From Vibrio coralliirubri (GTDB lineage Bacteria; Pseudomonadota; Gammaproteobacteria; Enterobacterales; Vibrionaceae), in the NCBI RefSeq assembly GCF_024347375.1, contig NZ_AP025470.1, forward strand, positions 620,001-684,000: a stretch of DNA of 64,000 bases. The letters run 5' to 3'. Under the pieces are notes generated by a model, which made no database searches, was not told the origin of the DNA, and saw only the letters and a list, made by a program, of their open reading frames with translations. A program made the position numbers and the translations under genes. Shown in pieces: positions 1-64,000 of this stretch. The stretch's first letter is position 1; the number at the start of each line of letters is the position of its first letter.

Positions 1-304
1 TCTGCAAGTGTTGGCTTCAGTTGTTGATAGCGAAATGACACTGAATGAGCTGTCTCAAGGCATGACGTTGTACCCTCAAGTTCTAGAAAACGTTCGTTTC
101 AGCGGAGATTCAAACCCATTGGAAGCCGAAGCGGTAAAAGCAGCGGTTGTTGAAGTAGAAGCAGAGCTTGGCGAGAAAGGTCGTGTGCTATTACGCAAGT
201 CTGGTACCGAGCCACTACTGCGTGTCATGGTTGAAGGCGAAGATGCAGAGCTTGTTCAAGCGTCTGCGCTTAAGATTGCAGATGCAGTAAAAGCAAACTG
301 CTAA
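1..304 (+). CDS. glmM: GlmM, phosphoglucosamine mutase, C-terminal part
   Basis: Only the last 100 or so codons lie in the window; the reading frame is open from the first base. GlmM interconverts glucosamine-6-phosphate and glucosamine-1-phosphate for peptidoglycan and lipopolysaccharide precursors in the cytoplasm. The visible part is the C-terminal phosphate-binding domain of alpha-D-phosphohexomutases, with the diagnostic [15 protein letters not shown] segment about 35 residues before the stop. The neighbour secG follows as in E. coli, which supports the assignment. An internal GTG at position 8 is not a start. Confidence 0.95.
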
Positions 305-370
305 TTTAACCTTTTACTTAGCCGGCGTAACGAATAGCGCTTGTGATTAGAAGTGGTTGAGTTATATCAC

Positions 371-418
371 GGTCAAAAGAGACGTAAATGAGTTTTGTGT
401 CGCTTTTGACCTTTTTTT
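371..418 (+). terminator. Rho-independent terminator after glmM
   Basis: A long hairpin (GGTCAAAAG pairing with CTTTTGACC, then an inner GAC/GTC after one mismatch) is followed by seven T residues. It lies 66 bases after the glmM stop and separates glmM from secG. The rest of the 278-base gap before secG holds no gene I can support. Confidence 0.85.
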
Positions 419-582
419 GACCATTCACTTGGTAAAGGCTTATTTTTTAGCAAATTCTCCTTGTCAGCCATCGTCGCATTCGCTAGTATTGCTCGGCCTT
501 CAGTTAGGAGGTCGCTAGCCTTGTTCTTAAAAATAGTTTTTTGAACGGCGCTGGCTCAACAATTAGGAACATAGGTGGAAAA

Positions 583-915
583 ATGTTTACAGTTCTACTT
601 GTGATTTACCTGTTGGCAGCGCTTGGTGTAATTGGCCTAGTGTTGATTCAACAAGGTAAAGGCGCAGATATGGGAGCCTCTTTCGGTGCTGGCGCTTCAA
701 ACACTGTGTTTGGTGCTGGTGGCTCAGGAAATTTCCTTACCCGAATGACTGCAATTTTTGCAACTACATTTTTTATCCTTAGCTTAGTGCTTGGTAATAT
801 GTCTACACATAAAACTGAGTCACAATGGATTGACCCGACCCAAGGTCAGGTAATTCAACAAGCTGATGATGCAGTGAGTGAAGTTTCGGCGCAAGGCGAC
901 GAAATTCCACAATAA
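583..915 (+). CDS. secG: SecG, preprotein translocase subunit
   Basis: SecG is the small auxiliary subunit of the SecYEG channel in the inner membrane and assists SecA-driven export. The 110-residue product begins [20 protein letters not shown], a first membrane helix. The conserved cytoplasmic loop [15 protein letters not shown] follows at about residues 22-36, then a second helix at about residues 53-72. The C-terminal tail is acidic and variable, as usual in the family. I chose the ATG at 583 because AGGTGG lies a few bases upstream and the product then starts directly with the helix; an in-frame upstream TTG at 541 would add an unrelated leader. Two tRNA genes follow, as in E. coli (secG-leuU). 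Confidence 0.93.
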
Positions 916-931
916 TCTGTAAAGATTTGAT

Positions 932-1016
932 GCCGAGATGGTGAAATTGGTAGACACGCTAGCATGAGGTGCTAGTGCCTTAGGGTGTGAGGGTTCGAGT
1001 CCCTCTCTCGGCACCA
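932..1016 (+). tRNA. leuU: tRNA-Leu(GAG)
   Basis: An 85-base class II tRNA with encoded CCA end. The acceptor stem GCCGAGA pairs with TCTCGGC; the anticodon stem CTAGC/GCTAG holds loop ATGAGGT with anticodon GAG at 966-968. A long variable arm and the GGTTCGAGTCC T-arm are visible. It starts 16 bases after the secG stop, so it may be cotranscribed with secG. Confidence 0.97.
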
Positions 1017-1027
1017 TGTTTACAAAC

Positions 1028-1055
1028 TTGTAAAACATCTTGTTGGGCGTATAAT
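1028..1055 (+). promoter_or_regulatory. Sigma70-type promoter for metY
   Basis: TTGTAA (1028-1033) and TATAAT (1050-1055) are separated by 16 bases, and the tRNA-fMet begins 15 bases later. The discriminator is GC-rich (GCTCGC), typical of stable-RNA promoters under stringent control. A 7-bp inverted repeat (TTTACAA, AC, TTGTAAA; 1019-1034) overlaps the -35 box. Confidence 0.7.
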
Positions 1056-1069
1056 GCTCGCAAGTCGGA

Positions 1070-1146
<77 letters not shown>

Positions 1147-1262
1147 ATTTCAATGCTATTATATAGCTTGTATTGGTAGCAAGTTTGCACAGTGTGAACC
1201 TCACTGTGAGTTAAGTGTGATATCGAATGTGATGGCACTTAACATATAAGGGTCCAGCAACA

Positions 1263-1289
1263 AAAACCCCGGCTTATACGGGGTTTTTT
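1263..1289 (+). terminator. Terminator after metY
   Basis: CCCCG (1267-1271) and CGGGG (1279-1283) form a hairpin with a seven-base loop, followed by six T residues. An A-run precedes the stem. In E. coli, transcription partly reads through this point into rimP-nusA. Confidence 0.8.
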
Positions 1290-1343
1290 GTTATCTAAGC
1301 ATTTGTAAATGTATTTAGATAATGTTTGCTTGGAATTTAAATT

Positions 1344-1363
1344 GGGCTTTGAGCCCTTTTTTT
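1344..1363 (+). terminator. Short hairpin with T-run just upstream of rimP
   Basis: GGGCT, loop TTG, AGCCC and then seven T residues end 17 bases before the rimP start. It is the second terminator-like structure between metY and rimP. Its place in the leader suggests an attenuator that controls entry into the nusA operon; this is inference. Confidence 0.55.
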
Positions 1364-1380
1364 GTTTCTGGAGTGGTTAA

Positions 1381-1836
1381 ATGACTGGTTTAGAAAGACA
1401 ACTTACTGAAATGCTTGACGCTCCAGTAGCAGCATCAGGTTATGAGTTAGTTGGATTAGAATTTATTCGTGCTGGTGAGCACTCAACGCTACGTATTTAC
1501 ATCGATTCACCAAACGGTATCAATGTAGATGATTGCGCTGAAGTTAGTCACCAAGTAAGTGCCGTAATGGACGTTGAAGATCCAATTTCAGTGGCTTATA
1601 ACCTTGAAGTGTCTTCACCAGGTTTAGAGAGACCACTGTTCAAAGCAGAGCATTACCAACAATTTATTGGTCACGAGGTAAGCATCGTTTTGAAAATGGC
1701 TGTCGGCAACCGTCGTAAATGGAAAGGTGATATCCAATCTATCGAAGGCGAGACAGTGAAAGTATTGGTTGAAGGACAAGAAGAAGAATTCGTCCTGAGC
1801 AATATTGCGAAAGCTAACCTGATCCCTAAATTTTAG
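1381..1836 (+). CDS. rimP: RimP, ribosome maturation factor
   Basis: RimP helps late assembly of the 30S subunit, acting around S19 and the head domain. The 151-residue length is normal. The N-terminal domain carries the family segment [20 protein letters not shown] at about residues 69-88, and a C-terminal Sm-like beta domain follows. GGAG lies upstream at normal spacing for the ATG at 1381. It is the first gene of the rimP-nusA-infB-rbfA-truB operon, 35 bases before nusA. Confidence 0.95.
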
Positions 1837-1871
1837 TTCTCCTAGAGAGAAGAGCTTAAGAGGCTAGATTA

Positions 1872-3359
1872 ATGAACAAAGAAATTTTGGCGGTAGTAGA
1901 AGCTGTTTCAAATGAGAAAGCAGTTCCTCGTGAGCGTATTTTTGAAGCGCTTGAAATCGCGCTTGCAACGGCAACAAAAAAGAAAAGCGAACTAGAAATC
2001 GAAGTTCGTGTTGAAATTGACCGTAAAACGGGTGATTTCGAAACTTTCCGTCGTTGGGAAGCTGTTGAGGAAGTTGAATTCCCAACAAAAGAAATCTCTA
2101 TTGAAGCTGCAAAGTACGATGACCCAGAGATCGAACTTGGCGGTTTCATTGAAGATGATATCGAATCAGTAACGTTTGACCGTATTACGACTCAAACGGC
2201 TAAGCAAGTTATCGTACAGAAAGTACGTGAAGCTGAACGCGCTCAAATCGTTGAGCAGTTCATCGATAACGAAGGCGAGCTAGTAACTGGCGCAGTTAAG
2301 AAAGTTAACCGTGACACTATTATCCTAGACCTAGGTAACAACGCTGAAGCGGTAATCCTTCGTGATGACCAACTTCCTCGTGAAAACTTCCGTCCAGGTG
2401 ACCGTGTTCGTGGTCTTCTTTACGCAGTTAAACCAGAAGCTCGTGGTTTCCAGCTTTTCGTTACTCGTTCGAAGCCAGAAATGCTAGCTGAACTATTCCG
2501 TGTTGAAGTGCCTGAGATTGGTGAAGAGCTAATTGAACTTAAAGGTGCTGCACGTGACGCTGGTTCTCGTGCTAAAATCGCTGTGAAAACAAACGACAAA
2601 CGTATTGACCCAGTTGGTGCGTGTGTTGGTATGCGTGGCGCACGTGTACAAGCTGTTTCTAACGATCTTGGTGGTGAGCGTATTGATATCGTTCTTTGGG
2701 ATGATAACCCGGCTCAATTCGTAATCAACGCAATGGCTCCTGCTGATGTTGCTTCAATCATCGTTGATGAAGACGCACACTCTATGGATATCGCTGTTGA
2801 AGCGGATAACCTAGCACAAGCGATTGGCCGTAGCGGTCAAAACGTACGTCTAGCTTCTCAACTGACTGGTTGGGAACTGAACGTAATGACTGTTGCTGAT
2901 CTTGAGAAGAAGCACCAAGAAGAAGCAGTTGCTTCTATTGAAAACTTCATGAAGCACCTAGACATTGAAGAAGACTTTGCTCAAATGCTTGTTGAAGAAG
3001 GCTTCTCTACGCTTGAAGAAGTAGCATACGTTCCTGTGAACGAGCTTCTTGAAGTAGACGGTCTAGACGAAGGTATCGTTGAAGAACTACGTAACCGCGC
3101 AAAAGACGCACTGACTACTCTAGCGCTAGCGAAAGAAGAAACTTTCGACGGTGTTGAGCCTGCTGAAGACTTACTTGCACTTGAAGGTCTTGAGCGTGAA
3201 ATGGCTTACAAGCTAGCAGCAAAAGGCGTTGCGACATTGGAAGACCTAGCTGACCAAGGCGTTGATGAACTAGAAGGCATCGAAGACCTAACTGCAGAAC
3301 GTGCAGGCGAGCTAATTATGGCTGCGCGTAACATCTGTTGGTTCGGCGACGAAGAATAA
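1872..3359 (+). CDS. nusA: NusA, transcription elongation/termination factor
   Basis: NusA binds RNA polymerase and modulates pausing, Rho-dependent and intrinsic termination, and antitermination. The 495 residues match the E. coli architecture. They begin with an N-terminal polymerase-binding domain, then an S1 domain (about residues 135-200, with [16 protein letters not shown]) and two KH domains (the second with [18 protein letters not shown] near 318-335). Two C-terminal acidic repeats (about 355-425 and 430-495) are rich in Glu, Asp and Leu. The acidic repeats are a gammaproteobacterial trait that binds the alpha-subunit CTD. It is flanked by rimP and infB with short gaps. Confidence 0.97.
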
Positions 3360-3381
3360 TTCAGCAAGGAGAGAAAGCGGT

Positions 3382-6072
3382 ATGACACAATTAACAGTTA
3401 AAGCACTGAGTGAAGAGATTGGTACGCCAGTTGACCGCTTAATTGAACAACTTGCTGATGCAGGCATGAAGAAAGCAGGGTCGGATCAAGTGACTGATTC
3501 AGAGAAGCAAACATTGCTAACGCACCTTAAAAAGGAGCACGGCGATACTTCAGGCGAAACAGAACCGACTCGTTTAACTCTTCAACGCAAGACCCGCAGC
3601 ACGCTAAGTGTTGCCGCTGGAGGCGGTAAGAGTAAGGATGTTCAAGTAGAGGTACGTAAAAAGCGTACTTACGTGAAGCGCAGCACTATTGAAGATGAAG
3701 CGAAACGTGAAGCTGAGGAAGTAGCTAATCGTGAAGCGGAAGAGAAAGCACAACGCGATGCTGAAGAGCAAGCGAAACGTGATGCTGCAGAGAAAGCACA
3801 GCGCGAAGCCGAAGAAAAAGTAACACGTGAAGCGGATGCAAAACGTGAAGCTGAAGAGAAGGCTCAACGCGCACAAGCTGAAAAGGCTAAAAAAGACATG
3901 AATTCAAAAAATGCAGACGCTAACGCACAAGCGAAAAAAGAAGCGGATGAACTTAAAGCTCGTCAAGAGCTAGAAGCAACTCGTAAAGCAGAAGCTGAAG
4001 CAGCTAAGCTTGTTGAAGAAGCTCGTAAGTTAGCAGAAGAGAACCAAGAACGTTGGTCTGAAGAAGAGAAGAAGAAGAAAGAGCAAGAGAAATCTGCGGA
4101 TTACCATGTGACGACTTCTACTTACGCTCGTGAAGCTGAAGATGCGGCAGATAAGAAAGATGAGAAAGCACCTCGTCGTCGCAAGAAGAAAGCAGCTCCT
4201 GCTAACCAACCTGCAAACAACCGTGGTGGTCGTAACCAACGTGGTCGTGGCGGTAAAGGTAAGCTTGCTAAACCAACTTCAATGCAGCAAGGCTTCGATA
4301 AGTCAGCAACTGTTGCTAAATCTGACGTTGCTATCGGCGAAACTATCGTTGTTTCTGAACTGGCTAGCAAAATGTCAGTTAAAGCAACTGAAGTTATCAA
4401 AGTAATGATGAAGATGGGCGCTATGGCGACTATCAACCAAGTGATCGACCAAGAAACAGCACAACTTGTTGCTGAAGAAATGGGTCACAAGGTAATCCTA
4501 CGTAAAGAAAACGAACTTGAAGAAGCAGTACTAGCTGACCGTGATAGCGATGCTATCGCTGAAGGTCGTGCTCCTGTTGTTACTATCATGGGTCACGTTG
4601 ACCACGGTAAAACTTCAACACTTGATTACATTCGTAAAGCACACGTTGCTTCTGGCGAAGCTGGCGGTATCACGCAGCACATTGGTGCTTACCACGTAGA
4701 TACTGACAACGGCATGATCACTTTCCTTGATACTCCTGGACACGCGGCGTTTACAGCTATGCGTGCTCGTGGTGCTCAAGCGACAGATATCGTTGTACTT
4801 GTAGTTGCAGCAGACGATGGCGTAATGCCACAAACAATCGAAGCAATCCAGCACGCGAAAGCGGCAGGCGTTCCTCTGATTGTTGCTGTGAACAAGATCG
4901 ATAAAGAGGGTGCAAACCCAGACAACGTTAAGAATGAGCTAGCTCAATACGACGTTATCCCTGAAGAATGGGGCGGTGAGAACATCTTCGTTCACATCTC
5001 TGCTAAACAGGGTACAAACATCGATGGTCTTCTAGAAGCAATCCTTCTTCAGTCTGAAGTTCTTGAGCTTACAGCGGTTAAAGAAGGCATGGCGTCTGGT
5101 GTTGTTGTTGAATCTCGTCTTGATAAAGGTCGCGGTCCAGTTGCAACAGTACTAGTACAGTCTGGTACTCTAAACAAAGGCGACATCGTTCTTTGTGGTC
5201 AAGAGTACGGCCGTGTTCGTGCAATGCGCGATGAGAACGGCAGAGACATCGAAACTGCAGGTCCATCTATCCCTGTAGAAATTCTAGGTCTTTCTGGCGT
5301 ACCTGCATCAGGTGACGAAGCGACTGTTGTACGTGATGAGCGTAAAGCACGTGAAGTTGCGAACTACCGTCAAGGTAAATTCCGTGATGTTAAACTAGCT
5401 CGCCAACAAAAAGCGAAACTAGAGAACATGTTCGCGAACATGACGGCTGGCGAAGTTGCTGAGCTTAACGTTGTACTTAAAGCTGACGTTCAAGGTTCTG
5501 TAGAAGCGATTGCTGACTCTCTACTGAAACTGTCTACTGACGAAGTTAAAGTGAACATCGTAGGTTCTGGTGTTGGTGGTATTACTGAAACTGATGCAAC
5601 TCTTGCTGCAGCTTCTAACGCTATCATCCTTGGTTTCAACGTTCGTGCTGACGCAACTGCGCGTAACACGGTTCAGAACGAAAACCTAGATCTACGTTAC
5701 TACTCAATCATTTACCAACTGATTGACGAAGTTAAACAGGCGATGGGCGGTATGCTTGCTCCTGAATTCCGTCAAGAGATCATTGGTCTTGCACAAGTTC
5801 GTGACGTATTTAAGTCGCCTAAACTTGGTGCAATCGCTGGTTGTATCGTTACTGAAGGTACGATTAAGCGTAGCAACCCAATCCGTGTACTTCGTGAAAA
5901 CGTTGTTATCTACGAAGGTGAACTAGAGTCACTTCGTCGCTTTAAAGATGACGTACAAGAAGTTAAGAACGGTTACGAGTGTGGTGTCGGCGTTAAGAAC
6001 TACAACGACGTTCGCGTTGGTGACCAGATCGAAGTATTCGAAATCGTTGAGGTTAAACGTACTCTAGACTAA
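3382..6072 (+). CDS. infB: Translation initiation factor IF-2
   Basis: IF-2 is the GTPase that brings initiator tRNA to the 30S subunit and promotes subunit joining. The 896-residue protein has an IF2_N domain at the start, then a long low-complexity charged segment (about residues 95-290, rich in Lys, Arg, Glu and Ala, with RE-AEE-like repeats). A second IF2_N domain follows, and then the G domain. G1 is GHVDHGKTS near residue 402, G3 is DTPGHAAF, G4 is NKID. The C-terminal C1/C2 domains that bind fMet-tRNA complete it. The initiator tRNA gene itself lies 2.2 kb upstream in the same cluster. The ATG at 3382 has GGAGAG upstream. Confidence 0.97.
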
Positions 6073-6154
6073 TCAGTCTGTACGACTCGACATATTGACT
6101 AAGGTTACTAACATTACTAGTAAAGGTAATAAGTAATCGGTTGTTGAATACACC

Positions 6155-6185
6155 ATGGGGGGCTGGTAATTACCAAGCCCCCCAT
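6155..6185 (+). repeat. GC-rich hairpin between infB and rbfA
   Basis: ATGGGGGGCT pairs with AGCCCCCCAT around a self-complementary GGTAATTACC. The stem is very stable, but the following bases (CTTTCTAAG) are not a proper T-run, so it is more likely an RNA-processing or stability element than a terminator. It lies 21 bases before the rbfA start. Confidence 0.6.
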
Positions 6186-6206
6186 CTTTCTAAGTGAGAA
6201 AAGAAA

Positions 6207-6620
6207 ATGTCAAAAGAATTTAGCCGCACACAACGTGTGTCTCAGCAGCTTCAAAAAGAGCTTGCTCTTATCCTACAACGTGAAGTTCGTGACTCACGTA
6301 TTGGTATGGTAACTATCTCAGACGTAGAAGTGTCTCGTGACCTTGCTTACGCAAAAGTGTTCGTGACTTTCCTGTGTGTTGGTGAGCAAACTCCTGAATC
6401 ATGCCTTAAAGCTCTTAAAGAGCATGAAGTGCCAGTTCGTATGGCTCTTGGTAAGCGTATTCGCCACCGTCTAACGCCTGAAGTTCGTTTTACTTACGAC
6501 AACACACTAGTAGAAGGCATGCGTATGTCTAACCTAGTAAGTGAAGTTCTGAACGACGACAAACGTAAGCAAGAAGAAGCTGGCCGCACTGACGAAACTC
6601 AGTCTAAGGGCGAAGAGTAA
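6207..6620 (+). CDS. rbfA: RbfA, 30S ribosome-binding factor
   Basis: RbfA is a cold-shock-related factor needed for 16S rRNA 5' end processing and 30S maturation. The 137-residue KH-type protein starts [20 protein letters not shown] and holds the conserved segment [20 protein letters not shown] near residues 27-46. The C-terminal tail is charged. GAGAAAAGAAA precedes the ATG. Its TAA overlaps the ATG of truB (TAATG), which suggests translational coupling. Confidence 0.95.
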
Positions 6621-7573
6621 TGGCTCGCCGTCGTAAAGGTCGCCCTATCAACGGGGTAATTCTATTAGATAAGCCGACTGGCATTTCGTCTAATGATGCA
6701 CTGCAAAAAGTAAAGCGTATTTACTTTGCAGAGAAGGCAGGGCACACCGGTGCTCTGGATCCTCTTGCGACTGGCATGCTGCCAATTTGTCTTGGTGAAG
6801 CGACGAAGTTCTCTCAGTTTCTTCTAGATTCTGATAAGCGCTACGTTGTTATCGCTAAGCTTGGTGAGCGTACCAATACCTCTGACTCTGATGGTGAAGT
6901 GGTAGAGACACGTGATGTTAACGTGACTCAAGAACAGCTTGAGCGTTGCATTGCGAGCTTCAAGGGTGAAACCGATCAGATACCATCAATGTTTTCTGCA
7001 TTGAAGTATCAAGGTAAGCCTTTGTACGAATACGCACGTGCAGGTATCGAGGTTCCTCGTGAGTCTCGTAAGATCACCGTGTACTCTATTGAACTGCTTC
7101 GCTTTGAAGGCGATGAAGTTGAAATGGAAGTGCATTGTTCGAAAGGCACATACATCCGCACAATTACCGACGATCTTGGTGAGATGCTAGGTTGTGGTGC
7201 TCACGTGACTATGCTTCGTCGTACAGGTGTCGCGAAGTACCCATACGAGCGTATGGTGACTTTGGAGCAGTTAAATGAGATCCTAGAGCAAGCACAGGCG
7301 CAAGAAATTGCCCCGAAAGAGCTGCTTGATCCTCTGCTGATGCCAATGGACACTGCCGTTGAAGACTTACCAGAAGTAAACCTGAACGCGGAACTGACTG
7401 ACCTAGTTCAGCACGGTATGCCAGTTCAGGTTGCTGGTGCGCCAACTGAAGGCACGGTTCGTATGACAAGTGGCGAAGAGAAGCTGTTTGTCGGCGTAGC
7501 TCAGATTGCTGAAGATGGCCGAGTTGCACCGAAGCGTTTGGTTGTTTTCAGAGATGAAGAACCACAAGCGTAG
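6620..7573 (+). CDS. truB: TruB, tRNA pseudouridine-55 synthase
   Basis: TruB converts U55 of the T-loop of elongator tRNAs to pseudouridine. The 317-residue protein has the N-terminal [15 protein letters not shown] segment and the catalytic motif [17 protein letters not shown] near residues 38-54, with the catalytic Asp in [11 protein letters not shown]-terminal PUA-like domain follows. The start codon overlaps the rbfA stop. A terminator follows about 60 bases downstream and closes the nusA-infB operon. Confidence 0.96.
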
Positions 7574-7630
7574 CGCTTATATCGAATCGGATCTTAGCGC
7601 TGAGTCGTGAAAAGCGAGCAAATAAGACAG

Positions 7631-7665
7631 AAAGCGAGCGCCTAATTTAGGTGGTTCGCTTTTTT
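7631..7665 (+). terminator. Terminator after truB
   Basis: AAAGCGAGCGCCTA can pair with TAGGTGGTTCGCTTT (with one bulged G and G-T pairs), and five further T residues follow. It separates truB from the rpsO promoter. Confidence 0.7.
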
Positions 7666-7689
7666 CGTTTTTAATGGGTTCGATTGTTA

Positions 7690-7718
7690 TTGCACCAACT
7701 GACAAACTTCCCTATAAT
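7690..7718 (+). promoter_or_regulatory. Sigma70 promoter for rpsO
   Basis: TTGCAC (7690-7695) and TATAAT (7713-7718) have an ideal 17-base spacer. The rpsO ATG is about 73 bases downstream of the -10 box, leaving a leader of roughly 65 bases with a good ribosome binding site (AGGAGAG). Confidence 0.8.
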
Positions 7719-7791
7719 CCTCGGCTCGCGTAGCGGCTGAATCAGAGATTGGCTGCTACAAATATAAACTTACTCTTATCAGGAGAGAATT

Positions 7792-8061
7792 ATGTCTCTG
7801 AATGCAGAAACTAAAGCAGCAATCGTTGCAGAATACGCACAATCTGAAGGCGACACAGGTTCACCAGAAGTACAAGTAGCACTACTTACTGCTTCTATCA
7901 ACCACCTACAAGGTCACTTCAAAGCGCACAAACACGATCACCACAGCCGTCGTGGTCTACTACGTATGGTTTCTAGCCGTCGTAAGCTTCTTGATTACCT
8001 GAAAGGCAAAAACCTTGCTCGTTACCAAGACCTAATCAAGCGTCTAGGCCTACGTCGCTAA
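7792..8061 (+). CDS. rpsO: 30S ribosomal protein S15
   Basis: S15 is a primary 16S rRNA-binding protein of the central domain. The 89 residues are the standard length, with the signature [19 protein letters not shown] (about residues 30-48) and [19 protein letters not shown] (about 51-69). AGGAGAG lies 8 bases before the ATG. In E. coli S15 represses its own translation through a leader pseudoknot; I could not establish an equivalent fold here. It is followed by a terminator and by pnp. Confidence 0.98.
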
Positions 8062-8090
8062 TAGCGATGTCTGCAAAGACAGTTTGAAGA

Positions 8091-8117
8091 AAAGGAGCAT
8101 TTATGCTCCTTTTTTTG
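8091..8117 (+). terminator. Terminator after rpsO
   Basis: AAAGGAGC, a six-base loop and GCTCCTTT are followed by further T residues. It lies 30 bases after the rpsO stop, like the t1 attenuator between rpsO and pnp in E. coli. Confidence 0.85.
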
Positions 8118-8202
8118 TGCCTGTAAGAAAATGCTAGGCTGGATGCTCAGAATATCATCTGGCTTTTTCTGATAGGAAATATATCTCCTAATAAAAATAG
8201 TT

Positions 8203-8391
8203 TATACTACGCCCGCCTATAGCGTTTTCAGCGTTTGGCAATCAACCTCTCAAGAGATTACAGTCACAGATGTCGGCCAATAGGTCGCGACTATTCAAAG
8301 GCGGATTTGGTCTTAATTCGGCGTATGAACACATACAAAGAGTCACCATCCTAAGTCCCTTTTCACTAGTCGCGATTGGTAATGTCTTGAG
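8203..8391 (+). promoter_or_regulatory. pnp promoter and long-range leader hairpin
   Basis: TATACT (8203-8208) is a likely -10 box. The leader then holds two far-apart arms. CTCAAGA (8249-8255), ATTAC (8257-8261), CCAA (8277-8280) and TCGCGACTA (8285-8293) pair in order with TAGTCGCGA (8367-8375), TTGG (8376-8379), GTAAT (8379-8383) and TCTTGAG (8385-8391). CCAA/TTGG and ATTAC/GTAAT share G8379, so one pair must yield. This is the kind of extended stem that RNase III cuts in the E. coli pnp leader to start PNPase autoregulation. An ORF of 63 codons across this leader is not credible as a gene. Confidence 0.65.
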
Positions 8392-8439
8392 TCATTATTC
8401 ACTTAATCTAAAGTCTGACTTTAGAGCTAAGGATATACA

Positions 8440-10560
8440 ATGTTTGAAAAACCAGTTGTAAAATCGTTCCAGTACGGTAACCACACCGTTACTCTAGAAA
8501 CGGGCGTAATTGCACGTCAAGCTACTGCTGCTGTAATGGCGACTATGGACGATACATCAGTATTCGTTTCTGTTGTTGCTAAGAAAGAAGCAGTTGCAGG
8601 TCAAGACTTCTTCCCACTAACAGTAAACTACCAAGAGCGTACATACGCTGCGGGTAAAATCCCTGGTGGTTTCTTCAAGCGTGAAGGTCGTCCATCTGAA
8701 GGCGAAACACTAACAGCTCGTCTGATTGACCGTCCAATTCGTCCACTTTTCCCAAGTGCGTTTAAAAACGAAGTTCAAGTTATCGCTACGGTTGTTTCTA
8801 TCAACCCTGACGTAAACCCAGACATGATCACTATGATCGCAACGTCTGCTGCACTTGCTATCTCTGGTGCTCCATTCAATGGTCCTATCGGTGCTGCACG
8901 TGTTGGTCACATCGACGGCGAATTAGTTCTTAACCCATCAAATACTGAGCTTGAAAACTCTAAACTAGACCTAGTTGTGTCTGGTACAGAAGGCGCAGTA
9001 CTTATGGTTGAATCTGAAGCAGATAACCTATCTGAAGAAGAAATGCTTTCAGCTGTTGTTTACGGTCACGACCAACAACAAGTTGTAATCAAAGCAATCA
9101 ACGAGTTTGCTGCTGAAGTTGCAACTCCATCTTGGAACTGGGAAGCACCAGCAGTTAACACTGAGCTTAAAGCTCAAGTTGCTGAACTTGCTGAAACTCG
9201 TCTATCTGACGCGTACCAGATCACTGAGAAAATGGCTCGTTACGAGCAAGTTGGCGCAATCAAGAACGACGTTGTTGAAGCTCTAATTGCACAAGACGAA
9301 AACCTAGATGAGCGCGAAATCCGCGGCATGCTTGGTTCTCTAGAGAAAAACGTAGTACGTAGCCGCATCATCGCTGGCAACCCACGTATCGATGGCCGTG
9401 AAAAAGACATGGTTCGTGCGCTAGACGTACGTACTGGTGTTCTTCCACGTACACACGGTTCTTCTCTATTCACTCGTGGTGAAACTCAAGCACTTGTTAC
9501 TGCAACGCTTGGCACACAACGTGATGCTCAAATCATCGACAGCCTAATGGGTGAGAAGAAAGACAACTTCCTTCTACACTACAACTTCCCTCCATACTGT
9601 GTAGGTGAAACTGGTTTCGTTGGTTCTCCTAAGCGTCGTGAAATTGGTCACGGTAAGCTTGCTAAACGTGGTATCCAAGCAGTAATGCCTTCTGTTGAAG
9701 AATTCCCATACACAGTTCGTGTTGTATCGGAAATCACAGAATCTAACGGTTCTTCTTCAATGGCTTCTGTATGTGGTACATCTCTAGCTCTTATGGATGC
9801 TGGTGTTCCAATCAAAGCTTCTGTTGCGGGTATCGCAATGGGTCTTGTTAAAGAAGGCGACGATTTCGTTGTTCTTTCTGACATCCTTGGCGACGAAGAT
9901 CACCTAGGTGATATGGACTTTAAAGTAGCAGGTACTAACGCTGGTATCACTGCACTTCAAATGGACATCAAGATCGAAGGTATCACTAAAGAGATCATGC
10001 AAATTGCACTTAACCAAGCGCAAGGTGCACGTAAGCACATCCTTTCTGTAATGGATGAAGCTATCTCTGGTGCTCGTGAAGATATCTCTGAATTCGCTCC
10101 ACGTATCCACACAATGAAAATCAGCTCTGATAAGATCAAAGATGTTATCGGTAAAGGTGGCGCAGTTATCCGTGCTCTTTGTGAAGAAACGGGTACTACA
10201 ATCGAAATCGAAGACGATGGCACAATCAAGATTGCTGCTACTGAAGGCGCAGCTGCTAAAGAAGCTATCCGTCGTATCGAAGAGATCACAGCTGAAGTTG
10301 AAGTTGGCCGCATTTACCAAGGTAAAGTTGCTCGTCTAGCTGACTTCGGTGCATTCGTTACTATCCTTCCAGGTAAAGATGGTCTAGTACACATCTCTCA
10401 AATCGCTGACAAGCGCGTTGAGAAAGTGTCTGACTACCTAACTGAAGGTCAAGAAGTTCCTGTTAAGGTTCTTGAAATTGACCGTCAAGGCCGTGTACGT
10501 CTAAGCATGAAAGAAGCAGTTGAAACGCCAGCTGAAGGCGAAGCACCTGCTGCTGAGTAA
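8440..10560 (+). CDS. pnp: PNPase, polyribonucleotide nucleotidyltransferase
   Basis: PNPase degrades RNA 3' to 5' phosphorolytically and is part of the degradosome. The 706-residue protein has two RNase PH domains (about residues 10-145 and 310-450, the second including [18 protein letters not shown]), an all-alpha linker, a KH domain with [18 protein letters not shown] near 567-584, and a C-terminal S1 domain ([18 protein letters not shown]). AAGGAT precedes the ATG at 8440. Its long leader hairpin suggests RNase III-dependent autoregulation. A terminator follows. Confidence 0.97.
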
Positions 10561-10630
10561 TTCTCAGTGTGTCGATGGTGATATCGCTTTTTAGTGATTT
10601 CTAACCTATCGTCAACAAAGCATGTTATAA

Positions 10631-10657
10631 AGGGGAGCATATCGCTCCCCTTTTTTA
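10631..10657 (+). terminator. Terminator after pnp
   Basis: AGGGGAGC, a five-base loop and GCTCCCCT are followed by a T-run. It lies 70 bases after pnp and 28 bases before nlpI. Confidence 0.85.
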
Positions 10658-10684
10658 TTGCGGTCATAACAGGAGTAATTATTT

Positions 10685-11608
10685 GTGAAATGGTTTCAAA
10701 CCGCGAGTATGTGTTTACTGCTTGTACTAACAGGTTGTGCGACAACATCAGATAACACCTCACGTTGGGTTTATCCACCGATGGCTGTGCCACTGCAACC
10801 AAGCGTTCAGCAAGAAGTTCAAATTGCACGTCTTAGTCAGTTATTACAGCGCCCAGATTTGAACGATGAAGTTCGAGCTAAGATGCTGTTTGAACGTGGT
10901 AACTACTACGACAGTGTTGGCCTGCGTGATCTCGCGCGTCTTGACTTCAACCAGTCTCTTTCATTGAACCCTGCTCAACCTGATATCTTCAATCTTTTGG
11001 GTGTTTACTTTACGCAGGTAGGGGAGTTTGATGCGGCTTATGAATCTTTTGATTCTACGTTAGAGCTTGATCCTGCAAACTCTTACGCAGAAAGAAACCG
11101 CTCTATCGCGCTTTACTATGGCGAACGTTACGACTTAGCCAATGAAGAGATGATGAAGCACTATGCCGACGATCCTAGCGATCCGTTTCGAGCTCTTTGG
11201 TTGTATATCATTCAGCATGAGCTAACGCCAGAGCAAGCTAAGCTTGATTTACAAAAACGTTACGAGAGCCGTGATGAGCAGTGGGGTTGGGTATTAGTCG
11301 CGATTATGCTTGATGACATCACTGAAGAGCAGGCTTTCAAGGCGATCTTAACCGGTACTCGTGACAACACGTTACTTGCGCAGCGCCTAACAGAGACGTA
11401 CTTCTACCTTGCTAAGCGTTACCACATGAATGGTGACTACGCGAATGCGATCTCTTTGTACAAGTTAGCGGTTTCTTTTAACGTGTATGAATACGTAGAA
11501 CACCGTTACTCTTTCTTAGAGTTAAGCCGTATCTTCACCACGCTTAAAGCTGAGCACTTAGCGCAAGTTAAGCTGGCTGAGGCCGAAGAAGAAGCTAACG
11601 CTAAGTAA
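10685..11608 (+). CDS. nlpI: NlpI, TPR lipoprotein
   Basis: NlpI is an outer-membrane lipoprotein adaptor that in E. coli delivers MepS to the protease Prc and organises peptidoglycan enzymes. The 307-residue product begins at a GTG, the only plausible start, with AGGAG about 10 bases upstream. It has a lipobox LTGC with Cys18. Tetratricopeptide repeats occupy about residues 60-160 (RGNYYDSVGLRDLARLDF, LLGVYFTQVGEFDAAYESF) and a helical C-terminal part follows. Gene order pnp-nlpI is as in Enterobacteria, so the call is secure. Confidence 0.93.
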   Translation: MKWFQTASMCLLLVLTGCATTSDNTSRWVYPPMAVPLQPSVQQEVQIARLSQLLQRPDLNDEVRAKMLFERGNYYDSVGLRDLARLDFNQSLSLNPAQPDIFNLLGVYFTQVGEFDAAYESFDSTLELDPANSYAERNRSIALYYGERYDLANEEMMKHYADDPSDPFRALWLYIIQHELTPEQAKLDLQKRYESRDEQWGWVLVAIMLDDITEEQAFKAILTGTRDNTLLAQRLTETYFYLAKRYHMNGDYANAISLYKLAVSFNVYEYVEHRYSFLELSRIFTTLKAEHLAQVKLAEAEEEANAK

Positions 11609-11627
11609 GCAACACATTTTGACTCCG

Positions 11628-11656
11628 AAAAGCCGCTGCCTGTCAGCGGTTTTTTT
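11628..11656 (+). terminator. Terminator after nlpI
   Basis: CCGCTG and CAGCGG (11633-11649) with a five-base loop are followed by seven T residues. Confidence 0.75.
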
Positions 11657-11717
11657 ATGCGCCTTTTTTATGATCTTTATCTCGTTTTGATTGCTTTTTA
11701 TTTAAACAACATTAAAA

Positions 11718-11736
11718 TAGTTAGCCTTGCTAACTA
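11718..11736 (+). promoter_or_regulatory. MarR operator copy 1 (perfect palindrome)
   Basis: TAGTTAGC-CTT-GCTAACTA is a perfect 8-3-8 inverted repeat 19-25 bases before the marR start. A second copy, differing at one of 19 positions, lies upstream of the MATE gene at 12184-12202. Size and symmetry suit a MarR dimer; binding is inferred. Confidence 0.7.
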
Positions 11737-11755
11737 AATGCTATTCTTTGATTAG

Positions 11756-12169
11756 GTGAGTATGCTGAACCAGAATTTAGAAAAGATTGAGCGCTTCGCC
11801 TCTAAGATATGGCGCACTCAGGTAAATGAAGATCCTATTTGCCAATTGAGCTTCAATGAGTACGACTATTTGAAGGTCATCCAAGCCTCTCCTGAACCGA
11901 TCCGATTGACTGATCTGGCGATTGAAATGCAAGTAACCAAGCCTTCAGCAACCACTATGGTTCAAAGGTTAGAGAGAAAGGGACTTGTTGAGCGTAAAGC
12001 TTCGCTCGAAGATGCGAGGTCTAAGTTGGTCGTATTGACCAGTAAAGCAGAAGTGGGTTTGGAAGAAGAAAGTAAGATCTATCAGGTCATGGCACAGATA
12101 CTGGAAAGTCGTTTGTCTGAGCAAGAATCTCAGCAGCTAAACCTATTATTAAATAAAGCTTTGAAGTAA
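11756..12169 (+). CDS. MarR-family transcriptional regulator
   Basis: A 137-residue winged-helix protein (135 if the ATG at 11762 is used; the GTG at 11756 and that ATG are both possible, and AGGTGAG lies between them). The MarR core is plain: LTDLAIEMQVTKPSATTMVQRL as the recognition helix region at about residues 52-73, then LERKGLVERKASLEDARSKLVVL as helix and wing. MarR dimers usually repress their own gene and a neighbouring efflux gene, with relief by a phenolic or similar ligand. Here identical palindromes precede both this gene and the MATE pump downstream, so I infer this protein represses both. The inducer is unknown. Confidence 0.88.
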   Translation: MSMLNQNLEKIERFASKIWRTQVNEDPICQLSFNEYDYLKVIQASPEPIRLTDLAIEMQVTKPSATTMVQRLERKGLVERKASLEDARSKLVVLTSKAEVGLEEESKIYQVMAQILESRLSEQESQQLNLLLNKALK

Positions 12170-12182
12170 CTAATTTAGATAT

Positions 12183-12203
12183 TTAGTTAGCCTTGTTAAC
12201 TAA
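12183..12203 (+). promoter_or_regulatory. MarR operator copy 2, upstream of MATE gene
   Basis: TTAGTTA, seven bases, TAACTAA. Over the 19 positions shared with copy 1 only one base differs (a C to T change inside the right arm). It lies between the marR stop and the MATE start, 56 bases before the latter. Confidence 0.7.
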
Positions 12204-12258
12204 TTTTTCGAGTCATATCTTGTTGATATGCGACTCACAAATGAAAGTAGAGTAAGAA

Positions 12259-13596
12259 ATGAGTAACTCAATTAGTCGCCAGTTTTGGCGATACACAATC
12301 CCTACCGTGGCGGCCATGTTGGTTAATGGCCTGTACCAAGTGGTGGATGGCATCTTCATTGGCCGCTATGTGGGGGCTGATGGACTTGCAGGTATCAATG
12401 TTGCGTGGCCTGTGATTGGTTCGATTCTTGGTATTGGTATGTTGGTGGGTGTGGGTACAGGTGCACTTGTCTCGATTCGCCAAGGTGAAAAAGATACTCA
12501 AGGCGCTAAACAGATCTTAGCAACGGGCTTAACCTTGTTGTTAGCGATAACGCCTATTGTCTCTGCATTGCTGTTCTTGTTTGCTGATAACTTCTTGCTT
12601 TGGCAGGGCGCTGAAGGGCGAGTGTATGAACTTGGCCTGCAGTACTTACATATTCTGATTGGTGCCAGCGTCTTCACGCTAGGTTCGATCGCGATGCCGT
12701 TTCTACTGCGTAACGATGACAGCCCGAACTTAGCGACGATACTGATGATCGTTGGTGCGGTGATTAATATCGTACTCGATTACCTGTTTATCGCGCTGTA
12801 TGGTTGGGAGTTGATGGGCGCAGCATTAGCAACAGCAATTGCCCAGTTTGTAGTAACGGCTCTCGGCTTGGCTTACTTCTTCTCACGTCGAGCAAACCTA
12901 CGTTTACGTTGGAATGAGTTGAGATTGAAACTGGATGTGATTCCACAAATCTTCGCGATTGGTACATCAAGCTTCTTTATGTACGCTTATGGTTCGATGA
13001 TGGTGGCGTTGCACAATGCGTTGTTCTCTCAATATGGCGACCAGTTGATGATTGGTGCGTACGCGATTTTGGGCTACATCGTGACGGTTTACTACCTCAC
13101 GGCTGAAGGTATCGCCAACGGTATGCAACCATTGGTGAGCTACAACCATGGTGCGCGTAACCAAGCGAACATCCGTAAGTTACTTAAGATAGCGATGATG
13201 AGTTCGGTATTGATTGGTGTGGCGTTCGTGCTGCTTCTGAACGCGTTCCCACGTGAGTTTGTGTCAGTATTTAACTCAGACGAACCTCAGTTAGTTGAGT
13301 ACACAGTGTTGGGTATTCGACTTCACATGTTTGCACTGGCGCTGGATGGCTTCTTAGTAGTAGCAGGTGCTTACTATCAGGCAGTGAACAAGGGCAGTAA
13401 GGCGATGTTTGTAACGATAGGCAATATGCTGATCCAGTTACCTTTCTTGTACATTATGCCCAAGCTGTACGGTGTACCGGGGATCTGGATTGCGTACCCA
13501 CTGTCTAACATCGCGCTAAGTGTGGTGGTGATGGTAATGCTCTACAAAGACTTAAAGAAGCTCGATGCCTCACCGATGGAAACAGCTACGGCATAG
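12259..13596 (+). CDS. MATE-family multidrug efflux transporter
   Basis: A 445-residue inner-membrane protein with about twelve hydrophobic segments in two six-helix halves, typical of multidrug and toxin extrusion pumps that export cationic drugs or dyes in exchange for Na+ or H+. The N-terminus FWRYTIPTVAAMLVNGLYQV and GIFIGRYVGADGLAGINVAW (about residues 31-50) are typical of the family; the second half repeats the pattern (EGIANGMQPLVSYNHGARN, about 281-299). The sequence resembles VmrA of V. parahaemolyticus as I remember it, but I leave the symbol open. It follows marR with a shared operator motif, so ligand-induced expression is likely. Confidence 0.88.
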   Translation: MSNSISRQFWRYTIPTVAAMLVNGLYQVVDGIFIGRYVGADGLAGINVAWPVIGSILGIGMLVGVGTGALVSIRQGEKDTQGAKQILATGLTLLLAITPIVSALLFLFADNFLLWQGAEGRVYELGLQYLHILIGASVFTLGSIAMPFLLRNDDSPNLATILMIVGAVINIVLDYLFIALYGWELMGAALATAIAQFVVTALGLAYFFSRRANLRLRWNELRLKLDVIPQIFAIGTSSFFMYAYGSMMVALHNALFSQYGDQLMIGAYAILGYIVTVYYLTAEGIANGMQPLVSYNHGARNQANIRKLLKIAMMSSVLIGVAFVLLLNAFPREFVSVFNSDEPQLVEYTVLGIRLHMFALALDGFLVVAGAYYQAVNKGSKAMFVTIGNMLIQLPFLYIMPKLYGVPGIWIAYPLSNIALSVVVMVMLYKDLKKLDASPMETATA

Positions 13597-13620
13597 GTCG
13601 CGTTTCTTAAGTCGAATAAA

Positions 13621-13650
13621 AAAGGTCTAGCGAATGCTAGACCTTTTTTA
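13621..13650. terminator. Bidirectional terminator between MATE gene and ubiV
   Basis: AAAGGTCTAGC, loop GAAT and GCTAGACCTTT form a perfect stem with A-run on one side and T-run on the other, so it can serve the MATE gene on the plus strand and ubiUV on the minus strand. Confidence 0.88.
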
Positions 13651-13681
13651 TACCTGTTGCTGGTTAGTCCAATGCGAGGAA

Positions 13682-14560
13682 CTAGATGTTCTTAACGTCT
13701 AAACCTGCAAGCTGATGCCAGTAACCATTACATTGGCGGCTTTCAATCTTCATCGGTTTTTGACCTTGCTCGTTTGCTCTGAAGTTATTGATTTCAGAGA
13801 AGGTATCGATACCGAGTGGGCTTAAACGAACCACATCAACCAGGTCGTGCATGTTTGGCAAATCATTGACTAGGTTGTAGCAGTAGCCTGATTGCGTCTG
13901 GATACCGTTAAGGTTGAAGACTGATTGGCCTTCTTGGCTTTCTACTTGTAGCCCTGTTGGGTACTTGATACAGCAGGTTTCGCAATCGTCTTTAGCTTTG
14001 TTTTCCGCGCGAGCGGTAAAGCAGCGTGCTGAGTAAGCAAGCGGCAGGTAGCCGTGGCTAAACACTTCTACTTCGAACTTATTACGGATGTTCAGTTCTT
14101 CACACTGGGTCATTACGTTGCTTAGCCATTCGCGAGAAAGCTCAACCGGCATACACCAACGCGTCATACCTTGTTTCAAGAACAGGTTCAGGGTGCGCGC
14201 GTTGTAGGTGTTCACTGCTGGGCCAACCACGAAAGGTACTTTGCTTTCGCTGGCCAGTTGAATTGCAGACACATCATTGGCTTCGATAGCAAAGTCACCG
14301 TTATCAATGTACTTCTTCATGATGTTGACTTCGCTTGGCGCTTCGAGCAAAGCCATGGTCGAGAGGACTACTTGCTTACCTGAAGCAGACAGCTCTTTGG
14401 CAATGTCCATCCAGTGTTTCGCTTTCATCTCACGACGTTTTGAACACACAGCTTCACCTAGATAGATGATGTCAGCAGAGCTTGATTTCGCTTGCTCATA
14501 GAAGCTTTCAACGTCTTGTTTTGGCCAAAAATAAAGTAGAGGGCCTAATGCGTATTTCAT
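13682..14560 (-). CDS. ubiV: UbiV, O2-independent ubiquinone hydroxylation protein (U32 family)
   Basis: UbiV acts with UbiU and UbiT in oxygen-independent ubiquinone synthesis, where UbiU-UbiV carry [4Fe-4S] clusters and replace the flavin hydroxylases. The 292-residue product has Cys39, Cys180, Cys193 and Cys197, exactly the four cluster ligands known in E. coli UbiV (a further Cys196 is present). I chose the start at 14560 (MKYALGPLLYFWPK) because GGAGA lies 5 bases upstream and the N-terminus then matches E. coli; an upstream ATG at 14572 adds four residues. It follows ubiU by 18 bases. Confidence 0.94.
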   Translation of the reverse strand: MKYALGPLLYFWPKQDVESFYEQAKSSSADIIYLGEAVCSKRREMKAKHWMDIAKELSASGKQVVLSTMALLEAPSEVNIMKKYIDNGDFAIEANDVSAIQLASESKVPFVVGPAVNTYNARTLNLFLKQGMTRWCMPVELSREWLSNVMTQCEELNIRNKFEVEVFSHGYLPLAYSARCFTARAENKAKDDCETCCIKYPTGLQVESQEGQSVFNLNGIQTQSGYCYNLVNDLPNMHDLVDVVRLSPLGIDTFSEINNFRANEQGQKPMKIESRQCNGYWHQLAGLDVKNI

Positions 14561-14578
14561 TGAGTTCTCCATTTGGCT

Positions 14579-15592
14579 CTATTGCCATTTACGGTGATAA
14601 GCGCCAAGCGTGGTTTGTGTACCTTCCGATACATTCGCCAGTGTCGCATTCCAAGCTTGTTCCACTTGGTATTGTTCTGGGTTCGCTAAGTAGCGATCGA
14701 TAGCAGCGCGCCAAGTGCGAGTGACTTGTTCAACATAAGCAGGGCTGCGTTGGCGACCTTCAATCTTCACTGAGGCAACATTCGCCGCGAAAAGCTCAGG
14801 CAGCATGGATAGCGTGTTGAGGCTGGTTGGCTCTTCAAGTGCGTGATAGCGCTTACGTTCACCATCGATATCGGCTTCAAAGCGGCCTTTACACAGCGTT
14901 GGGTAACCTGCGTTCTCACCTGCTTCATACTTATCGATAAGGATTTCGTTCAAGCGAGACTCGAGGCCAGTTTCTGTTTCTTGCCAGCGAACGTATTTCG
15001 CCGGAGAACAAGCACCAACAGTATTTGGTGATTCGCCTGTCATGTATGAAGAGAGGTAGCAACGGCCTTCTGCCATGATACACAAGCTACCAAAAGCGAA
15101 TACTTCAAGGTCAACGTCAGAAGTGATGTTACGAGAAAGCTGTTTGACCTGATGAATCGACAACACACGCGGCAGTACGACACGCTTAACGTTGAAGTTT
15201 TTATGGTAGAAATCGATAGCCGCCGCATTGGTCGCAGATGCTTGCACTGATAGGTGCAGTTCTAGATCTGGATACTTATTTGCTGCGTACTCAAGCACCG
15301 CGATGTCTGCGATGATCAGCGCATCAACACCCAGTGCAGCGGCGTTGTCTACGGCATTGGTCCAACGGTCGAAGCCATTTGGGTGAGCAAACGTGTTTAG
15401 GGCAACATGAATTTTCTTGTTGTGGTCATGCACATACTGCACAGCACGATCGAGCTTTTTACCCGCAAAGTTTAGGCCTGCAAAGTGTCGGGCATTGGTA
15501 TCGTCTTTGAATCCGATATAGACAGCATCCGCACCACAATCAATAGCGGTTTTCAAAGCAGGTAAGTTACCCGCTGGGCATAAGAGTTCCAT
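14579..15592 (-). CDS. ubiU: UbiU, O2-independent ubiquinone hydroxylation protein (U32 family)
   Basis: Partner of UbiV in the anaerobic ubiquinone pathway, forming a heterodimer. The 337-residue U32-family product starts MELLCPAGNLPALKTAIDCG and carries cluster-ligand cysteines at 171, 178, 195 and 234, the E. coli set shifted by two residues. Families called U32 peptidases were named from a collagenase report, but these two are biosynthetic proteins. It is the first gene of ubiUV; the upstream 170 bases show no clear FNR box. ubiT lies 2.4 kb away on the other strand, beyond the GGDEF-EAL gene. Confidence 0.94.
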   Translation of the reverse strand: MELLCPAGNLPALKTAIDCGADAVYIGFKDDTNARHFAGLNFAGKKLDRAVQYVHDHNKKIHVALNTFAHPNGFDRWTNAVDNAAALGVDALIIADIAVLEYAANKYPDLELHLSVQASATNAAAIDFYHKNFNVKRVVLPRVLSIHQVKQLSRNITSDVDLEVFAFGSLCIMAEGRCYLSSYMTGESPNTVGACSPAKYVRWQETETGLESRLNEILIDKYEAGENAGYPTLCKGRFEADIDGERKRYHALEEPTSLNTLSMLPELFAANVASVKIEGRQRSPAYVEQVTRTWRAAIDRYLANPEQYQVEQAWNATLANVSEGTQTTLGAYHRKWQ

Positions 15593-15760
15593 TTGCTCAC
15601 TACCAGTAGAATTAAGTTGAAGCGAGCATTTTATGAAGAATTGTGAATGACGGAATTGATGTAAGGCAGGTTTAGATGGATAAATCTGCTTTTACTCCGT
15701 TTGAGGTACTGACGAGTGACCGTTTTACATGTTGGCTTGCTTTAAATTTGAGGTACTTGA

Positions 15761-17803
15761 TTAGTTCTTATGACGGCGGTTTTGGGCAAACAACTCTTCG
15801 ACATCTTGTTTTGGTTGCGGACGATAGAAGTGGAAGCCTTGAATCGAACTACAGTTGAGATTAGACAGCAGAGTTGCTTGTTCACTGGTTTCGACACCTT
15901 CTGCAACCACGGTCAAATCGAGAGATTTACCTAGGTTGATGATGTTTTCAATTACGGTGATTTGCTTTGGTAGGGTATCGATATCAGAGATGAAAGCACG
16001 GTCTATTTTAAGCTCATCAATTGGGAAGCGAGCAAGGTAAGACAGTGAAGAGTAGCCGGTACCAAAATCATCAATGGATAGAGCAAAGCCAAGTTTCTTG
16101 ATGGCGTTAAGCATTTGAAGTGTGTGTTCACTATCACTCATTACCGCGCTTTCCGTTAGCTCAAACGTAATCGCACTTGGATCAAGCTCGGTCGAACGCA
16201 GCAGCTTTTCCATGTAATCAATCAGCTTTGGATTACCAAACTGTTCTGGAGATAGGTTGATCGCGACACGACCTGGAAGGATACCTTGCATCTTCCAGCG
16301 CTTAACCGTAGCAAATACTTCACGCATTACCACTCGGCCAAGTTGTTCAATAAGGCCAGCTCGTTCTGCCACAGGGATAAATGCGGCAGGACTAATATAC
16401 CCTTCGACAGGGTGCTTCCAACGTACCAGAGCTTCAGCGCCGTTGATGGTGAAATCACGCGCATTGACCTTAGGTTGATACCAAACCTCAAGTCCATTCT
16501 GTTGCAGCGCTTTTTGTAGCTCTATTTCAAGCCACAGTCGCATGCGCGCTTCTTTGTTCATCTGTTCATTGAACTTGATTAGGCGGTTACGACCACGATC
16601 TTTCGCTTCATACATTGCTGTGTCTGCATTTTGCAGCAAGATACGAGCATCAGTACCATCTTGAGGAAAGCTCACGCTACCAATCGAGCAGGCTAAGCGC
16701 TTGCTAAAGTGGTGAAGATCGAAGGGTTGATTGATCAGGGAGATGATCTTTTCAGCGAGCATTTCAGGTGTTCGCTGATGTTCAGGTTCTGGCAGGATAA
16801 TGCCAAACTCATCCCCGCCTAAATGCCCAATCACGGCCTTACGAGGCAGTAGGCGTTTAAGGCGCGAAGCGACCTCTTTTATCACCTTGTCACCGATGTG
16901 ATGACCAAGTGAATCATTGATATTCTTGAAGTTATCAATGTCTAAGTAGAGCATCACCACCGGCGTATCGTTGTGAATGAACTGCTCAAGACGCTTAGTA
17001 AACCCAACTCGGTTGTAGAGCTTGGTCAGTGCATCTATGTAGGCATCTTCACTGTTTGCCGGTGTGTATTGTTTTGCGGTTTCTTGTGCGTCTTGGATAA
17101 GCACCAACTGAGTGTTGCTTCCAAGAACGGTGGTGGAGTCGATGTTGAGTTGAACCTTACGTTCAAAGCCGCATCGGGCACCCGTTAAGCAAACCAAACC
17201 AGACTCAGAAATAATAGAGCTGAGGTTATTATTGAAGACTGTTTTGGTTTGTTCATCGATAAATAGGCGTCCCAACTCTTCACCAATTAACTCTGTGGTT
17301 GAGTTAAAGCCAAGCAAGCGCGCTGCTGCTGGGTTAGATGACAAGATGTAGTCACTCTCAACGAGCAGTAATCCATCTGGGAGTAGTTGAGATAGCTTGT
17401 GGAATTTGGCTTCGGACTCTTCTAAAGAACGGACAAGTACTTGGTTTTCTGATGTGTCGAAGGCGTGAAAGACGATGTAGTCGGTTTTGTTGCCATTGGT
17501 AAGTGGAGATAGGCTGAAATGAAGGCTGGTATCGAGGTCAGTTTCGTTGAGGGTGACTTCGGCCTCAATCGTTTCGCCACTGAATGCACGCTCATAGTAA
17601 GGTTTGAGATGTTGGTAGAACTGTTCGCCCAATGTTTGGCGGTCATTCATGCCTGCAAGCTCTGTTTGACTCAAACCAGCAATATCACAGTAACGCTCAT
17701 TCACCATAAAATAGTTATGTTGAGCATCAAGTACTGCAAAAAAGAACGGACTATTTGCAGTTAGCTGGGTAAACCAATGTTGTAGTTGCTGGGGAGGCAT
17801 CAA
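15761..17803 (-). CDS. rocS: PAS-PAS-GGDEF-EAL cyclic-di-GMP protein, RocS type
   Basis: A 680-residue cytoplasmic protein with no membrane segment. Two PAS-like domains (about residues 10-115 and 130-235) are followed by GGDEF (about 255-415, with intact GGDEF in HLGGDEFGIIL) and EAL (about 430-670). The EAL catalytic set is present: GAEALVRW, NLSPEQF, FELTES, IDDFGTGYSSLSYL, KIDRAF and VVAEGVET. Both synthase and phosphodiesterase motifs are therefore intact. Size, domain order and position next to ubiUV fit V. cholerae RocS (VC0653 as I recall), which influences biofilm and motility; the symbol is by synteny. What the PAS domains sense is unknown. Confidence 0.85.
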   Translation of the reverse strand: MMPPQQLQHWFTQLTANSPFFFAVLDAQHNYFMVNERYCDIAGLSQTELAGMNDRQTLGEQFYQHLKPYYERAFSGETIEAEVTLNETDLDTSLHFSLSPLTNGNKTDYIVFHAFDTSENQVLVRSLEESEAKFHKLSQLLPDGLLLVESDYILSSNPAAARLLGFNSTTELIGEELGRLFIDEQTKTVFNNNLSSIISESGLVCLTGARCGFERKVQLNIDSTTVLGSNTQLVLIQDAQETAKQYTPANSEDAYIDALTKLYNRVGFTKRLEQFIHNDTPVVMLYLDIDNFKNINDSLGHHIGDKVIKEVASRLKRLLPRKAVIGHLGGDEFGIILPEPEHQRTPEMLAEKIISLINQPFDLHHFSKRLACSIGSVSFPQDGTDARILLQNADTAMYEAKDRGRNRLIKFNEQMNKEARMRLWLEIELQKALQQNGLEVWYQPKVNARDFTINGAEALVRWKHPVEGYISPAAFIPVAERAGLIEQLGRVVMREVFATVKRWKMQGILPGRVAINLSPEQFGNPKLIDYMEKLLRSTELDPSAITFELTESAVMSDSEHTLQMLNAIKKLGFALSIDDFGTGYSSLSYLARFPIDELKIDRAFISDIDTLPKQITVIENIINLGKSLDLTVVAEGVETSEQATLLSNLNCSSIQGFHFYRPQPKQDVEELFAQNRRHKN

Positions 17804-17960
17804 AGTACTACCAATTCTCCAAGAGCTTGAATATTCACTATCGATAAATATTTATTACTTTCTGTGTGGCTATCGATATTTACCTGTGAGTGCAGCGATC
17901 CGCTGTAATTCTCATTACCTGAGTTACTATAACTGTGATTTTCAGGATATTAAAGGTCGA

Positions 17961-17986
17961 GTATCAAACAGAAGTTAATTTGATAC
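17961..17986. promoter_or_regulatory. Perfect inverted repeat between rocS and ubiT
   Basis: GTATCAAA, ten bases, TTTGATAC. The repeat sits in the 255-base divergent region, 73 bases before the ubiT start and 158 bases from the rocS start. It is not an FNR box: that would be TTGAT-N4-ATCAA, whereas here the half-sites face the opposite way. The rest of the gap shows nothing I can name. Confidence 0.5.
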
Positions 17987-18058
17987 ATAACAGTAACTGA
18001 GATCTCAACATCATCTATGATGCATTCCATATTATTGACAAAGTTACGGATAAGTCAC

Positions 18059-18586
18059 GTGATAAACAAGATTCGCACTCAACTAGTTCAAAATGCCGCA
18101 TCAATTTTGCGATCTCCAGTCCAGTTATTGCCTAAAACAGTACAAAAAAGAGCCTTATTGGAGGCGCTTAAGAATGTCTTCAAGGAAGCTTTAGAGGACG
18201 GTGACTTTGAGTTTTTAGAAGACAAATGGTTGAAAGTCTCAATAAAAGACATGGGGTTAAGTTGGTGTATTAGCTACAAAAATGAGCAACTGGTTGTAGC
18301 TGATAAAGAGGTGGCTGAAGATGTAAGCTTTAGCGGCAACCTTAACGATCTTGTGTTGATTGCGGGACGTAAAGAAGACCCAGATACGCTTTTCTTCCAG
18401 CGTAGACTGTCTATTGAAGGCGATACCGAGCTCGGTTTAGAAGTCAAAAACTTGATGGATAGCGTAGATTTGGACTTATTGCCGACTCCTATGAAAACTT
18501 TGTTAAATCAATTAGCTGATTTTGTGCAGAAGGGAGTACAATCCCCAGATACACAAAGTGAGGTAATGAATGCTTATTCGAACTGA
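18059..18586 (+). CDS. ubiT: UbiT, SCP2-type ubiquinone biosynthesis accessory factor
   Basis: UbiT is the lipid-binding SCP2-fold partner of UbiUV and is thought to hold ubiquinone intermediates. I place the start at the GTG at 18059, which gives 175 residues and aligns from the first residue with the 174-residue E. coli protein. An ATG at 18017 would add 14 residues. Diagnostic segments are DGDFEFLEDKWLKVSIKD, DVSFSGNLNDLVLIAGRKED and LFFQRRLSIEGDTELGLEVK, about residues 48-150. It overlaps the GNAT gene by 17 bases, as in E. coli yhbT-yhbS. Confidence 0.9.
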   Translation: MINKIRTQLVQNAASILRSPVQLLPKTVQKRALLEALKNVFKEALEDGDFEFLEDKWLKVSIKDMGLSWCISYKNEQLVVADKEVAEDVSFSGNLNDLVLIAGRKEDPDTLFFQRRLSIEGDTELGLEVKNLMDSVDLDLLPTPMKTLLNQLADFVQKGVQSPDTQSEVMNAYSN

Positions 18587-19073
18587 AGCACCGGCAGATA
18601 TACTTGTCATTGATCGTTTATTGAAATCTGTTTTTGAAACAGATGCAGAAGCTAACTTGGTTATGAGCTTGCGTGAGAATAGCCACTTAACGCTATCGCT
18701 GGTGGCTTGTTCTGATGAAGGCGAGGTGGTTGGTCACTTGATGTTTAGCCCTATCACTCTTGATGGCGACGATCATAACTGGCAAGGGCTTGCGCCTCTC
18801 GCTGTGAAAGAAGAGTTCCGCAACCAAGGCATTGCCAAATCTCTAGTTGAAGATGCGTTTTCCACTTTGGTTGATTTTGGTTACCCAGCTTGCGTTGTGC
18901 TTGGTGATCCTGCTTATTACAGCCGCTTTGGTTTCAAGGCTGCGAGCGAGTTTGGTCTGAGTTGTGTTTGGGATGTGCCTGAAGGCGCTTTCCAAGCGAT
19001 TGAGTTGGTAGACGGTGCGTTTGCTGGACATGCTGGTGAGATTGCTTACAGCCCAGAGTTCAACGACTTATAA
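18570..19073 (+). CDS. yhbS: GNAT N-acetyltransferase, YhbS type
   Basis: A 167-residue GCN5-related acetyltransferase. The acetyl-CoA-binding core is LAPLAVKEEFRNQGIAKSLV, about residues 73-92 (motif A RNQGIAKSL in place of RGxGxG), followed by GYPACVVLGDPAYYSRFGF. The substrate is not known. In E. coli yhbS has the same place after yhbT (ubiT). GAGGTAA precedes the ATG and the start overlaps the end of ubiT, which indicates translational coupling. Confidence 0.85.
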   Translation: MLIRTEAPADILVIDRLLKSVFETDAEANLVMSLRENSHLTLSLVACSDEGEVVGHLMFSPITLDGDDHNWQGLAPLAVKEEFRNQGIAKSLVEDAFSTLVDFGYPACVVLGDPAYYSRFGFKAASEFGLSCVWDVPEGAFQAIELVDGAFAGHAGEIAYSPEFNDL

Positions 19074-19113
19074 GCTGATTTATCACGCAATAAGATACAA
19101 ACTGTTTTAGTCT

Positions 19114-19146
19114 AAATAAAGGAGCTTGATGCTCCTTTATTTTTTG
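19114..19146 (+). terminator. Terminator after yhbS
   Basis: AATAAAGGAGC, loop TTGAT and GCTCCTTTATT are followed by T residues; it lies 41 bases after the stop. Confidence 0.87.
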
Positions 19147-19209
19147 TTAGTATCAGCCCAGTTCTAATAAGCTTCGGCTCTAATCAACTAAAGGTTACTA
19201 CCGCTAGAT

Positions 19210-19608
19210 ATGTCACAAACACACGCGCAATACCTACAAGAGATGGGCATTAGCCAATGGGAGCTAAGTCACCCAGAGCGTTTAGCGGGTTATGAATCTG
19301 AATTGACTCCGCTCTCGAACGATTGCAAGTTACTGTTGGTTTCGCCTGAAAAACCTCAGGAAGATCTCGCCGTGATGTTTGAGCGAGTACTTAAAAGTAT
19401 CAAGCTCGACTTATCTCAGGCTTTACACCTTCAGCCACAACACTTGTCTACTGTGGATTTAGGTTCGGTTGAGTGGGTATGGTTTGCTGGTTGCGAGTCG
19501 CCTCAAGAGCTGAAGGCTAAAACACTTCAATCGCCATTACTGTCTGACATTAACGGTAACAACCAACACCGCCGCGACTTATGGCAACAAATTTGTGCTT
19601 ATGACTAA
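19210..19608 (+). CDS. holD: DNA polymerase III psi subunit
   Basis: HolD links the chi subunit, and through it SSB, to the clamp loader. The 132-residue product has the family pattern: an N-terminal QEMGISQWELSHPERLAG segment (compare QQLGITQW in E. coli) and a C-terminal LWQQICAYD (compare LWQQICTYE). The middle is divergent, as usual for psi. It overlaps rimI by 8 bases, the same pairing as holD-rimI in E. coli. Confidence 0.9.
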   Translation: MSQTHAQYLQEMGISQWELSHPERLAGYESELTPLSNDCKLLLVSPEKPQEDLAVMFERVLKSIKLDLSQALHLQPQHLSTVDLGSVEWVWFAGCESPQELKAKTLQSPLLSDINGNNQHRRDLWQQICAYD

Positions 19609-20056
19609 TCAATTTTTACCGACTTCACAACAACACCTAGACGCCATTTGGCAGATAGAACAGGCCGCGCATTCTCATCCATGGTCTGAAAATATGATCC
19701 GAGATCTTGAGAATAGAGGTGCTTGTCATCATGTGCTTGAAGTCGATGGGCAAGTGGTCGGATACTTCTTCGCGCAAAACATCGTTGGTGAAGTCACGCT
19801 GCTTAATATTGCGGTAGACCCAAGCCAGCAAGGCAAAGGGTATGGGAAAGCGTTAACTGAACACTTCCTTGATATGTGTGAGCAAGCTGACGCGGAAAGT
19901 GCTTGGCTAGAAGTTCGCGAAAGTAATGTGAATGCGTTTAATCTTTACGAAAAGGCCGGTTTCAATGAAGTTGATCGCCGTCGTAACTATTATCCAACCA
20001 AGCAAGGCAACGAAGACGCCATCATTATGAGCTATCTTTTTCTGTCTTTTAGCTAA
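19601..20056 (+). CDS. rimI: RimI, ribosomal protein S18-alanine N-acetyltransferase
   Basis: RimI acetylates the N-terminal alanine of ribosomal protein S18. The 151-residue GNAT protein has VTLLNIAVDPSQQGKGYGKA (about residues 67-86, with the QxxGxG acetyl-CoA motif) and LEVRESNVNAFNLYEKAGF near 106-124, both typical of RimI. I use the ATG at 19601 rather than the GTG at 19595. The gene overlaps the holD stop, so the two are coupled. Confidence 0.92.
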   Translation: MTNQFLPTSQQHLDAIWQIEQAAHSHPWSENMIRDLENRGACHHVLEVDGQVVGYFFAQNIVGEVTLLNIAVDPSQQGKGYGKALTEHFLDMCEQADAESAWLEVRESNVNAFNLYEKAGFNEVDRRRNYYPTKQGNEDAIIMSYLFLSFS

Positions 20057-20116
20057 GCAGAGAGTACGCGAAAAATAGGGTGTAAACTGACCCTTTAGAA
20101 AGTGACACGCTTTCTG

Positions 20117-20167
20117 TATAATCCGCACACAGAATTCAAGGGCAAGTATTATCTACTTGCCCTTTTT
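20117..20167 (+). promoter_or_regulatory. TATAAT box and terminator-like hairpin in front of prfC
   Basis: TATAAT (20117-20122), with only a weak TAGAAA (20095-20100) as -35, is followed at once by AGGGCAAGTA, loop TTATC, TACTTGCCCT and TTTT (20139-20167). The hairpin may simply end rimI transcription, or, if the promoter is real, lie about 10 bases into the prfC leader and act as an attenuator. Confidence 0.5.
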
Positions 20168-20193
20168 ACGCTTTAGATCAGCAAAGGGCGACT

Positions 20194-21774
20194 ATGTCTT
20201 TCCAACAAGAAGTGAGCAAACGTAGAACGTTTGCGATTATCTCTCACCCGGATGCGGGTAAAACCACGATTACTGAAAAAGTTCTTTTATTCGGAAACGC
20301 GATTCAAAAAGCGGGTACCGTAAAAGGCCGTGGCTCTAACCAGCACGCTAAATCTGACTGGATGGAGATGGAAAAAGAACGTGGTATCTCGGTAACTACG
20401 TCGGTAATGCAATTCCCATACAATGATTGCCTAGTAAACCTACTAGATACTCCAGGACACGAAGATTTCTCGGAAGATACGTACCGTACGCTAACAGCGG
20501 TTGACTCATGTTTGATGGTTATCGATGCTGCGAAAGGTGTCGAGGATCGTACTCGTAAACTAATGGAAGTAACGCGTCTACGTGATACGCCAATCGTAAC
20601 GTTTATGAACAAACTTGACCGTGACGTTCGTGACCCAATGGAAGTGCTTGATGAAGTAGAGAGCGAGCTAGGTATGGCTTGTGCTCCAATCTCATGGCCT
20701 ATTGGTTGTGGTAAAGAGTTTAAAGGTGTTTACCACATTCACCGTGATGAAACGATCTTGTATGAATCTGGCCACGGCCACGAGATCCAAGAAGTTCGTA
20801 TCATCAAAGGTCTAGATAACCCAGAGTTAGATGAAGCGGTAGGTGCAGATCTTGCGGAAAGCGTACGTGAAGAGCTAGAGCTTGTTATCGGTGCTTGCCC
20901 TGAGTTTGACCTAGAGTTGTTCCTTGCGGGTGAACTAACGCCGGTTTACTTCGGTACTGCATTAGGTAACTTTGGTGTTGACCACATGCTTGATGGTCTA
21001 ACGAAATGGGCTCCAGCACCTCAAACGCGTCAAGCGAACGAGCGTGATGTTGAAGCGACAGAAGAGAAGTTCTCTGGTTTCGTATTTAAGATCCAAGCAA
21101 ACATGGACCCTAAACACCGTGACCGTATCGCATTCATGCGTATCGTTTCGGGTACTTACAACCAAGGTATGAAGATGAACCATGTTCGTACTGGTAAAAG
21201 TGTAAGTATCTCTGATGCAGTAACCTTCATGGCCGGTGACCGTGCTCGTGCTGAGAAAGCATACGCAGGTGATATTATCGGTCTACATAACCACGGTACT
21301 ATCCAGATTGGTGATACCTTTACTCAAGGTGAGAGCCTTAAGTTCGCTGGTATTCCTAACTTCGCACCTGAGCTATTCCGTCGTATTCGCCTGCGCGATC
21401 CACTTAAGCAGAAGCAACTTCTAAAAGGCTTAGTTCAGCTTTCAGAAGAGGGCGCAGTACAAGTATTCCGTCCTATGCAAAACAACGACCTGATCGTTGG
21501 TGCGGTTGGTGTGCTTCAGTTCGACGTGGTTGTAGCGCGCTTGAAAGCGGAATACAACGTAGAAGCTATCTACGAAGGTGTTAACGTTGCAACAGCTCGT
21601 TGGGTTGAATGTGATGACGCTAAGAAACTAGAAGAATTCAAACGTAAGAATCAATCTAACCTTGCGCTAGATGGCGGTGACAACCTGTCTTACATCGCAC
21701 CAACTATGGTGAACTTGAACCTAGCTTCTGAACGCTTCCCTGAAGTTCAATTCAGAGCGACGCGCGAGCACTAA
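20194..21774 (+). CDS. prfC: Peptide chain release factor RF3
   Basis: RF3 is a GTPase that recycles RF1 and RF2 from the ribosome after termination. The 526 residues are close to the E. coli 529. G motifs are [14 protein letters not shown] (about residues 16-29), [10 protein letters not shown] (switch II) and [10 protein letters not shown]; domain II and the C-terminal domain follow. The ATG at 20194 has AAAGGGCG upstream. It is monocistronic, with a terminator 30 bases downstream. Confidence 0.96.
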
Positions 21775-21803
21775 TTTCTCCGCGATCTATTCGAGTTAAA
21801 CAA

Positions 21804-21835
21804 AAACGTCTATTGTTCTGCAATAGGCGTTTTTT
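21804..21835 (+). terminator. Terminator after prfC
   Basis: ACGTCTATTG, loop TTCTG and CAATAGGCGT (one T-G pair) are followed by a run of T. Confidence 0.87.
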
Positions 21836-21879
21836 AATGCGTTTTATTTGAGGTTTAAAGGCTGAGGTTAGAGGCAGTT

Positions 21880-22035
21880 ATGTTGGGTTGGATAAAAGCT
21901 TGGGTTAGAAAATACGATAAGTGGTGTGAAGAGCTTGGCTTAACGCCTGAGAATAAGCGTAGCTGTGTGCCTCATCGTCGTGATCCTCAAGGGAAACAAA
22001 CGGAGAGCAGGGAAGATGACACAGCAAATAAGTGA
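21880..22035 (+). CDS. Small DUF5363-type protein
   Basis: A 51-residue ORF too short for ordinary gene calling: it starts MLGWIKAWVRKYDKWCEELG and continues LTPENKRSCVPHRRDPQG. The N-terminal aromatic, amphipathic helix and the PENKRSCVP segment fit what I remember of DUF5363 proteins, which lie in front of TatD-family genes in Vibrio. GAGGCAG precedes the ATG. The last 20 bases overlap the start of the downstream nuclease gene in another frame. Function is unknown. Confidence 0.65.
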   Translation: MLGWIKAWVRKYDKWCEELGLTPENKRSCVPHRRDPQGKQTESREDDTANK

Positions 22036-22828
22036 CTTTCCGCTGTTTGATACTCATTGCCATGCGGATTTTGAGGCGTTTGAGCAAGGTTTTACACCTG
22101 AACAAAGTATTGATCTCTACCTCAAAGATGCGAAACAAGCGCAAGTCGAGAAGTTAATCATCCCTTCTATTGGCCAAAGTAACTGGAGGAAGCTCGATGA
22201 AATCGCTCAATCTCACCCCAATGTTTACTATGCATTAGGCTTCCATCCTTACTTTTTAGAGCAGGCCAATGACGAACAATTTTCGGAACTTCGCCAATTA
22301 CTCTCTTCAAAAAACAGCCAATGTGTCGCGATAGGTGAGTGCGGGCTCGACTTTTTTGTGGACGTTGAACGAGAGAAACAAGAGCGCTTTTTCATCCAAC
22401 AAATGGAACTTGCCAAGGCGTTTGAGCTGCCTTTAATCATCCATGAGAGGAAGTCTTATAACCGACTTATTGAGTTGTTAAAGCAACACAAGTTTACTTT
22501 TGGAGGGGTGATTCACGGCTTTTCAGGGAGTGAACAGCAAGCTTTAGCGTGGATCAAGCTCGGTTTCTATATTGGCGTCGGTGGAACGATAACTTACCCC
22601 AGAGCGCAAAAAACACGCACAACCATCGCAAAATTGCCCCTTGAATGTCTGGTATTGGAAACGGATGCTCCGGACATGCCCATGTATGGAAACCAAGGAA
22701 ATGTTAATCATTCCAAACATTTAGTTACGATCTTAAATGAACTTTTTTTGCTTAGAAAAGAGCCAAAGCAATCGATTGCAGCGCAAATTTGGCAAAATAG
22801 CCATCGCGCATTCGGTATATGTGAATAA
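22016..22828 (+). CDS. TatD-family metal-dependent hydrolase (YjjV-like)
   Basis: A 270-residue TIM-barrel hydrolase; TatD-family proteins are divalent-metal DNases with 3'-5' exonuclease activity. Metal ligands are visible: FDTHCHADF (HxH) near residues 11-19, a central GECGLDFF (Glu), HERKS and IHGFSG (His), and LETDAPDMP (Asp) near 210. The start at ATG 22016 gives the family N-terminus; GTG 21965 would add 17 residues of unrelated sequence. It overlaps the DUF5363-type gene, so the two are likely translated together. It resembles E. coli YjjV more than TatD itself. Confidence 0.88.
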   Translation: MTQQISDFPLFDTHCHADFEAFEQGFTPEQSIDLYLKDAKQAQVEKLIIPSIGQSNWRKLDEIAQSHPNVYYALGFHPYFLEQANDEQFSELRQLLSSKNSQCVAIGECGLDFFVDVEREKQERFFIQQMELAKAFELPLIIHERKSYNRLIELLKQHKFTFGGVIHGFSGSEQQALAWIKLGFYIGVGGTITYPRAQKTRTTIAKLPLECLVLETDAPDMPMYGNQGNVNHSKHLVTILNELFLLRKEPKQSIAAQIWQNSHRAFGICE

Positions 22829-22872
22829 AATCGAAGGTTTTTGTTTATCGTTTGCGTAAATTGCACCGAGCT

Positions 22873-22967
22873 TGTGATTTGGGTCACATTTGCGTGTGAA
22901 TGGTACATGAATCTTCTACGAAAGTGTGAGGACGGCATTACTTTATTAGTGGTCGCATGAGTATAAT
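22873..22967 (+). promoter_or_regulatory. nupC promoter with CRP site
   Basis: TGTGA-TTTGGG-TCACA (22873-22888) is a perfect CRP consensus. TATAAT lies at 22962-22967, which puts the likely transcript start near 22973 and the CRP site near -93. A weaker half-site (TGTGA at 22925-22929) is centred near -41. Two CRP sites at about -41 and -93 are the layout of E. coli deoP2, where CytR binds between them. The CytR part is inference. Confidence 0.75.
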
Positions 22968-23032
22968 TGCCTCCGCTTTATAGCCCCATTTTGTAACACG
23001 CCAATAAATAACTAATAAGGAAGTCATAAACT

Positions 23033-24295
23033 ATGAGCCTGTTTATGAGCCTAGTCGGAATGGTTGCACTGATCGCAATCGCAGTACTACTATCTGACAA
23101 CCGCAAAGCTATTAATCTAAGAACAGTGGGTGGCGCTTTCGCTATCCAATTCGCACTTGGTGCATTCGTACTTTACATCCCTTGGGGTCGTGATCTACTT
23201 GCAGGTTTCTCTGCTGGTGTAGCAAACGTGATCGACTACGGTAAAGACGGTACTGGTTTCCTATTCGGCAGCCTAGTTAACTTCTCAGTTGACGGTATCG
23301 GTTTCATCTTTGCTTTCCAAGTACTACCAACTCTGATTTTCTTCTCTGCACTTATCTCTGTACTTTACTACATTGGTGTTATGCAAATTGTAATCAAAGT
23401 TCTTGGTGGTGGTCTTCAGAAAGCTCTAGGTACTTCTCGCGCCGAGTCTATGTCTGCAGCAGCAAACATCTTCGTTGGTCAAACTGAAGCACCTCTAGTT
23501 GTTCGTCCATTTGTTCCTAAAATGACTAACTCTGAACTATTCGCAGTAATGTGTGGTGGTTTGGCTTCTGTAGCTGGTGGTGTACTAGCAGGTTACGCAT
23601 CTATGGGTGTACCTCTAGAGTACCTAGTTGCAGCGTCATTCATGGCAGCACCTGGTGGTCTACTATTCGCTAAAATCATCAAGCCTGAAACAGATACGCC
23701 AGACGACAACATCGCTGACGAAATGGACGGTGGCGATGACAAACCAGCTAACGTTATTGACGCAGCAGCAGGTGGCGCATCAGTTGGTCTACAACTAGCA
23801 CTTAACGTTGGTGCAATGCTACTAGCATTCATCGGTCTAATTGCTCTAATCAACGGTATCCTAGGTGGCATCGGTGGTTGGTTCGGTATGGAAAACCTAA
23901 CTCTAGAACTTCTTCTAGGTTGGATCTTCGCACCGCTAGCATTCATCATTGGTGTTCCATGGGAAGAAGCAACTATCGCTGGTTCTTTCATTGGTCAGAA
24001 GACAGTTGTTAACGAATTCGTTGCATACCTAAACTTCGTACCATACGTTGGTGAAAACGCTCAAGTTGTTGCAGCAACTGGTCAAGTGATGTCTGAGAAG
24101 ACTCAAGCTATCATCGCATTCGCACTATGTGGTTTCGCAAACCTTTCTTCAATTGCGATTCTTCTAGGTGGTCTAGGTGGTATTGCACCAAGCCGTCGCC
24201 ACGACATCGCACGTATGGGTGTTAAAGCGGTAATTGCTGGTACTCTATCTAACCTGATGGCAGCAACAATTGCTGGCTTCTTCCTGTCTTTCTAA
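23033..24295 (+). CDS. nupC: NupC nucleoside:H+/Na+ symporter
   Basis: A concentrative nucleoside transporter (CNT family) of the inner membrane that imports pyrimidine nucleosides and adenosine. The 420 residues show about ten hydrophobic segments, with the family signatures NIFVGQTEAPLVVRPFV (about residues 143-159), GEnA-type GENAQVV and GFANLSSIAILLGGLGGIAP near 367-386. A hydrophilic acidic loop (about 222-243, rich in Asp) makes it longer than the 400-residue E. coli NupC. It lies beside deoCABD, whose enzymes break down what it imports, and has its own CRP-type promoter and terminator. Confidence 0.93.
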   Translation: MSLFMSLVGMVALIAIAVLLSDNRKAINLRTVGGAFAIQFALGAFVLYIPWGRDLLAGFSAGVANVIDYGKDGTGFLFGSLVNFSVDGIGFIFAFQVLPTLIFFSALISVLYYIGVMQIVIKVLGGGLQKALGTSRAESMSAAANIFVGQTEAPLVVRPFVPKMTNSELFAVMCGGLASVAGGVLAGYASMGVPLEYLVAASFMAAPGGLLFAKIIKPETDTPDDNIADEMDGGDDKPANVIDAAAGGASVGLQLALNVGAMLLAFIGLIALINGILGGIGGWFGMENLTLELLLGWIFAPLAFIIGVPWEEATIAGSFIGQKTVVNEFVAYLNFVPYVGENAQVVAATGQVMSEKTQAIIAFALCGFANLSSIAILLGGLGGIAPSRRHDIARMGVKAVIAGTLSNLMAATIAGFFLSF

Positions 24296-24333
24296 TTAGT
24301 TAGAAATCGATATATAGACGCCATAATAATATC

Positions 24334-24367
24334 GCCCCGTAGCAAGAAATTGCTGCGGGGCTTTTTT
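24334..24367 (+). terminator. Terminator after nupC
   Basis: GCCCCGTAGCA and TGCTGCGGGGC form a strong stem followed by a T-run. Confidence 0.9.
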
Positions 24368-24812
24368 GTTTTTAGGCCTAGTGATTCTTTGGCATAAGCA
24401 TCAGCTTGAAGTCGACTAATGGGTCTAGAATGTTTTTTTGAGATACAAACCGTTTGCGTTCTAAGGAGCACTACAATTTATTGATGGATACCTATAATGT
24501 ATAAGCTAAAGGGATAGGATGTCTCTGTTGGCAAGAAAGTAACCTCGAAATCAACTCGAACGTTATTCTTCTGGGATTAAGCCAAAATTAGCGATACGCT
24601 ATAGATGTTAGACACAACATGACTGATTTGTTGTGCCATAGACCAAACTGGTACTGTGCGGTGACAAGGATTGCAATTGGTAGCGAAAGTTATCAAGTCT
24701 TCAGGGAACCAAGTCCGTTCATTTGTGGCTACTGAGCATTACTAAAATATCCATCTATACTGGATGGAGGGCGAAGTAGTTAACTATTTGAATATATTGA
24801 TCGGAGATAGAA
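24368..24812 (+). promoter_or_regulatory. Intergenic region carrying the deo operon promoter
   Basis: This 445-base gap has no credible gene. TATACT (24756-24761), about 52 bases before deoC, is a likely -10 box, inside a small ATCCA/TGGAT inverted repeat. CACAACA (24613-24619) and TGTTGTG (24629-24635) form a 7-9-7 inverted repeat next to TGTTAGA (24606-24612), which equals half of the E. coli DeoR operator. No clear CRP site was found. Operator functions are guesses. Confidence 0.4.
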
Positions 24813-25589
24813 ATGAGCGATTTAAAAGCAGCAGCTCTACGTGCACTTAAACTTATGGACCTAACTACGCTAAATGACGATGACACTACAGAAAAAGTAG
24901 TGGCGCTTTGTCATGACGCGAAGACTGCAGTAGGCAACACCGCTGCAATCTGTATTTACCCTCGCTTTATCCCAGCAGCTAAGAAAGCGTTGCGTGAGCA
25001 AGGTACTCCAGAAGTACGCATTGCGACTGTAACTAACTTCCCTCATGGTAATGACGACATCGAAATTGCTGTTGCAGAAACAAAAGCAGCGGTAGCGTAC
25101 GGCGCAGACGAAGTTGACGTAGTATTCCCATACCGTGCTCTTATTGCTGGCAACGAAGAAGTTGGCTTTGAGCTAGTTAAACAGTGTAAAGCAGCGTGTG
25201 GTGACATCACGCTTAAAGTGATCATCGAAACAGGTGAACTGAAAGAAGAAGCACTGATCAAGAAAGCTTCTCAAATCTGTATCGAAGCAGGTGCAGACTT
25301 CATCAAAACTTCAACAGGTAAAGTGCCAGTAAACGCGACTCCAGAGTACGCGCGCATGATGCTTGAAGTTATTCGTGACATGGGCGTTGCTAAAACAGTT
25401 GGTTTCAAACCAGCAGGTGGCGTACGTACTGCTGAAGATGCAGCACTATACCTAGCAATGGCTGATGAGCTACTAGGCGCTGAGTGGGCAGACAACATGC
25501 ACTACCGTTTTGGTGCTTCAAGCCTACTAACTAACCTTCTTAATACATTAGAAGTGACAGACCAAACTGCTGATCCAGCAGCATACTAA
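24813..25589 (+). CDS. deoC: DeoC, deoxyribose-phosphate aldolase
   Basis: Class I aldolase that splits deoxyribose-5-phosphate into acetaldehyde and glyceraldehyde-3-phosphate, the last step of deoxynucleoside use. The 258 residues align with E. coli DeoC. Active-site residues are visible: Asp102 in VDVVFPYRA, Schiff-base Lys165 in DFIKTSTGK and Lys199 in [11 protein letters not shown] (Lys167 and Lys201 in E. coli). GGAGATAG precedes the ATG. It opens the deoCAB-D cluster. Confidence 0.97.
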
Positions 25590-25626
25590 TATCCCAATCG
25601 GGTGTAACAAGATTTAGTCTGTTTGA

Positions 25627-25649
25627 TGGAGTGGCGTTAAGTCACTCCA
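25627..25649 (+). repeat. Hairpin between deoC and deoA
   Basis: TGGAGTG, nine bases, CACTCCA, not followed by a T-run. It lies 50 bases before the deoA start and may influence mRNA stability or the deoC to deoA expression ratio. Confidence 0.5.
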
Positions 25650-25699
25650 CATTACCTCTTTCCCTACATACCATACTCACTAGAGTTTGGGAGGCACTA

Positions 25700-27028
25700 A
25701 TGTATCTACCTCAAGAAATTATTCGCAGAAAACGTGATGGTGAAGTCCTAACAGCTGAAGAAATTAACTTCTTTATTCAAGGTGTGGCTAAAAACACGGT
25801 TTCTGAAGGCCAAATTGCAGCATTCGCAATGGCTATCTTTTTTAATGAAATGACTATGCCAGAACGTATCGCACTAACGTGTGCAATGCGTGATTCAGGC
25901 ATGGTGATTGACTGGAGCCACATGAATTTTGATGGCCCAATCGTTGATAAACACTCTACTGGTGGTGTTGGTGACGTTACTTCTCTGATGCTTGGCCCTA
26001 TGGTGGCAGCATGTGGCGGTTTCGTTCCAATGATCTCTGGTCGTGGTTTAGGCCACACTGGCGGTACGCTAGACAAGCTGGAATCTATTCCGGGTTACAA
26101 CATTACACCAACCAATGATGTGTTCGGTGAAGTAACGAAAGATGCTGGCGTGGCTATCATCGGTCAAACAGGTGATCTAGCTCCTGCTGACAAGCGTGTT
26201 TACGCAACTCGTGATATCACAGCAACAGTCGATAACATCTCGCTAATTACGGCTTCAATCCTATCTAAGAAACTGGCCGCTGGCCTCGATTCTCTAGTGA
26301 TGGATGTAAAAGTAGGTTCAGGCGCATTCATGCCGACTTACGAAGCATCTGAAGAGCTAGCGAAATCTATCGTTGCAGTAGCAAACGGTGCGGGCACGAA
26401 AACAACTGCAATCCTAACGGACATGAACCAAGTGCTGGCTTCTTCAGCGGGGAACGCAGTAGAAGTTCGTGAAGCGGTTCAGTTCCTAACGGGTGAATAC
26501 CGTAACCCACGCTTGTTAGAGATCACTCTAGCATCGTGTGCTGAAATGTTGGTGCTGGGTAACCTAGCTAAAGATTCAGACGAAGCGCGCGAAAAACTGA
26601 TGGCAGTACTGGATAACGGTAAAGCAGCAGAGTGCTTTGGTAAGATGGTAGCGGGCCTTGGTGGTCCAGCTGATTTCGTAACGAACTACGATAACTACCT
26701 AGAAAAAGCAGACATTATTAAGCCAGTGTACGCGCTAGAAAGCGGTGTGGTATCAGCAATGGATACTCGTGCCATTGGTATGGCTGTGGTTGGTATGGGC
26801 GGCGGTCGTCGCGTAGCAACTGACAGCATTGATTACGCAGTCGGTTTTGATCACTTCATTCGCCTAGGTGAAGTTGCAAGTGAAGATAAGCCATTAGCAA
26901 TGATTCATGCTCGCAACGAACAACAGTGGCAAGAAGCTGCAACAGCATTACAAAATGCAATCACTGTGGGCGGAGAATATACAGCAACGCCAGACGTTTA
27001 CCGTCAGATTCGTTCTGAAGACGTGTAA
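25700..27028 (+). CDS. deoA: DeoA, thymidine phosphorylase
   Basis: Cytoplasmic enzyme that phosphorolyses thymidine to thymine and deoxyribose-1-phosphate. The 442-residue product starts [20 protein letters not shown] at the ATG at 25700, which has GGGAGG six bases upstream. A longer reading frame upstream from 25631 does not match the family. Phosphate and nucleoside-binding signatures are [20 protein letters not shown] and [21 protein letters not shown] (about residues 83-130); [13 protein letters not shown] follows. It is cotranscribed with deoC and deoB. Confidence 0.97.
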
Positions 27029-27104
27029 ATAACAGATATCGGCATGCCTAGTGTATGCCGATAAACAGAGTTCTGGTGCAAAGAGCAATAAGTTGGTGAA
27101 GAAA

Positions 27105-28325
27105 ATGAAAAGAGCATTTATTTTAGTTTTAGATTCATTCGGTATCGGTGAAACAGCGGATGCGGACAAATTTGGTGATGTAGGTTCTGACACTATGGGC
27201 CACATCGCAGATCATTGTGATCAAGGTCTTGCAGACAATGCAGATCGTAAAGGTTCACTGACACTGCCAAACCTGTCTAAGCTAGGTCTAGCGATGGCTC
27301 ACAAAGAGTCTACAGGTCGTTTTGCTCCTGGTATGGATGCAGACGCTGAGATCATTGGCGCATACGGTCACGCTGCTGAGCTGTCTTCTGGTAAAGACAC
27401 GCCATCAGGTCACTGGGAAATCGCAGGTGTTCCTGTACTGTTTGACTGGGGCTACTTCACCGACAAAGAGAACAGCTTTCCAAAAGAACTGACTGACCGC
27501 ATCCTTGAGCGTGCAGGCCTATCTGGTTTCTTAGGTAACTGCCACTCATCTGGCACGGAAATCCTAGATAACCTAGGTGAAGAGCATATGAAGACTGGCT
27601 TGCCTATCTTCTATACTTCTGCAGATTCTGTTTTCCAGATCGCTTGTCACGAAGAGACATTCGGCCTGCAAAACCTATTAGACCTTTGTCAGATTGCTCG
27701 TGAAGAGCTAGAAGACTACAACATTGGTCGTGTTATCGCTCGTCCGTTCATTGGTCCGGGCAAAGGTCAATTCGAACGTACTGGTAACCGTCGTGACCTT
27801 TCTGTTGAGCCACCTGCAGCTACCATTCTTCAGAAGTTGGTTGATGAGAAGGGCGGTAACGTTCACTCAATCGGTAAGATCTCTGATATCTACGCGGGTT
27901 GTGGCATCACTCAGAAAACCAAAGCAACAGGTATCCCTGCGCTATTTGAAGCAACCAAAGAAGCGATCAATGAAGCGGGCGACAACACTATCGTGTTCAC
28001 TAACTTCGTTGATTTCGACTCAGCTTACGGCCACCGCCGTGATGTTGCTGGTTACGCAGCGGCACTTGAGTACTTCGATGGTCGCATCAATGAAATCATC
28101 GATATGATGAAAGAAGATGATGTACTTATCCTAACCGCTGACCACGGCTGTGATCCGACATGGCCAGGTACAGACCATACTCGTGAGCACATCCCTGTGA
28201 TTGTATACGGTCAGAAGGTTTCAGCTGGTTCTTTAGGCCGTCGCGATACGTTCGCTGATATCGGTCAAAGCTTAGCGTCATACTTTGGTACATCGCCAAT
28301 GGGACACGGTACAAGCTTTCTATAA
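27105..28325 (+). CDS. deoB: DeoB, phosphopentomutase
   Basis: Mn2+-dependent mutase of the alkaline phosphatase superfamily that converts (deoxy)ribose-1-phosphate to the 5-phosphate. The 406 residues carry the metal-binding segments [11 protein letters not shown] (Asp10), [11 protein letters not shown] with the phospho-acceptor Thr, [11 protein letters not shown], and [20 protein letters not shown] near the C-terminus. The ATG at 27105 gives the family N-terminus [10 protein letters not shown]; the ribosome binding site is weak (GGTGAAG). A strong terminator separates it from deoD. Confidence 0.96.
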
Positions 28326-28333
28326 TAGTTAAC

Positions 28334-28365
28334 GAAGAGAGAGGGAAACCTCTCTCTTCTTTTTT
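28334..28365 (+). terminator. Terminator between deoB and deoD
   Basis: GAAGAGAGAGG, loop GAAA and CCTCTCTCTTC are followed by six T residues. This strong intrinsic terminator lies inside what is otherwise a deo operon, 25 bases before deoD. Confidence 0.9.
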
Positions 28366-28389
28366 GTTTTGAGATTAAGGATATTTTCA

Positions 28390-29109
28390 ATGGCTACTCC
28401 ACATATTAATGCTGAAATGGGTGATTTCGCTGACGTAGTTTTAATGCCAGGCGACCCGCTACGTGCTAAATACATCGCTGAAACCTTCTTAGAAGAAGTG
28501 GTTCAAGTGTGCGACGTTCGCAACATGTTTGGTTACACCGGTACTTACAAAGGTCGTAAGGTTTCGGTAATGGGACACGGTATGGGCATTCCATCTTGTT
28601 CTATTTACGCGACTGAGCTGATCAAAGACTTTGGTGTGAAGAAGATCATTCGTGTGGGTAGTTGTGGTGCAGTGAGCGAAGATATCAAAGTGCGTGATGT
28701 GGTGATCGGCATGGGCGCATGTACTGACTCTAAAGTGAACCGTATTCGTTTTAAAGATCATGACTTTGCGGCTATTGCGGATTACAAAATGGTGCGCGCG
28801 GCAGAAGATGCAGCCAAAGCTCTCGGTGTCGGCGTAAAAGTCGGTAACCTGTTCTCGGCTGAGCTGTTCTACACGCCAGATCCAGAGATGTTCGAAGTAA
28901 TGGACAAATACGGCATTGTTGGCGTAGAGATGGAAGCAGCTGGCATCTATGGTGTATGTGCTGAATACGGCGCAAAAGCTCTAACGATTTGTACTGTTTC
29001 TGACCACATCAAGACTGGTGAGCAAACGACATCAGATGAACGTCAAACGACTTTCAACGACATGATGGTTATCGCACTGGACTCTGTGTTGCTTGGCGAC
29101 CAAGAATAA
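28390..29109 (+). CDS. deoD: DeoD, purine-nucleoside phosphorylase
   Basis: Hexameric phosphorylase that splits purine (deoxy)nucleosides into base and pentose-1-phosphate. The 239 residues match the E. coli length. Family motifs are [20 protein letters not shown] (about 19-38), [17 protein letters not shown] and the signature [29 protein letters not shown] carries the ribose-binding Glu. The ATG at 28390 has AAGGAT upstream. It completes the nucleoside salvage set. Confidence 0.97.
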
Positions 29110-29147
29110 TTTTGATTTGTCTTAGCTTGATAAGTTAACAGATAACA

Positions 29148-29185
29148 AAAAGCCCCGTTGCTGCCTGAGCGTCGGGGCTTTTTAT
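29148..29185. terminator. Bidirectional terminator between deoD and ytjB
   Basis: AAAGCCCCG and CGGGGCTTT with a 15-base loop, A-run and T-run on either side; serves deoD (plus) and ytjB (minus). Confidence 0.85.
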
Positions 29186-29218
29186 TGGATTGCGATATTT
29201 TTTCTCAGTCTAGTGTGT

Positions 29219-29830
29219 TTATGAGCTTACATTCTTCAACAGTAAGTTCTCACCAGACTTAGTTGGTCTTCTGCGAATCAGCATGATGAACAACACGCCA
29301 CTCACAAACCCCATCAACACCATACCGATCATGTAGCGATCACTTTTTCGGTAGTGGTGATCAGAAATCGCCGTCATCTTACCGGTTTCAAAAGTCACTC
29401 GAATAAAGCCGATGATCGTCTTCTCTGGTGAATAAATAGGTTCAACTAATTGTTGTCTGCCGATACTTGCTGTTGAAAGTGGCGTATCTAAGCCTAGAAC
29501 CTCGCGTACCGAGAGGGCTTTTTCACTCGAAGCCAGTCGAATCCCCTCTGCATCATAGATGGTGGTATCGAACACCAGTCGGTCTTGAGACAGCTGATTA
29601 CTTAGGTCAAGCAATCGCTCTTGGTCTTGTTGCGTGATCATCTTGCTGGCTGAAAGTGATGCCTGAGAGATAAGCAGCTTGGTAAGAGTTTCCAACTGTT
29701 TTGCTTGGATCTTCTCGTTACCTTTACTGATCACGACCGTATTTTTAATCGTTACAACGAACATGGTAGCCAACAAAATGAGGGCTAGCATTCGTAAAGC
29801 GTTACGTATTGAGAACAATGATTCATTCAT
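29219..29830 (-). CDS. ytjB: YtjB/AhpA-family membrane protein
   Basis: A 203-residue inner-membrane protein with a transmembrane helix near residues 11-30, a periplasmic sensor-like domain (about 31-160) and a second helix near 164-184 followed by a short basic tail. It is divergent from serB, as ytjB (smp) is in E. coli, and the family is sometimes called hemolysin-related or AhpA. The molecular role is not known. The topology is that of a small PAS/Cache-like sensor without an output domain. Confidence 0.8.
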   Translation of the reverse strand: MNESLFSIRNALRMLALILLATMFVVTIKNTVVISKGNEKIQAKQLETLTKLLISQASLSASKMITQQDQERLLDLSNQLSQDRLVFDTTIYDAEGIRLASSEKALSVREVLGLDTPLSTASIGRQQLVEPIYSPEKTIIGFIRVTFETGKMTAISDHHYRKSDRYMIGMVLMGFVSGVLFIMLIRRRPTKSGENLLLKNVSS

Positions 29831-29939
29831 GTTTCACGAAGCCTGAAATAAACAAATGTTATGATTAAGACATATTGAGACTTGCGTTTTCAAATTGCAA
29901 TAGGTTAACGTTTAGCATAGTTAATTAGGAATCATACAC

Positions 29940-30920
29940 ATGGACGCTCAGAAATATCTGCCGATAAAAAGGCATACCACATTATTAACTCGACTCCCCG
30001 AGACTCGTTTCGCTTCTCAACTCGCTAAATCCAAGGCCAATTGGATTGTGTTTGGTGAGTACTTATCTCCACAATCTTTCGATGACATCGACTTTTTCAC
30101 TGGCACTTACAACACCATCCTCGATACGTGGAAGGTTGGGCATTATGAAGTGGCTTTGATGTCAGGCAATCTAACGCCAGCACACGAAGAAATCCTCCAA
30201 GCGCTAAAGCTTGATTATGCTTGCCTTAGCGAGGTCCCAGACTTATCTAAGCCAGGTTTGATCGTGATGGATATGGATTCTACAGCGATTCAAATTGAAT
30301 GCATTGATGAGATTGCTAAGCTAGCTGGAGTGGGAGAGTTAGTCTCTGAAATCACAGAACGAGCGATGCAAGGCGAGCTCGACTTTGAACAGAGCCTGCG
30401 CCAACGAGTAGGAGCACTGAAAGGTGCGGATGAGTCGATATTAGAGCAAGTGCGTCAGTCATTGCCATTCATGCCAGACTTGGTCGGGCTGGTGAATACT
30501 CTGAATAAGCTTGGCTGGAAAACAGCAATTGCATCAGGTGGGTTTACTTACTTCTCTGATTATCTGAAAGATACCCTTGATCTTGACCATGCTCAATCAA
30601 ACACGCTTGAGATCGTCAACGGTAAGTTAACAGGTGAAGTGTTAGGTGATGTTGTTTCGGCGCAGACCAAAGCGGATATCTTGGTAGAGTTGGCTGAAGA
30701 GTACGAATTGGAACTGCACAATACCGTTGCCGTTGGTGATGGAGCCAATGACTTGGTGATGATGGGCTCTGCAGGTTTAGGCATTGCCTACCACGCAAAA
30801 CCAAAAGTAGAGCAGCAAGCTCAAACTGCTGTGCGTTACGCAGGTTTAGGCGGGGTGCTGTGCATCTTGTCGGGTGTATTGGCTAAGCAGCAGAAGATCA
30901 GCTGGCAAGCAAAACCTTAG
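29940..30920 (+). CDS. serB: Phosphoserine phosphatase SerB
   Basis: Last enzyme of serine synthesis; HAD-superfamily phosphatase. The 326-residue protein has an N-terminal ACT-like region (about residues 1-100) and a catalytic domain beginning with the DxD motif MDMDSTAIQIECIDE (nucleophile Asp111, acid/base Asp113). It continues with IASGGFTYFSDYL (motif II Ser) and VAVGDGANDLVMMGSAGLG (motif III/IV). It is divergent from ytjB; a bidirectional terminator separates it from plzC. Confidence 0.96.
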   Translation: MDAQKYLPIKRHTTLLTRLPETRFASQLAKSKANWIVFGEYLSPQSFDDIDFFTGTYNTILDTWKVGHYEVALMSGNLTPAHEEILQALKLDYACLSEVPDLSKPGLIVMDMDSTAIQIECIDEIAKLAGVGELVSEITERAMQGELDFEQSLRQRVGALKGADESILEQVRQSLPFMPDLVGLVNTLNKLGWKTAIASGGFTYFSDYLKDTLDLDHAQSNTLEIVNGKLTGEVLGDVVSAQTKADILVELAEEYELELHNTVAVGDGANDLVMMGSAGLGIAYHAKPKVEQQAQTAVRYAGLGGVLCILSGVLAKQQKISWQAKP

Positions 30921-30978
30921 GAGTTCTACCTAAGTGCTATTAGCTATGTATCTTATTTAGCAATAGTGGCTCAGACAC

Positions 30979-31007
30979 AAAAAAAGCAGGCTATCAGCCT
31001 GCTTTTT
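30979..31007. terminator. Bidirectional terminator between serB and plzC
   Basis: AAAAAGCAGGCT, loop ATC and AGCCTGCTTTTT, symmetric A/T tails. Confidence 0.88.
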
Positions 31008-31042
31008 CTATTTTCATGCTTAAGTTAAGGCGCCACTCGAAG

Positions 31043-33388
31043 TTAGCGTGTTAGCTCCAATCGAATCAGCACTTCATCGGTAATATCTTCTATCTCGCCA
31101 TAACCGATAAACGCCGTCACTTCATTCTCTAGTTTCTTAGCTTGATGCATACTGATGCGTGAAAGCTCTTCTAAATCAGACTGGAATAAACTCGTTAGCG
31201 GATTAAAGATAGGTGCCGTGGTGACTCGCAATACATACACGTCACCTAAGTGCTGCGCTTTTTTAATGAATAAGATGCGTTCTTTTGCTGAGGCGAAGTC
31301 TTTAACCAATTTGGTGTGTACCGATTGGATCTTGTCGCCAAACTTCACTGCGGCAATGTACACGTCATGATGCTTCGGTTCTGCACCTTCAATTCTTTTC
31401 AGTGGTTCAGCCAACAGCGAGTTGGTGTGACCCTTAAAGATTGGCTCCAGTGAGAACTTTTGGTTGTGACCAAGTTTAGCGAGTAACGTTAGATGCTTAT
31501 TCAGTGGAAAATTCACACCAATGATCTTACAGCGCAGCGTTGAACTTGGCTTATCAATGAATATTGGGTTACTGACCATCTTGCTCAACAAAATGTTGTG
31601 CAGTGATTCGAGTAGTGAATGCGTTGGCAGTATCTCTTGCTTCTTAATCAGCTTACTTTGGTTTTGATCGATAAGCCCATTAAGGAAGGCGATAGTACGC
31701 ATTGTCTTGGCGTTCTCGGCAATAACCAACTGCACGTTGCGGCCATTCGGACTCACTCGAATTACGTGGTAAGGCACGGTGCTTAGTGGCAGGTTCTTGT
31801 CATAGAGCTGCAGTTCATTGAAGTTCACTAATACCGGATCATTAATCTTGAGTACCATTGGGTGTTCAAGGCTAATGCTCAGTCCACGCTTCGAGATATC
31901 TAAGGTGTGTCCGTTCGCCGCTGCGCCATCTTGTGATGTGAGTTGCAACGGTGACTTAAATTGGTATCTCGGCTCTTTACGACGAGTCTGAGAGTCAAAG
32001 TAGATGCTTTGAATATTGCCGACGACAGTACGCGGGTGACGGAAGCGGTTCAATTCACTGCTTGGAATGCGTGGTTTTTCACTCAGAAGATAATCAGCTG
32101 CACTTTCGTGATCGCCGATCTCTTGCAAGATTCCGCAATGCGTCAGTTGAGCTGAGCTTTGAGCCAGCGTGTCCGAGTGTTTAGCTAATGCTTGTCGTTC
32201 GGTGTCTGATAGTTCGAAAACCGAGAACTTGAACGCCTTCCAACTTTTACGTTTGCCACCGATGTGCCAGAACAGCTGTCTTTGTTCACGAGAGGCTTCA
32301 GGCAGCATCATTGAATAGAACAAGGTCTTGTTTTGGTGTTCATGGGTAAACGAATAGATAACGTTACTGGTTCCCTTCACTCCTGGTTTCGCCAGCAGGT
32401 TCATACGTTGCTCGTTGAACAGGGTGCCCAGCGCTTGTTGATTTCGCTCGTCGTGCCAGTATTGCCATAACGGATGGTTGTTATCCGTCAGTAGGGCAAG
32501 CTTTAGTTCGCTGCCGCTGAAAAACAGGGGAAGGTTACAAGTGTGCTTTAAATAGGTGTGTTCGATTCCTCGAGTACGAGTTCGAATGACCCTATCTTGA
32601 TTTTCATGGCTGGTTTTCTTACTGGTGCTATTTAAAGACTCATCGAGTAAGCGAGCCACAATATTGTTGTCGCTTACCTTGATGGTTCTTAGAAATTTGA
32701 CCGCGTTGTTCTCATAAGATTCGTCGATACCCAAAACACGAAATTCAACCGCTTGGTTAACATCGTTTTCTTGGGACTTTTCGATAAGCTCTGAGAACTT
32801 AACGCTGATGATCTCGCCGAGGTTGTATCGAAAGGCGCTCGGCACCTTGAACTTTGCACCTGACGGGGATATATCAACCGTTACACCATGTAGGCTTTGA
32901 CCTTTCGATGTGGTGATCTCTACCTGCGAGCTAATCTTGAGTCTGTTCTCTTGGCGCTTTAAGTCGTAACCTAGGTTAATAGCTTCCGCTTCATACGGGC
33001 TATTGGCGCTAGTAATGTCGTGGTTACCTTGAGAAGATGTTTTAACAACGCTCAGAGGCTGAGTTCGCGGAGTCATTACTAACTCCCATGCGCCTTCTGT
33101 GTAACCTTTAAACTTTTTCGTACCACGTTGATACGCGTTTAAAGCGATGTCATCGAGCCAGTGCTTACGGCCGTCTAACGTGAACTGACGACATTCATTA
33201 TCAATGCGCCCACGTAAATCAATGCTCTTTGTACACGGAGCCATGATACGATTCAGTTCCATTTTAACCAGCAGTTTTAGAGACGGAGATTCGCCTTCTG
33301 TCATTTGAGAAAGAAGGAATTCGAAATCTTCGGCGTGGTAGGCCGGGATAAGACGTTCTGCTACAGATAGAATTTCAGATTGCTGCAT
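31043..33388 (-). CDS. plzC: Large cyclic-di-GMP receptor-type protein with two PilZ domains
   Basis: A 781-residue cytoplasmic protein. PilZ motif 1 is RQENR (residues 145-149) with DISPSG (172-177). PilZ motif 2 is RKEPR (470-474) with DISKRG (497-502). Each pair is the RxxxR plus (D/N)xSxxG signature that binds c-di-GMP, so both modules look competent. The N-terminal 110 residues and the C-terminal 200 are not recognised. It sits between serB and radA, the place of V. cholerae VC2344 (PlzC) as I remember it; the symbol rests on that synteny. With the RocS-type enzyme it suggests active c-di-GMP signalling in this organism. Confidence 0.8.
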   Translation of the reverse strand: MQQSEILSVAERLIPAYHAEDFEFLLSQMTEGESPSLKLLVKMELNRIMAPCTKSIDLRGRIDNECRQFTLDGRKHWLDDIALNAYQRGTKKFKGYTEGAWELVMTPRTQPLSVVKTSSQGNHDITSANSPYEAEAINLGYDLKRQENRLKISSQVEITTSKGQSLHGVTVDISPSGAKFKVPSAFRYNLGEIISVKFSELIEKSQENDVNQAVEFRVLGIDESYENNAVKFLRTIKVSDNNIVARLLDESLNSTSKKTSHENQDRVIRTRTRGIEHTYLKHTCNLPLFFSGSELKLALLTDNNHPLWQYWHDERNQQALGTLFNEQRMNLLAKPGVKGTSNVIYSFTHEHQNKTLFYSMMLPEASREQRQLFWHIGGKRKSWKAFKFSVFELSDTERQALAKHSDTLAQSSAQLTHCGILQEIGDHESAADYLLSEKPRIPSSELNRFRHPRTVVGNIQSIYFDSQTRRKEPRYQFKSPLQLTSQDGAAANGHTLDISKRGLSISLEHPMVLKINDPVLVNFNELQLYDKNLPLSTVPYHVIRVSPNGRNVQLVIAENAKTMRTIAFLNGLIDQNQSKLIKKQEILPTHSLLESLHNILLSKMVSNPIFIDKPSSTLRCKIIGVNFPLNKHLTLLAKLGHNQKFSLEPIFKGHTNSLLAEPLKRIEGAEPKHHDVYIAAVKFGDKIQSVHTKLVKDFASAKERILFIKKAQHLGDVYVLRVTTAPIFNPLTSLFQSDLEELSRISMHQAKKLENEVTAFIGYGEIEDITDEVLIRLELTR

Positions 33389-33549
33389 ACTTTTCTTGTT
33401 AGAATGGACGGTGCATTTATGTTATCGACTAGTTTAAATCGATCTTTAAGTATAAGTGGTATGACTGCAACGTTTATTTTCACCCGTACGGTCAAATAAG
33501 TCACAAATTGACAACATCATTGTGTAACTGAGTAAATTATTGAGGTTTT

Positions 33550-34929
33550 ATGGCTAAGGCAAAACGAGCTTATGTGTGTAATGACTGTGGTGCTGACTTT
33601 CCACGTTGGCAGGGGCAGTGCAACGCATGTGGTGCTTGGAACACGATTACAGAAGTTAGGTTAGCCGCTTCACCTCAAGTAGCGCGCAATGAAAGATTAT
33701 CTGGTTATGCAGGTGCAGTAACAGAATCGAGCGTTCAGACATTATCTGAAATTAATCTACAAGAAGTGCCACGCTTTAGTAGTGGCTTCAAAGAGCTCGA
33801 CCGCGTACTCGGTGGTGGTGTTGTCCCTGGTGCTGCGATCCTGATTGGTGGTAACCCAGGCGCGGGTAAATCAACATTACTATTGCAGACCATGTGTCAG
33901 CTATCTTCTCAACTGCCGACTCTTTATGTAACAGGTGAGGAATCCTTACAGCAGGTTGCAATGCGCGCCTCTCGACTTGGATTACCAAAAGAGCACCTAA
34001 AGATGCTCTCTGAAACCAACGTAGATAAGATCTGTCAGGTTGCCGAAAAAGAACAGCCAAAGATCATGGTTATCGACTCCATCCAAGTTATGCACGTTGC
34101 TGATGTTCAATCTTCACCGGGCAGTGTTGCTCAGGTTCGTGAATCGGCAACTGCATTAACGCGCTACGCAAAACAGAATAACGTTGCTGTGTTCTTAGTT
34201 GGACACGTAACTAAAGACGGCACCTTAGCGGGGCCAAAAGTACTTGAGCACATTATTGACTGTTCTGTTCTATTGGATGGCGGAACCGATAGCCGCTTTA
34301 GAACACTGCGCAGCCACAAAAACCGTTTTGGTGCGGTCAATGAGCTTGGCGTGTTTGCCATGACAGGCCAAGGACTAAAAGAAGTCAGCAACCCATCGGC
34401 GATCTTCTTGTCTCGTGGCGAAGAAGAAACCTCGGGCAGTTCGGTGATGGTGGTTTGGGAAGGTACTCGTCCATTACTTGTTGAAATTCAAGCGCTGGTG
34501 GATTATTCCCAGCTGGCTAACCCGCGTCGTGTCGCTGTCGGCCTAGAGCAAAACAGGCTTTCGTTGTTATTAGCTGTGCTGCATAAACACGGCGGCTTAC
34601 AAATGGCTGACCAAGATGTGTTTGTGAATGTCGTCGGTGGTGTTAAAGTAACCGAAACCAGTGCTGATCTTGCGTTGGTGATGGCTCTACTTTCAAGTTT
34701 CAGAGATCGCGCATTGCCAAAAGATGTGGTGGTATTTGGAGAAGTAGGCCTAGCGGGTGAGATTCGACCGGTACCAAGTGGGCAAGAGCGTCTTAATGAG
34801 GCATTTAAACACGGCTTCAAGAAAGCGATTGTACCGGCGGCTAACATGCCTAAGGGAGGTATTCCTGGAATGCAGATCCATGGTGTGAAAAAATTATCAG
34901 AAGCAATTAATGCTTTTGATGAGTTGTAA
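33550..34929 (+). CDS. radA: RadA (Sms), DNA repair/recombination ATPase
   Basis: RadA is a RecA-like hexameric helicase that helps branch migration in recombination. The 459 residues show a zinc finger (Cys10, Cys13, Cys24, Cys27), a Walker A GGNPGAGKST near 100-109, the RadA-specific KNRFG motif in RSHKNRFGAVNELGVF near 256, and a C-terminal Lon-like domain (about 320-459). It is divergent from plzC and a hairpin separates it from fusA2. Confidence 0.96.
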   Translation: MAKAKRAYVCNDCGADFPRWQGQCNACGAWNTITEVRLAASPQVARNERLSGYAGAVTESSVQTLSEINLQEVPRFSSGFKELDRVLGGGVVPGAAILIGGNPGAGKSTLLLQTMCQLSSQLPTLYVTGEESLQQVAMRASRLGLPKEHLKMLSETNVDKICQVAEKEQPKIMVIDSIQVMHVADVQSSPGSVAQVRESATALTRYAKQNNVAVFLVGHVTKDGTLAGPKVLEHIIDCSVLLDGGTDSRFRTLRSHKNRFGAVNELGVFAMTGQGLKEVSNPSAIFLSRGEEETSGSSVMVVWEGTRPLLVEIQALVDYSQLANPRRVAVGLEQNRLSLLLAVLHKHGGLQMADQDVFVNVVGGVKVTETSADLALVMALLSSFRDRALPKDVVVFGEVGLAGEIRPVPSGQERLNEAFKHGFKKAIVPAANMPKGGIPGMQIHGVKKLSEAINAFDEL

Positions 34930-35040
34930 TTGAGCTCACTTCAGCTACTCTATACAGCAGAAATTCAGTCTAACTTAAACGCCAATTGCGCTTTAGATTA
35001 GCACTAAACTAAACAATCATTTAGATTGTTTCTACAGATT

Positions 35041-35077
35041 GCCTTTTTCTATATGTTAGAAAAAGGCAAAGTTTTTT
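35041..35077 (+). terminator. Terminator after radA
   Basis: GCCTTTTTCTA, five bases, TAGAAAAAGGC is a perfect 11-bp stem, followed by AAAG and six T residues. It lies 112 bases after radA. TATACT at 35121-35126 further on is the likely -10 box of fusA2. Confidence 0.75.
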
Positions 35078-35163
35078 AGTCCCAAATGCATGCAAAGCTA
35101 TCAGTCTTCACAGATTGTGATATACTCTGCGCGCATTTTATATCCTATTAACAGAGTAAGACA

Positions 35164-37251
35164 ATGGCAGATTTATCGAAATACAGAAACATTGGTATTT
35201 TCGCGCACGTTGATGCGGGTAAAACAACTACCACTGAGCGTATCCTTAAGCTAACTGGTCAAATCCACAAGACTGGTGAAGTACATGATGGCGAATCAAC
35301 TACTGACTTCATGGAACAGGAAGCTGAGCGCGGTATTACTATCCAATCAGCAGCTGTAAGCTGTTTCTGGAACGGTCACCGTCTAAACGTTATCGATACT
35401 CCTGGACACGTTGACTTCACAGTTGAAGTATACCGTTCTCTTAAAGTACTTGATGGCGGTATCGGTGTATTCTGTGGTTCTGGTGGTGTTGAACCTCAAT
35501 CAGAAACTAACTGGCGCTACGCTAACGAATCAGAAGTATCTCGTCTGATCTTCGTTAACAAACTAGACCGTATGGGTGCAGATTTCTACAACGTTGTTGA
35601 CCAAGTTAAAAACGTTCTAGGTGCTACTCCTCTAGTTATGGTTCTACCAATCGGCCGCGAAGATGAATTCGTGGGTGTTGTAGACCTTCTAAGCCGTAAA
35701 GCATACGTTTGGGATGACACTGGTCTTCCTGAAAACTACGAAATTCTAGATGTTCCTGCGGACATGGTAGATGACGTAGAGCAATACCGTGAAGAGCTAA
35801 TCGAAACTGCTGTAGAGCAAGACGATGACCTAATGGAAGCTTACATGGAAGGTGAAGAGCCTTCTATCGAAGATATCAAGCGTTGTATCCGTAAAGGTAC
35901 TCGTGACCTAGCGTTCTTCCCAACTTTCTGTGGTTCTGCATTCAAGAACAAGGGCGTACAAATCGTTCTTGACGCTGTTGTAGATTACCTACCTTCTCCA
36001 ACTGAAGTTGATCCTCAACCTCTAATGGACGAGAACGGCGAAGAAACTGGCGAACACGCTATCGTTTCTACAGATGAAACTTTCAAAGCGCTTGCATTCA
36101 AAATCATGGATGACCGTTTTGGTGCTCTAACTTTCGTTCGTATTTACTCTGGTAAACTGAACAAAGGTGACACGATTCTTAACTCATTCACTGGCAAAAC
36201 AGAACGTGTTGGCCGTATGGTTGAGATGCAAGCTGATGACCGTAACGAACTAACTAGCGCACAAGCTGGTGACATCATTGCGATCGTTGGTATGAAGAAC
36301 GTGCAAACTGGTCACACTCTATGTGATCCTAAGCACCAAGTAACGCTTGAGCCAATGGTATTCCCAACTCCAGTAATCTCAATCGCTGTATCTCCAAAAG
36401 ATAAAGGCGGTTCTGAGAAAATGGGTATCGCGATCGGTAAAATGGTTGCAGAAGATCCATCTTTCCAAGTTGAGACTGACGAAGAGACTGGCGAAACTAT
36501 CCTGAAAGGTATGGGTGAACTTCACCTAGACATCAAGGTAGATATCCTTAAGCGTACATACGGCGTTGACCTAACTGTAGGTGCTCCTCAAGTTGCTTAC
36601 CGTGAAACTATCACTCAAGCAATTGAAGATAGCTACACGCACAAGAAGCAATCTGGTGGTTCTGGTCAATTCGGTAAGATCGATTACCGTATCAAACCAG
36701 GCGAAGCAGGTTCTGGCTTCAAGTTCAACTCTGTAGTTGTGGGCGGTAACGTTCCTAAAGAATTCTGGCCTGCAGTTGAGAAAGGCTTCGCATCTATGAT
36801 GGAAAACGGCGTACTAGCTGGCTTCCCAACTCTAGACGTTGAAGTTGAACTTTTCGATGGTGGTTTCCACGCAGTCGATTCATCTGCAATCGCATTTGAA
36901 ATCGCAGCGAAAGGCGCATTCCGTCAATCTATGCCTAAAGCTGGCGCGCAACTTCTTGAGCCTATCATGAACGTTGACGTGTTCACTCCAGACGATCACG
37001 TTGGTGATGTTATCGGTGACCTTAACCGTCGTCGTGGCATGATCAAAGATCAACAAGCTGGCGTTACTGGTGTTCGTATTAAAGCTGACGTACCTCTTTC
37101 TGAGATGTTCGGCTACATCGGTCACCTACGTACTATCACTTCTGGTCGTGGCCAATTCTCTATGGAATTCGCACAATACGCACCATGTCCAACTAACGTT
37201 GCTGACGAAGTGATTGCAAAAGTTAAAGCAGAAAAAGAAGCTGGTAAGTAA
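35164..37251 (+). CDS. fusA2: Elongation factor G, second-copy type
   Basis: A 695-residue translational GTPase with all five EF-G domains. G1 is [15 protein letters not shown] (about residues 14-28), G3 [16 protein letters not shown] and G4 [12 protein letters not shown]. It is not in the rpsL-rpsG-fusA-tufA operon but stands alone after radA, and Vibrio species carry a second fusA there (VC2342 in V. cholerae as I recall), so I call it fusA2. Codon use looks optimised, like that of the ribosomal genes. Whether it is the translocase or a recycling-specialised copy cannot be told here. Confidence 0.9.
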
Positions 37252-37274
37252 TTAGCCCTTTTCTCAATTAGCTA

Positions 37275-37310
37275 AAAAAGCCCCGCAAGTGAAAGCTTGC
37301 GGGGCTTTTT
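37275..37310 (+). terminator. Terminator after fusA2
   Basis: AAAAAGCCCCGCAAG and CTTGCGGGGCTTTTT around a six-base loop; a very strong symmetric stem. Confidence 0.92.
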
Positions 37311-37326
37311 ATTGTTTGTAACATAC

Positions 37327-37391
<65 letters not shown>

Positions 37392-37423
37392 TGATATGGC
37401 CCCTAAAAAGTAGACACAGGGGT

Positions 37424-38251
37424 TTAGTTGATTAGTTCAAAGTCCATGGGACTCACTCCACCTAGAGTCCCATGTCTTCTTACTGGATTATAATAGGTAT
37501 CGATATAAATTCGACTCTGCATCGTCATTTCTTGTCGTGAAAGCTGATCTAAGTTGTTCATCCACTCTTTCTTATATTGCGCAAAGAAGCTTTCGGAACA
37601 AGCGTTGTCCCAACAGTTTCCTTTTCTCGACATGCTGACTTTAATCTTTCGTTTACGGTGCCAACGGATCGTCTCCAACGCTCGATACTGTATACCTTGA
37701 TCGGAGTGAAACAAAAGCTCGTGACCTAAGGGCTGCCTTTGTTTCCAAGCCTTATTCAGGCTTCTTAGCACTAACTTTGCGTTATTAATGCGACTTGTCG
37801 ACCAACCAATCACTTTGCGTGAAAACAAATCTAAGACGACGCACAGGTATTGCCAACCATCAGTACAGCGCACCTGAGTTATATCTGACACCCAAACTCG
37901 ATCGGGTTTATCCACCTTAAATTGACGGGCAAGAATGTTATAGGCAGGTATAAGCGTATTTTGTCTTGGTGCTCGTCCATATCGCTTCTTGCTCGCGCAA
38001 GAGCGATAGCCCATATTCTGCAGAAGCCTCTGTACTCGCTTTTTATTACAAATAAAGCCGTTAGCGACCGCTGCTTCCCAAAGCTTTCGATAGCCTGGAA
38101 TACAATACTGAGCTTTGCTTTCTCTCCTCAAGTAGTGACTTAAAGACTCATTGTCTGTCTCTCGCTTCGATGGTTTCCTTGTTAGCCACTTGTAATAACC
38201 CGCTTTAGAAACACCCAACCATTGGCATAGTCGTATGACAGGAAGCTTCAC
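37424..38251 (-). CDS. IS3-family transposase OrfB (DDE integrase domain)
   Basis: A 275-residue product starting MKLPVIRLCQWLGVSKAGYY, with an HTH_21-like region and an rve integrase core. The DDE triad is visible: Asp in VWVSDITQV, Asp in LLFHSDQGIQY, Glu in NCWDNACSESFFAQ. It lies in the -1 frame relative to orfA and is normally made as an OrfAB fusion after slippage at CAAAAAG (plus-strand 38286-38292). It catalyses copy-out transposition of the element. Confidence 0.93.
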   Translation of the reverse strand: MKLPVIRLCQWLGVSKAGYYKWLTRKPSKRETDNESLSHYLRRESKAQYCIPGYRKLWEAAVANGFICNKKRVQRLLQNMGYRSCASKKRYGRAPRQNTLIPAYNILARQFKVDKPDRVWVSDITQVRCTDGWQYLCVVLDLFSRKVIGWSTSRINNAKLVLRSLNKAWKQRQPLGHELLFHSDQGIQYRALETIRWHRKRKIKVSMSRKGNCWDNACSESFFAQYKKEWMNNLDQLSRQEMTMQSRIYIDTYYNPVRRHGTLGGVSPMDFELIN

Positions 38252-38280
38252 ACTGGCCTTCTTAAGGATATACTCGAACC

Positions 38281-38604
38281 TTATTCTTTTTGGCTGTCGA
38301 AGAAAGCCTTCGCTTCCTTTAAGAAATCATTCTCCAGCTCTGCCATCTCAAGCTTCTTTTTCAATTGACGGATCTCTTTCTCCAGTTGTGCAAAGGATTT
38401 TTCGGGGCCGTGGTTAGGTATTGGGAGGGAGTTAGTCTTTTTCGATGTCATTTGGCATCTCCATTTAGAAAGTAGCACCGGCGATATTCCTAAGGATAGT
38501 GCTACTGACTTAACGGTATCAGAAGAATCGAGAGATCGCTGAACAGCTTCTCGTTTAAATTCGTCTGTATATTGTCTTTGTGATTTTACTTTCATGACAC
38601 TCAA
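38281..38604 (-). CDS. IS3-family OrfA (HTH protein)
   Basis: A 107-residue protein with an N-terminal helix-turn-helix (YTDEFKREAVQRSLDSSDTV, then SVALSLGISPVLLSKW) and a leucine-zipper coiled coil (about residues 72-98). Such OrfA proteins bind the terminal repeats. Its last codons, CAA AAA GAA TAA, contain the slippery stretch that would allow -1 frameshifting into orfB. Confidence 0.92.
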   Translation of the reverse strand: MSVMKVKSQRQYTDEFKREAVQRSLDSSDTVKSVALSLGISPVLLSKWRCQMTSKKTNSLPIPNHGPEKSFAQLEKEIRQLKKKLEMAELENDFLKEAKAFFDSQKE

Positions 38605-38642
38605 TGCTCTGTATTAAGTGTCTACTTTTATGGGGTCACATC

Positions 38643-38688
<46 letters not shown>

Positions 38689-38689
38689 A

Positions 38690-38721
38690 GATATGGCCCC
38701 TAAAAAATAGACACAGGGGTT
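38690..38721. mobile_element. Orphan IS3 end after the heptamer array
   Basis: GATATGGCCCCTAAAAAATA and the following GACACAGGGGTT repeat the left end of the IS3 element (37393-37424) with almost no change and in the same orientation, but no transposase follows. It looks like a remnant of another copy or the product of a deletion between copies. A small TGTCCCG/CGGGACA inverted repeat (38721-38747) lies just beyond. Confidence 0.7.
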
Positions 38722-38764
38722 GTCCCGCATTTAATCAACACGGGACAGATAAAGTAGGGAGAGA

Positions 38765-38977
38765 CTAACGCTTTAAGTCGATGTAAATCTGCTCTACCTT
38801 GGTACGTGCCCAATCTGTTTTACGCAAAAATTTTAAGCTCGATTTAATGCTCGGGTCTTTTTTAAAGCAGTTGATGTTCACCATGTAACTCAACTCTTCC
38901 CAACCGTAATGTTCAACCAATTCAGTCAGTAGCTTCTGTAGCGTGATACCGTGAAGTGGATTATTGTCTTGTGTCAT
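38765..38977 (-). CDS. VF530-family (DUF2132) DNA-binding protein
   Basis: A 70-residue protein of the VF530 family, first seen in Vibrio fischeri; members are small basic helical proteins described as DNA-binding. The family core is almost continuous: [20 protein letters not shown], then [20 protein letters not shown]. The usual full length is 70-80 residues, so it is complete. Its partners are unknown. It lies alone between the heptamer/IS region and a LysR gene. Confidence 0.85.
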
Positions 38978-39022
38978 GAGATGTTCTCGCCATTTATTTG
39001 AGTTAAGTATACCAGTTTCGCT

Positions 39023-39973
39023 TTATGAATTATCCGACCATTTGAGTTCGTAATCGGTGTGGATAATCGAAAGCTCTTCTCTACCTGTATCACCAAATAA
39101 TTTAACCTGAGCCTGCATCCATTCTTCGAAACGTTTTATCTTTTCTCTACGAAAGTAACCCGGAGGCGCACACAAAAAGTAATTGTATTTAGGCTTCAGC
39201 GCGATGTTTCCGATTCGCACCAATTTCTTTTCTTGTAAATAGCGGTATACCAAGCTGTGCTTAACAAGCGCGACACCTTGAACGGATAGTGCACCTTCTA
39301 ACACAAAATGAGAGCCATCAAATTGCAATGATGTGCGGCCAGCTTTTACCCCTGCGACTTGTAACCAGAGATTCCAATCCATATCAGGCCAACGGTCTTC
39401 AATCAGTTCCGCTTTATGCAGATCGTCGATGTCATAGATACCGTGTTTCTCTTGGTAGATAGGGTGGCAAACCGGGTAAATGACCTCGTCCATCAACCAG
39501 CGTGATTCGATGTTAGGGTAATCTCCATGACCATATCTAACGCAGATATCGACATTAGAATCTTCAAATGTGACTAGCTTGTTGGTCGGCTCAATTAACA
39601 TGGATAGATCAGGGTGGCGATCACGAAAGTCGCCAATTCTTGGTACGAGCCAATGCTGAGCAAAGGAAGGCACGGTAGAGATCGACAGCTGAGTAGGGTT
39701 AGGATCTTGATTGATGCGTCTCACCCCATCTTGAATATGGGCAAAGCCTTTCTTCGCTTGCTGGTACAGTACTTCGCCTTCATGGGTCAATACTATTTTT
39801 CGGTGTTGGCGAATAAACAGATCTGCACCTAACCACTCTTCAAGTTGGCGAATTTGTTGACTGACTGCCGCTGCCGTGACAAATAGCTTTTCTGCTGCGA
39901 GTTTAAAACTGCCTGTTTCTGCCGCCGTGTAAAAGTAATAGATCCCTTGAAATGGTGGGGTTCGTTCTCTCAC
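39023..39973 (-). CDS. LysR-family regulator 1 (GcvA-like), module 1
   Basis: A 316-residue LysR-type regulator. I place the start at the GTG at 39973 (VRERTPPFQGIYYFY), preceded by AAGGAAAA; the long upstream extension is hydrophobic and unlike the family. The HTH is GSFKLAAEKLFVTAAAVSQQ followed by IRQLEEWLGADLF, about residues 20-52; the effector domain covers about 95-300. It is divergent from a DUF1127 gene, with a palindrome in between. A second LysR/DUF1127 module follows directly, and the two proteins share the GcvA-type pattern. The target is inferred to be the DUF1127 gene. Confidence 0.87.
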   Translation of the reverse strand: MRERTPPFQGIYYFYTAAETGSFKLAAEKLFVTAAAVSQQIRQLEEWLGADLFIRQHRKIVLTHEGEVLYQQAKKGFAHIQDGVRRINQDPNPTQLSISTVPSFAQHWLVPRIGDFRDRHPDLSMLIEPTNKLVTFEDSNVDICVRYGHGDYPNIESRWLMDEVIYPVCHPIYQEKHGIYDIDDLHKAELIEDRWPDMDWNLWLQVAGVKAGRTSLQFDGSHFVLEGALSVQGVALVKHSLVYRYLQEKKLVRIGNIALKPKYNYFLCAPPGYFRREKIKRFEEWMQAQVKLFGDTGREELSIIHTDYELKWSDNS

Positions 39974-40027
39974 ATTAGTTTTCCTTAACTGAATGCCAGT
40001 ATCTATCGTTTGTCGATGTTGCACTGT

Positions 40028-40044
40028 TGGTCGATTATTGACCA
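40028..40044. promoter_or_regulatory. Palindromic LysR operator candidate, module 1
   Basis: TGGTCGATTATTGACCA in the 103-base divergent gap. The module 2 counterpart at 41352-41368 is TGTTCGATTATCGAACA. They match at 14 of 17 positions, and the pair at positions 3 and 15 changes together (G/C against T/A), so symmetry is conserved. Both contain a T-N11-A core as LysR boxes do. Confidence 0.65.
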
Positions 40045-40076
40045 TAACAAAGCAAAAGATCAACAGGAGAAAGGCT

Positions 40077-40283
40077 ATGAATACGATCACAGCAACAGCA
40101 AATGCCAACCATTCATTTTTGTCATCATTATCAATTAAGAAATTCTATTCTAAATTAGGCCTGTACTTTCAAAATCGTAGAACCAGAAGGCAGCTGTCTG
40201 AGCTACCCGATTATTTACTGAGAGATATCGGGATTACGTCGGAACAAGTCGAGAAAGAACTGAAGAAGTCATTTTGGGAGTGA
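40077..40283 (+). CDS. DUF1127 small protein, module 1
   Basis: A 68-residue basic protein starting MNTITATANANHSFLSSLSI at the ATG at 40077 (GGAGAAAGG upstream); earlier in-frame starts have no binding site. The DUF1127 signature is RRTRRQLSELPDYLLRDIGI, about residues 36-55. Known short DUF1127 proteins act in RNA binding, phosphate and carbon metabolism in alphaproteobacteria; here the function is not known. It is divergent from LysR 1, its likely regulator. Confidence 0.85.
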   Translation: MNTITATANANHSFLSSLSIKKFYSKLGLYFQNRRTRRQLSELPDYLLRDIGITSEQVEKELKKSFWE

Positions 40284-40318
40284 TTCAAGGCAACGTAGCT
40301 TTTAACTCGATGTTGCTT

Positions 40319-40377
40319 TAACTCAACATAGTTTTGTCGGTGTCGAGAGGTTTACGTTACCGTACTATGTTGAGTTA
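40319..40377. repeat. 14-bp inverted repeat between the two LysR modules
   Basis: TAACTCAACATAGT (40319-40332) and ACTATGTTGAGTTA (40364-40377) are perfect complements around 31 bases. An inner CGGT/ACCG can also pair. No T-run follows directly. It lies after the DUF1127 stop and before the end of LysR 2 (minus strand), so a terminator for both is possible. Confidence 0.7.
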
Positions 40378-40413
40378 GGTTTATGGTTTATATAAAGAAG
40401 TGGGAGATGAGAT

Positions 40414-41319
40414 TTAACTCTCCAATAGCTCGTTTACTTCTTCGTGCAACCAATTGGTGAACGCAGTAATACGCTCTTTTCTCGGGGAGTTAGGGTCAAA
40501 GCATAGGTTGACTTGAACCCCAGGTGTCATGCCTATATCAAAGGGCTTCACTAGCAAGCCGCGTTCGATGAAGTCACCAGCCAAGCTGTCTGTTGCCAAG
40601 CAAACCCCATGTCCCGCCATGACCGTGGTTAACCCCATATCAAAAGTACCGACTTCCATCCACTGAATGGTGCTGCTTTGAGTCGATATGTTTGCTTGCC
40701 TAAACCATTCCTCCCACGGGAAACAACCGCCATCAAACTGAATCAGCCAACATTTGAGGAGCTGTTCAGGTGATGTGAAGTTCAAAGAGTTTGCGAGTTC
40801 AGGGGAATAAAAAGGGTAAACCGGTTCGTTGATTAGCATCTCAAGAGTCAAGCCTTCTTCAACGCATAGATCTTCACCTTGTCGAATAGCCACATCAATT
40901 TCGCCATGTTTTAAATTTGGGGTATCACACCCTGTTAGTATCTTAATTGGGATCTCTGGGTGCTTTACCGAGAACTTCCACAGCCTAGGCAGTAACCAAC
41001 GAGAAGCAAAAGAAGGGGGACTTCTAACAACAAGCAGCCCTTGAATAGGTTCTGATTGGATCTTGTTTAACCCCAGCAGAACCTCTTGAAATCCATCAGA
41101 GACATGTCTAAAAAGTGTGTGCCCTTCATGCGTCAAAATCATTGCACGCCCCTTACGAATAAAGAGCTTACATCCAACCTGTTCTTCTAACTGTCGAATC
41201 TTCTGGCTGACGGCTGCTTGAGTGACGAACAGCTCTTCAGCCGCTTTGCTGTAATTGCTCAAGCGTGCTGCAACTTCAAAGTAACGGAGGCCTGAAAGGT
41301 GACGCAGTCTATTGTCCAT
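40414..41319 (-). CDS. LysR-family regulator 2 (GcvA-like), module 2
   Basis: A 301-residue LysR-type regulator: N-terminal HTH LSNYSKAAEELFVTQAAVSQ and KIRQLEEQVGCKLFIRKGR (about residues 20-58), effector-binding domain about 90-295. The HTH is close to that of LysR 1, which suggests the two modules arose by duplication and divergence. It is divergent from a DUF1127-like gene that has been split by an IS903-type element, so its presumed target is now disrupted. The effector is unknown. Confidence 0.88.
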   Translation of the reverse strand: MDNRLRHLSGLRYFEVAARLSNYSKAAEELFVTQAAVSQKIRQLEEQVGCKLFIRKGRAMILTHEGHTLFRHVSDGFQEVLLGLNKIQSEPIQGLLVVRSPPSFASRWLLPRLWKFSVKHPEIPIKILTGCDTPNLKHGEIDVAIRQGEDLCVEEGLTLEMLINEPVYPFYSPELANSLNFTSPEQLLKCWLIQFDGGCFPWEEWFRQANISTQSSTIQWMEVGTFDMGLTTVMAGHGVCLATDSLAGDFIERGLLVKPFDIGMTPGVQVNLCFDPNSPRKERITAFTNWLHEEVNELLES

Positions 41320-41351
41320 AATCTCAGCTTATAGTTCTTGTTAATAATGGT

Positions 41352-41368
41352 TGTTCGATTATCGAACA
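41352..41368. promoter_or_regulatory. Palindromic LysR operator candidate, module 2
   Basis: TGTTCGAT-T-ATCGAACA is a perfect 8-1-8 palindrome in the 99-base divergent gap between LysR 2 and the split gene; it is the homologue of 40028-40044. Confidence 0.7.
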
Positions 41369-41455
41369 GGTTGTTTTCATAATAGCGATAAATAAACAGG
41401 GAATACAAGAGAGAGAACATGAAAGCAATAACCTGTTGGGCCGGAAGGTTTGTTA

Positions 41456-42509
41456 GGCTTTGTTGCGTAATTCAATGGAACTAAATCAAGAACCTACGAT
41501 CTGATCAGCTACCTCCACTCTATCTCGTAGTCCTATGCCTAAGCCTCGTTATAAAACAACCAACTGGAAGCAATACAACCGATCACTCATTAACCGTGGT
41601 TCTCTGACTTTTTGGATTGATGAAGAAGCAATAAGCGGATGGGCGCAAAGCAAACAGAATAAGCGCGGTAGGCCGCGTCGGTTCAGTGATTTAGCTATCA
41701 CGACAGCACTCATGGTCAAACGAGTTTTTTCTATGCCATTGAGAGCGCTGCAAGGATTTATCGACTCGATATTTAGGTTAGCCCATGTACCGTTAAGTTG
41801 TCCGCATTACACCTGCATCAGTCGTAGAGCCAAGCAAGTTGAGGTTTCATTTAAGACTAAAACGAGAGGAGCGATACAGCACCTAGCCATTGATGCTACT
41901 GGCCTTAAGGTTTATGGCGAAGGTGAATGGAAAGTCAAAAAACATGGGACGGATGGCAAGCGTAGAGTCTGGCGAAAGCTGCATATTGCAGTCGATACCA
42001 ACACTCATGAGATCATTGCCGCCGAGCTAAGTTTATCGACGGTTACAGATGGAGAAGTACTCCCGAACTTACTGAAACAAACACGCCGAAGTATCCTTGA
42101 GGTGTCTGGTGATGGCGCTTACGACACGAGAGCGTGTCACGCTGCTATTAAGATTAAGGGAGCTATTGCGCTTATTCCCCCAAGAGAAGGGGCTGCCTTC
42201 TGGGAGCGTGGTCACCCTCGAAATTTCGCCGTGGGTTGCCAGAAATTATACGACTCAAATAAGTATTGGAAAGAGCGGTATGGATACCACAAACGTTCAC
42301 TCTCAGAAACAGCGATGTATCGAGTTAAACAGTTGCTAGGAGGGAAACTGAGCTTAAGAAATTACAATGCCCAGGTGGGTGAAACTTACGCGATGATAAA
42401 AGCGTTGAACAAGCTTACTGGGTTAGGTATGCCTGAAACTTGTCGTATTGACTAAGAAACAAGCGAAACGGGTTGGCTCTATCTCTAAATTTAATTACGC
42501 AACAAAGCC
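41456..42509 (+). mobile_element. IS5-family, IS903-group insertion sequence
   Basis: 1,054 bp. Terminal repeats GGCTTTGTTGCGTAATT (41456-41472) and its complement (42493-42509) are perfect over 17 bp. The flanking direct repeat GGTTTGTTA (41447-41455 and 42510-42518) is a 9-bp target duplication, the size made by the IS903 group. The transposase is intact and the ends are undiverged, so the insertion is recent. Confidence 0.96.
41535..42455 (+). CDS. IS903-group transposase
   Basis: A 306-residue DDE transposase, the length of the IS903 enzyme (307). It starts MPKPRYKTTNWKQYNRSLIN. The DDE residues are visible: Asp in QHLAIDATGLKVYGEGEW, Asp in VSGDGAYDTRAC, Glu in KRSLSETAMYRVKQLLG. No frameshift or stop is present, so the element may still move. 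It fills almost the whole element. Confidence 0.96.
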   Translation: MPKPRYKTTNWKQYNRSLINRGSLTFWIDEEAISGWAQSKQNKRGRPRRFSDLAITTALMVKRVFSMPLRALQGFIDSIFRLAHVPLSCPHYTCISRRAKQVEVSFKTKTRGAIQHLAIDATGLKVYGEGEWKVKKHGTDGKRRVWRKLHIAVDTNTHEIIAAELSLSTVTDGEVLPNLLKQTRRSILEVSGDGAYDTRACHAAIKIKGAIALIPPREGAAFWERGHPRNFAVGCQKLYDSNKYWKERYGYHKRSLSETAMYRVKQLLGGKLSLRNYNAQVGETYAMIKALNKLTGLGMPETCRID

Positions 42510-42684
42510 GGTTTGTTACTCAGGCACTTAAAATCAATGATAATACTAAGGTGAGGAAGGCGACTAAATCGAGACAAGTTATCTGTTCGGAATCGTTAAG
42601 TCATCGAATGAGAAATGATATCGGCTTAGATTGCGAGAGTAGTGATGCTGCGGATTATACTAAGTACTTATAATGTGAGCTTAC

Positions 42685-42707
42685 AAAAAAGGAGCCATAA
42701 TGGCTCC
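42685..42707 (-). terminator. Terminator of the acyl-CoA ligase gene (minus strand)
   Basis: Read on the minus strand, GGAGCC, ATTAT, GGCTCC (with neighbouring pairs) is followed by TTTTTT; it lies just past the ligase stop. Confidence 0.8.
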
Positions 42708-42720
42708 CTCTCGATTTTGA

Positions 42721-44409
42721 TTATTCTTCCCAAACCACCAATTTATCTTTCGGCCAGTTATGACCAACTTCATGATATTTCTGCTCTAGGATATGTCGCT
42801 TGATTTTGAGAGTAGGGGTTAACACGCCATTCTCAATGCTCCATGGTTCCTTAATCATCAATACACCTTTGATCTTCTCGTGTGAACCGAGCTGCTCGTT
42901 CATTTTCTCGATAACGCGCTTTGTCGTTTTCTCATAGCGAGCTCTATCGAAATTAGGGAAGTCATGCGGTACCACAAGTAGGATTGGACCTGGTAGGCCA
43001 AGCCCTATCAAACACATCATTTCTACGCGGCTGTACTCAAACAGTTTGTTTTCGATTGGTACAGGGGCAACAAACTTACCTTTAGCGGTTTTAAAGGTAT
43101 CTTTCTTACGTCCACGAATCGTTAGGTAACCTTCACTATCGATATCACCGATATCACCGGTATGAAGCCAACCATCCGAGTTAAAAGACTCTTGGGTTGC
43201 AATATCATTCTTGTAGTAACCAGAGAATAAGCCTTTGCCTCGAACTAGAATCTCTTCATCTTCAGCTATTTTGAGTTCGATCCCTGGACCTGCATTACCA
43301 ACCGTACCAATTTTATCGGCTCTGAATGGGTAGTTGAGCGTGCTGTAGGCGAAAGACTCTGTCATGCCCCATGCCTCGGTAATGTGTAGGCCAACACTCT
43401 CATACCATGCGAGTAGAGCGGGTGATACAGGTGCAGAACCACAGCCGAGAACACGAGCTTGGTCTAACCCTAAACCATCAGCAAGCTTCTTCTTAATGAT
43501 GTTGTTGATAAACGGAATCTTCAATAAGAAATTCAGTTTCTTCTGTGGCAACTTGTCTTGGATTCGCTGCTGGAACAGAGTCCATAAGCGAGGAACTGAA
43601 ATGAACAGAGTAGGACGATGCATTTTCACATCATCAATAAAGGTGTCTAAAGATTCAGGGAAAGCCGTAACCACGCCCCCCATAACTGAAGAACCAAAGA
43701 TGTAAACGCGTTCTGTAATATGAGCAAGAGGTAGGTAAGAAAACAGGCGATCGCCAGGTTGGATTCCAATATGGTCAATCAATCTTTGAACAGACCAAGT
43801 AAACGCGCCGTAGGTGAGCATTGCGCCTTTTGGTAGCCCTGATGTACCCGATGTATAAACAAGTGACATCAGCTTATCGTCGTGATGCTGAGGGCGTTTG
43901 GTTGATGGTTCATGTGTATCAATGAGCTGTTCGAAAGTGTGTTGGCACTTCGCTGCGCTGTCGTATGGCAGTGAAATACTTACTAAGCTCGGATTGTCAT
44001 CAAGTACTTTTTGAGTGGCTTTAGGATCGTCAAGCTTACCCGCAATCACAATTTTACTTTCACTGTGTTCAATACAGTACTGAATGGTATCTGCCCCCGC
44101 CGTTGGAAAGATTGGGACGCTGACAAAATCTCCTAACATCATGGCAAGATCGCAGATGAACCACTCTGCACAGTTTTTCGATACGAGAGCGACTCGATCG
44201 CCAGGTTGGGCTCCGAGTCCTTCTAGTGCTGACGCCAGTTTCAGTGCTTTGTCGGCTACTTCTTTATAAGTAAATTCGACAAATTGGCGGTTAATAATCT
44301 GTTTCAAATAGACTTCATCTGGGCGTTCTTCTGCCCATTTTAAAATCATGTCATTGGGTGTAGGGAGAGCTGTTGCTTGTTCTTGGCTAAACTCGTTAGG
44401 CTGAATCAT
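42721..44409 (-). CDS. AMP-binding long-chain acyl-CoA ligase
   Basis: A 562-residue adenylate-forming enzyme that activates a fatty acid to acyl-AMP and then acyl-CoA, of the long-chain (COG1022-like) type. Motifs: P-loop YTSGTSGLPKGAMLTYG (about residues 188-204), A4-like AHITERVY, A5 ITEAWGMTESFAYSTLN (about 345-361), A7 DGWLHTGDIGDIDSEGYLTI and A8 GRKKDTFKTAKGKFVAP. The C-terminal catalytic Lys lies in GVLTPTLKIKRHIL. It has no adjacent beta-oxidation gene. Substrate chain length is not decidable. Confidence 0.88.
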   Translation of the reverse strand: MIQPNEFSQEQATALPTPNDMILKWAEERPDEVYLKQIINRQFVEFTYKEVADKALKLASALEGLGAQPGDRVALVSKNCAEWFICDLAMMLGDFVSVPIFPTAGADTIQYCIEHSESKIVIAGKLDDPKATQKVLDDNPSLVSISLPYDSAAKCQHTFEQLIDTHEPSTKRPQHHDDKLMSLVYTSGTSGLPKGAMLTYGAFTWSVQRLIDHIGIQPGDRLFSYLPLAHITERVYIFGSSVMGGVVTAFPESLDTFIDDVKMHRPTLFISVPRLWTLFQQRIQDKLPQKKLNFLLKIPFINNIIKKKLADGLGLDQARVLGCGSAPVSPALLAWYESVGLHITEAWGMTESFAYSTLNYPFRADKIGTVGNAGPGIELKIAEDEEILVRGKGLFSGYYKNDIATQESFNSDGWLHTGDIGDIDSEGYLTIRGRKKDTFKTAKGKFVAPVPIENKLFEYSRVEMMCLIGLGLPGPILLVVPHDFPNFDRARYEKTTKRVIEKMNEQLGSHEKIKGVLMIKEPWSIENGVLTPTLKIKRHILEQKYHEVGHNWPKDKLVVWEE

Positions 44410-44456
44410 TGTCTAACTCCATGTTTTTCGCTAAGTTATTTTTGGTTATTTTTGTT

Positions 44457-44484
44457 AAAATCATGTTAAATGTACCATGATTTT
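44457..44484. repeat. Inverted repeat between ligase and AraC genes
   Basis: AAAATCATG, ten bases, CATGATTTT. On the minus strand it lies 18 bases after the AraC stop and could be a terminator, or an operator for the ligase. Confidence 0.5.
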
Positions 44485-44502
44485 TTCTTTTAGGGAGTAA
44501 AA

Positions 44503-45246
44503 TTAGCGTTTTCTGTTATCTGTGCAGGCACGCCTGTAACTTGCTGGGGTTACACCTGTCCTTTTCTTAAAAATTCTCGAAAAATACGACACATCCTTGT
44601 ATCCACATTGATAGGCAATTACAGCAATTTTTGACTCGGTATCCGCCTCAATCAATTTTTTAGCTAGTAGAACTCTTTTATCACAAACAAAGTCTCTAAA
44701 GCTTACCCCAAAGTGTAGATGAAACTTTTTCGAAAAGTAGGTTGTTGAACAATGGCACTTCTCGGCGATCTCCGTTTCTCTGATTTCTTTGTTTATGTTA
44801 TCCATCACATAGTTAACAACCTCAGAAGTAAACAATGTGGTAGGCAGTTGATTGTTGTTATTTATGTCTCTGTCGAAATCGAAGTGAGGTTCGAAGATAT
44901 GCTGTGTTTTACGCTTAAGTTCTTCGAATGTACTGGTCAGATGATTACTGTTTGTTTCGATAATGAAAAATATATTCTTATGATTTCGAACGATATTAGG
45001 TAACTGGTCCGAGCAAATAATGACTATTCGCTTGTTCAAGTTCTCACAAATAGATAATGCCATTGTAAGTAGTTGAAGTTTATCCGGTCTATTCAAGATA
45101 AAAAATACCAGTCTGACATCTAAGTTACTGATTATAGATATATCTTGCTTATAATTTTCAATGGGGAAGTAGTGGTTTATTTTATTGATAATAACAGCAT
45201 TAAATTCACTGTCTTTATCTGATAATAAAGGTGTTACTACTTTCAT
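44503..45246 (-). CDS. AraC-family regulator next to the Tad locus
   Basis: A 247-residue protein whose last 100 residues are an AraC/XylS double HTH: EIAEKCHCSTTYFSKKFHLH (first HTH, about 162-181), IAVIAYQCGYKDVSYFSRIF and KKRTGVTPASYRR (second, about 208-240). The N-terminal 120 residues are unfamiliar and may be a degenerate receiver-like or effector domain; no phosphoacceptor is obvious. It is divergent from the first Flp gene, so I infer it controls the Tad operon. Base composition is AT-rich, like the Tad genes. Confidence 0.82.
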   Translation of the reverse strand: MKVVTPLLSDKDSEFNAVIINKINHYFPIENYKQDISIISNLDVRLVFFILNRPDKLQLLTMALSICENLNKRIVIICSDQLPNIVRNHKNIFFIIETNSNHLTSTFEELKRKTQHIFEPHFDFDRDINNNNQLPTTLFTSEVVNYVMDNINKEIRETEIAEKCHCSTTYFSKKFHLHFGVSFRDFVCDKRVLLAKKLIEADTESKIAVIAYQCGYKDVSYFSRIFKKRTGVTPASYRRACTDNRKR

Positions 45247-45440
45247 ATAAATACCAACTCTATTTCATATTCAACTTCGAGTTTAAAAATAGATAAATTA
45301 AGCTGCATAATAATTAGATTAGAAGTACCACAAAAAAGTGCAAGTAAATGGCAAGAAAATCCTAACCGAATGTGTGACTCACCTCTAGATTTAGTTTACA
45401 GGTAAACAAAGCCTGATACACAAATCAAGGAGAGGTTATC

Positions 45441-45614
45441 ATGGATAAGTTTTTGAATAATTGTAAAGAATTCATGAAAGATGAAGAAGGGTTGACTGTA
45501 ATCGAGTATGTAATCGGTGCAGCTTTATTGGTATTAGGTTTGACAACCGTATTTTCTGGTTTAGGGAATACTCTAGCAAATAAATTAAACGCTATTGTTG
45601 CCAATGTTGGTTAG
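45441..45614 (+). CDS. flp: Flp-type prepilin 1
   Basis: A 57-residue prepilin too short for ordinary ORF calling. GGAGAGG precedes the ATG. The leader MDKFLNNCKEFMKDEEG ends in Gly before LTVIEYVIGAA, giving the Flp cleavage site Gly|xxxxEY. A 20-residue hydrophobic helix (GAALLVLGLTTVFSGLG) and a short tail follow. It is the likely major pilin of the Tad pilus. It is followed by a second prepilin after 10 bases. The upstream 194 bases hold a GTTTAC-AG-GTAAAC inverted repeat (45394-45407) but no clear promoter by eye. Confidence 0.9.
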   Translation: MDKFLNNCKEFMKDEEGLTVIEYVIGAALLVLGLTTVFSGLGNTLANKLNAIVANVG

Positions 45615-45624
45615 TGGTTGAGTT

Positions 45625-45777
45625 ATGAATAACAATAGACTGAAACGACAATCGGGGTTAACAACGGTTGAGTATGTGATTGGCGCAGCCTCACTGGTTC
45701 TTGCTGTTGGACTAGTTTTCTCTGGAATGGCAACGGCTTTGCTCAGTAAGTTTCAGAGCATTATATCGAGTGTATAA
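45625..45777 (+). CDS. Flp-type prepilin 2
   Basis: A 50-residue prepilin starting MNNNRLKRQSG, with the cleavage site Gly|LTTVEYVIGAAS and a hydrophobic segment. The leader is short and basic (11 residues), unlike the longer leader of prepilin 1, and the mature part differs from prepilin 1 outside the conserved start. It may be a minor or tip pilin. It ends 9 bases before the peptidase gene. Confidence 0.87.
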   Translation: MNNNRLKRQSGLTTVEYVIGAASLVLAVGLVFSGMATALLSKFQSIISSV

Positions 45778-45786
45778 ATAGAGTAT

Positions 45787-46317
45787 ATGATTAATGAGCC
45801 TTCAGCTTTTTGGGCATTGCTAATTGCAGTTTCGGTATACGATGTTGAGAAACATCGTATACCGAACAAAATATTGATTTTCTTTTTGTTTGTTTACTTT
45901 TTATCAATGTTTGACGGCAATTATACCTTTGATGTTTTTTTTATGTCCTTCGTTGGATTTGTGGTGTTTTTTTGTTTTGGATTACTCTTATACTTTTTAA
46001 GAGCTATGTCGGCAGGAGATGTGAAGCTATTAGGTATTGTGGGGATGTATCTCGGGTGGGGACAACTACTTGATGCATCGTACTTTATCTTACTTTCTTC
46101 TGGAGTGATCGGGACTTTCTACCTGCTATATAACTTTTCCAACTCGAACAGTCTTAGTATCAAAGGCTATTTTGAAAATAAGCTAATTATGCTTGGTGGG
46201 GTAGCACCAGTATTAAATGAAAGTGCTAGCTTGCACGCTAGGTATTCAAATAAGGTGACGATGCCTTTTGCACCCTCTGTTGTAATGGGATTAGCGATGT
46301 ATAGCTACTTTACTTAA
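45787..46317 (+). CDS. tadV: TadV-type prepilin peptidase (A24 family)
   Basis: A 176-residue inner-membrane aspartyl protease that removes the Flp leaders. Catalytic aspartates: Asp19 in SVYDVEKHRIPN and Asp78 in MSAGDVKLLG. The second motif is SAGD where most family members have GAGD. About five hydrophobic segments are seen. The family lacks the long cytoplasmic and methylation domain of PilD, as here. It is translated just after prepilin 2. Confidence 0.9.
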   Translation: MINEPSAFWALLIAVSVYDVEKHRIPNKILIFFLFVYFLSMFDGNYTFDVFFMSFVGFVVFFCFGLLLYFLRAMSAGDVKLLGIVGMYLGWGQLLDASYFILLSSGVIGTFYLLYNFSNSNSLSIKGYFENKLIMLGGVAPVLNESASLHARYSNKVTMPFAPSVVMGLAMYSYFT

Positions 46318-46354
46318 ACCTGTTGTTGGTTAGCTTTGTGGAGAGGAATAATAT

Positions 46355-47704
46355 ATGGATATTATAGGGCGTACTGCTCCAACAACTTTGAAGCCTCAAA
46401 TTTCAGCCCCTACCGTTCCGACATCTCTTGATATGTTGGGTGTTCCTGAAGTTGTTATTGAAAACCTCGTACTCAAGCATTTGTCTGCTTATCCTAAATC
46501 GGATGTGTTAGAGCTTTCTAATTATTTGTGTGTTGTTACCCATATAGTGGAAAGTGCTCTAGCCGTTTTGAGGAAGAAGTCATTAATTGAGGTGTTTCAA
46601 CCTACCTCAGACCTTTCTCTTTCATCAGTCTCCCATAGTCATGTCCGTTATTCTCTTTCTGAGAAAGGACTGGAAGAAGCTGATCTTGCCTTTAAACGTG
46701 ATGCTTATTTAGGGCCCGCGCCAGTTTCACTTGACCAATACAGTGATGTAGTCAAACAGCAAGACCTGAGAGCAGAGTTAGTGACTCGGCCACATGTCGA
46801 AGCTGCTCTGGATGATGTGTATGGTGTCGATAAAATGATTTCAGTATTAGGGCCTGCAATCAATTCTGGACGTGCTCTGTTGTTATATGGGCACGCTGGT
46901 ACTGGTAAAACCTTTGTCGCGAGCCGTATTGTGAATGCTTTGCACACCTCTGTATTTATTCCTTATGCAGTCTATGCATTAGGTAACATTATCAAGGTGT
47001 TCTCGGCGCAACATCATAAACCGTTGGATAGTAACGGCAGCGATCAAAGCATTTCCCTCAAAGATCAGTACGACAAGCGTTGGCTTAATTGTGAAAGGCC
47101 TAATATTCAGGTTGGGGGAGAACTAACTATGGATATGCTTGAAGTTAATCATTCAGAGAATAGTCGTGTCTGGTTAGCCCCAGTTCAAATGATGGCAAAT
47201 AATGGGATCTTTATCATTGATGACCTTGGTCGTCAGCCCATGCCGGTGGATGCGCTTCTTAACCGTTGGATTGTACCGATGGAGTACTCATTCGACTATT
47301 TGTCGCTGCCTAATGGTCAGCAGATAACGATGCCATTTGTATTAACTCTTGCCTTTTCTACCAATCTAAACCCCAAGAAAATAAGCGATCCTGCCTTTTT
47401 ACGTCGTTTGGGTTACAAGATTGAATTCAAGCCACTTAATCAGCGAGATTATGAAGCTTTATGGATGAGTGTCGTTGCTGATAAAGAGGTAGAGCTTCAA
47501 GACGGGTTTTTTGAGCGTTTGTCTCAAATGCACACGCTTCTAAAAGTGCCACTTTTCCCATGTTTACCGAAAGATCTCGTTGGTATAAGCAAAGACATTC
47601 TTTCGTTTGAGCAACTCCCACCTGTTATCACATTCGATATTCTTTCCATGGCATGGGAAGTTTATTTTACCTCTGATGGACACGAGGAAGAGAATAATGA
47701 ATAA
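46355..47704 (+). CDS. Winged-helix plus AAA+ ATPase in the Tad operon
   Basis: A 449-residue cytoplasmic ATPase. Residues about 30-115 look like a winged-helix domain (IENLVLKHLSAYPKSDVLEL and YSLSEKGLEEADLAF). The AAA+ core has Walker A GHAGTGKT (179-186), Walker B IFIIDD (285-290) followed by LGRQPMP, and a sensor-like LAFSTNLNP. I know of no standard Tad gene name for it; it lies between tadV and rcpC and ends 8 bases into rcpC. A chaperone-like or regulatory role in pilus assembly is inference from position. Confidence 0.75.
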   Translation: MDIIGRTAPTTLKPQISAPTVPTSLDMLGVPEVVIENLVLKHLSAYPKSDVLELSNYLCVVTHIVESALAVLRKKSLIEVFQPTSDLSLSSVSHSHVRYSLSEKGLEEADLAFKRDAYLGPAPVSLDQYSDVVKQQDLRAELVTRPHVEAALDDVYGVDKMISVLGPAINSGRALLLYGHAGTGKTFVASRIVNALHTSVFIPYAVYALGNIIKVFSAQHHKPLDSNGSDQSISLKDQYDKRWLNCERPNIQVGGELTMDMLEVNHSENSRVWLAPVQMMANNGIFIIDDLGRQPMPVDALLNRWIVPMEYSFDYLSLPNGQQITMPFVLTLAFSTNLNPKKISDPAFLRRLGYKIEFKPLNQRDYEALWMSVVADKEVELQDGFFERLSQMHTLLKVPLFPCLPKDLVGISKDILSFEQLPPVITFDILSMAWEVYFTSDGHEEENNE

Positions 47705-48446
47705 GAGTCAAGTTTTCCTACTGTTTTTACTGTCCGTAGTATTCGGCTTAGCGGCTGTATTTTTTGCTAAGCAGTGGATGGATGATCAAGTTCAGCCAAC
47801 CGTTGAAGTTGAAACGGTCGAGCGTCACCCCGTTGTTGTCGCATCACAAGAAATTGAAGCCGGAACTATTATCGAGGATCAGTTTTTAACCACCAGATTG
47901 ATGGAAGTTGATTGGATTAATGAAAATAACTATTCGGATAAAGCAGAGCTTATTGGCAAGGTTGTTGCGAATACTGTCTATGCGGGAGAGGTCCTTCACA
48001 AGTTACGATTTACTGTACCAGGAGAAGGGTCAACGCTTGCAGCTCTTATCCCTGAAAATAAACGTGCGGTAACGATACGTGTTGATGATGTTATTGGTGT
48101 GGCGGGTTTCTTATTACCGGGTAACAAGGTTGATATTCTTAATACGGTTTCTTACGGGAAAAATTCTGCAGCGACTCAAACAGTATTAAAAGACATTAAG
48201 GTTTTGGCTGTCGACCAAACGGCTAAAACGAAAGAAAACAGTCCGATTATTGTACGAGCGGTAACACTTGAGATGACGCCGAAAGAGGCAGAGAAGCTTC
48301 TCACGGCTAAAAGCAAAGGCGATATTCAGCTGACTTTGAGAAACCCACATGAAGTTGAGAAAAAAGTGGTTCGTCGATATGTGCCTAGACCGAGTGTCAC
48401 CATTATCAAAGGTACAGAAACATCTAATGTGCGCGTCAAGGATTGA
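47697..48446 (+). CDS. rcpC: RcpC/CpaB, Tad periplasmic assembly protein
   Basis: A 249-residue protein, one N-terminal membrane helix (about residues 5-24) and a periplasmic part. It carries the SAF domain of CpaB/RcpC (VVVASQEIEAGTIIEDQFLT, about 44-63) and a C-terminal CpaB region (VTIRVDDVIGVAGFLLPGNK, about 123-142). RcpC is thought to work with the secretin RcpA. The start at 47697 overlaps the ATPase stop; GAGGAAGAG precedes it. An upstream start at 47607 lies inside the ATPase gene and is rejected. Confidence 0.92.
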   Translation: MNKSQVFLLFLLSVVFGLAAVFFAKQWMDDQVQPTVEVETVERHPVVVASQEIEAGTIIEDQFLTTRLMEVDWINENNYSDKAELIGKVVANTVYAGEVLHKLRFTVPGEGSTLAALIPENKRAVTIRVDDVIGVAGFLLPGNKVDILNTVSYGKNSAATQTVLKDIKVLAVDQTAKTKENSPIIVRAVTLEMTPKEAEKLLTAKSKGDIQLTLRNPHEVEKKVVRRYVPRPSVTIIKGTETSNVRVKD

Positions 48447-48454
48447 GGTGAAAT

Positions 48455-49909
48455 ATGAGAATATTAATTGCGTGTGTTTTGAGCCTGATTTGTATTTCGA
48501 CGGCCAGTGTAGCGGCGTTACAAACGGGAAAAACAGTCACGGTTCCACATCATAAATCTACGCATGTCGTGCTGTCGGGAAAAGCGGCGAAGGTTTCTCT
48601 TGGTGATCCTGAAGTTTTAGATATTGTAATTTTAAAATCAAATGAAGTGTTTTTAATTGGTAAAAAATTAGGTGCGACAAACCTAATGGCTTGGGACTCT
48701 CGAGGTCGGTTAATTGAGTCTATTAACATTGAGGTTACTCATGATCTTAATAGCCTTAAAGCTAAATTATATGAGTTCCTTCCTGATGAAACTATCGAAG
48801 TGCACAGTGCGCAGAACCGTCTATTATTGAGCGGTCAGGTCAGTAACCAACAACAAATGAATGTGGCGATGCGAATCGCAGAAACCTATTCGTCAGGGCA
48901 GGCTGCTGACGCATCAAAAGAAAGTGGAAGTGAACAAGCTGCAGCGACAGGTGTTATTAATTTGATGTCTATTGGCGGGGCTCAGCAGGTGATGTTAGAG
49001 GTGACGGTTGCTGAGGTTCAAAGAAGCTTGGTAAGAAAGTTTGATGCGAACTTCCATTTCTTCCAAACCAGTGGATCTGACTTTTCTTGGGGGGCGTCTT
49101 CAGTCCCTGCTGGTGTGTTAGGTGCAACCCCTATTTTCAATATTCCAACCTCTACTGATTACGGCATTTTAGGTTCTTTCATTGATAGTAATACATTGTT
49201 TACTTTCGCACTGGACGTAGCAAAACAAAACGGGGTTGCTAAGGTGTTGGCTGAACCGAACTTAACTGCATTAAGTGGTTCTAAGGCTGAGTTTTTAGCT
49301 GGTGGTGAGTTTCCAATTCCAGTGCCTGATGAAGATGGTATTACCATTGAATATAAAGAATATGGTGTAGGTTTAAAGTTCATCCCGACGGTACTCAGTG
49401 ACAAAAAAATCAACCTAAACTTAGCGGTTGATGTGAGTGAGATTGCCAATAGTAGCTCGTTAACGATTGATCCTGGTACCACCAATGCGACTTACTTTAT
49501 CCCTCCTATTACCCGAAGAAGTGCATCGTCGACGCTTGAGTTAGCCGACGGTCAAACCATCGGTATTGCGGGGTTGTTGAGTGAGAATGTTAGGGACATC
49601 AGTAACAAGATGCCAGGCTTTGGCGATGTGCCGATTTTAGGTCAGCTTTTCAATAGCCAAGAGTATGTATCTGGTGAAACAGAGCTCGTTATTCTTGTTA
49701 CTCCTCGACTCGCTAAACCTATTGACCGAACGAAAGTGACGTTACCAACTGATGCCTTTGTTGATCCTAATGATTTGGAATATTACTTGTTAGGCCGAAG
49801 CGCTTACATCGCTGAACCGTCTGAATCTGATTCAGAACAATCTCAAGCTTCACAGGATATATCACCGACCGATGGTGGTAGCGAAGGCTCATTTGGGCAT
49901 GATTTATAA
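48455..49909 (+). CDS. rcpA: RcpA/CpaC, Tad secretin
   Basis: A 484-residue outer-membrane secretin. It has a signal peptide (MRILIACVLSLICISTASVA, cleavage after about residue 20), a pilus-protein N-terminal domain, a BON-like region near 100-150, and the secretin core. The core includes VMLEVTVAEVQRSLVRKFDA (about 178-197), VLAEPNLTALSGSKAEFLAG (about 265-284) and ELVILVTPRLAKPI near 410. It forms the gate through which the Flp pilus passes. A Ser/Glu-rich tail ends the protein. Confidence 0.94.
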   Translation: MRILIACVLSLICISTASVAALQTGKTVTVPHHKSTHVVLSGKAAKVSLGDPEVLDIVILKSNEVFLIGKKLGATNLMAWDSRGRLIESINIEVTHDLNSLKAKLYEFLPDETIEVHSAQNRLLLSGQVSNQQQMNVAMRIAETYSSGQAADASKESGSEQAAATGVINLMSIGGAQQVMLEVTVAEVQRSLVRKFDANFHFFQTSGSDFSWGASSVPAGVLGATPIFNIPTSTDYGILGSFIDSNTLFTFALDVAKQNGVAKVLAEPNLTALSGSKAEFLAGGEFPIPVPDEDGITIEYKEYGVGLKFIPTVLSDKKINLNLAVDVSEIANSSSLTIDPGTTNATYFIPPITRRSASSTLELADGQTIGIAGLLSENVRDISNKMPGFGDVPILGQLFNSQEYVSGETELVILVTPRLAKPIDRTKVTLPTDAFVDPNDLEYYLLGRSAYIAEPSESDSEQSQASQDISPTDGGSEGSFGHDL

Positions 49910-49919
49910 GGGGATAGAT

Positions 49920-50168
49920 ATGACTAAAATAATGATGATCTTTCTCACAATGTTATTGGTTGGCTGTGCGAACGATGCTCGTTTAGGGCACTCGGTAGCA
50001 CTAGTGAAAACAGAGCAAACGTATAACCCTAATGCGACCCAAGAGAATTTACTCGAAGTACCTGATGGTACAGGGGAGCGGATGCAGACTGGTTACGACA
50101 GATATGTTGGCAGAGGTGAAAATGATCTGTCCGGAAGTAGTAGCCAGATCTTAGAAGATTTTAACTAA
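49920..50168 (+). CDS. Small Tad-locus lipoprotein (RcpB position)
   Basis: An 82-residue lipoprotein with lipobox LVGC (Cys16). GGGGATAG precedes the ATG at 49920; an earlier in-frame start (49872) lies in rcpA. The position after the secretin is that of RcpB or CpaD, but it is too short for CpaD and I do not recognise the family. The rest is polar (YNPNATQENLLEVPDGTGER). A pilotin or secretin-associated role is a guess from position. Confidence 0.7.
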   Translation: MTKIMMIFLTMLLVGCANDARLGHSVALVKTEQTYNPNATQENLLEVPDGTGERMQTGYDRYVGRGENDLSGSSSQILEDFN

Positions 50169-50184
50169 ATCTGGAGGTACTCAT

Positions 50185-51453
50185 ATGTTGTATCGAGTAT
50201 CACAAAGCCCTAAAAAACAACAAGGCTTAGTTGCGGTGATGATTACCGCTGCCTTGTTAGTTTTTCTAGCTGTCTCAGCGTTAGCTGTAGACATAAACCA
50301 TATGGTCGTGAATAAAACGCGCTTACAAAATGCAGTTGATTCTGCAGCGTTGGCTGCCGCAACCATATTAGACAACAGCAAAGATAAAGACGCTGTAGAC
50401 GTGGAAGTCGGTACGGCACTCAATGCCATGGCGGCTTCAACAGGGAACCAAGAAATTGATTTCTCGACCGCTTCTATCAGCATTGATTATTCGAATGATC
50501 CACAGGATTTTACAGGTACGGCGACGTTCGGTACAAATGATGATGTTTATGTGCGAGTTCGCGTAGATGCACTAGAGATGGATGAATTTTTCATTCAACT
50601 GTTTGGCCTTGATAAGGAAGTATCGGCAAGTGCCGTTGCTGGGCCTAGCTCTGGGCAAGAAGTTGTAAACAACGTTGTACCTATTGGTGTTTGTATTGGT
50701 GATGGCACTTCGGATAACGATATTGATCCTGAAGATGGTTATCACGATGTGACAGGAGAAGAGATAGTTAATGTATTTGGATATGAAGTCGGGACGGTTC
50801 ATGCCTTGAAGGTGGGAGATAATAGCTTATCTGAAATGGGCAATGGTAATTACCACCTGTTGGACTTTGGTTCCGGTGGTAAAACAATCAAAGAAGGCTT
50901 AGGTGGTAGTTATGATCAGCCAGTTAAAATTGGTGAAGATATCACAACCAAACCAGGTGGCACGGTTGGCCCGACAGGTGATGGTTTGAATACTCGTTTT
51001 GGTGATTATGGCGGTGGCTTATCAGCATCCGATTACCCTTCTGATTATGTGACCACAGAACCTACCAATGAAATAACGATTGACGCCAATACCGGAGAGA
51101 TAACTTTCGATGAGAGCTACGATTACGCTCAATATAAGTTAGATACTAATGCTTGTATAGCAAGTGGCGGTTCTGGGTGCGCATCTAATGGTGTTGCTTG
51201 GCGCAGAATTTTACCTATACCTATGGTGGATTGCTCAGGTAAAAGTGGCGGTGCTACGGAATTTACAGTGAATAAAATTGGCTGCTTTTTCTTGCTGCAA
51301 AAAGCACCGACCAGTAACGCAGGTACACCCGCCGTTTTTGGTGAGTTTATACATTCTTGCAGTGTCACTGGTGGCTCTGGTAGTAATCAGTCGACAACCG
51401 AAGGGGCTTACAGGATTGTTTTGTATAAGGATCCTGATAGCGGGGAGTCGTAA
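50185..51453 (+). CDS. tadG: TadG-like pseudopilin (Tad_N) protein
   Basis: A 422-residue protein anchored by one N-terminal helix (about residues 18-37) with the Tad_N pattern QGLVAVMITAALLVFLAVSA and DINHMVVNKTRLQNAVDSAA (positions about 14-60). The large C-terminal part is extracytoplasmic, Gly-rich and has several cysteines (for instance in CIASGGSGC). No von Willebrand A motif is seen. TadG-type proteins join TadE and TadF in the pilus assembly or its tip. Symbol by position and N-terminal pattern. Confidence 0.75.
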   Translation: MLYRVSQSPKKQQGLVAVMITAALLVFLAVSALAVDINHMVVNKTRLQNAVDSAALAAATILDNSKDKDAVDVEVGTALNAMAASTGNQEIDFSTASISIDYSNDPQDFTGTATFGTNDDVYVRVRVDALEMDEFFIQLFGLDKEVSASAVAGPSSGQEVVNNVVPIGVCIGDGTSDNDIDPEDGYHDVTGEEIVNVFGYEVGTVHALKVGDNSLSEMGNGNYHLLDFGSGGKTIKEGLGGSYDQPVKIGEDITTKPGGTVGPTGDGLNTRFGDYGGGLSASDYPSDYVTTEPTNEITIDANTGEITFDESYDYAQYKLDTNACIASGGSGCASNGVAWRRILPIPMVDCSGKSGGATEFTVNKIGCFFLLQKAPTSNAGTPAVFGEFIHSCSVTGGSGSNQSTTEGAYRIVLYKDPDSGES

Positions 51454-51455
51454 TT

Positions 51456-51884
51456 ATGACACTATCTAATAAACATCAACGTGGTTTTGCTGCTGTAGAG
51501 ATGGTCATTGCGACCCCCGTGTTACTGTTTTTTTTGGGTTTGGTGATCGAGCTTGGCAATGTTCTGATTCACTACAATGTTATCTCTAAATCTGTGCAAA
51601 ATGGCGCACGATATGCTGTTAGTGAGGTTTACGATACTAAAGGTGGCACTATTGCACCAACATTGGAGATTCAAAATGTGGTGGTTTACGGTCAGAGCAG
51701 CGTGGGGACGGCAGTACTATCTACATTGACGACATCAGATGTAACGGTAACACCACCCTCTATTGACAGCTATGTGCGAGTCAGCGTGACATATGACTAT
51801 GTGCCGCTGTTTTTGTCTATTCCTTTATCCGCCACAAGTTTTTCTATTCCGTTAAGTGTGACTTCAGTGATGAGGGTATTGTGA
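51456..51884 (+). CDS. tadE: TadE-like minor pseudopilin
   Basis: A 142-residue TadE-family protein. The N-terminal HQRGFAAVEMVIATPVLLFF holds the TadE prepilin-like site Gly|FAAVEM, followed by a membrane helix, and the rest is periplasmic. TadE-type pseudopilins are cleaved by TadV and act in pilus assembly. It starts 2 bases after the tadG stop and its TGA overlaps the start of the next gene. Confidence 0.85.
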   Translation: MTLSNKHQRGFAAVEMVIATPVLLFFLGLVIELGNVLIHYNVISKSVQNGARYAVSEVYDTKGGTIAPTLEIQNVVVYGQSSVGTAVLSTLTTSDVTVTPPSIDSYVRVSVTYDYVPLFLSIPLSATSFSIPLSVTSVMRVL

Positions 51885-52381
51885 TGAAAAGGCTTAAAAG
51901 ACGAACCAAAGGGCTTGCCATTATTGAGTTCACTTTGGTCTCATCATTAATTTTTCTACTGCTCTTTCTCATTTTAGCGTTGGGTGCCTATATATTTTCG
52001 CTGCAAATGGTCAGTGAGGCGACTAGGAAGGCTGCTAGGTTAGCGACGGTATGCTACGTCCTTGATAGAGATAATATTGCGGGAATGGTGGTGGATGATA
52101 TTCCTCTTGTTGGATTTACTAATACGAACTTAGAAGTGGCTTACTTAGACGCGAGCGGGGTAGAGATTGCTTCTGATTTTGAAGCGAACTTTGGTGATAT
52201 TAAATTTGTGCGTGCTAGGGCTACGGGTTATGGCATTCAGCTAATCAATAACCTAAGCTTTTTAGGAAATAGTGGATTTCTAGCCGCCCCTGCGTTTGAA
52301 ACAATACTACCAGCAGAAAGTTTGGGTGTGGTGAGGCCTGAAACTGAAACTAGCACTAACATATGGAATCGATGCCCATAA
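51884..52381 (+). CDS. tadF: TadE/TadF-like pseudopilin
   Basis: A 165-residue protein with the TadE-like leader MKRLKRRTKGLAIIEFTLVS (site Gly|LAIIEF) and a membrane helix near residues 18-38; the rest lies outside. I use the ATG at 51884 (GAGGG upstream), which overlaps the tadE stop by one base. The third pseudopilin of the set; in Aggregatibacter this place is taken by TadF. Two cysteines are present, at about residues 47 and 164. Confidence 0.8.
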   Translation: MKRLKRRTKGLAIIEFTLVSSLIFLLLFLILALGAYIFSLQMVSEATRKAARLATVCYVLDRDNIAGMVVDDIPLVGFTNTNLEVAYLDASGVEIASDFEANFGDIKFVRARATGYGIQLINNLSFLGNSGFLAAPAFETILPAESLGVVRPETETSTNIWNRCP

Positions 52382-52406
52382 ACGGTTGTTTAAAGGAGAT
52401 AAATGT

Positions 52407-53627
52407 ATGGGGGAAGCAATTCAATTAACGCCTAATGGAAACGACAATGATATTACGCGTTTAAGAACGAATCTAAAGGTTTGGTTAGTCTACAGTACTG
52501 ACGGCTTTCATTCGCATATGAGTCAAGAACTAAAAAAATGTCGAAATGTTCATGTGACCTCTTTTTCTCTTGCGGCAATGAGTGAGGAATACCTAAAAAG
52601 TGCAGATGTCCCAGAGCTTATTTTCGTTGAAGCTAATGGGAATTGGGCGCAAAAAATGGTTGAGTTGCAAGGGTATGATTTGTCTTTGGAAGACAAGGAC
52701 TTGTCTTTAGTTGTGCTTGGTGATGAAAGTGATAATGGGTCATTAAAAATTGCGCTTCGCTTAGGAGCCTCAGATTTCTTATCTCATAATGTCACTATTT
52801 CAGACTTACTCCCTCTGCTTAAGAAAACGGCTTCCGAAAAGCTTGAAAACTCCAGTTATGGAGAATTTATCTTGTTTTTGAACACCAAGGGAGGGATGGG
52901 GGCAACTACCTTGGCGTTAAATACCGCTATAGAGATGGCCACTCAACACCCCAATGAAGTTCTTTTACTCGATATCGATCTTCAGTTTGGTGTGATTCCA
53001 GACTACTTGAACATAGTACCCACTTATAGTGTTTCTGATGCGATTAATAGCTCGAATGACCTGGATGAAATATCTCTGGGATCTTTGGTTAATAAACACG
53101 AATCAGGCCTCCATGTTCTAAGCTTTAAACATGAAAATAACGCTGATGATTTCGAGCAGGCTCAAAAAATAGGTCGACTGCTTCCGATATTACGTCGCTT
53201 TTATCCCTACGTGATCATTGACCTTTCTAGAGGGCTCGACCATGTGTTTGCGTCCGCTATATCACCAGCAACTAAAGTGCTTTTGGTTTTGCAACAAAGC
53301 TTAGTATCAGTAAAGAACACAAGTCGTTTAATTAAATCTCTGAAATTTGAATACGGCTTACAAAGTGATTCAATAGAGGTCATTCTTAATCGTTATGAAA
53401 AGCGACATTCAATTAAGTTAAAAGATATTGAGCAAGCGGTGGGCGATCACGATATACATCTTATGCCCAATGATTTTAAAGTTGCGCTTGAGAGTGCCAA
53501 CTTGGGACAGCCGTTAGTTCAATCGAGAAAGAAAAGCTCTATTACTCGCTCTATCATCGACTTGTCTCACGTTCTTTCACCACCTGAACAAGAAGAGAAA
53601 GGTTGGTTAAAAAAGTTGTTTTCATAG
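52407..53627 (+). CDS. tadZ: TadZ/CpaE, MinD-like localisation ATPase
   Basis: A 406-residue protein with an N-terminal receiver-like domain (about residues 20-140) and a C-terminal ParA/MinD-type ATPase. The deviant Walker A is KGGMGATT (161-168), with Ala where KGGxGKT has Lys; such variants are known in TadZ/CpaE. DIDLQFG and IIDLSRGLDHVF follow. TadZ positions the Tad machinery, often at a pole. I use the ATG at 52407 with AAAGGAGAT upstream. Confidence 0.9.
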   Translation: MGEAIQLTPNGNDNDITRLRTNLKVWLVYSTDGFHSHMSQELKKCRNVHVTSFSLAAMSEEYLKSADVPELIFVEANGNWAQKMVELQGYDLSLEDKDLSLVVLGDESDNGSLKIALRLGASDFLSHNVTISDLLPLLKKTASEKLENSSYGEFILFLNTKGGMGATTLALNTAIEMATQHPNEVLLLDIDLQFGVIPDYLNIVPTYSVSDAINSSNDLDEISLGSLVNKHESGLHVLSFKHENNADDFEQAQKIGRLLPILRRFYPYVIIDLSRGLDHVFASAISPATKVLLVLQQSLVSVKNTSRLIKSLKFEYGLQSDSIEVILNRYEKRHSIKLKDIEQAVGDHDIHLMPNDFKVALESANLGQPLVQSRKKSSITRSIIDLSHVLSPPEQEEKGWLKKLFS

Positions 53628-53660
53628 TGGGTTGATGAAAAGTAAACACGAGGGATTGTG

Positions 53661-55112
53661 ATGTTCTTTAAACGAAAAAATGTAAATCCAGAGTTTGAAA
53701 AAAAAGTAGAACAGATTCCGCATGATTCAGAAGATGCCAATCCTGTCGAGCGTTTATCAAGTGTTGCTACTTCTAGTCACTCTAGAAAGACAGATGCGAG
53801 CGTTGAAAAAGAGAAGGCAATTGATGAGGCTCGAAAAGTATTGGAGCAAGAATTATCAATCAAACACTTCTTTCATAAGCAGTTGCTTGAGACATTGGAC
53901 TTAGGGTTACTCTCGAGTTTGGAGAAAGAGCGTGCTAAGTTAGATTTGCACGAAGCTATCGTACAGTTGATGGCTGAAGATGGTAGCCATGCTTTAAGTG
54001 CAGAAGGTCGAAAAAGGGTCATCAAGCAGATTGAAGATGAGGTTTTTGGTCTTGGTCCGTTAGAGCCCTTATTAGCCGATCAAACCGTGTCAGATATATT
54101 GGTCAACGGCCCTAAGAGCGTTTACGTGGAGCGAAGAGGTAAACTCGAAAAAACGCCCTATACTTTTCTTGATGATCGCCATCTAAGAAACATTATCGAC
54201 CGTATCGTCAGCCAGGTTGGCCGCCGCATCGATGAATCATCACCTATGGTAGATGCGCGCTTAGTTGATGGCTCACGTGTGAACGCTATTATCCCTCCTC
54301 TCGCACTTGATGGCCCTTCTGTTTCTATCCGCCGTTTTGCTGTGGATCGTTTAACGATGGATAACCTTATTGACTACAATTCAGTTTCACCCCAAATGGC
54401 TAAGTTTGTTGAAGCTGCAGTAAAAGGCGAGCTCAATATATTGATTTCAGGTGGTACAGGTTCAGGAAAAACCACCACGTTAAACATATTCTCTGGCTTT
54501 ATTCCACGTGATCAACGAATCATTACCATTGAGGATTCTGCGGAGCTTCAACTTCAACAACCTCATGTTATTCGATTGGAAACTCGCCCAGCAAACCTAG
54601 AAGGTAAAGGCGAAATCAGCCAGCGAGAACTCGTAAAAAATACCCTGCGTATGCGCCCCGACCGAATCGTGGTTGGTGAGGTTCGTGGTAGCGAAGCGGT
54701 TGATATGCTGGCTGCAATGAACACGGGCCATGATGGATCTCTTGCTACTATTCACGCTAATACCCCCCGTGATGCCTTGAGTCGTGTCGAAAACATGTTC
54801 TCGATGGCTGGGTGGAACATATCAACCAAAAACTTACGAGCTCAAATAGCTTCGGCTATCCACCTCGTCGTACAGATGGAACGACAAGAAGATGGTAAGC
54901 GTCGTATGGTGAGCATCCAAGAGATCAATGGTATGGAAGGTGAGGTGATTACGATGTCGGAAATTTTCCGTTTCCAACGTCAAGGTATTGATGAAGATGG
55001 CAATATTATCGGCTATTACACAGCAACGGGGGTCGTTCCTCAATATCATGACCAGTTAGTCAAACGTGGACTCGACCTGCCTTTCGAGCTCTTTACTGAG
55101 ACTCACGGTTAA
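53661..55112 (+). CDS. tadA: TadA/CpaF, Tad secretion ATPase
   Basis: A 483-residue traffic ATPase that powers Flp extension and, in known systems, retraction. Walker A is GGTGSGKT (264-271), followed by the Asp box [20 protein letters not shown], Walker [21 protein letters not shown] and the His box [20 protein letters not shown]. The N-terminal 60 residues are charged and variable. GAGGGA precedes the ATG at 53661 (a GTG lies one codon earlier). Confidence 0.96.
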
Positions 55113-55121
55113 GGAGAGGTT

Positions 55122-56087
55122 ATGGATAATGTAAGCGTTTCATTAGGTCTGTTATTCATTGCGGTGCTTTTTATCTCTCAAGCTTTGTTATTACCTGCTG
55201 CAGGGAAAAAAGCGAAGCATAAAGAGTTGTCTCGGCGTTTGAAGGAGACGCAACGTAATATCGATGAAGAGAGTCTATCTTTGTTAAAAGAACATTATAA
55301 CAAAGAATTATCTCCTATAGACCGTAAGTTAATAGTTATTCCATACTTTGCTGGCTTAAAAAAAATGTTGGAATTAGCTGGTTTTAAATTAGCATTGAGC
55401 CGATTTTTACTTATTGTTTCTCTTTGTGGTGTCTTGCTCACATTGATATCAATAATGACCAATCAAGAATGGTTTATTAGTTTAGTAGCATTCATTTCTG
55501 TTTGGGTTATATCTTATCTGTATGTACAAAATCGAGTGGCTTATAGAATGGCTCGATTCGAAGAGCAACTTCCAGAGGCTTTAGATATTATCCGACGAGC
55601 ACTACAAGCAGGGCAACCGCTTGTTCAATCATTTAATGAAGTTGGCGAAGAACTTCCTGAACCTATCGGTGCTGAGTTTAAAAATACCTACAACTTACTT
55701 AACTACGGTTATGACTTACGTTTAGCTATTTTGCAGATGGCAGAGCGAGTTCCCACCTTATCAATGTTGGCTTTTTCTAGTGCAGTAATGCTACAAAAAG
55801 AGACTGGGGGGAATCTATCAGAGAACCTGCAAAAGGTATCTGAAGTACTAAGAGCCCGCTTTAAGTTAGAAAGGAAAGTAAAAACGCTCTCTGCTGAAAG
55901 TCGTCTATCAGCATGGATCTTAACCTTATCCCCTTTTGGTTTATTTTTTGCTTTGAAGGTAGCCAGTCCTGAATATATCGAGCCACTCTACAAAGATCCT
56001 CGCGGTCTATCGATGGTCAGTGTCGGTATTGTTCTTTTGGCGATCGGAGCCTTATGGATTAAAAAGATCATCAGTATAGAGATTTAA
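55122..56087 (+). CDS. tadB: TadB, inner-membrane platform protein
   Basis: A 321-residue T2SSF-domain protein, partner of TadC in the membrane platform on which TadA acts. It has a helix at the N-terminus, two near 80-120, and two near the C-terminus (about 260-315). The T2SSF core is about residues 155-275, with EEQLPEALDIIRRALQAGQP, LAILQMAERVPTLSM and QKETGGNLSENLQKVSEVLR. GGAGAGG precedes the ATG. It is 9 bases from tadA and 3 from tadC. Confidence 0.93.
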   Translation: MDNVSVSLGLLFIAVLFISQALLLPAAGKKAKHKELSRRLKETQRNIDEESLSLLKEHYNKELSPIDRKLIVIPYFAGLKKMLELAGFKLALSRFLLIVSLCGVLLTLISIMTNQEWFISLVAFISVWVISYLYVQNRVAYRMARFEEQLPEALDIIRRALQAGQPLVQSFNEVGEELPEPIGAEFKNTYNLLNYGYDLRLAILQMAERVPTLSMLAFSSAVMLQKETGGNLSENLQKVSEVLRARFKLERKVKTLSAESRLSAWILTLSPFGLFFALKVASPEYIEPLYKDPRGLSMVSVGIVLLAIGALWIKKIISIEI

Positions 56088-56090
56088 CTT

Positions 56091-57062
56091 ATGGAATTAT
56101 TAAATATTGAAGTCTGGAAGCAGATGTTAGAAGAGTTTGGATTCAGCTCTCAGGCCATTATCTATGCGATGATTTTGCTTACAACAGTCTTGTTAACACT
56201 AACGCTTGGATTTCTATTTTTAGGAGCTCGTTCACCTTTGGACAAGAAACTGAGACAGATATCAGAAGACGGGGCACCGACTGGCCGAAAACCATACGAT
56301 TTCTCCAATACGTTAGAATCATTAAGCCCTTTTATAAGTAAAGGCAATAAAAAAGATAATGAAACTTACTCGGAAAAGTTGATGCATGCCGGGTTCCATG
56401 AGAAGAGCTCGTTATCAGTTTTTTATGCATTGAAGGTTTTATCTAGCTTAATAGGCATCGTCGCTGCTTTTATGGTTTATTACATATCGTTGGGTGGGGA
56501 GTACAATAATCTACTTATCATGACTTGTGTTTTCCTCGGAACATTCACGCCCAATATTATTCTGAGTAAATTACAAAAAGAGCGCCAGAAAAAAATTAGA
56601 AACGGTGTTCCTGATGCTCTTGATCTTCTCGTTGTCTGTACTGAATCAGGACTTGGTTTTAATGCGGCTCTTGGACGTGTTGCATCTGAACTCTATGTCT
56701 CCCAACCTGATCTCGCCGATGAACTCGAGACTGTATTTGCAAAAATCCAAGCAGGTGTAACCATGCCTGATGCTCTTAGACAGCTTATCGAGCGAACCGG
56801 TTTAGTCGAACTGGAAGGATTGGTTTCTTTGCTTTCCCATGCATCGAGAATGGGCGGTAGCTTAGCGCAAACGCTTCGTGATTATACTGAAGATTTTCGA
56901 GATAAACGGCAGCAAGCTGCCGAGGAGATAGCAGCAAAAATACCGACCAAAATGTTATTTCCTATGTTGATATTTATTTGGCCTTGTTTTTTCATTGTCG
57001 CACTTGGCCCTGGGCTACTTATCGTAATGGACGCATTGAGTGCGCCGGGAGCAAGCTTATGA
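56091..57062 (+). CDS. tadC: TadC, inner-membrane platform protein
   Basis: A 323-residue T2SSF-domain protein. Hydrophobic segments lie near 20-40, 120-160 and 285-315. The T2SSF core carries VPDALDLLVVCTESGLGFNA and VAKIQAGVTM-like KIQAGVTMPDALRQLIERTG; RMGGSLAQTLRDYTEDFRD follows near 260. It pairs with TadB. Its stop overlaps the start of tadD (ATGA). Confidence 0.93.
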   Translation: MELLNIEVWKQMLEEFGFSSQAIIYAMILLTTVLLTLTLGFLFLGARSPLDKKLRQISEDGAPTGRKPYDFSNTLESLSPFISKGNKKDNETYSEKLMHAGFHEKSSLSVFYALKVLSSLIGIVAAFMVYYISLGGEYNNLLIMTCVFLGTFTPNIILSKLQKERQKKIRNGVPDALDLLVVCTESGLGFNAALGRVASELYVSQPDLADELETVFAKIQAGVTMPDALRQLIERTGLVELEGLVSLLSHASRMGGSLAQTLRDYTEDFRDKRQQAAEEIAAKIPTKMLFPMLIFIWPCFFIVALGPGLLIVMDALSAPGASL

Positions 57063-58063
57063 TTTTTTTAAATAAATTTGTTTTATTACTATTGCCATTT
57101 TTGCTACTTGGTTGCGCTTCCTCTGATGAACCAACCAATCAATTTGACGCAGAATTGTACTCTGGAAAGCCGATCGATACATTAACTAGCGATGATCCAC
57201 CGCTAAATGAAAAAGAAGCAATAATGCGTGGTGATATTGCGCTTAGAGATAATAATATAGATTTAGCGCTTTATGAGTACATCCGATCTCTGTCTTTCCC
57301 TGAACAGGAGTTTCACGACAAAACCTTGTTTACGATAGGAAAAATTCATTCGTCTCGTGGTAATTATGCGCTTTCCGAGAAAGCGTACCTAGCTGCCTTG
57401 GATTTCAACCCAGCACATACTGAGGTATTGGAAGAGTTGGGGATCTTATATACAAAACAGCGCCGGACCGATGAAGGTCGAAGCTACTTTTTTAAAGCGA
57501 TAAACGCAGACCAAGTTCGCTTGAAAAGTAGTGAAACGACAAAAAACTACCAAGCGTTGAACCAAACTGAAGTAGCTAGCTTAAAGGTTGACAATATGTC
57601 TCCAGCGTCAGCGTATATGGGTATTGGTGTGTTGGAAGATGTTGATGGAAAACATCAGATAGCTCAAGAGTATTTTAAGAAATCATTACAGATAGACAAA
57701 AACTCATTCAAGGCTCTATTGAACATGGGCTATTCACATTACATGTACGGCAATTACAAAGAAGCGTATCAGTACACGCGTTCAGCTTTAGAGTTAGAGC
57801 CAAATAACGAGAAGGCCCAAAATAATCTGGCACTCATTTATCTAGCCTCAGGTGATGTTAAGAAAGCCACTAATATGTTTATGCGACATATGGATACGCC
57901 TGAAGCATTGAATAATGTTGGGTATTTCCTAATATTACAAGGTAAGCCAGATCAGGCTGTTCCTTACCTTCAACAAGCTATCGATAAGAAACCATCGTAT
58001 TACAGAATAGCGAATGAAAACTTAAACAGAGCACTAGCGGAAGTGAGAGAAATGGAGCAATAG
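57059..58063 (+). CDS. tadD: TadD, TPR lipoprotein
   Basis: A 334-residue lipoprotein with lipobox LLGC (Cys19) and tetratricopeptide repeats in the middle and C-terminal part. Repeat-like units are GNYALSEKAYLAALDFNPAH (about 99-118), HQIAQEYFKKSLQIDKNSFK and GNYKEAYQYTRSALELEPNN (about 231-250). TadD is needed for RcpA/TadG stability in known systems, like the PilF pilotins. I use the ATG at 57059; the earlier frame opening in tadC is ignored. Confidence 0.9.
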   Translation: MIFLNKFVLLLLPFLLLGCASSDEPTNQFDAELYSGKPIDTLTSDDPPLNEKEAIMRGDIALRDNNIDLALYEYIRSLSFPEQEFHDKTLFTIGKIHSSRGNYALSEKAYLAALDFNPAHTEVLEELGILYTKQRRTDEGRSYFFKAINADQVRLKSSETTKNYQALNQTEVASLKVDNMSPASAYMGIGVLEDVDGKHQIAQEYFKKSLQIDKNSFKALLNMGYSHYMYGNYKEAYQYTRSALELEPNNEKAQNNLALIYLASGDVKKATNMFMRHMDTPEALNNVGYFLILQGKPDQAVPYLQQAIDKKPSYYRIANENLNRALAEVREMEQ

Positions 58064-58097
58064 TCATTTAGAATTTGGCTCAATGAAAAGGATATTC

Positions 58098-59861
58098 ATG
58101 TCGCCTAAAAGTGAGAGTTTTAATAAAGATATTATTGTCATCTCTTTAATTTGGCTAGTTTGTGCCGCAGTGATATTTATTTACAAGTGGGAGAGTGTTT
58201 TAGCTCTTAATCTGAATGACAATGACGACTATATGCGTTTTGTTCAATTTCAGGATTGGATGGCAACTGGTCATTGGTACCTAGAACCAATGAATAATTT
58301 TAATGCCGCTGATGGCATTGTTATTCATTGGTCTCGTTTGCCTGATCTCGTTCTGTCGCTTGTTGCCTTTCCACTATTGTTTATCGTTGATGATAACCTT
58401 GCTTATACAATATCCATCTCTCTTGTCCCCCTGCTTTACTTGCTGCTTTTTTCACTGTCATGCTTTTACTTAGCTGACCACCTTTTTGGTGCCAAGTATC
58501 GCTTTATTAGCATGATGTTTGCGATTTCTTCGCCTTCAATTATCCATTTTTTACCCGGTTCTATTGATCATCATAATATTCAGCTTATCTTCGCTGTCTT
58601 GTTTTTAGCCTCGACGCCGTTAAATCACAACCAATTGTGCCAATCATGGCGTGTTTATGCTCAAGCAATCTTGTTGTCTTTATCTTTGTGGACAGGGTTA
58701 GACAATGTATTGTTATTTATGATTTTCTTCACGATTTACACCGTGTATTACGGTCTTGTTCGCCATGAGTGGTTTGGTTATATCTCTAAGCTGTATGCGA
58801 GTTCTGCTCTGTTTGGGGTTTGTGCGGTTTTATTAAATCGGCCTTACGATGAGTTTTTTGTTTTTAAGTACGACGAAATATCATTTGCTCTCATCATCCT
58901 GTTCTTCTGTGGTTGGCTTTTCGTTAATGTTTATCATCGATTAATGAGTGAAGATAAAAGCCAGCTGCAAAAGGTTTTTCTGTTCGTATTTCTTGCTGTT
59001 TTATTTTTAATCCCAGTGGCAGTGCTTTATCCATCACTCAGCAGTGCGTTGTTAATTGATTACCCTCCTATACTTAAAGTGTATTGGTTAGACCAAGTGA
59101 CAGAAGCGAAATCGGTCGTTAGATATGTCGCAAGTCATGGTTTTTTCTCGATAGAGAATTACGCTTTGCTCGTGATTCCTGCCACTTTGTATCCATTTTT
59201 TAAGCGTAAAAACCACCACTGCACAATTTTGTATCTCATCTTTATGTTCAATTTAGCCCTTGCGATCTTTTGGCAGATTAGAGTCATGAGGTTGTGTTTT
59301 GTACTAGCGGCTCCCCTGCAAGCATATGTGATTCTTCAGTTAGCAGATTACATCCGTTCCTCCATCATAAAAGCGACGGTTATTATTTCTGGAGCACCAC
59401 TAGCGGTAGCGTTTGTCATTCTCGCTTTGTCGCCAACCGAAGAAATTACAACTACTCTTGATGAAGAGGAAGAGCCTTTGAGCATCTATAAGGTTTTAAA
59501 AGATAACGATATAAATTCGCACACTATCCTGTCTGGAATAGAAACAGGGGCTCCGGTATTGGCAAAAACGACTAACCGTATTATTGCCGCTCCTTACCAT
59601 CGAAATATTGTCGGGAATCAGTTTCTTATTGAGGTGATGCTAGAGGAAGATCTCAGCTTAGCTGAAAAGAAAATCATAGCTAAAAACATAGATATTATTG
59701 TTGTTGGCAATGATCCACATTTGTTGATTTTAAAGGACTCAGCTGGTGAGGAGGCACTAATCAATAAACTATACAGCTCAGATACACCGACTTGGTTGGA
59801 GGTTGTGCACGACAACATCGAAAGCGGTTACCGAGTATTTCGAGTTAGGGGGAGTACATGA
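58098..59861 (+). CDS. GT-C-type multispanning glycosyltransferase-like protein
   Basis: A 587-residue membrane protein with about ten hydrophobic segments. The ATG at 58098 has AAGGAT upstream; an ATG at 58083 would add five residues but has no good site. Residues 41-55 carry an Asp-rich DNDDYMRFVQFQDW, and PGSIDHHNIQ lies near 148; both resemble catalytic and acceptor-site motifs of GT-C enzymes that use lipid-linked sugars. The soluble C-terminal part is about 450-587. It starts 34 bases after tadD and overlaps the GT2 gene by four bases, so it probably belongs to the Tad transcript. Substrate unknown. Confidence 0.7.
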   Translation: MSPKSESFNKDIIVISLIWLVCAAVIFIYKWESVLALNLNDNDDYMRFVQFQDWMATGHWYLEPMNNFNAADGIVIHWSRLPDLVLSLVAFPLLFIVDDNLAYTISISLVPLLYLLLFSLSCFYLADHLFGAKYRFISMMFAISSPSIIHFLPGSIDHHNIQLIFAVLFLASTPLNHNQLCQSWRVYAQAILLSLSLWTGLDNVLLFMIFFTIYTVYYGLVRHEWFGYISKLYASSALFGVCAVLLNRPYDEFFVFKYDEISFALIILFFCGWLFVNVYHRLMSEDKSQLQKVFLFVFLAVLFLIPVAVLYPSLSSALLIDYPPILKVYWLDQVTEAKSVVRYVASHGFFSIENYALLVIPATLYPFFKRKNHHCTILYLIFMFNLALAIFWQIRVMRLCFVLAAPLQAYVILQLADYIRSSIIKATVIISGAPLAVAFVILALSPTEEITTTLDEEEEPLSIYKVLKDNDINSHTILSGIETGAPVLAKTTNRIIAAPYHRNIVGNQFLIEVMLEEDLSLAEKKIIAKNIDIIVVGNDPHLLILKDSAGEEALINKLYSSDTPTWLEVVHDNIESGYRVFRVRGST

Positions 59862-60787
59862 AAGAACAAACCATTGCTGTGTTACTCCCGTGCTTTAACG
59901 AAGCTGGGGCTGTTGGAAAAACTGTGGCTGATTTTCAATTAGCTTTACCCAGCGCAACTATTTATGTGTACGACAATAATTCTACTGATGGGACGGTCAA
60001 GGAGGCGTTACAGGCTGGTGCCATTGTTCGTCATGAATCTCGTCAAGGTAAAGGCGAAGTTGTGAGGAGGATGTTTTCGGATATTGATGCTGACATTTAC
60101 ATTATGGCAGATGGTGACGATACCTACGATGCGTCAATATGCCCCACATTGATCGATCAGCTCGTAACTGAACAGCTCGATATGATCATCGGTAGCCGAG
60201 AGCGTTCTTCAGGGGCTTACCCCAAAGGACATATTTTCGGTAATAAGATGTTCTCGACACTTATCAACCGAGGGTTCGGCGCTCAATTGAGTGATGTATT
60301 TTCGGGCTATCGAGTTATGAGTCGTAGGTTTGTTAAAACAGTTCCAATTTTTAGTGATGGCTTTCAAATTGAAACGGAATTAACCGTACACGCGTTGCAC
60401 CATAATATGTCAATCAAAGAAGTTCCAACTAAGTATCATTCAAGACCTGAAGGCACTGCTAGCAAGCTGAATACATTGAGTGATGGTATTAAAATCCTTA
60501 ACTTTATTTTGTTCTTATTAAGAGACGTAAAGCCGATGTTTTTCTTCGGTGTGTTGTCAGTGTTGCTTTGTTTTATTTCATTAGGATTAGGGATTCCCGT
60601 TATCCTAGATTTTATCGATACAGGGTTAGTTGAAAGAGTACCTACTGCTATTCTGTCTAGCTCAATTGCACTTATTGCGGTGATGTCTTTCTTTTGTGGC
60701 TTGATACTCGACAACGTGTCACGAGGTAGAAGAGAGATGAGAATTCTCTCAATATTAAGAAGTCACGATCACAAGCTATCAAAATAG
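59858..60787 (+). CDS. GT2-family polyprenyl-phosphate glycosyltransferase
   Basis: A 309-residue protein: GT2 domain about residues 6-175 with LLPCFNEAGAV, DNNSTDGTVKEAL and the DxD-like MADGDDTYD, followed by a KxLN-type linker and two C-terminal membrane helices (about 227-250 and 270-290). This pattern fits enzymes that put a hexose on polyprenyl phosphate to feed a GT-C enzyme. The gene starts inside the stop of the GT-C gene, which supports a joint pathway. Confidence 0.82.
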   Translation: MKEQTIAVLLPCFNEAGAVGKTVADFQLALPSATIYVYDNNSTDGTVKEALQAGAIVRHESRQGKGEVVRRMFSDIDADIYIMADGDDTYDASICPTLIDQLVTEQLDMIIGSRERSSGAYPKGHIFGNKMFSTLINRGFGAQLSDVFSGYRVMSRRFVKTVPIFSDGFQIETELTVHALHHNMSIKEVPTKYHSRPEGTASKLNTLSDGIKILNFILFLLRDVKPMFFFGVLSVLLCFISLGLGIPVILDFIDTGLVERVPTAILSSSIALIAVMSFFCGLILDNVSRGRREMRILSILRSHDHKLSK

Positions 60788-60796
60788 GGTTCAGGT

Positions 60797-61525
60797 ATGA
60801 GAATAAGCAAGGACGAAGATAAAGAATGGCTCAACTATTTATCTCGATTCAGTGACGAATATGATGAGCGGGTTTACAGCGGAAATACAACGGGTTATGT
60901 GATGAGAGCTGGCCATGTAGCGTGCGAAAAGCCATTTGGTGAAAGTGAACACTTTTCGAGAGTGTTAGAAGTGGGATCCGGAACGGGTGAACATTTACTG
61001 CATGTTAAGCACACTTTTGATGAATATATTGTAAGTGATGGTGATGCGGCGGCGCTTGAGTTGGCCCAAAAGCAGCTCAATCATATCAACTCTTACGATA
61101 AACTTACTTTCGATGTGACCAATGCTAGGCAATTAAACTTTGAAAATAATAGCTTTGATCGAGTGATTGCAACTCATATATTGGAACATTTGTATGAGCC
61201 CCATTTAGTTATCAAAGAGTGGTTAAGAGTGTTAAAGCCCGGAGGGACTCTTTCGATTCTGATTCCTACTGATCCTGGAATAGCATGGAAGATTGGTCGG
61301 TACTGTACGACGAGGAAGCAAGGTCTGGCAAAAGGTTGGAATTACGATTATATAATGGCAAGAGAGCATGTAAATCCATGTAATAATCTAATTGCGTTCT
61401 TAAGGTACTATCTTCCTGAACATAAAAAATCATTTTGGCCGATGAGTTTTGTGCCTCTTATTGACTGCAATTTATTCTTCAATTTTCACGGGATTAAGCC
61501 TGATTCTAGTTCTGAAAAGAAGTAA
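60797..61525 (+). CDS. Class I SAM-dependent methyltransferase
   Basis: A 242-residue methyltransferase with motif I VLEVGSGTGEHLL (about residues 55-67), DNAAALEL-like acidic loop DGDAAALELAQ (about 82-92), motif IV RVIATHILEHLYEPHLV (about 120-136) and WLRVLKPGGTLSILIPTDPG. The acceptor is not known. It comes 9 bases after the GT2 gene and is the last gene of this run; a methylated sugar on the pilin or on a lipid carrier is a guess from its neighbours. Confidence 0.8.
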   Translation: MRISKDEDKEWLNYLSRFSDEYDERVYSGNTTGYVMRAGHVACEKPFGESEHFSRVLEVGSGTGEHLLHVKHTFDEYIVSDGDAAALELAQKQLNHINSYDKLTFDVTNARQLNFENNSFDRVIATHILEHLYEPHLVIKEWLRVLKPGGTLSILIPTDPGIAWKIGRYCTTRKQGLAKGWNYDYIMAREHVNPCNNLIAFLRYYLPEHKKSFWPMSFVPLIDCNLFFNFHGIKPDSSSEKK

Positions 61526-61553
61526 GAAGCAAGCGACTCGCCCACTTCTTACT
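61521..61553. terminator. Hairpin at the end of the methyltransferase and chrA genes
   Basis: AGTAAGAAG and CTTCTTACT with a 15-base loop. The left arm includes the methyltransferase stop codon. On the minus strand it is followed by TTCTTTTC, so it most likely ends chrA transcripts. Confidence 0.6.
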
Positions 61554-61562
61554 ATAAATCTT

Positions 61563-62711
61563 TTAGACTGCTAAACCTGTCATTGCGCCAAAGACCATGA
61601 ATAATCCGACAAGCCCTACAATAGGTAACTTCACGGTTTTTAATAACCACACGCCAACAATGATCAAAGCGAAGTCTATGCCGCTGCTTACTGCGCTTGT
61701 GAAGATCGGTTGATACAGAGCCGCAAGTAATAGACCGACAACCGCTGCATTTACACCCGTAAGCGCACCAGCTACCAGAGGCTTGCTTGCAATTGCCTGC
61801 CAGTTTTTCAACACACCTAATAGTAATAAGAAGCCCGGTAAGAACACCGCAATCGTTGCGAGTAGTGCGCCTGTGATCGGTGCCGATGGCATCAACACAT
61901 AACCTAAGTAAGTCGCAAGTGTAAACATAGGCCCTGGTACTGCTTGCGCTGCTGCATAACCTGTTAGGAAGGCATCTTGAGACAGTTGGTCACCAATACC
62001 ATTTTGTAGCAACGGAAGTACCACGTGGCCGCCACCGAATACTAAGCTACCTGCTTGGTAGAACAGGCCAAACACTTCAATACCTTGAGAGTAAGCACTG
62101 AATAGAGGCAGACCAACCAGCAAAGCAACAAAAATCACGAGCGGTGTTATAGATATCTTATGTGTTGATGGAACCGTTTTGATTTCTTGTGAGGTCAAAA
62201 ACTTGCTGCCAATGATTGCGGCAAATAGAAGTACCAAGATTTGAGGCCAGATGCCTGGAATCAGTAGCAGAACAATCGCGGTAATCACACATAAGGCGGT
62301 TGCTATCTTCGATTGGCAAAAGTTCTTGTACATACCAAGGGTAGCATCAGCCACAACCACTACCGCTAATAACTTAAGCCCGTGAATGATTGAATTGAAA
62401 AGTGGTGCTTCCAATAGTTGGTTGCTGACTAACGCCAATATCAGCATCAGAATCACAGATGGGGAAGTGAAGCCGACAAATGCAGCAATAGCACCTGTTA
62501 GTCCACCTTTCTTGTAGCCAACCGCAAAGCCAACCTGACTTGAGCCTGGGCCCGGTAGGAATTGACTAAGAGCGACAATCTGCCCGTACTCTTCGTCGGA
62601 CAACCAATTCAGTTTTTCAACAAAGGTTTTACGGAAGTAGCCAATGTGTGCTGCTGGTCCACCAAAGCTAATCCAGCCAAGCCAGAAAAAGGTTTTAAAA
62701 ATTGAAAGCAT
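61563..62711 (-). CDS. chrA: ChrA, chromate ion transporter (CHR family)
   Basis: A 382-residue inner-membrane protein made of two homologous CHR halves (long-chain form). Each half starts with the same pattern: WISFGGPAAHIGYFRKTFVE (about 13-32) and VFGGGHVVLPLLQNGIGDQL in the second half. LSQFLPGPGSSQVGF and AQAVPGPMFTLATYLGY are the matching conserved loops. It would export chromate, but many family members are tested only by similarity. A LysR gene is divergent and is the likely regulator. Confidence 0.9.
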   Translation of the reverse strand: MLSIFKTFFWLGWISFGGPAAHIGYFRKTFVEKLNWLSDEEYGQIVALSQFLPGPGSSQVGFAVGYKKGGLTGAIAAFVGFTSPSVILMLILALVSNQLLEAPLFNSIIHGLKLLAVVVVADATLGMYKNFCQSKIATALCVITAIVLLLIPGIWPQILVLLFAAIIGSKFLTSQEIKTVPSTHKISITPLVIFVALLVGLPLFSAYSQGIEVFGLFYQAGSLVFGGGHVVLPLLQNGIGDQLSQDAFLTGYAAAQAVPGPMFTLATYLGYVLMPSAPITGALLATIAVFLPGFLLLLGVLKNWQAIASKPLVAGALTGVNAAVVGLLLAALYQPIFTSAVSSGIDFALIIVGVWLLKTVKLPIVGLVGLFMVFGAMTGLAV

Positions 62712-62754
62712 GATCGATTCCAGATAAATGTTTAGCGTAATTTAGGTGGAGTTG

Positions 62755-62800
62755 AACTATGATTCAAATTAATTGTTTTAATTATAACTATGAATGAAAT
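62755..62800. promoter_or_regulatory. Direct repeat in the chrA/LysR divergent region
   Basis: AACTATGATTCAAAT (62755-62769) and AACTATGAATGAAAT (62786-62800) match at 13 of 15 positions, 31 bases apart, about three helical turns. A tandem binding site for the divergent LysR protein is possible. Confidence 0.45.
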
Positions 62801-62812
62801 GGGTTGTTTGGC

Positions 62813-63739
62813 ATGGCTGATTTTAATTGGAAAGGGATCGACCTTAACTTGTTGATTGCACTGCAGGCTTTGTATAAAACGAATAGCGTGAGTAAGGCTG
62901 CTGAGCGTTGTTATATCAGCCAATCTGCGATGAGCCATAGCTTACAAAGGCTACGAAAGTTGTTTGATGACCCTTTGTTTGAGCGTGTGGGCAGCAAGAT
63001 GGAGGCAACCGACCGAGCCATTGAACTATCAAGTACCGTGGACGCGCTACTGAATACCATCCAGTCTGAAGTTCTGTTATCTAAATCGTTTGATGCAGAG
63101 ACTTATAAAGGGACTTGGAAGATTGGTCTCACTGATTATGCCGAGCAGATGTTCGCTCCAATATTGTTTGACCTGATTAAGCAATCCTCTCCTTATTCCC
63201 AAGTAGCGTTGTTCAATGTAAACCGGAGTAACTACCAGCAAGTCTTTGACGATGCCAAGCTTGATATGACGATAGGCAGCTTTGGTGAGGTACCAAAGCA
63301 ATATCGAACAAAGCATTTATACACGGAGCAACATGTTTGTTTACTTGATCAATCGGTTCTAACTATTGAGGAGCCGATGTCGCTAGAACAATTTGTTGCT
63401 GTCGAGCACGCGCTCGTTTCTCCGGCAGGGGCTATAAAGACGGGAGTGGACACTCGTTTAGGTGAACTAGGTTTAAGCCGGAAAGTCGCGATATCTTCCA
63501 GTAACTTTTTAACTGTTAAGCGGCTCATTCGTGGCAGAGAACTATTGTGTATTGTCCCCAAGCTAGTCGCGCGCAAGGATATGGATAGTGAAGAAACCTT
63601 ACTAGCTGTGAAGCCACCAATTGATGTTCCAGATTTTGATATCCAGCTTGTTTATCGAAAGGCAAAGCATTTAGATGATAAAAATAAACTACTTAGAAAG
63701 TTGATTACTAATGCGATCTCATCTGTGATTTCCGAATAG
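62813..63739 (+). CDS. LysR-family regulator divergent from chrA
   Basis: A 308-residue LysR-type regulator of the NodD/LeuO-like group, shown by the SQSAMSHSLQRLRKLFDDPLFERVG segment that contains the HTH and the DPLFER motif, about residues 38-62 (HTH about 26-46). The effector domain is about 90-300. I use the ATG at 62813 (a TTG at 62804 would add three residues). Divergence from chrA suggests it responds to a small molecule or oxyanion and controls the transporter. Confidence 0.88.
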   Translation: MADFNWKGIDLNLLIALQALYKTNSVSKAAERCYISQSAMSHSLQRLRKLFDDPLFERVGSKMEATDRAIELSSTVDALLNTIQSEVLLSKSFDAETYKGTWKIGLTDYAEQMFAPILFDLIKQSSPYSQVALFNVNRSNYQQVFDDAKLDMTIGSFGEVPKQYRTKHLYTEQHVCLLDQSVLTIEEPMSLEQFVAVEHALVSPAGAIKTGVDTRLGELGLSRKVAISSSNFLTVKRLIRGRELLCIVPKLVARKDMDSEETLLAVKPPIDVPDFDIQLVYRKAKHLDDKNKLLRKLITNAISSVISE

Positions 63740-63813
63740 CTTATTGTGTCGGTTAATCGTCAAATTCATATGAATTAATTTTAGAAAAATACGGTTTATT
63801 ATAAGAACCCGAC

Positions 63814-63971
63814 TATACTTAATTTACGACTCAAAGCAGTCGTAAAGAATAGGCTTTTTGATTTACCCAAGTAAAAAAATTGGTTATATCCTCATGATAT
63901 AGCTTAAAAATCTACCAGGCTAAACGGACTTAGTTGGTCTTAAAAGCGCTAGCTCCCCCTAGCGCTTTTTT
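63814..63971 (+). ncRNA. Candidate small RNA
   Basis: No gene is seen from 63740 to the window end. TATACT (63814-63819) is followed by a TTTACGACT/AGTCGTAAA hairpin and, about 100 bases on, by a strong terminator (AAAAGCGCTAG, CTAGCGCTTTTTT, 63942-63971). Promoter, hairpin and terminator spacing would give an RNA of about 145 bases. The -35 box is poor. It could instead be the terminator of the LysR transcript. Confidence 0.35.
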
Positions 63972-64000
63972 CTTTCAGTTGGATTCTGGTAGCAGGCTCT

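Follow-up and report, generated by a model that had tools for sequence, protein, structure and literature searches.

The marine bacterium Vibrio coralliirubri carries two adjoining switches, each made of a LysR regulator and a tiny gene that faces it. With a probability of about two in three, each module would work as a GcvA-type divergent switch, in which the LysR protein activates the facing small gene and holds down itself. The DNA analysed is a stretch of 64,000 nucleotides (hereafter the window; assembly GCF_024347375.1, contig NZ_AP025470.1, 620,001-684,000), with both modules in the region 39,023-42,684. The gene pairing, the conserved elements, their spacing and an insertion in the second module can be read directly from the sequence.

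The LysR proteins and their small-gene partners

LysR1 (39023-39973, minus strand, 316 aa, GTG start) and LysR2 (40414-41319, minus strand, 301 aa) each carry an N-terminal HTH_1 and a C-terminal LysR_substrate domain, both above the Pfam cut-offs, and so are LysR-type proteins. The best NCBIfam model for LysR1 is GcvA (259.3 bits), against which LysR2 scores 231.6 bits; neither reaches the 288-bit cut-off for GcvA membership, and we refer to both as GcvA-like. Matches to LysR1 were found in at least 126 of 227 genus genomes (E<=1e-80), and to LysR2 in at least 43 of 99 (E<=1e-60). The two regulators share 31% identity, and thus give no sign of a recent duplication; a tree, with weak deep forks and long branches, also places them apart. 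The idea that one LysR/small-gene unit had been duplicated was rejected, as a recent event, on these two grounds. Within this genome LysR2 is the best match of LysR1 by a small margin only (143 bits, with 139.7 and 137.9 for the next two), so that an old duplication is a possibility.

Small gene 1 (40077-40283, plus strand, 68 aa) encodes a DUF1127 protein (PF06568, 42.9 bits against a Pfam cut-off of 23.3), the sole PF06568 match of this genome at E<=0.1. Of 80 named loci, the best among 165 relatives, 74 have LysR1 and DUF1127 as a divergent pair, seven of them judged by eye. In each of 30 genus loci (the best-scoring matches, that of the window included; L023 is truncated) a DUF1127-type open reading frame starts ~90-120 bp away from LysR1. 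The original prediction is supported as to the two GcvA-like LysR genes and the small gene with a DUF1127-type motif that diverges from each; among related genomes the gene pairing is kept, while the palindromes that it also described (see below) rarely are.

Small gene 2, which faces LysR2, is broken here. Its 5' piece (41419-41455, plus strand) is followed by an IS5-family insertion sequence (41456-42509, plus strand) and then by the 3' piece with its DUF1127-like motif (42510-42673, plus strand), the flanks of the element carrying a 9-bp target duplication, ggtttgtta, at 41447-41455 and 42510-42518. The family transposase (41535-42455; transpos_IS5_2 model, 374 bits), terminal inverted repeats and the target duplication place the element in the IS5 family. 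We take it to be of the IS903-like group within that family, with which it shares these three traits; it was not matched to a named IS, and at least 40 full identical copies are present in this genome (40 of 89 candidates scored). The second small gene had been placed at 42473-42673, which proves to be a TTG open frame beginning inside the insertion sequence; the real start, 41419, lies at +99 from the LysR2 start, a position that it also has in intact relatives (L080, L083 and L084, for example). None of 10 intact small gene 2 relatives matched PF06568 at E<=10. Despite this, the family is very probably linked to DUF1127 by profile comparison, where hhalign of these relatives against the module-1 profile gave 96% (E 3.6e-9). 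Their products mostly end in a DYTKYL-like tail, and module-1 proteins have FW near the end. Two intact relatives gave chance-level matches to other families (E 0.09 and 0.18).

Conserved elements of the two gaps

In the gap between LysR1 and small gene 1, alignments point to an inverted repeat at the LysR1 start, ATTAG-n5-CTTAA (39974-39988), as the proposed main LysR1 site. It reads TTAAG-n5-CTTAA in many relatives, and gap positions 0-16 have a mean identity to the window of 0.89 (37 other non-redundant gaps); this anchor also spans the likely ribosome-binding site of LysR1, so translation may account for part of its conservation. A second element, the ATCGTTTG box (40005-40012, plus strand, +31 to +38 from the LysR1 start), has a mean identity of 0.96 and overlaps the proposed -35, TTGTCG (40010-40015, assigned by eye). 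TCGTTTG lies within 75 bp of the LysR1 start in 73 of the 80 named loci and exactly at +32 to +38 in 65. One LysR1 paralogue (L149), where no small gene was seen, yet keeps the ATCGTTTG/TCGTTTG box. The proposed -10 of small gene 1, GATTAT (40033-40038, by eye), forms the core of palindrome 1, and an ATTATT-like core stands exactly at +60 in 52 of 65 gap-1 loci compared; 13 loci lack all four core spellings around that point. For this alignment 15 of the 80 loci had been left out, and 13 before the identity and covariation analysis, the reasons being a matched start that was uncertain or not a start codon, paralogues and distant relatives. Genome-wide, CTTAA-N14..18-ATCGTTTG returned five sites, against one for a control: gap 1 itself, three sites in open frames and one between pgk-like and fba-like genes.

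A sigma-70 scan gave two hits, not above shuffles (mean 2.8). The proposed small-gene promoter was not listed; a LysR1-directed promoter was, and its -10 is the same core, which on the minus strand reads AATAAT, a promoter-like hexamer directed at LysR1. This hexamer, together with a conserved block that extends across the likely ribosome-binding site up to the LysR1 start, would suit a gap 1 that is conserved mainly as the LysR1 promoter, mRNA leader and ribosome-binding site, with no LysR site. We consider this unlikely, since a ribosome-binding site leaves the ATCGTTTG box, 31 bp away at 0.96 identity, unexplained, the box also precedes DUF1127 genes of other families, and an Rfam search for a known RNA element returned no match at E<=1.

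Between LysR2 and small gene 2, a CTTATA element (41328-41333, plus strand, +8 from the LysR2 start) is conserved in relatives: all 14 non-redundant gap-2 sequences that include small gene 2 have it, and so do 3 of the 23 that lack the gene. A conserved GTTCG box (41353-41357) lies at +33, within the left half of palindrome 2; GTT[CG]G at this place was present in 13 of the 14 sequences with the gene as against 2 of the 23 without (Fisher 3.8e-7, ignoring relatedness), these two being the window itself, with its insertion, and L129. The proposed -10 of small gene 2, CATAAT (41378-41383, plus strand, by eye), matches the consensus cATAATA of the 14 sequences, and the distance from box start to -10-like hexamer is 25 bases in both gaps of the window.

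The layout common to both gaps is an anchor within +8 to +14, GTT[T/C]G at +33/34 and a proposed -10 at +58/59; promoter positions, LysR binding, activation and autorepression are inferred. Each LysR protein would bind two places, the anchor at its own start and a box overlapping the -35 of the facing small gene; with a putative ligand, it would activate the small gene while its own expression is held down. Module 1 is intact and would yield a DUF1127 protein, and module 2 a diverged DUF1127-like protein, were its gene not broken here by the IS5-family insertion.

The 17-bp palindromes

Palindrome 1, TGGTCGATTATTGACCA (40028-40044, +54 from the LysR1 start), and palindrome 2, TGTTCGATTATCGAACA (41352-41368, +32 from the LysR2 start), had been put forward as one operator recognised by both LysR proteins and tuned by a covarying pair after duplication. 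Both palindromes are present at these positions, agree at 14 of 17 bases and are complementary at positions 3/15 (G/C and T/A). Of 400 dinucleotide shuffles of both gaps, 14 gave a 17-mer pair alike at >=14/17, and none gave two palindromes (>=7/8 pairs; 7-8/8 in the window) that alike, so the likeness exceeds chance within this one genome. The close relatives L003-L010 keep 7-8 pairs in seven of eight loci, with six in L004, and one gap-1 pair (55/69) is complementary in 27 of 38 sequences, against 17.9 by permutation (p=0.001, 35 tests); another gap-1 register has one pair at p=0.047 in the same 35 tests. Against this, the palindromes do not stand at homologous positions: measured from the LysR starts, the two are offset by 22 bp. 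Beyond close relatives they are mostly not conserved. Among the other sequences examined, >=7/8 pairs were kept by just 2 of 37 from gap 1 and 3 of 15 from gap 2, the 15 being L129 and the 14 that have small gene 2, out of 36 other non-redundant loci. The claimed covarying pair is complementary in 14 of 38 gap-1 sequences, against 11.1 expected (p=0.18). Adjoining elements are much better conserved; the mean identity of palindrome 1 is 0.86 in its core, 0.59 in the left arm and 0.43 in the right, and the right half of palindrome 2 is mostly not conserved. A shared palindromic operator is thus improbable, and the DNA common to both gaps suggests a switch that adjoins the palindrome first noticed rather than lying in it.

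Two further roles for the palindromes were rejected. As a genome-wide operator, they gave 28+21 sites at <=2 mismatches, against 28+19 for the reversed control; at the third site that matched exactly (L064) and at four with one mismatch (L065-L068), no LysR/small-gene pair was seen by eye in the open reading frame lists. As a terminator, palindrome 2 was among four terminator-like sites of a scan (shuffle mean 1.4), but its place is ahead of small gene 2, and no gene on the plus strand was seen immediately before that place.

That the LysR-type genes mainly control distant genes, with the small genes as incidental neighbours, is hard to credit: many Vibrio do retain LysR2 in the absence of small gene 2 (of 37 non-redundant gap-2 loci, 21 are without both box and gene), so LysR2 must act otherwise there, but LysR1 is rarely without DUF1127 and the gap-2 box accompanies small gene 2.

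Divergent pairs beyond Vibrio

Outside Vibrio, we scanned 450 bases upstream of the DUF1127 domain match, taking as divergent those genes on opposite outward strands within ~1.5 kb, intervening genes allowed. Where a divergent LysR was present, 13 of 22 DUF1127 genes had TCGTTTG upstream; where none was detected, 3 of 55 did, although the 55 may include missed LysR neighbours and one of the three (L266) has a non-divergent LysR. For the 22 divergent pairs the shuffle expectation was 0.5 and the reverse-complement motif gave 0/22; the 13 positive pairs span 7 of 11 families. The motif is absent in 9 of the 22, a figure that becomes 6 under the loosest pattern and 11 under a middle one, and at other LysR loci of the window's genome it occurred in 1 of 25. 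The LysR proteins of these pairs share about 23-43% local identity. The order-level survey comprised 29 loci among the matches listed, and the class-level survey took 16 of 17 further matches, the remaining one adjoining L239. Each genome search scored a restricted set of candidates per genome, in one case at most 20, and its counts are lower bounds. One locus, L177, scores under the Pfam cut-off, and L262, at a contig end among the 55, is box-negative.

It is possible, though we hold it doubtful, that a LysR/DUF1127 cassette with its own -35-overlapping operator extends across the class Gammaproteobacteria. Such an operator would consist of TCGTTTG, 20 bases and a -10; the second Vibrio small-protein branch would be strongly diverged and would lose the operator with the gene, and the small protein might act on LysR.

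Relation to known systems

GcvA is the best-scoring named LysR family here, and the gcvA-gcvB system likewise has a divergent small-regulator target. According to the available text of one report, E. coli GcvA represses its own gene, has the small RNA gcvB as its divergent target and uses inverted repeats ATTAG-n5-CTAAT lying at -65 and -43 relative to the gcvB start (PMC5002191). The ATTAG-n5-CTTAA anchor resembles these repeats, and the box here lies near the proposed -35. Anchor and box would stand at places matching a GcvA-type promoter layout, in which an inverted repeat lies near -65 and a second site adjoins the -35 of the target; transcription starts were assigned by eye. The systems differ in that both LysR proteins score under the GcvA cut-off, the target here is a small protein and not an sRNA, and the second box, ATCGTTTG, is no GcvA repeat.

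For VtlR, control of DUF1127 genes by a LysR regulator has already been described. In the available portions of two reports, VtlR positively regulates DUF1127 genes in Brucella, and the direct targets that it activates in Agrobacterium include an orthologue of two of those Brucella genes (PMC12595884, PMC7486931). VtlR/LsrB resembles the present modules in tying a LysR regulator to small DUF1127-type genes, a pairing that we read from sequence; it differs in that its reported targets include sRNAs and its reported box, GCAT-N3-TG-N3-T, is unlike ours, and the same portions describe no divergent vtlR-DUF1127 pair. The suggestion that a LysR-DUF1127 circuit was undescribed hence holds in part: the literature searched on DUF1127 with LysR, Vibrio and divergence, seen in part, held no account of a divergent LysR/DUF1127 pair in Vibrio. 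Little was found in the literature searched on the control of DUF1127 genes outside alpha-proteobacteria.

Set beside the DUF1127 small proteins CcaF1, YjiS and the Agrobacterium SDPs, small gene 1 encodes a Pfam DUF1127 protein and small gene 2 products fall outside PF06568. Feng 2024 is reportedly a study of DUF1127 in V. alginolyticus. In several bacteria DUF1127 proteins have been linked to RNA turnover, phosphate metabolism and biofilm traits, as given in the accessible parts of two reports (PMC12501420, PMC12218461). A palindrome that looks neat in a single genome can miss elements that are conserved among relatives. A local regulator whose operator is conserved and recognisable would offer direct access to the inducers of DUF1127 proteins.

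Conservation of the LysR/DUF1127 pairing

As originally predicted, the window holds two GcvA-like LysR genes, each divergent from a small gene: LysR1 (39023-39973, minus strand) faces a DUF1127 gene of 68 aa (40077-40283, plus strand), and LysR2 (40414-41319, minus strand) faces small gene 2, whose start lies at 41419. When the pairing was searched for in related genomes, LysR1 was matched in 126 of 227 genus genomes (E<=1e-80), and a divergent DUF1127-type ORF was present in all 30 genus loci fetched, which were the best-scoring matches and included the window's own (one locus truncated). The same held for 74 of 80 named loci, 7 of them by eye, these being the best 80 of 165 relatives and coming from Vibrio, Photobacterium, Salinivibrio, Agarivorans and Aliagarivorans. 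DUF1127-type codons are readable by eye in L129, which lacks the gap and the start of LysR, and no divergent DUF1127-type ORF was found in L133, L148, L149, L156 and L157. LysR2 was matched in 43 of 99 genus genomes (E<=1e-60) and adjoins LysR1 in 33 of these best 80 of 165.

Small gene 2 is broken in the window because an IS5-family insertion sequence (41456-42509) sits within it, recognizable by its terminal repeats, its IS5-family transposase and a 9-bp duplication, read from the window sequence as ggtttgtta on either flank. The second small gene proposed earlier (42473-42673) is instead a TTG frame that starts within this element. The element has undergone a recent burst: scoring 40 of 89 candidates in the 5.74-Mb genome gave at least 40 copies that are full and 100% identical, the window copy counted. 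Small gene 2 is intact in relatives such as L080, L083 and L084. In L036 (genome G087) the gap-2 sequence is cut off at the GTTCG box, beyond which lies a different open frame; module 2 therefore seems to have been struck again, independently. None of ten intact relatives of small gene 2 matched PF06568 at E<=10, and two gave chance-level matches to unrelated families; profile comparison with the module-1 DUF1127 proteins gave 96% probability (E 3.6e-9, 47 columns). As judged by sequence, small gene 2 is DUF1127-like, not DUF1127.

Two further observations concern the surroundings. Perfect TGCGAGA heptamer arrays (37327-37391, 9.3 copies; 38643-38688, 6.6 copies) lie on both sides of a transposase pair (37424-38604; HTH_Tnp_1 and rve), which suggests that the pair inserted into this repeat or carries it. 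At 45441-46317, two short Flp-type-pilin-like open frames and then a prepilin-peptidase-like one, recognized by eye, probably mark the beginning of a tad pilus locus.

Conserved elements in the divergent gaps

The 17-bp palindromes proposed as a shared operator are present at 40028-40044 (gap 1) and 41352-41368 (gap 2), with 14 of 17 bases alike. Among 400 dinucleotide shuffles of both gaps, 14 contained a 17-mer pair at >=14/17 and 0 contained two palindromes that alike. Palindrome 1 is at +54 from LysR1 and palindrome 2 at +32 from LysR2, so the positions are not homologous. Conservation is mostly limited to close relatives: palindrome 1 keeps 7 or 8 pairs in seven of the eight loci L003-L010, but at least 7/8 pairs recur at the same place in only 2/37 other non-redundant gap-1 sequences and, for palindrome 2, in 3/15 other gap-2 sequences examined (14 with small gene 2, plus L129). 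The supposed covariation was not significant in gap 1, where the differing pair is complementary in 14 of 38 sequences (11.1 expected; p=0.18). The 35 position tests included another pair at p=0.001 (27/38 versus 17.9) and one in a different register at p=0.047.

Conservation in gap 1, taken as mean identity to the window across 37 non-redundant relatives and counted upstream from LysR1, peaks elsewhere: 0.89 in the anchor, a repeat at the LysR1 start (positions 0-16), 0.96 in ATCGTTTG at +31, and 0.86 in the core, the proposed -10 region, at +60. The palindrome 1 arms score 0.59 and 0.43, the anchor-to-box stretch 0.61 and other spacer 0.31-0.36. The TCGTTTG box lies <=75 bp away in 73 of the best 80 of 165 relatives and at exactly +32..38 in 65. 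Of 65 loci compared, 52 have an ATTATT-like core at exactly +60, spelled ATTATT in 45 of them, and the other 13 show none of four core spellings tried. The anchor has the sequence ATTAG/TTAAG-n5-CTTAA and is similar to ATTAG-n5-CTAAT, the repeat of GcvA (PMC5002191).

In gap 2, CTTATA at +8 occurs in 14/14 non-redundant sequences with small gene 2 and 3/23 without, and GTT[CG]G at +33 in 13/14 and 2/23, respectively (Fisher 3.8e-7, relatedness uncorrected), the two exceptions being the window itself, with its interrupted gene, and L129. Both window gaps place 25 bases between the GTTYG box start and a -10-like hexamer (34 to 59 and 33 to 58). Promoters were assigned by eye, with TTGTCG-17-GATTAT the candidate in gap 1; a sigma-70 scan listed instead a promoter toward LysR1 that includes the same core read backwards, and its 2 hits were not above shuffles (mean 2.8).

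LysR2 is kept without small gene 2 and box, for example in L045-L047, L049-L054 and L056-L059, and at loci lacking small gene 2 it apparently adjoins an AMP-binding gene (by eye). LysR2 therefore probably has a further role.

The box beyond Vibrio

DUF1127 was found in at least 29/370 class genomes and in 34/148 order genomes. A LysR hit accompanied 17 of 53 class-level loci examined (divergent in 16) and 11 of 29 order-level loci (5 of the 11 being Vibrio). TCGTTTG lies upstream of 13/22 non-Vibrio DUF1127 genes with a divergent LysR, spanning 7 of 11 families, versus 3/55 without a detected one (p about 1e-6; some loci are closely related, and L217 and L224 are each identical or close to a member of the 80 named). 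Looser and middle patterns gave 16/22 versus 4/55 and 11/22 versus 3/55. For the 22 divergent loci the shuffle mean was 0.5 and the reverse motif occurred in 0/22. The box was present in 1/25 other LysR loci of the window's genome, with starts estimated from partial matches.

A proposed regulatory switch

LysR control of DUF1127 genes is already known. The LysR protein VtlR is a positive regulator of three DUF1127 genes in Brucella (PMC12595884) and directly activates atu1667, orthologue of two Brucella VtlR targets, in Agrobacterium (PMC7486931). The literature searched, with most subscription papers outside its reach, described neither the divergent LysR/DUF1127 pair nor the TCGTTTG box in Gammaproteobacteria.

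We take as model GcvA, which has the divergent gcvB as target. By this analogy, and from position and conservation, LysR1 on anchor and box most likely activates the DUF1127 gene and restrains its own: it would sit on the anchor, contact the box over the -35 when ligand is present, and keep its own expression low. LysR2, on the same grounds of position and conservation, would be the equivalent switch for small gene 2, and in the window's genome it is without its neighbouring target.
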